Source: a virus
Length of the DNA: 24,161 bases
Virus record (IMG/VR): IMGVR_UViG_3300005935_000136
Span: 1 to 24,161 of that record
Strand: one strand, 5' to 3'
Shown: positions 1 to 24,161 of the stretch, in pieces
How the letters are laid out: every line of letters begins with the position of its first letter
How positions within the stretch are numbered: the stretch's first letter is position 1
The notes under the pieces: model-generated
The model's input: the letters and a program-made list of their open reading frames with translations, nothing else
Database searches by the model: none
What the model was told of the DNA's origin: nothing
Made by a program: the position numbers and the translations under genes

Positions 1-585
1 TCTTATTTAAAAGATGATCAGCGTGCTGATATGTTTATGAAATATATTGAGCATTTAAATGCTATGAAATTAAGAGGATTATTCGTACCTGAAAGAATGG
101 TATCACAGGATAGCGAAATGGGCGCAAAGGCGGTAGCAGACACACACCTTGACGTTTTCTTAATGGGTCTTGAGGGGTTAACAAAAGATATTATAGATCA
201 TTTTAATAGATATTTAGTTCCGCAATTAATTAAATATAATTTTGGAGATAATGCGCCTTTTGCTTATTTGGAAACAAGCGGATTAAGTACTGAGAGTAAA
301 AATTTATTAAAGCAAATTGTTATTAGTGTTATTAAAAAGGGTGATGGAAAAGTTCCTCTTGATATGGTTAAGGCTTTAGAAGAATTAGATCTTCCAATAG
401 GAAAGCCAGAAGATTTTCATAAGGATGAAGAAATCGTAGATCCAAATAAGCCAACTAGCGATAAAGAAGATAATGATAAAGTTGGTAAAGAGGGAGATGA
501 AGATGGCAAAATTAAAGCCGAAAAGATCGCTGACGATTTACGAAAAAACTGTAGACTTTCAGAGGTACGAAGACTTCTTGAATAA
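1..585 (+). CDS. Phage portal protein, C-terminal part (partial at window start)
   Basis: The reading frame is open from base 1, so this is the last 194 residues of a gene that starts outside the window. The first internal ATG (base 31) has no Shine-Dalgarno and should not be taken as the start. The section with AVADTHLDVFLMGLEGL followed by a region ending in LIKYNFG resembles the C-terminal part of portal proteins of the DUF935/Mu gp29 type, in which a loading helix is followed by a conserved Asn-Phe near the wing. Portals form the dodecameric ring at the capsid vertex through which DNA is pumped and to which the tail connector binds. The last 60 residues are very acidic and Lys/Asp/Glu-rich, probably disordered. 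The next gene is a minor head protein that overlaps this one by 83 bases, the usual order in Mu-like head modules. The family call rests on a short region plus gene order. Confidence 0.7.
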   Translation, partial: SYLKDDQRADMFMKYIEHLNAMKLRGLFVPERMVSQDSEMGAKAVADTHLDVFLMGLEGLTKDIIDHFNRYLVPQLIKYNFGDNAPFAYLETSGLSTESKNLLKQIVISVIKKGDGKVPLDMVKALEELDLPIGKPEDFHKDEEIVDPNKPTSDKEDNDKVGKEGDEDGKIKAEKIADDLRKNCRLSEVRRLLE

Positions 586-1438
586 TATGAATATGTTAGC
601 AGTTATAGAACTACGTGAAATCATTAGCAATCAACAAATAGTATATGCTGAGTCGATAAGAAAAATTTTAAAAACCGATAATAGCATATCAAAAAAAATT
701 AATAATATTAATTCATTAAAGGTAGGATTTCAAAAGCCTTTTGAATTAGCTATTAAAGATTATTTATATGTTGTATGTTTATTTTCTTTAAAACAAGTAT
801 CAAAAGAATTAGAAATGAGTAATCCAAAAAAATTATCTATTGAGCTTAGAAGTTGGATTAATGCGACAAGTCAAACGGTTACTGGAAAATATTTAACAGA
901 AACAAATCAATCAGTTACGTTGCCAGTAATTGATAATATTGGAAGGGGTTTATCTGATAATGAATTAGTGTATAGAGTTAATTTATTATTTGATGAAATT
1001 AAATTAAAAAAGCCAGATAAGATTATAGGTGGGATTGAGGGTAAGGGATTATTACGTGGAAGAAATTTAGCAGTACAAATATATAATAAAGATGTTAAGC
1101 TTGAAACTGAAGGATTTTCAGCAGATTTAATGGGTACTTTAAAACAAGAAAGGGTTGTTGCCGCACAATGGAGTGCTATATTGGATAAGCACGTATGCGA
1201 ATTATGTGCTTCATTGGACGGTAGAATCATTGATATAGATTCACCAGATTATGCATTTTATTCTCCAGGTGAAATACATTTAGGTTGCAGATGTCTTTGG
1301 GTTTATATTAGAAGTTCAGAACGTCCAGAAAATAGAAGGGTAGATTGGAAAGTACCAAAAACTACATTATTAAAAAAATATGCTAAACCAGATTTAAAGA
1401 AAAAGAGAGAAATTGAAATAGAAGATGAAGAAAAATAA
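503..1438 (+). CDS. Minor head / head morphogenesis protein (Mu F / SPP1 gp7 family)
   Basis: The predicted product has 311 residues. The ATG at 503 is preferred because AGGGAG lies six bases upstream (491-496). ATGs at 473 and 497 are in frame but poorly spaced from any ribosome site. The C-terminal third carries the Phage_Mu_F signature: a Trp before a metal-binding-like cluster C232-x2-C235, the LDGRI motif, then H259, C262 and C264 (HLGCRC). Proteins of this family (Mu gpF, SPP1 gp7) sit at or near the portal, are packaged in few copies, and are needed for head maturation or DNA delivery. The N-terminal two thirds are helical and lysine-rich without a recognised domain. The start lies inside the end of the portal frame, suggesting translational coupling. 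The family call is firm; the precise role is taken from the family. Confidence 0.85.
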   Translation: MAKLKPKRSLTIYEKTVDFQRYEDFLNNMNMLAVIELREIISNQQIVYAESIRKILKTDNSISKKINNINSLKVGFQKPFELAIKDYLYVVCLFSLKQVSKELEMSNPKKLSIELRSWINATSQTVTGKYLTETNQSVTLPVIDNIGRGLSDNELVYRVNLLFDEIKLKKPDKIIGGIEGKGLLRGRNLAVQIYNKDVKLETEGFSADLMGTLKQERVVAAQWSAILDKHVCELCASLDGRIIDIDSPDYAFYSPGEIHLGCRCLWVYIRSSERPENRRVDWKVPKTTLLKKYAKPDLKKKREIEIEDEEK

Positions 1439-1450
1439 AGGAGGAGTTAC

Positions 1451-3109
1451 ATGCCATATAGTAATATTGAAAGTATTCCAAAATCTTTAAAGACTGCCAA
1501 TTTAACTTTATTGCAGGCTAATGATTGGGCGCGATATTATGATGACGCGAAAAAATCAGGTGCTGGATCAGCGGCAGCTGTGGCATGGCAAGTTTTTAAG
1601 AAAAAATATTATAAATCAGGAAAACAATGGCGGAAGAAAAAAGCAGCTAGGGCAGAAAAATGTTTATTTAATCCAGTAATAAAGCTAAACACTATAAAGT
1701 TAAGGAAAATAAAAAGGGAGGATGTTATGGAAGAAGTAAAAGGTTATGAACTAGTTTATAGAGGCTCTTCAAAACCTACATCATTAGAGGATGTAGATGC
1801 TGAAGGAAAAGTATACGAAAAAGAATTAATTAGAGAGGGAGAATGGGCGCACCCGCAGAGAGCAAGTGTAAAATTAAAAATTACACTAGCAAGAATGAAA
1901 GAATGGGTAGCGAATTTTAATAAACAGTTATTTAAAGTTCCAGTTCCAAAACGCCATTCATTAGATCCCGAAGACAATAGGGGATGGGTTAAGAAATTAA
2001 TACTGCGAAAAAATGATGAAGGAAAGCATGTGCTTTTTGGGCATTTGGATATTACAAATGATAAAATGCAAAAATCAATTGATACTGGTGATATTCAAGA
2101 TGTTTCAGTATCTATTGGTGATTATAGAGATAACAAGGGCAAAAAGCACGGTGAGGCTTTACAGCATGTTGCGTTAACAGTTATACCGCATATTGATAGC
2201 CAAGCTGGATTTAGTCCTATTAATGCTGAGGGTTATATGTGCCTTGAAGAAGTAGGTTTTGAAAAAGAGAAAAAAGAAACAATCGATAATCAAGCACCAT
2301 CTGGAAGTGCGGAGAAAGAAAAAGAAGAAATTCAAGATGCGATTATTATAGCTAGAATGTTTCCAGAAGAGAAAAATTTTTATATTGTAGGTACTTATGA
2401 AACTAAAATTATTGCTCAGTATTTTGGCGGAGGTGCTGGTGAAACTGGTGAGCCAATTTCAGATAGGTATTTTGAAATTCCATATACAAAAGATTTAAAC
2501 GGAAATTATGTATTTGGCGATAAGGTGGAACTTGTTAAAGAATATTATTTTATAGAAAAGTCTTATGTTGAAAAACCTACTGTTGCTGCAGAAGGCGACA
2601 ATAATATAGTTGACAGTGACGAAAAAAACATACAAGAGGAGGCTGAAATGAAGGAGTTTGAAACATTAACGCAGAAACATGCGGAGCTGGAAAAGAAAAA
2701 AGTTGACCTGGAAACAAAGGTCGCGGAGATGGAGCCTAAGATTGTTGAGCTTGAAAAAGCAAAAACAGATCTTGAGGAAAGTAATAAAGTTATGAAAGAG
2801 AAACTTGACACGATTGATGCTGAAGCTAGGGTATCATTTGAAAAAGCAACTGATAGTAAAGTTGCTCAGTATGTTGAGGCTGGAAATATCCTCCCTGCAG
2901 AACAGGAAGATATAAAAGCTGTTCTTTTAGAGGGTGGTAAGTCAGCAGAAGTGCTGGAAAAAACTCTTAAAGATCGCAAAGCAATTGATCTTGAATCAAG
3001 AACGATTCAGGAATCTAAGAAGATTAAAAATGGTGGCGAGTTGACGCCTGAGCAAATTAAGGCTGAAGCTGATCGTATTTCAAAAGGAGATGCACCTATC
3101 AAAAGTTAA
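1451..3109 (+). CDS. ChaB-like domain + prohead protease + scaffold polyprotein
   Basis: This 552-residue protein starts at an ATG six bases after AGGAGG (1439-1444). Residues about 5-62 look like a ChaB domain (IPKSL, a central AVAWQVFKKKY, then a Trp). Residues about 93-250 resemble a Mu gpI-type prohead protease. H169 (in KRHSLD) and S219/S221 (in VSVSIGD) are candidate catalytic residues about 50 apart, followed by HVALTVIPH. Residues about 297-372 form a separate beta-rich block of unknown function. Residues 400-552 are a charged coiled coil typical of scaffolds. In this family the protease cuts the scaffold and itself during capsid maturation. Two in-frame internal ATGs (1727 and 2648) have excellent ribosome sites, so three nested products are likely. 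Position between the portal-associated protein and the capsid genes fits. The catalytic residues and the ChaB assignment are inferred from motifs, not proven. Confidence 0.75.
   Translation: MPYSNIESIPKSLKTANLTLLQANDWARYYDDAKKSGAGSAAAVAWQVFKKKYYKSGKQWRKKKAARAEKCLFNPVIKLNTIKLRKIKREDVMEEVKGYELVYRGSSKPTSLEDVDAEGKVYEKELIREGEWAHPQRASVKLKITLARMKEWVANFNKQLFKVPVPKRHSLDPEDNRGWVKKLILRKNDEGKHVLFGHLDITNDKMQKSIDTGDIQDVSVSIGDYRDNKGKKHGEALQHVALTVIPHIDSQAGFSPINAEGYMCLEEVGFEKEKKETIDNQAPSGSAEKEKEEIQDAIIIARMFPEEKNFYIVGTYETKIIAQYFGGGAGETGEPISDRYFEIPYTKDLNGNYVFGDKVELVKEYYFIEKSYVEKPTVAAEGDNNIVDSDEKNIQEEAEMKEFETLTQKHAELEKKKVDLETKVAEMEPKIVELEKAKTDLEESNKVMKEKLDTIDAEARVSFEKATDSKVAQYVEAGNILPAEQEDIKAVLLEGGKSAEVLEKTLKDRKAIDLESRTIQESKKIKNGGELTPEQIKAEADRISKGDAPIKS
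1715..1729 (+). promoter_or_regulatory. Internal ribosome site and in-frame ATG for the protease without the ChaB-like domain
   Basis: AGGGAGG at 1715-1721 is followed after five bases by an ATG at 1727, in frame with the gene starting at 1451 (Met93). The site falls in the lysine-rich linker between the ChaB-like domain and the protease domain, exactly where an independent protease start would be placed. Starting here would give a 460-residue protease-scaffold. It may be the original gene start, with the ChaB-like part added upstream. Confidence 0.55.
2648..3109 (+). CDS. Nested in-frame capsid scaffold protein (internal start)
   Basis: An ATG at 2648, in frame with the protease gene (its Met400), is preceded by AGGAGG at 2637-2642 with five-base spacing. 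The predicted product is 153 residues. It is rich in Glu and Lys with heptad-like Leu/Val spacing over its first 70 residues, and ends in a basic, probably capsid-binding tail. This matches the lambda C/Nu3 and Mu I/Z arrangement, in which a scaffold is made from an internal start inside the protease gene so that it outnumbers the protease. Codon use supports separate expression: of 13 leucine codons in this section ten are CTN and two TTA, whereas in the protease section before it TTA dominates. The scaffold would be incorporated inside the procapsid and then degraded. Confidence 0.65.
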   Translation: MKEFETLTQKHAELEKKKVDLETKVAEMEPKIVELEKAKTDLEESNKVMKEKLDTIDAEARVSFEKATDSKVAQYVEAGNILPAEQEDIKAVLLEGGKSAEVLEKTLKDRKAIDLESRTIQESKKIKNGGELTPEQIKAEADRISKGDAPIKS

Positions 3110-3150
3110 CTGATTATAGTTAATAATTTATTTTAAGGAGGAAATGTATA

Positions 3151-3531
3151 ATGAGTTATCCAGGTTATGGATCGACGTTGACAAATGACCCTACAGCAAT
3201 TCTTGCTTCTAGTTATGGTTATATTGTAATAAATGTAACTATTAAATCAGGTGAGGGTGAACTTGAAAAGGGTCAGGTGTTGGGTATTGAAACTGCATCT
3301 GCTAAATACGTTAAGTACGACGACACTGCTATTGACGGTAGTGCTGTTGCAAAGGCTATTCTTGCAGATAAAGTTGATGCTAGCTCTAGTGATGTTCTTG
3401 TAGCTGCCTATATTCGCGGTGCGTTTGTCCAGAGTAGTTTGACGGATTACGACGCAGCTGCGTTAGCCGACCTTAATGGTCGACTTGTCGGAGCAGAAGG
3501 TGGGGCAACCACTGATATAGTTCTTATATAA
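3151..3531 (+). CDS. Head decoration protein, copy 1 (lambda gpD-like)
   Basis: This 126-residue protein starts at an ATG after AAGGAGG with eight-to-nine-base spacing. It shows the features of the lambda head decoration family: a segment GQVLGIETASAKYVKYDD, then DGSAVAKAIL and a DKVDASS stretch, and a C-terminal beta strand preceded by LNGRLVGAEGG. Such proteins trim the surface of the expanded capsid at the local three-fold positions and stabilise it against internal DNA pressure. It lies between the scaffold and the major capsid gene and is followed after 34 bases by a close paralogue. Codons are enriched in GCT, GTT and CTT relative to the tail genes, consistent with high expression. Assignment to this family is well supported by sequence pattern and position. 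Confidence 0.85.
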   Translation: MSYPGYGSTLTNDPTAILASSYGYIVINVTIKSGEGELEKGQVLGIETASAKYVKYDDTAIDGSAVAKAILADKVDASSSDVLVAAYIRGAFVQSSLTDYDAAALADLNGRLVGAEGGATTDIVLI

Positions 3532-3565
3532 TTTTTTATATAATTTATTTTAAAGGAGGAAGTAA

Positions 3566-3949
3566 ATGAGTAATTATCCAGGATATGGAACAACGCTAAC
3601 AAATGATCCTACGGCAATACTTGCTTCTGGTCATGGTTACATTGTTATTAATGTAACTATTAAATCAGGAGAAGGCGAGCTTGAAAAAGGTCAGGTGTTG
3701 GGAGTTGAAACTGCATCTACTAAATATGTTAAGTATGATTCAGGCGCTGGTGATGGTAGTGAAGTTGCAAAAGCAATTTTAGCAGATAAAGTTGATGCAA
3801 GTTCTAGCGATATTCTTGTCGCTGCTTATATACGCGGTGCATTTGTGAAAAGCAAACTTGCTGATTATGATGCTGCTGCGTTAGTTGATCTTAATGGTCG
3901 GCTTATTGGAATTGAAGGTGGAGCAGATACTGATATAGTTCTTATATAA
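3566..3949 (+). CDS. Head decoration protein, copy 2 (paralogue of the upstream gene)
   Basis: This 127-residue protein aligns with the gene at 3151-3531 along its whole length, with one extra Asn at position 3 and 17 substitutions in 126 aligned positions (about 86% identity by hand count). The substitutions cluster in the loop after KYVKYD, around residues 91-95, and near the C-terminus. The core GQVLG, AKAILADKVDASS and AAYIRGAFV segments are unchanged. The leader is also duplicated: both copies are preceded by an ATAATTTATTTTAA-type stretch and AGGAGG. It is presumably a second capsid decoration subunit, either mixed with copy 1 on the same shell or displaying a different surface loop. 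Many synonymous differences show the duplication is not very recent. Confidence 0.85.
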   Translation: MSNYPGYGTTLTNDPTAILASGHGYIVINVTIKSGEGELEKGQVLGVETASTKYVKYDSGAGDGSEVAKAILADKVDASSSDILVAAYIRGAFVKSKLADYDAAALVDLNGRLIGIEGGADTDIVLI

Positions 3950-4029
3950 TTTAAGAATTAAATATTTTAAAATGAAATATTTTTATTTATAAATTTGTGG
4001 TGGTAGAAATTCTATGGGAGGTAATTAAA

Positions 4030-5004
4030 ATGGGATATGGAGAGCTTTCAATACTTCAGCATCAAATTATGACTGAAGTGGTCAAAAAGTTTCCGACGCC
4101 TCAGTTTATTGGTAAAACAATGTTTCCTGAAAAACCAATAGATACCGACACTGCAAAGTGGGATGAGACGCACCAGAATCGGGATATGGCTGACTATGTA
4201 GTGCCTGACGGCGAGGGTAATGTTGTCGCTAGACTTGGGGTTATTCAGCGCTCAAGTACGGTAGCTTGTTTAAAAGAAAAGAAACAGTTGAAAGGTTCTA
4301 CTATGGCTTGGTTGAGAAAGCCAGGAACTGATCATGTTCAGTATGCAGAACAGGCGGTTAAGGATGAGCTGGCTGATCTTGATAGTAGACTTGAATTTCG
4401 GAGAGAGTGGGCTAGATGGTCTGCGCTTACTGGAACTTTAACTATTGATCAGACAAAGGTGAAGTTTACGGTTGACTATGGTATTGATGCAACTCACAAA
4501 CCAACAGTTGGAACAGCTTGGAGTGATGTTAGTTGCGATATCATCGGCGACTTGACTACCTGGAAACAGTTAATCCAGCAGGATAGTGGTGAGCAGGCAA
4601 CAACTGTTTATTGCAACACCATTGTTATGAACTACTTAGTTAAAAATACAGGGATTAAATCCCTGATGGGTGAGCAGCTTAAAACCCAGATCTTGCAGAG
4701 TGGTTATATTACTCGTGTTATAGGTCTTAATTTTGTAGTGTATGATGCAGGTTATGTGCCAGCGTCAACGGATACTTTTACGAAGTTCGTTGATGATGCA
4801 CATGTGTTTATGGTGACTAGCTCTATTTTTGCAGAAGAGCAGTTAGCACCTTCAACTGATCCGAAATCAAGTTACAGACCTGGAAAGTTTAGTAAGTCAT
4901 GGCAGGAAGATGATCCAGCTGGAATTTGGGTACTGGTTGAATTAAATAGTTTGCCAGTAATTAAGAAAGTTGAAAACATTGTATATGCAGACATTACCCC
5001 GTAA
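4030..5004 (+). CDS. Major capsid protein (HK97-fold, gpE-like)
   Basis: The predicted product has 324 residues. The ATG at 4030 is preceded by GGGAGGT (4016-4022) seven bases upstream and is chosen over an in-frame GTG at 3997. The content fits the major capsid protein E group: an N-terminal helix, a beta strand with PIDTDTAKWDE, a Trp-rich long helix region (RREWARWSALTG), a middle section with a WSDVSCDIIGDLTTWKQ strand-helix, and a C-terminal strand VIKKVENIVYADITP. It directly follows the protease/scaffold and decoration genes, where the capsid gene is expected, and it is the largest product there lacking other domains. Leucine codons are mainly CTT/CTG/TTG instead of TTA, a sign of strong translation. 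Hundreds of copies would form the icosahedral shell. A strong hairpin follows at once. Confidence 0.8.
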   Translation: MGYGELSILQHQIMTEVVKKFPTPQFIGKTMFPEKPIDTDTAKWDETHQNRDMADYVVPDGEGNVVARLGVIQRSSTVACLKEKKQLKGSTMAWLRKPGTDHVQYAEQAVKDELADLDSRLEFRREWARWSALTGTLTIDQTKVKFTVDYGIDATHKPTVGTAWSDVSCDIIGDLTTWKQLIQQDSGEQATTVYCNTIVMNYLVKNTGIKSLMGEQLKTQILQSGYITRVIGLNFVVYDAGYVPASTDTFTKFVDDAHVFMVTSSIFAEEQLAPSTDPKSSYRPGKFSKSWQEDDPAGIWVLVELNSLPVIKKVENIVYADITP

Positions 5005-5018
5005 GGAGTAGTTAATAT

Positions 5019-5060
5019 ATGAGTGGGGAAATTGGCTATATGCCAACTTCCCCACTATAA
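5019..5060 (+). CDS. Possible 13-residue mini-ORF overlapping the post-capsid hairpin
   Basis: AAGGAG at 5003-5008, which overlaps the capsid stop codon, is followed after ten bases by an ATG at 5019 and a 13-codon frame (MSGEIGYMPTSPL) ending in TAA at 5058-5060. The frame exactly spans the hairpin at 5022-5056, so a translating ribosome would melt it. This could be chance. If translated it would couple capsid translation to read-through into the connector genes. No homologue is recognised. Confidence 0.2.
   Translation: MSGEIGYMPTSPL
5022..5056 (+). terminator. Strong hairpin after the major capsid gene (terminator or mRNA 3' stabiliser)
   Basis: AGTGGGGAAATTGGC and GCCAACTTCCCCACT form a 15-bp stem with a single A-C mismatch and a five-base TATAT loop. 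The downstream sequence ATAATCTTTTATT is only weakly U-rich, so termination may be partial. Placement directly after the most abundant structural gene fits a partial terminator or a structure that protects the capsid mRNA end. Confidence 0.6.
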
Positions 5061-5126
5061 TCTTTTATTATGTGTCAAGATAATAATTAATAGTTGTCTT
5101 AACTGATAATAAAATAGGAGGATACA

Positions 5127-6086
5127 ATGCTGTGTACAATAGAAGATTTAAAGCGGATATTAGAAACACAGAAAAATAATATTACAATTGGTGAGGACGA
5201 AGATGATTCAACTACAGAAGCTAATGCAGAGCAAAGTATTAGAGAGGCAGATGTAACTATACAGGGATATTTAACAGGGGTTTATAAATTTCCATTGAGG
5301 AATAGAATATTGTTAAATACTACTGGACTTTCAGCAACGAAAAGTTTGGTTTATCAACCAGAAACGCCAAGACAGTTAGCAATAGTGGTTAGTGGCGATG
5401 GCACAATGTCAGATAATAATACAATAGTTATTAGAGGTACAGATCATAATGGAACAGCATTATATGAGGGAATTAAGGTTACTAAGTCAGGATCTTATGT
5501 AACTGCAAATTATTTTAAATCAGTTAATGAAGATGGGATTGAAATTGGCAGCGCATTTTTAGCACTTACTGATGCATCTATTACTGTATTAAGTTACGAT
5601 ATATTAAATTATATAGCTCAAAGATTAGCGAGTTATAATTTGTATAGAGATGTATTTTCTGCAAACGCGCCAAATGAAACGCCAGATACTGTAACCACGT
5701 GGAAAGATCAGGCTGAGGGCTATTTACAAAAAATTAAAGATAAAATGTTTTCGTTAGATACGCAGGTCGCGCCAGATGATATACCAATTTTAGAAAGACC
5801 AGTATATAATATTCCAACCAAATTTTTTGAATATAGAGGTGTTGCTGGATTGGAGAGGCTTGAAGATGCTAGTTATCAAGATTATGATGGAGATCATCCG
5901 CATAGTATAGATAGTGAGGGTTCTTCAGGATTATCATTGAGTATAGAACAAAGCGTTATTATTCCTCCAGATACATGGACAACTGGATCAAGACCAGCTG
6001 CACCTTATGTTGGTCAAGCAGGAATTAATACTGAAACTGGACAGTTTGAAGGATGGAACGGGACGGCGTGGGTGTTGTTAGGTTAA
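5127..6086 (+). CDS. Head-tail connector, DUF1320 / Mu gp36-like, with extra domains
   Basis: This 319-residue protein starts after AGGAGG (5116-5121). The N-terminus (MLCTIEDLKRIL, then a region with EQSIREADVTIQGYLTGVYKFPL) and residues 155-210 (ILNYIAQRLASYNLY followed by a Trp-containing helix) are the two halves of the DUF1320 adaptor fold seen in Mu gp36. Between them, residues about 69-150, lies an inserted Ser/Thr/Asn/Gly-rich beta domain. Residues about 278-319 form another add-on (RPAAPYVGQAGINTETGQ, then WNGTAWV), a motif common at the ends of virion surface proteins. Typical family members are near 140 residues, so this one is more than twice the usual length. It probably forms a ring below the portal, as the gene order capsid - DUF1320 - gpG - terminator implies. 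The added domains may be exposed on the neck. Confidence 0.75.
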   Translation: MLCTIEDLKRILETQKNNITIGEDEDDSTTEANAEQSIREADVTIQGYLTGVYKFPLRNRILLNTTGLSATKSLVYQPETPRQLAIVVSGDGTMSDNNTIVIRGTDHNGTALYEGIKVTKSGSYVTANYFKSVNEDGIEIGSAFLALTDASITVLSYDILNYIAQRLASYNLYRDVFSANAPNETPDTVTTWKDQAEGYLQKIKDKMFSLDTQVAPDDIPILERPVYNIPTKFFEYRGVAGLERLEDASYQDYDGDHPHSIDSEGSSGLSLSIEQSVIIPPDTWTTGSRPAAPYVGQAGINTETGQFEGWNGTAWVLLG

Positions 6087-6095
6087 GGAGAAATT

Positions 6096-6623
6096 ATGGA
6101 ATCATTACAACTTTCATTTGATATAGATCATAAAAGTTTTGCAGAGATGGACAGATTTTTTATGGTATCTGGTGAAATATTACAACATTTAAAACCAATG
6201 TTTGAAAAATTTGTTCCAACTATAAGAAAGGAAGTTAAGGATCAATTTAAGGCAGAGGGAAATCCTAAATGGAAAGCTTTAAAGGCTAGTTACTTGGCAT
6301 CTCAAACAAAAATGCAAAGCAAATTTCCGATGTCTATTTTAAAACTATCTGGAAAAATGTGGAGAGCTGCAACAAGTAGCACAGCTAGAGGAAATATTAC
6401 ATCTGTTACAAATGATGGTGTAACTTATGGAATAAAATTATCTGTTATACCATATGCACAGTTACATAATTTAGGAGGTAAAGTATCAGGACGTGGTAAA
6501 GGGTATCATATGCCTAAAAGAGAATATCTAAAATTAACTAAAGACGGCGTAAGAAGAATAGTACAAAAAGCTCATCGGTTTATTCGTTCTGAAATGAGGA
6601 CTGGAAACGTAAAATTTGAATAG
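6096..6623 (+). CDS. Virion morphogenesis protein (Mu gpG / tail completion family)
   Basis: This 175-residue basic protein starts after AAGGAG nine bases downstream of the connector stop. It has the gpG-family pattern: an N-terminal helix, QFKAEGNPKWKALKASYLA, then SILKLSGKMWRAATSS, a strand-turn with VTYGIKL, the conserved PYAQLHNLGG and a C-terminal MPKREYLKLTKDGVRR. In Mu this protein is needed to join heads and tails, and in other phages the equivalent acts as a head-closure or tail-completion factor at the neck. Position between the DUF1320 connector and the tail terminator agrees. The family is well supported; whether it acts at the head or tail side of the neck cannot be told from sequence. 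Confidence 0.8.
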   Translation: MESLQLSFDIDHKSFAEMDRFFMVSGEILQHLKPMFEKFVPTIRKEVKDQFKAEGNPKWKALKASYLASQTKMQSKFPMSILKLSGKMWRAATSSTARGNITSVTNDGVTYGIKLSVIPYAQLHNLGGKVSGRGKGYHMPKREYLKLTKDGVRRIVQKAHRFIRSEMRTGNVKFE

Positions 6624-6632
6624 GGAGGAAGG

Positions 6633-7100
6633 ATGGCTACAATTGATAGAGGCGAAGATTATATTTATGATGATTTTATTGATAATATTGTTGCTCTATT
6701 AGAAGATAATAAAACACATCTTGGATTAAATTTTATTGGTACTTCTAAGGAATGGTTATCGCCAAAATTTCCCTCAGTATATGTAATATTTGATAACGCA
6801 GAAGAAAGATTTGTTGTATGTCCAAATGTTAAGAATATTGGTATGACTGCTATATTACATTATTATCATAAAAATTTAAAAGCTACAGTAAGAAAAGATG
6901 AAATAGATGAAGCCTTAGGAAAAATTGCTACTATTTTAAGAAAGAATCATAGTTGCAACGGATTTTTAAATACTCCTGAGGGGTTGTCAATTCAAAGAGT
7001 TGACGCGCTTGGAGAATTAAGAGGGGAAATGGGCGGAGTTGGTGATGGCATTATAGAGTTAGTAGGAATAAAAAGGATTAGAGTTAGCGGAATAATATAA
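6633..7100 (+). CDS. Probable tail terminator protein
   Basis: This 155-residue protein starts four bases after GGGAGG. It has the size and layout of minor tail / tail terminator proteins of siphoviruses: an N-terminal helix (DDFIDNIVALLED), a beta strand with FPSVYVIFDNAEERFV, a central strand (IGMTAILHYYHKN), a helix (DEIDEALGKIATILRKN) and a final strand pair (GIIELVGIKRIRVSG). The terminator ring stops tail tube polymerisation when the tube reaches the length set by the tape measure, and it forms the joining surface for the head. The gene lies directly upstream of the tail tube gene, the standard location. No single invariant motif is available, so the call rests on predicted fold, length and order. 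Confidence 0.6.
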   Translation: MATIDRGEDYIYDDFIDNIVALLEDNKTHLGLNFIGTSKEWLSPKFPSVYVIFDNAEERFVVCPNVKNIGMTAILHYYHKNLKATVRKDEIDEALGKIATILRKNHSCNGFLNTPEGLSIQRVDALGELRGEMGGVGDGIIELVGIKRIRVSGII

Positions 7101-7124
7101 AAATAAAATTGGAGGTGAAAGAAA

Positions 7125-8096
7125 ATGGCATTACAAGGAAAGGGATTCAAAAAACAAATAGGGATTGGAGAACAAATAGCTTTTGCTACGAAAGTTGCTC
7201 CTACAGCTTATTTGGAATTTACTGATGAGGCTATGATTAAAGAGGTGGAAGAAATTATCTCTTTAGGGATTCGTGGTAGCGCTGGAATTAAAAGGCGTGT
7301 ATTAGGCGCGGTGCGTGTAGGTGGAACAATTGATATGGAAGTATTTCCTGAGGGTGGTATAGGGATGATACTTAAACATGCACTGGGAACGGTAAACAGT
7401 ACGCAGCCAGATGCAGTAGATAACGCTGATGTATATAGTCATGCGTTTACATTGGCTGATGCTTTACCAGAACATGGATTAACTGTTTCTATTGATAGAG
7501 ATATAGGAGTGCGTGATTATTTTGGTTGTAAGATTAGCGTTATTGAATTAACAGCATCAATAAATGCTATACTTATGGCGAAGATGACATTAGTGGGGCG
7601 TGAAGAAAGTTCAGGCGCTGGAATGACGCCAACTTATCCAACAGAAAATCCATTAATTTTTACTCAGGGAGTATTTAAAATTGATACGGTTGAAGTTGAA
7701 GTATCAAATTTCGTATTGACCTTGACTAATAATTTGAGGGAAGATCGTTATGGTATAGTTGGTTCTGGTGCGAGACAGCAAGTTGAACGACTTGGAAAAA
7801 GAGAAGTTTCAGGAAGCTTTAATAGAGTTTTTGAAAATAATGATCTTTACGATAAGTTTCTTGCTGGAACTCCTGGAGCATTAGAGTTAACTTTTACTGG
7901 AGGCGTTATAACAGGTGGTGATGGTTCTTTAAATTATACGGTTAAAATTGAAGTTCCTATAGCTTATTATAATTCATTTACTCCTGGTACTGGTGGTGCA
8001 GAAATGTCTGATCATACGATACCATTTCGTGCAATTGAAGGTGCTGTAGATAAAGAAATGACAATTACTTTACAGAATAAAGATGTAAGTTATTAA
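7125..8096 (+). CDS. Major tail tube protein (Phage_tube_2-like)
   Basis: This 323-residue protein starts after TTGGAGGTGA, one of the best ribosome sites in the window. The N-terminal IGIGEQIAFATKVAPTAYLE, then RVLGAVRVGGTIDMEV and a GIGMILKHALG segment follow the pattern of tail tube proteins of the Phage_tube_2 group, which build an inner beta-barrel ring. A central repeat of the barrel (FKIDTVEVEVSNFVLTLTNN) and a C-terminal beta-rich part (ITLQNKDVSY) complete it. Six copies per ring would stack to form the tube through which DNA passes. It follows the terminator and precedes the chaperone and tape measure genes, the normal order. A strong hairpin follows its stop codon, as after the capsid gene, suggesting special handling of its mRNA. 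Confidence 0.8.
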   Translation: MALQGKGFKKQIGIGEQIAFATKVAPTAYLEFTDEAMIKEVEEIISLGIRGSAGIKRRVLGAVRVGGTIDMEVFPEGGIGMILKHALGTVNSTQPDAVDNADVYSHAFTLADALPEHGLTVSIDRDIGVRDYFGCKISVIELTASINAILMAKMTLVGREESSGAGMTPTYPTENPLIFTQGVFKIDTVEVEVSNFVLTLTNNLREDRYGIVGSGARQQVERLGKREVSGSFNRVFENNDLYDKFLAGTPGALELTFTGGVITGGDGSLNYTVKIEVPIAYYNSFTPGTGGAEMSDHTIPFRAIEGAVDKEMTITLQNKDVSY

Positions 8097-8102
8097 TATA
8101 AT

Positions 8103-8129
8103 TTGGAGGGAGGAAATACCTCCCTCCAA
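8103..8129 (+). terminator. Perfect GC-rich hairpin after the tail tube gene
   Basis: TTGGAGGGAGG and CCTCCCTCCAA form a perfect 11-bp stem with an AAATA loop, followed by TAACTTTT. The short U-run suggests partial termination. The 3' arm contains CCTCC, which is complementary to the ribosome site AGGAGG at 8138-8143 of the next gene, so the structure may also influence translation of that gene. Confidence 0.6.
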
Positions 8130-8150
8130 TAACTTTTAGGAGGATTTAAA

Positions 8151-8540
8151 ATGAGTATCTCACCAAAAGAACTTACCGCAAAATTACTTGGAAAAAAAAT
8201 TGTTAAAGTTAAAAGTGGAAATGGCGATGAATTTGAATTTGAAATTCAGAAAGTAAACATTGAAATATTTGCTGGAAAAGGCGCAGCAGTGTTAGGTAAA
8301 ATAGTGGGAAAAACACAGGAAGAAATTAAAAAGATGTTTGTAGATAAATTTGAGAGTCAGGAAATGTCAAAAATTATAGCGCCAGTATTAGTAGATGGAG
8401 TAGCTAAACCAAAAGTTGTAGATAAAGAAATTTATGATGAAGAAACCGAAGTTTCTATAAAGGTAATTTTAAAAGATCTTGAACTTGCATCTAACTTGTA
8501 TATGGAAATATTAACTATATCAGCAACTGAGAAAAAATAA
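8151..8540 (+). CDS. Tail assembly chaperone-position protein, function not proven
   Basis: This 129-residue protein starts after AGGAGG (8138-8143). It sits between the tube and tape measure genes, where tail assembly chaperones are encoded, and its size and acidic/lysine-rich, helical character (LTAKLLGKKIVKV, then IEIFAGKGAAVLGKIVG and KDLELASNLYMEILTIS) are compatible with that role, in which the chaperone coats the tape measure before the tube polymerises around it. No sequence motif proves it. The usual frameshifted longer form is not evident: in the -1 frame only 13 codons follow the A-run at 8532-8537 before a stop, and the +1 frame stops at once. Either this phage lacks the frameshifted partner or the call is wrong. 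Confidence 0.45.
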   Translation: MSISPKELTAKLLGKKIVKVKSGNGDEFEFEIQKVNIEIFAGKGAAVLGKIVGKTQEEIKKMFVDKFESQEMSKIIAPVLVDGVAKPKVVDKEIYDEETEVSIKVILKDLELASNLYMEILTISATEKK

Positions 8541-8556
8541 TTAGTGGGAGCTTGTT

Positions 8557-11103
8557 ATGGCATTTGGAAATGATTTAGTAATTAATATAAAAGCTAAAGA
8601 TGAGGCTAGTAATACCCTTAATAAAATAAGAGGTAATATTAAGAATCATTCTGCTGCGTTTAAAAAAGCTGGCAAGCAAATGTTGATTGCTTCTGCTGCA
8701 TTAACGGCTGGACTTGGCGTTGCTATTAATCAGGCTGCAAAGTTTCAGGCGCAAATGGCGCAGGTTTCAACCATGTTGGATCAGCAGTCTATGAAATATA
8801 TGCCTAAATTTGAAAAAGCTATTAAAAGGATGTCATTAGAATTTGGTGAAGGAACAGATACTTTGGCAGACGGTTTATATAATATTTTATCAGCTTCTAT
8901 TCCAGCTGAACAAGCTATAAGCGTATTGGATGCGTCGGTAAAAGCGGCAAAAGGTGGTCTTACCGATACAGGTACAGCAGCTGATGCAATTACAACGATT
9001 TTAAATTCATATCAATTAAGTGCGGATAGAGCAGCAGATGTATCAGATCTTTTATTTTCTATTGTTAAAAGAGGTAAATTAACATTTGCTGATTTAGCAC
9101 CTAACATTGGTAAGGTTTCAGCAATGGCGGCGAATGCGGGAATGTCATTAGAGGAACTAGGCGCAACAATATCAACATTAACAAGAAGTGGTATTAGAAT
9201 GGAAATGGCAATGACAGGAGTTAGGGGCATATTAAATGGAATGATGGGTGCAACAAAAGAATCTGCGACAATCTTTAAAGATAAATTAGGGCTTGCTATG
9301 GAAACAGCTACATTAAAAACTCATGGATTTGTTGAAATATTAAAAAGAATTAAAAAGGCTGGATTGACGCCAGAAGAAATAAAGAAAATGTTTCCAAATG
9401 TTAGGGCATTAACTGGTATAGTTGCTGCTATGGGAGATTTAGAGGGAATAACTAAAGATGTGGCGATTATGACGGATAGGGCAGGTGTTGCACAAGAAGC
9501 TTTTGAAAAAAATGCAAGGGTTGCGGCGATGACGCTTGCTAAATTAAAGCAAGCATTTATTTTATTAGGAGCAGAGATTGGAAAAGGTTTATTACCAATA
9601 GTAGAAAAATGGTCAAATAGATTAATAAAACTTGTTAAATGGTATTATAAATTAGAGGAAGGAACTAAGACAATTATTTCCAAAACTGCGATGTGGTCGG
9701 CGGGATTATTGGCTGTTGCTGGAGGCTTATTAATAGTTGCTTCACAACTTCCAGCAATAATAGTTGGTTATGGTCTTTTGTCTAAAGCATTAACAAAAGT
9801 TGCTGCAAATGCATTAATTGCAAAAGGTGCGATGACAGCAGGACTTGGTGCTGCTATAGCATTTACGGCATATAAATTAGTAGAGTTAACTTTTAAAGTA
9901 AGAGATTATATTAAGGCAAGGAAAGAAATGCAGGAAGCAGAAAAACAAGCTTCTGATATGCAGGTAAAGGCGTATGATAGTCTTGTTTCAAAATTTGATG
10001 AAGTAAAAGATAGATACAGTAAGATTAGTCCAGAACTTGAAAAGCAAGCTGAATTGATAGAAGTGTTGAAAGATAAATATGATGGTTTAGTTGAAAGAGG
10101 AAATGCATCAGCAGAAGTATTAATTGCAAATGAAACTCAAATTAAAGAAAAAATAATAGAATTTATTGCTATGAAAAGAGAAGCCTCAGTGGTTGTTGAA
10201 GAACTTGCAGAAAAAGAAAAGGAAATAAATAAAGATAAGGTAGTAGATGTAGAAGAGGCAACTGATGCAGAAAAGGCAGCTTATGAAGATTTGGCTCAAA
10301 AAGTAGAATTATTAAATCTTAAGGGATTTGAAAAGAAACAAAAACAATTAGCATTTGAAAAAAAGCAGGCAATTACAGATACTAAAAAGAAGATTACAAA
10401 TACAGCTCTTCAGAAAAAAGCATTAGCTAAATTAGATCAAATATATGATGCTAAATCTGTAGAACTTGCAAAGCAAACTGCAAAAGAAAAAATGGAGGCA
10501 GTAAGGCAATTACAGGATACAACTATAAGCACGTTAAGAACGGTGCTTGAGGCTGAGGGATCTTCAGCTAAAAAGAAGAAAGCTTTTATCATTGCATTAA
10601 TGACAGCAGAGTTAGCGTTGGGCGTAACTAGAATGTGGACGGCAGAGGCAACGAAGGGTGTTCTTGGAATACCATTAGCAATTGCTGGAACTGCTGCGTT
10701 GGTTGCTAATTATGGCGCACAAATGCACACCTTAACAAAAGGAACAAGCGGCACTGCATTAGAAGTTGATACATCATCTATTGGTGATGTTTCAAATGCG
10801 ACATTGGAAAATGTTGATAGTTCTACTCCAACAATAAGCGATACTGGTTTAGATACAGCAGAGAGCGGTTCAGTCGCAACTAGTGGAAGTAATTCATATT
10901 CAGGCGGTGGAGTTACAAAAATAACAAATATTAATGTTGGTGGAGTAGATGTTAATTTAGGTGGAACAAACGTCAGTGAAAATAATTTAGAAGAAACATT
11001 AAGAGAAATTGGTGATGCTGTAAAATCAAAAACTGTAGAGGCTGTTACAATGGCTATGCAAATATACAATACTGGAAAAGAAAATGAAGAGGAGGCAGTG
11101 TAA
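8557..11103 (+). CDS. Tail tape measure protein (TP901-type core)
   Basis: This 848-residue protein begins after GGGAG. The N-terminal half carries the TP901 tape measure core: an early helix with NTLNKIRGNIKNH, a hydrophobic stretch near residues 40-60, then YNILSASIPAEQAISVLDAS, then alternating Ala/Gly-rich helices (LEELGATISTLTRSG; MEMAMTGVRGILNGMMG). Hydrophobic segments at about 378-408, 417-438 and 682-720 may insert in the host membrane during DNA ejection. Residues about 450-680 are Lys/Glu-rich coiled coil. The C-terminus is Ser/Thr/Gly-rich with NINVGGVDVNLGG. Using the usual rule of roughly 1.5 angstrom per residue, the tail would be near 125 nm, an inference only. No peptidase or lysozyme domain is visible. 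Its stop overlaps the next start by one base (TAATG). Confidence 0.88.
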   Translation: MAFGNDLVINIKAKDEASNTLNKIRGNIKNHSAAFKKAGKQMLIASAALTAGLGVAINQAAKFQAQMAQVSTMLDQQSMKYMPKFEKAIKRMSLEFGEGTDTLADGLYNILSASIPAEQAISVLDASVKAAKGGLTDTGTAADAITTILNSYQLSADRAADVSDLLFSIVKRGKLTFADLAPNIGKVSAMAANAGMSLEELGATISTLTRSGIRMEMAMTGVRGILNGMMGATKESATIFKDKLGLAMETATLKTHGFVEILKRIKKAGLTPEEIKKMFPNVRALTGIVAAMGDLEGITKDVAIMTDRAGVAQEAFEKNARVAAMTLAKLKQAFILLGAEIGKGLLPIVEKWSNRLIKLVKWYYKLEEGTKTIISKTAMWSAGLLAVAGGLLIVASQLPAIIVGYGLLSKALTKVAANALIAKGAMTAGLGAAIAFTAYKLVELTFKVRDYIKARKEMQEAEKQASDMQVKAYDSLVSKFDEVKDRYSKISPELEKQAELIEVLKDKYDGLVERGNASAEVLIANETQIKEKIIEFIAMKREASVVVEELAEKEKEINKDKVVDVEEATDAEKAAYEDLAQKVELLNLKGFEKKQKQLAFEKKQAITDTKKKITNTALQKKALAKLDQIYDAKSVELAKQTAKEKMEAVRQLQDTTISTLRTVLEAEGSSAKKKKAFIIALMTAELALGVTRMWTAEATKGVLGIPLAIAGTAALVANYGAQMHTLTKGTSGTALEVDTSSIGDVSNATLENVDSSTPTISDTGLDTAESGSVATSGSNSYSGGGVTKITNINVGGVDVNLGGTNVSENNLEETLREIGDAVKSKTVEAVTMAMQIYNTGKENEEEAV

Positions 11104-11894
11104 TGTCTGAATATCCACATTTTTTTGAAGTGAATAAAATTAATAAAGATCAAGATACTATATCTGCAAGTTCTGGAGATGGAGTAGTTGAGAATTGTGT
11201 AGATTACGATAAGAATACAGAGTGGGAAAGTGTTGGAAGTGATGATACAACTACAGAAACTATAACCAATCAATTTAAAGATGCAGATGGTGGAAATGAA
11301 AATAGGGATATTGATAGATGTATTATTACAGGATGTAATGCAAAATTATTTAGAATATATACAGCCTATTGGAATGGTGCGGCATATGATGCATGGGTAT
11401 TACAAGATACAGTAACAGATAGCGTTAGAGAAAGTTATATATTATCTTTTACAAGCGTAAGTGCTGGACAAGTAAAAATAGAAATGGATACTACAATTGT
11501 AGCTGATGAACAAAAAACAATTTCTGCATTTATAATGACGGTTTTAATATGGGAAGCTACGATGCCTATGGATATATTTTCTATTAAGAATAAGCAAAAA
11601 ACTTCAAATAGAAGATTGTATAATGGCACTGGTCAAAGAATTGTTCAATATGATAAATGGGCTTCTGCGATAGAATTTAGGCAAATATCTAAAACAGAAT
11701 TAAATAGTTTAAAAGATATATATGATAATTATAATTCTTTTATTGTTATCGTTGAGCCTTATGATTATTTAGATGCATATGATAAACCAGAAGATTATTA
11801 TCGTGTTTTATGGATGTCTCCGTGGCAGCAAAAATATTTCACAAAAATTAAATCTGCAGGTTATAATATTAAAATCCAATTAGAGGAAGTATAA
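11103..11894 (+). CDS. Distal tail (Dit-like) protein with discoidin-like N-terminal region
   Basis: This 263-residue protein starts within the tape measure stop (TAATG), so it is translationally coupled. Residues about 15-150 look like an F5/8-type (discoidin/galactose-binding) beta sandwich: CVDYDKNTEWESVGSDD is the typical Asp/Asn-Thr-x-Trp opening, followed by alternating strands up to IMTVLIWEA. Residues about 160-263 form a second part ending in a strand-rich stretch with KIKSAGYNIKIQLEEV. In siphoviruses the gene after the tape measure encodes Dit, a hexameric ring that links the tube to the hub and often carries sugar-binding domains. Function here is inferred from order plus the discoidin-like signature. 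An alternative is a tail-tip carbohydrate-binding protein. Confidence 0.55.
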   Translation: MSEYPHFFEVNKINKDQDTISASSGDGVVENCVDYDKNTEWESVGSDDTTTETITNQFKDADGGNENRDIDRCIITGCNAKLFRIYTAYWNGAAYDAWVLQDTVTDSVRESYILSFTSVSAGQVKIEMDTTIVADEQKTISAFIMTVLIWEATMPMDIFSIKNKQKTSNRRLYNGTGQRIVQYDKWASAIEFRQISKTELNSLKDIYDNYNSFIVIVEPYDYLDAYDKPEDYYRVLWMSPWQQKYFTKIKSAGYNIKIQLEEV

Positions 11895-11896
11895 TT

Positions 11897-14800
11897 ATGA
11901 AAAAGATTGGATATAATAATTGGTTAATAAATCAACAGAAAGAAAATAAATTAAAAAGATATAAAAAAATAACAATGTATAGAAGATATTGGGATGCAAC
12001 TAATCAAGAATATACTTGGGAAAGTACATTAGCGGTTGATATTGATAACGATATTATTAAGTGTGGTAAGACTACTTGGAAAGCAGATACGGATCAATTA
12101 AATGTATGGAAGATGGGAAATTTAACATTAACCGTAGATAATTCTCATGGAAAATGGGATGAAAATAATGCATCTGGATATTTTGATGGGTATATGGCTT
12201 TTTTATCTATGATTAGAGTTGAGGTTGGTTTTGTAGCTAAAGATGGAACGATATATGAGATTTTTGCATATCAAGGTTTAATTTCTGCTGATGGTATACA
12301 ATTAGAAAACGATAAACATACGGCAAAAATTAAAATTATATCACTTGATTATTTATTGAAATCAGTTGATGCAAATCAAGTTAGCACTACACCCGTTAGT
12401 CCTCAACTTCAATATGAAAATTCAGATATTTATAGCGCAACAACGATAGGAAAAACTGGATCTGGTTGGACAGTTAATGCCTATCAATATAAAATAGTAA
12501 GAATTTTTAGCGGAACAGGTATAGGTCAAGAAAGGATGATTGCATCAAATACTGCTGATACATTAACTGTTAATACGTGGGTTACAACTCCAGATGCGAC
12601 AAGTGATTTTGAAATTGTTGGAGAATATTTGGGAGTAGGTACAGGCGCTCAAGTTGATTATGTAACTACCCAACCTGGAGTTGGAAAAATTACTAACTTA
12701 TGGACTAATGATGATCTTAAAGAGCAGGGTGAATTTTATTCTGTATCTGATTTGAATGAGCCAGTCTTAGGAGCTACATCTACCTTTAAAACAGCTCCAG
12801 TTATAGGGGTTAGAATTACAGTTGATTATTTTTATTGGTATCAAAGTCAAACATTTAAATTTTTAATAGAAAAGATATTAGATTTAGCAAATATTTCTAA
12901 TAGATATATTCAGGATGTTGTGTTTTCTAATTCGGTAGAAAAGGAATGGGAACAGACAACTCAAGCTGATTTTCAGGCTGGCACTTCAATACAGACTAAT
13001 TTAACGAGGTATCCAGATAATATTATTATAGATGATGATAGATCAACTGTATATAGAGATCAATATTCTGAACCTAATGATATTCAACTCATAAGCAGTG
13101 ATTTTTTTCTCTCAGGCTCTCCGTATGCTCATAGTTTTAAGGCTTATAAAAGTGCGTATTTTTCAAAAATAGAATTAAATGCTTATTATACTGGAATGGC
13201 TCATCCTGCACATGATATTACTTTTTCGTTATGTGCTGATGATGCAGGTGGTGATCCAGGAACAGTTATTATTGAAGATATTTTTCACATACCAATTACT
13301 CCAGTAGGATATAAGACCCTTACTTTTGATATGTCGTCATTTAATTATAGGATGACATACGGAACTAAATATTTTTGGAAAATATCTACGACAGATTTAT
13401 ATAGGGTGGATTTTTTTTACTCAACAGGTGGCACAGAAGAAAATCATAAAATGTTATGGAATGGTTTAAGTTGGGATCATTCATCATTTTTATATACATC
13501 TGGTGATTATTCTTCATATAAATATTACTATAATCCTTATTATAATTATGGCGTTAATTTTTCTCAGACTTTAGATTGTGGGGTATCATTAACGTCTTAC
13601 GGAAAATTAATAAAAACAGAGACATTAAATTCTGGCTCATCTATATATTATACTCAAAGTAGCACTACTGATTCTGGATGGTCTACAGTTTGGGATGCAG
13701 ATGAGTGGGATCAAGTAGATGAATTTGGGAATATACTTTCAGATGTTAAAAGATATATCAGAGTAGCAGTATATTTTACGCCAAATTATCCTGGTGGTGG
13801 TGTTACGACTGATGATATAGATACCCCATTTATTCATGATTTTAATTTAAAATATTATGTTGCAGAGTATAAACCAACGTTAGCTAATTTTACAGATAAA
13901 GACGGAAAAAGTGCTATAGAGACAATGGGTGCTATTGGAAATTATGATATGGGTTTTTATATGGACTTTGATGATTCAGAAAAGATGGTATGGGATATAG
14001 ATTATGATGGTGCGGCAATGCCTCAAACGGAAGGGTGGACAGAGAATAAAGAATATAATGGTGTTGGCTCAATTGTTAGTAGCAAATTAGAAATAGAAGG
14101 TACATCATCTCTTTCTACGGTTGGAACAATTTCTGATGCAGGACATTATATTTGGAATAAAGTATGTTTGGTAGAATATAGTGGTAATTTATATATGTCA
14201 TCTGGAGCTATTAATACAGTTTATCGTTATGATGGTGGAACTACATGGGTGTCAATAGGTAGTTTACCAGAAACTACAGTTACTTCTGTTACATCGTTAA
14301 TTTCTTTTAATGGAAATTTATATGCTGGAGTTCATGCAGCTACTACTGGCGAAAGAGGTGTTTATCGTTATGATGGTGGAACTACATGGACAAAAGTTAG
14401 TAATTTTCCTTCTTCTGTTATAGCAGTATATAGTTTGCATGAATATGATGGTGATATGTATGCTGGAACAGATTATGGAACAATTTACCGTTATGATGGT
14501 GGAAGTACATGGACTCAAGTTGGAAATTTTGCATCGACTTATTATAGAATTAGGTGGATGTCAAATTATAACGGTAGTCTATATGCATGTATGGATAACA
14601 ATGCATCAGATGGAGGTGCTATTTATATTTATAATGGTGGAAGCTCTTGGTCTGAAGTTAGGATTTTTAACGAAGGGCGTATGGGTGCTATGATAGTATG
14701 TGGAAATTATTTATATGTAGGAACTGCTTATAAAATATATCAATATAATGGTAGCACATTTGCAGATAAAGGATTAAATGTTATTAATCAAATAGGATCT

Positions 14801-15910
14801 TTTGGTGTACACAATGAAAGATTATATATTGGAACAGAATCAAATTCTCATTTTTATGTATATGATGAAAAAACTTTAACAGATTTATACGGTATAGGTG
14901 ATAGTGTTTGGGGTCAGGTAGAATTTAATAATAAATTATATATTGGATTAGGTGTTCTTTCTACAGAGGTTAGAGAATTTGAAGGTGCTGGTCATTGTTT
15001 TTATGATATTGTTGATACAGATTTAGATCCAAGAAATGGTTGGACAGTAGAAGCTAATGTAGAAAAGACATTAGGATTAGATGAAAATTTTCAAATTGTT
15101 ATTGCTGATGGAACATTTATTACTAAAGTAGCAATTACTAATTCTGGATATATTAAATTATTAGAATATGATAAAGATGATTTAGATAAATCAAAAAAAG
15201 CTGCTTTTTTACCAGGAGGTATGCATTTAATTAAAATAGCAAGAAAAGGTACGAAGGTTAAAATATATGTAGATAGTGAAGTTGTTTTAATATCTTATGC
15301 AAACAATTCTTCTGCTATACAAAAAGTTTATTTTGGTCAAATAGAAGATACATCAGAGTCATATCAATGTGTAATAGATTTGTTGAAGTATAGTGATTCA
15401 GTTCCTTGTTTTGAAACCTTTTATTTACCAAAATATTATTTTCAAAATAAAAATAGTATAGTTGATAGTGGATTATATTTAAAGCCAGATGAAAATTACA
15501 TTAAATTATATAACTATAAATCTGGCTGGGATAGAATTTATAATTATATTAATGCCACATATGGGGAATATTCTAGTAGTGCAACACCATTTACTGAATT
15601 AGATGATCATCCAACTAGTATTGATAAGTATGGTAAAAGGGAATTGGTAATTAGTGGTGAAGAGTTTTTACAGGCAGAAGATACAAATGTAGCGGTTGGA
15701 GCATCAAAAATATATTATCAGGAGTATAAGAATCCAAGAAGAACATTTAAATTGTTATGTAAATATTTATTTCAATTAAATTTATCAGATAAAATTTATG
15801 TTAGTGCCGAAACGCCAATACAATTAACAGATTTACAATGTAAAGTTGTTGGTCTTGTTCTCGATATTGATAAATTTACCTTAGAAATTGATTGTGAAGA
15901 AATATTGTAA
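11897..15910 (+). CDS. Tail hub / receptor-binding protein with beta-propeller and lectin-like domains
   Basis: The longest gene of the window encodes 1337 residues and starts after GAGGAAG. Residues 1-165 (MGNLTLTVDNSHGKW, then a strand-rich region with AKIKIISLDYLLK) and about 1175-1337 (KLLCKYLFQLNLSDKIYV, then LQCKVVGLVLDIDKFTLEID) look like two parts of a tail hub protein, as in Tal-type siphovirus hubs. Between them sit added modules: a small beta domain at about 168-245 (ending PDATSDFEIVG), a jelly-roll-like section at about 390-640, a beta-propeller at about 749-1032 built from units ending in YRYDGGTTW and similar, and a concanavalin/LamG-like sandwich at about 1035-1165. Such insertions are typical of host-recognition parts. 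No peptidase motif was seen. Hub identity is inferred from position and flanking domains; receptor binding is inferred from domain type. Confidence 0.65.
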   Translation: MKKIGYNNWLINQQKENKLKRYKKITMYRRYWDATNQEYTWESTLAVDIDNDIIKCGKTTWKADTDQLNVWKMGNLTLTVDNSHGKWDENNASGYFDGYMAFLSMIRVEVGFVAKDGTIYEIFAYQGLISADGIQLENDKHTAKIKIISLDYLLKSVDANQVSTTPVSPQLQYENSDIYSATTIGKTGSGWTVNAYQYKIVRIFSGTGIGQERMIASNTADTLTVNTWVTTPDATSDFEIVGEYLGVGTGAQVDYVTTQPGVGKITNLWTNDDLKEQGEFYSVSDLNEPVLGATSTFKTAPVIGVRITVDYFYWYQSQTFKFLIEKILDLANISNRYIQDVVFSNSVEKEWEQTTQADFQAGTSIQTNLTRYPDNIIIDDDRSTVYRDQYSEPNDIQLISSDFFLSGSPYAHSFKAYKSAYFSKIELNAYYTGMAHPAHDITFSLCADDAGGDPGTVIIEDIFHIPITPVGYKTLTFDMSSFNYRMTYGTKYFWKISTTDLYRVDFFYSTGGTEENHKMLWNGLSWDHSSFLYTSGDYSSYKYYYNPYYNYGVNFSQTLDCGVSLTSYGKLIKTETLNSGSSIYYTQSSTTDSGWSTVWDADEWDQVDEFGNILSDVKRYIRVAVYFTPNYPGGGVTTDDIDTPFIHDFNLKYYVAEYKPTLANFTDKDGKSAIETMGAIGNYDMGFYMDFDDSEKMVWDIDYDGAAMPQTEGWTENKEYNGVGSIVSSKLEIEGTSSLSTVGTISDAGHYIWNKVCLVEYSGNLYMSSGAINTVYRYDGGTTWVSIGSLPETTVTSVTSLISFNGNLYAGVHAATTGERGVYRYDGGTTWTKVSNFPSSVIAVYSLHEYDGDMYAGTDYGTIYRYDGGSTWTQVGNFASTYYRIRWMSNYNGSLYACMDNNASDGGAIYIYNGGSSWSEVRIFNEGRMGAMIVCGNYLYVGTAYKIYQYNGSTFADKGLNVINQIGSFGVHNERLYIGTESNSHFYVYDEKTLTDLYGIGDSVWGQVEFNNKLYIGLGVLSTEVREFEGAGHCFYDIVDTDLDPRNGWTVEANVEKTLGLDENFQIVIADGTFITKVAITNSGYIKLLEYDKDDLDKSKKAAFLPGGMHLIKIARKGTKVKIYVDSEVVLISYANNSSAIQKVYFGQIEDTSESYQCVIDLLKYSDSVPCFETFYLPKYYFQNKNSIVDSGLYLKPDENYIKLYNYKSGWDRIYNYINATYGEYSSSATPFTELDDHPTSIDKYGKRELVISGEEFLQAEDTNVAVGASKIYYQEYKNPRRTFKLLCKYLFQLNLSDKIYVSAETPIQLTDLQCKVVGLVLDIDKFTLEIDCEEIL
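14219..14863 (+). repeat. Beta-propeller coding repeats inside the tail hub gene
   Basis: Units ending in Tyr-x-Tyr-Asp/Asn-Gly begin at 14222, 14363, 14486, 14624 and 14738, with a degenerate sixth (YVYDEKT) at 14855. Spacing is 47, 41, 46, 38 and 39 codons. The first two share 30 identical bases (14219-14248 and 14360-14389), the third differs from them in two of 27 bases, and later ones diverge. Each unit also has an N-terminal LY(A/M/I)G-type strand. This is a six- or seven-bladed propeller with recent expansion at its N-terminal side. Confidence 0.75.
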
Positions 15911-15981
15911 TATTTTGCATAAAAAACAACCAATAATACATACTAATATAATGAGGGAATAATACATTATTGGAGGTAGCA
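15911..15981 (+). promoter_or_regulatory. Intergenic region with TATAAT box inside an inverted repeat, before the DNA metabolism genes
   Basis: This is the only sizeable gap between the tail genes and the next module. It holds a perfect TATAAT at 15947-15952. The best -35-like hexamer, TTGCAT at 15915-15920, is too far (26 bases), and the correctly spaced hexamer is poor, so activator help or another sigma factor would be needed. CCAATAAT (15930-15937) and its exact complement ATTATTGG (15966-15973) frame the box, and the right arm overlaps the ribosome site GGAGGT. The arrangement could be an operator or an mRNA hairpin hiding the ribosome site. Confidence 0.4.
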
Positions 15982-17004
15982 ATGCCTAAAAAGAATTTTT
16001 GGACAGATAATAATAATGCGCATTTAAACCAATTAAAGAATTTACAGAAAGCTAATCCTGAAATGCCAAATTCTGATATAGCAAAAATTTTTGGAAAAAC
16101 AATTTCATCAATTGAATGTATTAAAAAACGCCATAACATAAAAATGATTCGGAGTAAAGTCACTAAAAAGGTTAATAACATAAGTGCGTTAAGTAGTATA
16201 AAGCCTATTAATTGGCACGTAGAGACGCGCAGAAGCGGTTCTATGGTTGAAAAACCGTTTAAGACATATTTACTATCAGCAGATTACCACCTACCGCATG
16301 AAGATAAACCAGCAGTAAAATCATTATTATATTTAATGGATGATATTAAATTTGACGGCTTTATTATCGTCGGAGATTATATGGATATGGAGCCTATTTC
16401 TCATTGGTTGAGAGAAGCGCAAAGGAATAGAACGCTTGAAAATAAAAGAATGCTAGAAGATTATATAGGTGGAAATAAACTTTTAGATGAATTTGATAAG
16501 CGCCTACCAAATGGTTGTGATAAGCATTTCTTTATGGGAAATCATGAAAGGTGGTATTGGGATTTAATCGAAAAAATTCCTGCATTAGAAGGGCTTTTAG
16601 ATCCTGGAATTGAGTTGAAATTAAAAGAGCGTGGTTATACTATATACCCTGTTAATCACATACAGAGATTTGGTAGACTATCTATTTGTCATGGTCAATA
16701 CCATAATCAGAATTATGTCTTAAAACATATTAATGAATTTAAAACGAATGTATTACACGCAGATATGCACTCACCACGTATGCGTTTTGAAAATTCTCCC
16801 GCAAAAGAAATCGCAATTGCTGGATATTGTTTAGGGTGTATGTGTAATATGAATCCAGATTATATGAAAAGCAGGGCGCACAAATGGTCACACGGATTTG
16901 CCGTGCTTTATTTATATGAAAATGGTTTTTTCGATATAGATATTAAACGTATTGTAAAGGGAAAATATGTTTACAATAATAAAATGTACGACGGAAATAA
17001 ATAA
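15982..17004 (+). CDS. Calcineurin-like metallophosphoesterase with N-terminal helix-turn-helix-like domain
   Basis: The ATG at 15982 follows GGAGG with five-base spacing and is chosen over an in-frame TTG at 15970. The product has 340 residues. The metal-binding motifs of the calcineurin-like family are present in order: D101-x-H103, G131-D132-x2-D135 (GDYMD), G186-N187-H188-E189, H237 (CHG) and H259/H263 (HADMH). The enzyme should hydrolyse a phosphoester or phosphodiester using two metal ions; its substrate (nucleic acid, nucleotide or protein) cannot be read from sequence. Residues about 15-55 look like a small homeodomain/SANT-type helix-turn-helix (DIAKIFGKTISSIECIKKRH), suggesting DNA targeting. 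It is the first gene of the DNA module, which supports a role on DNA. It is not obviously SbcD/Mre11. Confidence 0.8.
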   Translation: MPKKNFWTDNNNAHLNQLKNLQKANPEMPNSDIAKIFGKTISSIECIKKRHNIKMIRSKVTKKVNNISALSSIKPINWHVETRRSGSMVEKPFKTYLLSADYHLPHEDKPAVKSLLYLMDDIKFDGFIIVGDYMDMEPISHWLREAQRNRTLENKRMLEDYIGGNKLLDEFDKRLPNGCDKHFFMGNHERWYWDLIEKIPALEGLLDPGIELKLKERGYTIYPVNHIQRFGRLSICHGQYHNQNYVLKHINEFKTNVLHADMHSPRMRFENSPAKEIAIAGYCLGCMCNMNPDYMKSRAHKWSHGFAVLYLYENGFFDIDIKRIVKGKYVYNNKMYDGNK

Positions 17005-17024
17005 TATTTTCACTGGAGAAAATA

Positions 17025-17708
17025 ATGTGGAAAAAATTAAATAATTGGCTGTGGAAAGTATATCACAATAGAAGAAAAAAATCTTTTAAATCATATAGGT
17101 TAAAAGAAAATATCAATAGATTAAAATTAATACCGCTTGGTGCTTTAGGTAGTGTATTTGGCGCGAATGTATTAACAATTAATTATGAAAGATTGGTTTT
17201 AAATATAGGCACGGAAGATGCTCCTACGCATAGTTTGATATATTTAGGCGGTGGAGATCATAAAATTGCTGAGGCTGATACATTTTATTCTTTAAATAAA
17301 TTGGAGCGTTATTCTGGAAAGCGTGTAGTATTTCATTATTTTAAAGATCTAACTTTCGAAGAAGCTGAAGAAATTAAAGATAGAATTTATTATTTATTGA
17401 GTAAAAAATTGATATATGATTATAAGGGTTATATTGGATTTGTTACAAGGATATTACCATTTTTAAAAAAGATTAAAATCCTACAAGCTTCTGATACGAC
17501 GGTATTCTGTAGCGATGGTAACGTAGTAATTTATCACGGTGATCAAGAAAATACGGATAATGAAATAAATCATTGGGCGTTAATGAGAAATATTTCTGTA
17601 TTGTATGAAGCTAATGCGAATTGTCCTGCAGATATTTATGGATTTATGGAGCAGTTGCATGGAATGTTTCCAGAGAAAGTTGGGCGTATTGAATTAATGC
17701 CAGAGTAA
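17025..17708 (+). CDS. Permuted papain-fold protein (YiiX / NlpC-P60-like cysteine hydrolase)
   Basis: This 227-residue protein starts after TGGAGAA. The core fits permuted NlpC/P60 or YiiX/YebB-like enzymes: H69 in APTHSLIYLGGG, the strand-turn KIAEAD with E83, a YDYKGYIGF motif at 131-139, and C162 in VFCSDG as the probable nucleophile, the His coming before the Cys as in the permuted fold. Family members hydrolyse amide, ester or acyl bonds, for example in cell-wall peptides or lipids. The N-terminal 30 residues are highly basic with Trp residues but lack a clear signal peptide or membrane segment. It sits among DNA genes rather than lysis genes, so its substrate is unknown. Alternatives are a host-modifying enzyme or a wall hydrolase expressed early. 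Confidence 0.6.
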   Translation: MWKKLNNWLWKVYHNRRKKSFKSYRLKENINRLKLIPLGALGSVFGANVLTINYERLVLNIGTEDAPTHSLIYLGGGDHKIAEADTFYSLNKLERYSGKRVVFHYFKDLTFEEAEEIKDRIYYLLSKKLIYDYKGYIGFVTRILPFLKKIKILQASDTTVFCSDGNVVIYHGDQENTDNEINHWALMRNISVLYEANANCPADIYGFMEQLHGMFPEKVGRIELMPE

Positions 17709-17739
17709 TTTAAATTTTTTTATTTGTGAAAGGTTTAAA

Positions 17740-19923
17740 ATGAAAACTATAAGCTACAGTAGCATGAAGACATTTTCAGAGTGTCCTCTAAGATATAAAT
17801 TTAATTATATTGATAGGATAAGAGTTCCGTATAAGACTAATATATATGGAGCTTTTGGTTCTGCAGTTCATTTGTGTATTGAAACATTTTATAATCAGGG
17901 GAAATTTGAGCGGTCTGATTTACTTGATTTATGGAGTGGTAGTTTTCATAAAGAAATGTCAAAGCCTAGCGTAGAAAAAACTTCCGAGAAAGAACTCACC
18001 AGATTATTCAATCAAGGTTATCCAATCTTACAAAAATTTTACTCAACTCAAGAGCGGCAGGGTTTATTAAAAAAACCTATTGCAACAGAGTTGGCGTTTA
18101 ATATTCCGTGCAAAAATAAGCACGGGGATAATGTTATATTAATAGGTAAAATAGATAGTGTATTTAAAACTGATGATGGTTTTGAGATTGTAGACTATAA
18201 AACTACAGCTAGTAAAATTCAATGGAATGATACAAGAGTGACATTACAATTAGTTATTTATTATATAGCGTTTACGATGATGAGAAAGGCGCATAAAACA
18301 ATACCGCGTAAAGTATGCTTACATTTTTTAAGACCTGGAATTAAAACTTATTTTAATATTACAAAACATGATCAAATTAAGGCGCTGAAAAGTATTAATA
18401 AACATTTGTTTGATGTACGCCATTCTAATTTTCAAGCTACACCTTCAAAAGAAAGTTGTAAATATTGTCAATATACTCACCTATGTAATGCAAATCAAAT
18501 TAAAGAAAAAGGTATTATTAAGGGTGCGTTATTTCCATATCAGCAGGTTGATGTTGGAAAATGCATTGAAAAAAAAACGATATTAAACGCTAACGATGTA
18601 GGGCTTGGCAAAACAGTTGAGATGATTTACACAGCAGAATATTTAAGAAAACATAATAAAATAAAAAATGTTTTAATTGTATGTCCAAATAATTTAAAAT
18701 TTCAATGGAGAGATGAAATATATAAGTTTATTAAAAATCCTGAAATTACTTGTATAGATGGATCAAAAAGAGATCGTGCTATATTATATCAGCAAAATAC
18801 TTTTTGGAATATTATTAGTTATGACTTATTGCAGAGAGACGATCAGTATATTGAAAGGCAGTGGGATGCGGTGGTATTAGATGAAGCAAGTGCTTTTAAA
18901 AATTGGAAAACAGATATTTCAAAATCTATTAAAAAATTAAATATTAATAAGAAAACAAATTATAAATTTATATTAACAGCAACACCCATTGAAAATAATT
19001 TATCAGAAATATACAATATGATAAGGTTTTTAGACTTTAGGGTATTGGGAAAATTTAGTTCGTTTCAGTATAACTATATTGGTAAAAGAGATTTTTTTAA
19101 TCGTATATGTGAGTATAAAAATATACAGCAATTTATTCAAAAAATACAGCCAATATTAATTAGAAATAGAATTGATGATGTGCATAAAGATATTCCTAAG
19201 CATATTATAAAAAACTTATATCTTGATTTTTTACCGAAGCAAGAAAAATTGTATAATGCTACTGTTAAAAATTTGCAAGTTTATTTAGAGAAAAAAATAT
19301 ATGCAAAGAAAAAAGATAAAGTTATTGATGCTTTTGCTTTAAGCAAGTTTACATATTTAAGAGAGATATGTAATTCAACAGAACTTGTTAGCGATAGCAA
19401 ATATTCTGCTAAATTAGAGAAATTAAAATTAATATTAAAAGATATAAATCCGAATAAGGTAATTATTTTTTCAGAGTTTTCTTCTATGGTTAAGATATTA
19501 AAAAGGGAATTAGGAAATAGCGCTATGACAATTACTGGAAAAGACAGCGCTAAAGAGAAGTACGGAAAAATTAAAAAATTTGAACAGTCAAAAAGTACAA
19601 ATATCTTATTAGCTACAGATGTAATTAAATACGGATCAAATTTACAGTTTGCTCACTATTTAATTAATTTTGATTTACCATTTACATATGCAGCGTTTAC
19701 GCAAAGGATTGGAAGGGAGCGCAGAATTGGTCAAAAATATAATGTAATAGTTATTAATTTATTGATGAAAAATAGTTGTGAAGATAGAATTATGGATATT
19801 TTAAGGTATAAGAAAAAGCTTGGAGAAATTATGGACGGCGCTAAATTTGATACAATTGAAATACCAAAATCTGATGGTGTGACAAACAAAACATTAAATA
19901 AACTTATCAAACAAAGAGGATGA
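17740..19923 (+). CDS. PD-(D/E)XK nuclease fused to SNF2-type helicase
   Basis: This 727-residue protein joins two enzymes. Residues 1-255 form a RecB/Cas4-type nuclease: H44, D139 (GKIDS), D152-Y-K154 (VDYKT), Q170 and LVIYY, plus four cysteines placed as in iron-sulfur RecB-like nucleases, C15 and C240-x2-C243-x5-C249. Residues about 262-700 form an SNF2 superfamily 2 helicase/translocase: FPYQQ, Walker A DVGLGKT (286-292), the DEAS box (381-384), TATP (413-416) and motif VI QRIGRERRIGQ (655-665). No internal ribosome site lies at the junction, so it is a true fusion. It probably resects or repairs phage DNA, or resolves intermediates before packaging. Motif I is NDVGLGKT instead of the usual DEMGLGKT. 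Upstream is the papain-fold gene; downstream, a zinc-finger protein and DnaB. Confidence 0.88.
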   Translation: MKTISYSSMKTFSECPLRYKFNYIDRIRVPYKTNIYGAFGSAVHLCIETFYNQGKFERSDLLDLWSGSFHKEMSKPSVEKTSEKELTRLFNQGYPILQKFYSTQERQGLLKKPIATELAFNIPCKNKHGDNVILIGKIDSVFKTDDGFEIVDYKTTASKIQWNDTRVTLQLVIYYIAFTMMRKAHKTIPRKVCLHFLRPGIKTYFNITKHDQIKALKSINKHLFDVRHSNFQATPSKESCKYCQYTHLCNANQIKEKGIIKGALFPYQQVDVGKCIEKKTILNANDVGLGKTVEMIYTAEYLRKHNKIKNVLIVCPNNLKFQWRDEIYKFIKNPEITCIDGSKRDRAILYQQNTFWNIISYDLLQRDDQYIERQWDAVVLDEASAFKNWKTDISKSIKKLNINKKTNYKFILTATPIENNLSEIYNMIRFLDFRVLGKFSSFQYNYIGKRDFFNRICEYKNIQQFIQKIQPILIRNRIDDVHKDIPKHIIKNLYLDFLPKQEKLYNATVKNLQVYLEKKIYAKKKDKVIDAFALSKFTYLREICNSTELVSDSKYSAKLEKLKLILKDINPNKVIIFSEFSSMVKILKRELGNSAMTITGKDSAKEKYGKIKKFEQSKSTNILLATDVIKYGSNLQFAHYLINFDLPFTYAAFTQRIGRERRIGQKYNVIVINLLMKNSCEDRIMDILRYKKKLGEIMDGAKFDTIEIPKSDGVTNKTLNKLIKQRG

Positions 19924-19924
19924 T

Positions 19925-20335
19925 ATGTATAAAAAAATGTTTCAATATTTTTTAAATAAATATATAGAACTTAATAAAAAAAAGTATGTATATTTTAAAA
20001 ATAGAAGTGGCATTGAATTAATGAAAATTAAAAGGCTCAAGTTAACAGAGGTAGAATTTATAGCATTTATAGATTATTTGTATGAAAAGAAAAAGCTAAT
20101 ATCAATTAATTTTTTAGCTATACAGGTTAATGATTTTCATGCGTCTGGTGAATATCGGTCAAACGAAGAAATAAAAATGGAAATATTGCATCAAGATATT
20201 ATGAAAATACGTTATGATATTATAAACAATTGTACGCTATGTAACAAAACTGGCTATATTAATAAAACAGAACAATGTTCTTGCATGAAAAAGTTTATGA
20301 AAATTAGAGATAGAATGAGGAAGGGGTCTGTATGA
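19925..20335 (+). CDS. Small zinc-finger protein upstream of the replicative helicase, function unknown
   Basis: This 136-residue, very basic protein starts one base after the nuclease-helicase stop. The C-terminal part contains C103-x2-C106-x11-C118-x-C120 (CTLCNKTGYI, then QCSCMKK), likely a zinc-binding knuckle. The N-terminal two thirds are helical and Lys/Tyr-rich. The family is not recognised. Some helicase loaders and replication accessory proteins combine a small zinc cluster with a helical domain, and this gene stops inside the start of the DnaB-type helicase (ATGA overlap at 20332-20335), so a loader or accessory role is a reasonable guess. It lacks a Walker motif, so it is not an AAA+ loader of the DnaC/DnaI type. 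An alternative is a small DNA-binding regulator. Confidence 0.6.
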   Translation: MYKKMFQYFLNKYIELNKKKYVYFKNRSGIELMKIKRLKLTEVEFIAFIDYLYEKKKLISINFLAIQVNDFHASGEYRSNEEIKMEILHQDIMKIRYDIINNCTLCNKTGYINKTEQCSCMKKFMKIRDRMRKGSV

Positions 20336-21654
20336 ATTTAAAACAAACAGATATTGAAAATAAAGTATTAAAATTAATGATGAAAAATAGTAGAACATAT
20401 CCATATATAGCTAATAAATTAAAGAAGGTTCATTTTGCATCAAAAGAACATAAAGCTATATTTAATTTTTTATATAATTATTATCAGGCATATGGTAAGC
20501 GTGCTACTTATAAAATCTTTTTAAGAAAATTATCTGATAAGGGAGAGAAAAAACTCAATAGATATAAATTAATATTCAAGAAAATATTGCAAGATAAAGT
20601 ATTGTTAAGGGAGCTGCCTTATTATATAAAAGAGATTATTAAAAGTTATAAGGCAAGAAGATTTTTAGTATCTGTGTATTCAGCAAATCAGCAAATTAAT
20701 AATGGAAATGTAAGTAGGGCGATAGATACACTTCACGGGCAATTAACAAATTTACAGCAAGAGGGAAATGATCATATAATTAGAGAGGGTGGTTATCTTG
20801 AAAGCGTTAAGCAGCGCGGAAAAGAACTTGTAAATAAAAGTTATTATTTCGGTGAGTATATGGGCGTGCCTACAGGGCTTAGGGTATTTGATAGATGTTA
20901 TGGCGGGGTATATCCTGGAGAATTAGGGGTTATAGTTGGCGGCACTGGAAAAGGCAAATCTGTATTGCTTTTAAATTTTGCAGTAAATGCTACGAAATTA
21001 AAATTGCCAGTAGTTATTGTAACTATTGAGATGTCAAAACTTCAATATGAGTACAGGCTTGATTCAAGATTATCGCAAATAGAGGCTAATAAATTCCGCA
21101 AAAAAGAATTATCAAATTTAGAGATTAAGCAATGGATTAAAAGGATGCGTAAATTTCGCAAAAGTGGCAAGATATATATTATAGATATACCAGAGGGAGC
21201 CAATGCAGATTTAATTAATATGAAATTAAAAGATGCTGAACGGTATTTAAAAACTGATAAATATTTATTGATAGTAGATTATTTAAATCTAATGGTTCCT
21301 AATAGAAATATATCTGGTGGAAATAATGACTGGCAGGTGCTTGGTGAAATATCAGAGAATTTAAAACAGCTTGCAAGAAAGAAGAATATTCCTGTATGGA
21401 CGGCAAGTCAACTTTCAAAGCAAGGCGCAAAGAAATCTGCATTAAATGCTGAGGATGTTGGATATGCTTATAAAATTTCTGCTGATTCTGATTTTCAGCT
21501 TGGTTTAATACAAACTAATGAGATGGAAGAAGAGGGTATTTTAAAGATTGTATGTATGAAGGGGAGATCTGGAAAATTTCCAGCTATAATTTGTTATCCT
21601 GATTTTAAAAGGATGCGACTTAATGATAGTGATTCATTAGAGGAAAAAATATAA
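20332..21654 (+). CDS. DnaB-type replicative DNA helicase
   Basis: This 440-residue protein starts in the previous stop codon (ATGA). Residues about 5-110 resemble the DnaB N-terminal helical domain, shorter than in bacterial DnaB. The RecA-like motor contains Walker A GGTGKGKS (203-210), the TIEMS strand with E233 (motif H1a), Walker B LLIVDYLNLM (312-321, D316), and the ASQLS motif with Q360, followed by a segment of the KSALNAEDVGYAYKISADSD type. It should form a hexameric ring that unwinds the fork using ATP and recruit the primase encoded further downstream. The helicase, sigma-like and primase genes are tightly packed with an HNH gene inserted between them. Expression is presumably coupled to its upstream neighbour through overlapping start and stop. 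Confidence 0.92.
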   Translation: MNLKQTDIENKVLKLMMKNSRTYPYIANKLKKVHFASKEHKAIFNFLYNYYQAYGKRATYKIFLRKLSDKGEKKLNRYKLIFKKILQDKVLLRELPYYIKEIIKSYKARRFLVSVYSANQQINNGNVSRAIDTLHGQLTNLQQEGNDHIIREGGYLESVKQRGKELVNKSYYFGEYMGVPTGLRVFDRCYGGVYPGELGVIVGGTGKGKSVLLLNFAVNATKLKLPVVIVTIEMSKLQYEYRLDSRLSQIEANKFRKKELSNLEIKQWIKRMRKFRKSGKIYIIDIPEGANADLINMKLKDAERYLKTDKYLLIVDYLNLMVPNRNISGGNNDWQVLGEISENLKQLARKKNIPVWTASQLSKQGAKKSALNAEDVGYAYKISADSDFQLGLIQTNEMEEEGILKIVCMKGRSGKFPAIICYPDFKRMRLNDSDSLEEKI

Positions 21655-22289
21655 TGCCAAGTGGTGTATACAAAAGGACGAAGGCACATTGTAATAGTGC
21701 GAGGAAGAATAGCCTGTTAAGAAAAAATACTGCGCATACGCAATCAACTAAAGATAAAATTTCTAAAGCATTAATTGGCAATATAAATGGACATGGAACC
21801 TTAGGAACAAAAAGAATGTTTACTTCTGATATTGCTAGAAGAAATTTATCATTAGCTGGTTGCGGTAGAATTATATCAAAAAGAATTAGGAATAAAACAT
21901 CAAAAACATTAATGGGGCATAAAGTTAGTTTAAAGACAAGAAGAAAAATTTCACGTCATCATATTATAACTGGATGTTCTTCTATGGAAAATAATTCAGC
22001 ATGGTGTGGTGGTATATCTTTTTTACCATATACTAGTGAATTTAATAAACATCTTAAAAGAAGGATTAGAAAAAGAGATAAAAATATTTGTCAATTATGT
22101 TGTAAAAGAAAATATGGGGTAGAATTAGCAGTGCATCATATAGATTATAATAAGAAAAATTGTAAAGAAAATAACTTAATAGCATTACACAGAAGTTGTA
22201 ATTGCAATGTTAATGCTAATAGAGATTATTGGTATGCTTATTTTAAATATATAATCAAAGCAAGGCGAGGAGGAGATGACAATGAATAA
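21654..22289 (+). CDS. HNH endonuclease with NUMOD3-like motifs (probable homing endonuclease)
   Basis: This 211-residue, very basic protein begins with an ATG overlapping the helicase stop by one base. The C-terminal HNH finger has C146-x2-C149, H161-H162, N173/N174, H179 and C182-x-C184 (HHIDYNKK; LIALHRSC). The N-terminal half holds short NUMOD3-type DNA-binding repeats: STKDKISKAL and LKTRRKISRH. Free-standing nucleases of this design cut a site in related phage genomes and spread by repair, often sitting in replication genes. No ribosome site other than the coupled stop-start is evident, and no intron border or disrupted gene is seen, so it is intercalated rather than intron-borne. It overlaps the sigma-like gene by 8 bases. 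Low expression is expected. Confidence 0.88.
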   Translation: MPSGVYKRTKAHCNSARKNSLLRKNTAHTQSTKDKISKALIGNINGHGTLGTKRMFTSDIARRNLSLAGCGRIISKRIRNKTSKTLMGHKVSLKTRRKISRHHIITGCSSMENNSAWCGGISFLPYTSEFNKHLKRRIRKRDKNICQLCCKRKYGVELAVHHIDYNKKNCKENNLIALHRSCNCNVNANRDYWYAYFKYIIKARRGGDDNE

Positions 22290-22830
22290 AGCAGAATTGT
22301 TTGATGAAGTGAAAAAAGATTACAGTAAATATATTTCTTATTGTGCTAGTAGATTCTACGAAGAGCATAAATACTTTTTAGATATTATTTATCATTCTGA
22401 AGATATGGAGCAAATGGTTTATTTGCAACTATGGAAGTATATAGGGCGTTACGATAAAACTAAATCATCATTAAAGTCATACATTGTTATGATTATGAAA
22501 TCAATGTTTTCTAAGTGCTTATATTTAAGTAATGCTGAAAAGCGTCAAATTAAAAAGGCTTGCTCTTTAAATCAAAAAAGGGTTAATGATAATGGTGATA
22601 CAATGACGCTTGAAGATATGCTTGTGGATACTACAGTTCCAAATAAAGATGATAATTTAAGTGAATTTTTTTATAGGCAGATTTTAAAAGAAACTTATAA
22701 TAGAATATATGATCTTGTAAAGCAGGGATATAGTTATGGTGAAATTGGAAAAATGTTTAATGTGAGCCGTCAGCGTATAGGGCAAATTATGAAAACTATA
22801 GGTAAGGATATTAGAAAATATGAAAATTAA
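22282..22830 (+). CDS. Sigma-70-like RNA polymerase factor
   Basis: The ATG at 22282 lies eight bases from AGGAGG (22268-22273), better placed than the in-frame ATG at 22276 that is only two bases from it. The product has 182 residues. Residues about 35-80 follow sigma region 2 (SEDMEQMVYLQLWKYIGRYD, then SLKSYIVMIMKSMF), which binds the -10 element and the polymerase clamp. Residues about 146-178 are a region 4 helix-turn-helix (GYSYGEIGKMFNVSRQRIGQ), which would contact the -35. Size and two-domain layout match extracytoplasmic-type sigma factors and phage-encoded late sigma-like proteins. It may direct late or middle transcription. Its own operator is not identifiable. It overlaps the HNH gene and the primase gene (11 bases), so the three are probably co-translated. 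Confidence 0.78.
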   Translation: MNKAELFDEVKKDYSKYISYCASRFYEEHKYFLDIIYHSEDMEQMVYLQLWKYIGRYDKTKSSLKSYIVMIMKSMFSKCLYLSNAEKRQIKKACSLNQKRVNDNGDTMTLEDMLVDTTVPNKDDNLSEFFYRQILKETYNRIYDLVKQGYSYGEIGKMFNVSRQRIGQIMKTIGKDIRKYEN

Positions 22831-23821
22831 TAAGATAGTAAAGAAAATTAATTTAATTAAACTATTGAATAAGCTTGGTATTAAAAATATAAAACCACTA
22901 GATGAAAATACAATGTTTTCTTGCCCCTTTCACAAAGATGATAATCCTTCATGTGGCATTAAAAAAAATACAGGTCAATACCATTGTTTTTCATGCGGAG
23001 AAAGCGGAAGCCTAATTGAGTTCATAGCTAAAATAAAAACCATTAGCAACAAAGAAGCTGTTCAATATTTAAGTAATTTTGCAGGTATTAGCGTAGGGTC
23101 GTTATTGATTAGCAGCAAAACAGTATTTAGACAATTAAAAAAAATGATTAAATTAAACAAAAAACAAAAGGTTAAAAAAGAGATTGAATATAATATTGAG
23201 TTACCATTAAATGTAAATGATAATTATTACGCTTGCATTCAGTATTTTGAAAATAGGGGTATTGATAAATATACAATGAAAAAACATAACATAACATTTT
23301 GTACTGAAGGGTTTTATAAGAATAGAGCTATTATACCAATATATAAACCTGATGGATCTTTACTCACTTTTGAAGCCAGAGATATTACTGGTATGGCAGA
23401 AAAAAAAGTGCTATATCCAAAAAATACAAAAGTAAACAATACATTATTTAATTTTGATAAGGTGTATAGACATAAAGAAGTTATAATTGTAGAAGGATTA
23501 ATGGACGCTTTATATTTAGATCAAAGAGGCTTTAATGTAATTTCAACTTATGGCGCAAATATTTCAGAAACACAAGAGGAATTATTAAGTCTAAATTTTA
23601 AAAAAATATATATAGCGTATGATGGTGATAAGGCTGGACGTAATGCAACTATTAAATGTGGTGGCGCGCTGGATTTACACTTATCGGTGTATGTTATTAC
23701 ACTAAAAAATGGAACTGATCCAGATAGTTATTCAACTAGTGAATTTACACGGTTATATAATAAGGCTATATCATATCAGCAGTATGTTTCAAACAAGCTT
23801 TTAAATAGATATAGTATATAA
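22820..23821 (+). CDS. DnaG-type DNA primase
   Basis: This 333-residue protein overlaps the sigma-like gene by 11 bases. Residues 30-65 form a CHC2 zinc finger: C35-P-F-H38 and C56-x2-C59 (QYHCFSCG) that binds the template. Residues about 160-190 include a conserved NRAIIPIYKPDGSL turn, and residues 221-305 form the TOPRIM fold with E225 (VEGLMDAL), D268-G-D270 (YDGDKAGRNA) and D300-P-D302-x-Y, which bind the catalytic metals. It should make RNA primers at the fork with the DnaB-type helicase encoded upstream. It is shorter than cellular DnaG and lacks the C-terminal helicase-binding domain, so the partner contact is probably through another region. Family placement is firm. Confidence 0.92.
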   Translation: MKINKIVKKINLIKLLNKLGIKNIKPLDENTMFSCPFHKDDNPSCGIKKNTGQYHCFSCGESGSLIEFIAKIKTISNKEAVQYLSNFAGISVGSLLISSKTVFRQLKKMIKLNKKQKVKKEIEYNIELPLNVNDNYYACIQYFENRGIDKYTMKKHNITFCTEGFYKNRAIIPIYKPDGSLLTFEARDITGMAEKKVLYPKNTKVNNTLFNFDKVYRHKEVIIVEGLMDALYLDQRGFNVISTYGANISETQEELLSLNFKKIYIAYDGDKAGRNATIKCGGALDLHLSVYVITLKNGTDPDSYSTSEFTRLYNKAISYQQYVSNKLLNRYSI

Positions 23822-23940
23822 TACATGAGGTGTTGAGCCTATATAATGGCTCCTACGCTTCAGCAATTAGGTTTTAACGCCGTATTCCTTCTATATAGTA
23901 CCAATACCCCTAAACCATATAACATAGCCTTAAACGCAAT
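23822..23940. other. Non-coding region after the primase gene with a small hairpin
   Basis: Together with 23941-24078 this is a roughly 257-base stretch without a credible gene. GAGCC (23835-23839) and GGCTC (23848-23852) form a 5-bp stem around TATATAAT. CTATATA occurs again at 23892-23898. The stretch is less purine-rich than the coding strand around it, with more C. I see no tRNA, iteron array or reading frame of useful length. It could be a small RNA, an origin or only a spacer. Confidence 0.35.
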
Positions 23941-23995
23941 AAATAGATGGCTTTAAATGGCTTTAATATAAGCTATTCAAAGCGGTCTATTTTTT
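23941..23995 (+). terminator. Probable Rho-independent terminator of the DNA metabolism operon
   Basis: AAATAGATGGCTTT (23941-23954) pairs with AAAGCGGTCTATTT (23979-23992) over 14 positions, with one G-U and one G-G mismatch. The loop is 24 bases, itself able to form GCTT/AAGC pairs. A run of six T residues (23990-23995) overlaps the end of the 3' arm. It ends the operon of the primase gene and precedes a new promoter, the expected layout. The large loop is the weak point. Confidence 0.6.
23947..23966 (+). repeat. Tandem repeat of a 10-mer
   Basis: ATGGCTTTAA occurs twice in direct succession (23947-23956 and 23957-23966), inside the putative terminator at 23941-23995. The first copy lies in the 5' arm, the second in the loop, so the stem may pair in two alternative ways. 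Confidence 0.75.
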
Positions 23996-24018
23996 ATTCA
24001 TTGTAACAAAAATAAGAC

Positions 24019-24047
24019 TTGTAATTTTCCGTTTTATAGGTTATACT
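24019..24047 (+). promoter_or_regulatory. Sigma-70-type promoter for the last gene
   Basis: TTGTAA (24019-24024) and TATACT (24042-24047) are separated by 17 bases, a standard host sigma-70 layout with four of six and five of six consensus matches. Transcription should begin near 24054. The next gene's ribosome site AAGGAGG (24066-24072) follows immediately, so the leader would be short. This is the best-scoring promoter by eye in the window and probably drives an early gene set. Confidence 0.65.
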
Positions 24048-24078
24048 TATAGTGAAGGAAAAAACAAGGAGGCACAAA

Positions 24079-24161
24079 ATGAAAACGCTGATAATGGAAG
24101 GGGATAGAATAAAAACACTAAAGCGGGGCGGGATTGCGATTGTTAAATGTTATGACCAAAA
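24079..24161 (+). CDS. Start of an unidentified gene (partial, cut by window end)
   Basis: An ATG at 24079 follows AAGGAGG (24066-24072) with six-base spacing and a good promoter. The frame stays open to the end, giving 27 residues that begin MKTLIMEGDRIKTLKRG. The short basic/hydrophobic start is not enough to name a family. A new transcription unit beginning with this gene is clear from its promoter, ribosome site and the terminator before it. Confidence 0.7.
   Translation, partial: MKTLIMEGDRIKTLKRGGIAIVKCYDQ

Follow-up and report, generated by a model that had tools for sequence, protein, structure and literature searches.

Results

The gene and its neighbourhood

The window, by which we mean the whole stretch of DNA that was analysed (24,161 bases of an IMG/VR record), comes from the head and tail gene cluster of a tailed phage. 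Its gene order is portal, F-like, protease/scaffold, decoration and capsid. The gene at 1451-3109 has a Mu F-like gene as its 5' neighbour (PF04233, E 2.9e-6), and on its 3' side lie two lambda D-like decoration genes and then a lambda E-like capsid gene; in domain order, the protease is upstream, the coiled-coil scaffold downstream and the capsid gene next. The features are listed below.

1439-1444, + strand: Shine-Dalgarno (SD) sequence AGGAGG for initiation of the full-length ORF, 6 nt ahead of ATG 1451, duplex energy -12.0
1451-3109, + strand: full-length ORF, ChaB-protease-scaffold, 552 aa, a single open frame that is kept in the related locus L002
1451-1642, + strand: ChaB-like domain, residues 1-64
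1716-1721, + strand: SD sequence GGGAGG of inner start 1, energy -11.9, 5 nt to ATG 1727; L002 equivalent AAGGGGGAG
1727-3109, + strand: predicted ChaB-less protease-scaffold product, 460 aa, from SD-start strength, conservation and the synonymous-codon test
1799-2242, + strand: prohead protease domain of assemblin fold, residues 117-264 (phrog_976 E 1.6e-15; VIA)
1955-1957 and 2105-2107, + strand: His169 and Ser219, in conserved columns
2303-2560, + strand: extra region of ~85 residues from protease to scaffold, with no Pfam or PHROG match
2637-2642, + strand: SD sequence AGGAGG of inner start 2, energy -12.3, 5 nt to ATG 2648; in L002 GAGGAGGTG
2648-3109, + strand: predicted scaffold-only product of 153 aa with a coiled coil, from SD-start strength, codon use, conservation and a long helix
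3151-3531, + strand: decoration protein A, lambda D-like (PF02924 E 4.8e-17), a codon-use expression reference
3566-3949, + strand: decoration protein B, tandem copy
4030-5004, + strand: major capsid protein, lambda E-like (PF03864 E 5e-43)

The two decoration genes are closely similar, stand in tandem and have an SD each, and L002 carries a single copy. The F-like gene (473-1438) probably starts at 503 (SD -9.4), overlapping the end of the portal gene, the first ATG at 473 scoring -1.6. Promoter-like sites were not enriched in the window (27 vs 23.1 in shuffles).

Domains of the full-length protein

The N-terminus had been guessed to be ChaB-like in the original prediction, and profile comparison, a viral HMM and the fold of the ChaB structure 1sg7 agree with that guess. 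The Pfam model PF06150 gave E 0.3 and 12.2 bits for the window protein, not reaching its curated cut-off of 27, and a PF06150 search of the window record returned no ChaB match. Profile-profile alignment to E. coli ChaB and one viral ChaB gave P = 1e-5 (hhalign), and a viral-ChaB profile built without this lineage and searched against 5000 shuffles scored the window protein at E 5e-6, L002 at 0.0016 and the best shuffle at 3.1. Residues 1-60 of an AlphaFold model built from 18 sequences lie above pLDDT 90, and the model superimposes on 1sg7 over 60 residues with an rmsd of 2.6 and Z 5.3 (VIA). The N-terminal domain is a divergent relative of ChaB, hence "ChaB-like". It shares with the ChaB family (PF06150; E. 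coli 1sg7, PMC514712) the MPY..., A-W and K..Y.K signature, the three helices and the small sheet, but differs in falling below the Pfam cut-off, in a 7-residue deletion in helix 2 and in its position N-terminal to a protease.

The protease assignment comes from fold as well as profile: residues 116-264 of the AlphaFold model match varicella-zoster protease with Z 11.1 and T4 gp21 with 9.1, compared to ~5 for unrelated folds (VIA), and His169 and Ser219 are conserved among 23 aligned proteases and in 90% or more of A6. PF10123 was below threshold for the window protein, a PDB sequence search gave no match and Foldseek alone gave no E < 0.001, the fold matches coming from VIA. As the assemblin fold spans 116-264, a product begun at 1727 would hold the whole protease, ChaB being an addition to it. 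By eye, the region at 2303-2560 resembles the stretch directly behind ChaB in two other loci, L040 and L079. The full-length AlphaFold model, made from two sequences, is poor (pLDDT 46), and only its long helix from residue 391 was used.

ChaB on phage head proteases

A ChaB scan of viral contigs yielded 71 loci, nearly all of which carry ChaB N-terminally on a long protein, and 14 of the 16 scanned ChaB fusions match head-maturation protease families (Mu-like_Pro, phrog_976, phrog_328, XkdF-type S78_2 and others). Phage head proteases of metagenomic viruses thus repeatedly bear an N-terminal ChaB module; none of the literature that we searched connects ChaB with such proteases. An inner ATG with an SD of -11 or below is present in 26 of 41 viral ChaB-fusion genes, compared to 15 of 97 neighbouring control genes (p = 5e-8). 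A strong SD-start precisely at the ChaB/protease junction (junction 1) is rare, being found in this lineage, L040 and L054, with weaker ones in L045 and L077.

Two of the fusions have features of their own. In L035 (233-2305) a single ORF of 691 aa joins ChaB, a protease (phrog_15531), a coiled coil and the major capsid protein (PF25209, E 1.4e-46) into a head polyprotein; its residue 259 is encoded by an inner ATG with a strong SD. In the Methanomicrobiales virus vir524 (L026:6001-7227) a full ChaB (E 1.6e-18) is fused to a protease/scaffold-like head gene that is annotated only as hypothetical, and its strongest inner start (AAGGAG) precedes the coiled coil.

Three in-frame start sites

SD sequences were scored as duplexes with the 16S tail, the host's anti-SD and codon preferences being assumed. 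As predicted, an SD and an ATG are present at 1451, 1727 and 2648, all in one frame and spaced by 5-6 nt, and they match the domain borders: ChaB ends at about residue 64, the protease fold covers 116-264 and the long helix runs from 391. All three duplex energies beat the median of 21 gene starts (-10.2), and the ATGs at 1727 and 2648 take ranks 1 and 2 among the 277 internal in-frame ATG, GTG or TTG codons (154 of them ATG) of the 21 genes. Since both had been picked for their SDs, their rank by itself does not test the prediction independently; the relatives do. Predicted local RNA structure amounts to 0.0 kcal/mol at 1727 and -1.4 at 2648, compared to a gene-start mean of -4.5. As a control, two annotated inner starts were scored: that of Mu Z came 4th among 16 internal starts and that of Nu3 2nd among 35, so the SD score is a guide rather than proof and inner starts with weak SDs exist. 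A GTG at 2951 (energy -10.2, GGTGG far upstream) was also considered as a start and rejected, not being among the strongest starts of L002.

No relative of the whole protein was found by tblastn in phages or by scans of genome contigs, and a viral-contig search with the whole gene returned four loci only. In the locus L001 the gene is identical to that of the window. The locus L002 encodes a ~61% identical protein of 535 aa; relatives lacking the inner ATGs and SDs had been named as the finding that would count against the prediction, and L002 retains both inner SD-ATG pairs along with the first, the inner two being the two strongest starts of its gene and ranking 1 and 2 as in the window. In L002 the linker ahead of the first inner start lacks 18 residues and other residues encode the SD (KREDV vs KGEK), so that amino-acid constraint does not explain the survival of the junction-1 SD. 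When upstream codons were randomly recoded by the phage's own codon frequencies, the single sites were borderline (p = 0.06 at 1727, p = 0.04 at 2648), and the two junction-1 sites of the window and L002 combined gave p = 0.004. Sixteen scaffold starts combined gave p = 0.003, with single sites mostly not significant.

The scaffold start in distant relatives

Starting from Rossellomorea phage phiT1 and Gordonia phage GMA3 we reached 14 phage genes that are of the phrog_976/Mu-like_Pro type and have no ChaB. In 10 of the 14 (vB_BpsS-36, Curly, 268TH004, Jayan, MVC_VPHSA1, PcaP2EGY, Blastoid, GMA3, Woes and Magritte) the best internal SD-start is an ATG where the protease ends, directly ahead of the coiled coil, being Met156 in the Bacillus phage Curly and Met203 in GMA3; phiT1 and Trogglehumper have a GTG start at the protease/scaffold junction, and TIN2 and Jumbo have an ATG there that ranks second. 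The record tables examined list none of these junction starts as a feature of its own; the Mu record annotates Z inside I, and the lambda record annotates Nu3. As a scaffold start at the same junction is common to most of the distant relatives, it belongs with those of lambda C/Nu3 and Mu I/Z. Taken with its SD, its conservation in L002 and the capsid-like codon switch described below, this bears out the predicted scaffold restart, and the start at 2648 almost certainly functions.

Other loci are of note in their own right. In L012 (3743-5233) an unrelated S49-type protease gene, adjoining a related capsid gene, has an inner SD-ATG (TGGAGG, codon 340) before a scaffold-like end, so the nested arrangement extends to a further class of protease. 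Extremely strong inner SDs precede the scaffold part in L100:2940-4433 (GGGGGTGA, -21.3, codon 328) and in L080:1080-3260 (GGGAGGTGATC, -22.6, codon 531).

Codon use changes near the scaffold start

The original prediction held that leucine codons change at the inner start, and its hand count is exact: 2 TTA, 1 TTG and 10 CTN after 2648, against 9, 1 and 6 in the protease part. Leucine alone is borderline between protease and scaffold (Fisher 0.05-0.06) and reaches 0.014 with the ChaB part included. A log-likelihood codon score of the decoration and capsid genes against the window's other genes averages +0.16 in the scaffold, -0.14 in the ChaB part and -0.08 in the protease part; synonymous-codon shuffling within the gene gave p = 0.0006 and 0.0002 in two test versions. 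Past 2648 the gene uses codons as the decoration and major capsid genes do. On all codons the switch is clear. Its estimated change point, 2522-2576, is near 2648, 24-42 codons upstream of it.

That displacement, together with the mosaic nature of phage head genes, would suit an origin of the switch in different ancestry (a module swap) or in coiled-coil composition rather than in expression, an explanation that we consider rather unlikely. The permutation preserves amino acids, which speaks against composition, and the scaffold scores on the very axis that separates decoration and capsid genes from all others. As decoration B has a low GC3 (0.135) and yet the same leucine choice, the switch is not simple base composition. 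It also recurs in L002 (p 0.005), GMA3 (0.001) and Jumbo (0.003), and in Jumbo the change point is at codon 199 with the inner start at codon 203. The same test found no switch in phiT1, Curly, Jayan, Blastoid, Woes and Trogglehumper; as it recurs in only some relatives, it is supporting and not defining evidence.

Discussion

Based on these data we think it likely that the window holds a nested head protease-scaffold gene with three starts and the corresponding predicted products. The start at 1727 probably functions: L002 keeps it although the linker there has diverged, but few other phages have one. Indeed, most other viral ChaB-protease fusions are without a strong junction start, and in many relatives the protease begins at its own gene start with no ChaB, as would be expected if only the full-length protein and the scaffold were made and the SD at 1727 were a little-used relic of once separate ChaB and protease genes. 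We regard this as unlikely, since L002 retains the site although amino acids and linker have changed, 9 of 50 junction-1 ATGs of ChaB fusions have an SD of -9 or below against 36 of 850 control ATGs (p = 5e-4), and the surroundings of 1727 are free of predicted RNA structure.

Self-cleaving protease-scaffold proteins exist, P2 gpO being an example. Such a protein is discussed for another phage (PMC10219371), which counts in favour of a single polyprotein whose scaffold is freed by its own protease, and Glu-Glu codons alone can yield GAGGAG, so that the SD-like stretches could be chance encodings, the synonymous p at 2648 being just 0.04. This reading is most improbable, as 1727 and 2648 are the strongest internal SD-starts of the window, distant relatives have a start at the same junction although other residues precede its ATG, and a polyprotein would not explain the codon switch at the scaffold start.

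Scaffold restart is a known phage principle, of which this gene is a new form by virtue of its ChaB fusion and its probable third start. In lambda C/Nu3, as here, an in-frame scaffold is nested at the 3' end of the protease gene, followed by D and E; lambda C, however, is an S49-type protease with neither ChaB nor a third start, whereas the window protease is of assemblin-type fold. The strongest internal SD-ATG of lambda gene C (L102:2543, lambda 5342) is codon 309 (-10.8), the annotated Nu3 start at 5132 scoring -7.4. A Nu3 start later than the annotated one would fit what Medina et al. reportedly found in 2010. Herpesvirus UL26/UL26.5 encodes 3'-coterminal protease-scaffold and scaffold-only products. 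It shares these coterminal products and the protease fold (Z 11.1) with the window gene, but the herpesvirus scaffold has a separate transcript, whereas the window gene has inner ribosome-binding sites. Mu I/Z and the Mu-like PaMx73 (PMC4378225) resemble the window in having a PF10123/phrog_976-type protease, an in-frame scaffold start with an SD (in PaMx73 a putative one at Val177) and the capsid gene next; they differ in having no ChaB and no third start, and the capsid and decoration genes of the window are lambda D/E-like instead. Mycobacteriophage Ms6 lysA (PMC3111421) likewise embeds an in-frame second protein, but it serves lysis and gives two products.

We propose that ribosomes would initiate at 1451 to give the full-length protein, at 1727 to give a form without ChaB and at 2648 to give the scaffold alone, the latter presumably in excess, to which its codon use points only indirectly. 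The predicted products have masses near 63, 53 and 17 kDa and the N-termini MPYSNIE, MEEVKGYEL (Met93) and MKEFETL (Met400). The scaffold coiled coil would drive assembly of the capsid protein, and a few longer forms would co-assemble through their identical C-terminal scaffold, bringing a small fixed dose of protease into the prohead, where the protease (His169/Ser219) would then degrade the scaffold before or during packaging. ChaB, present only on the longest form, may provide a contact of its own, with portal, shell or nucleic acid, or restrain the protease. Lambda has an initiator complex of portal, protease and scaffold (PMC3224144), and by analogy we conjecture that ChaB may tie the longest form to such a complex or to nucleic acid. 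More broadly, ChaB could be a widespread N-terminal accessory of several unrelated head-protease classes that some phages dose via a second ribosome-binding site, giving three C-terminally identical, tuned proteins per prohead; we see this wider proposal as evenly balanced between right and wrong.

The principle of lambda C/Nu3 and Mu I/Z would thereby be extended to three nested, predicted products, and the orphan ChaB domain gains a concrete setting in phage head proteases. Codon use can mark an in-frame inner start and is thus a usable annotation signal. As most of the inner scaffold starts that we found are unannotated in the public phage records examined, annotation may be overlooking scaffold genes on a wide scale.
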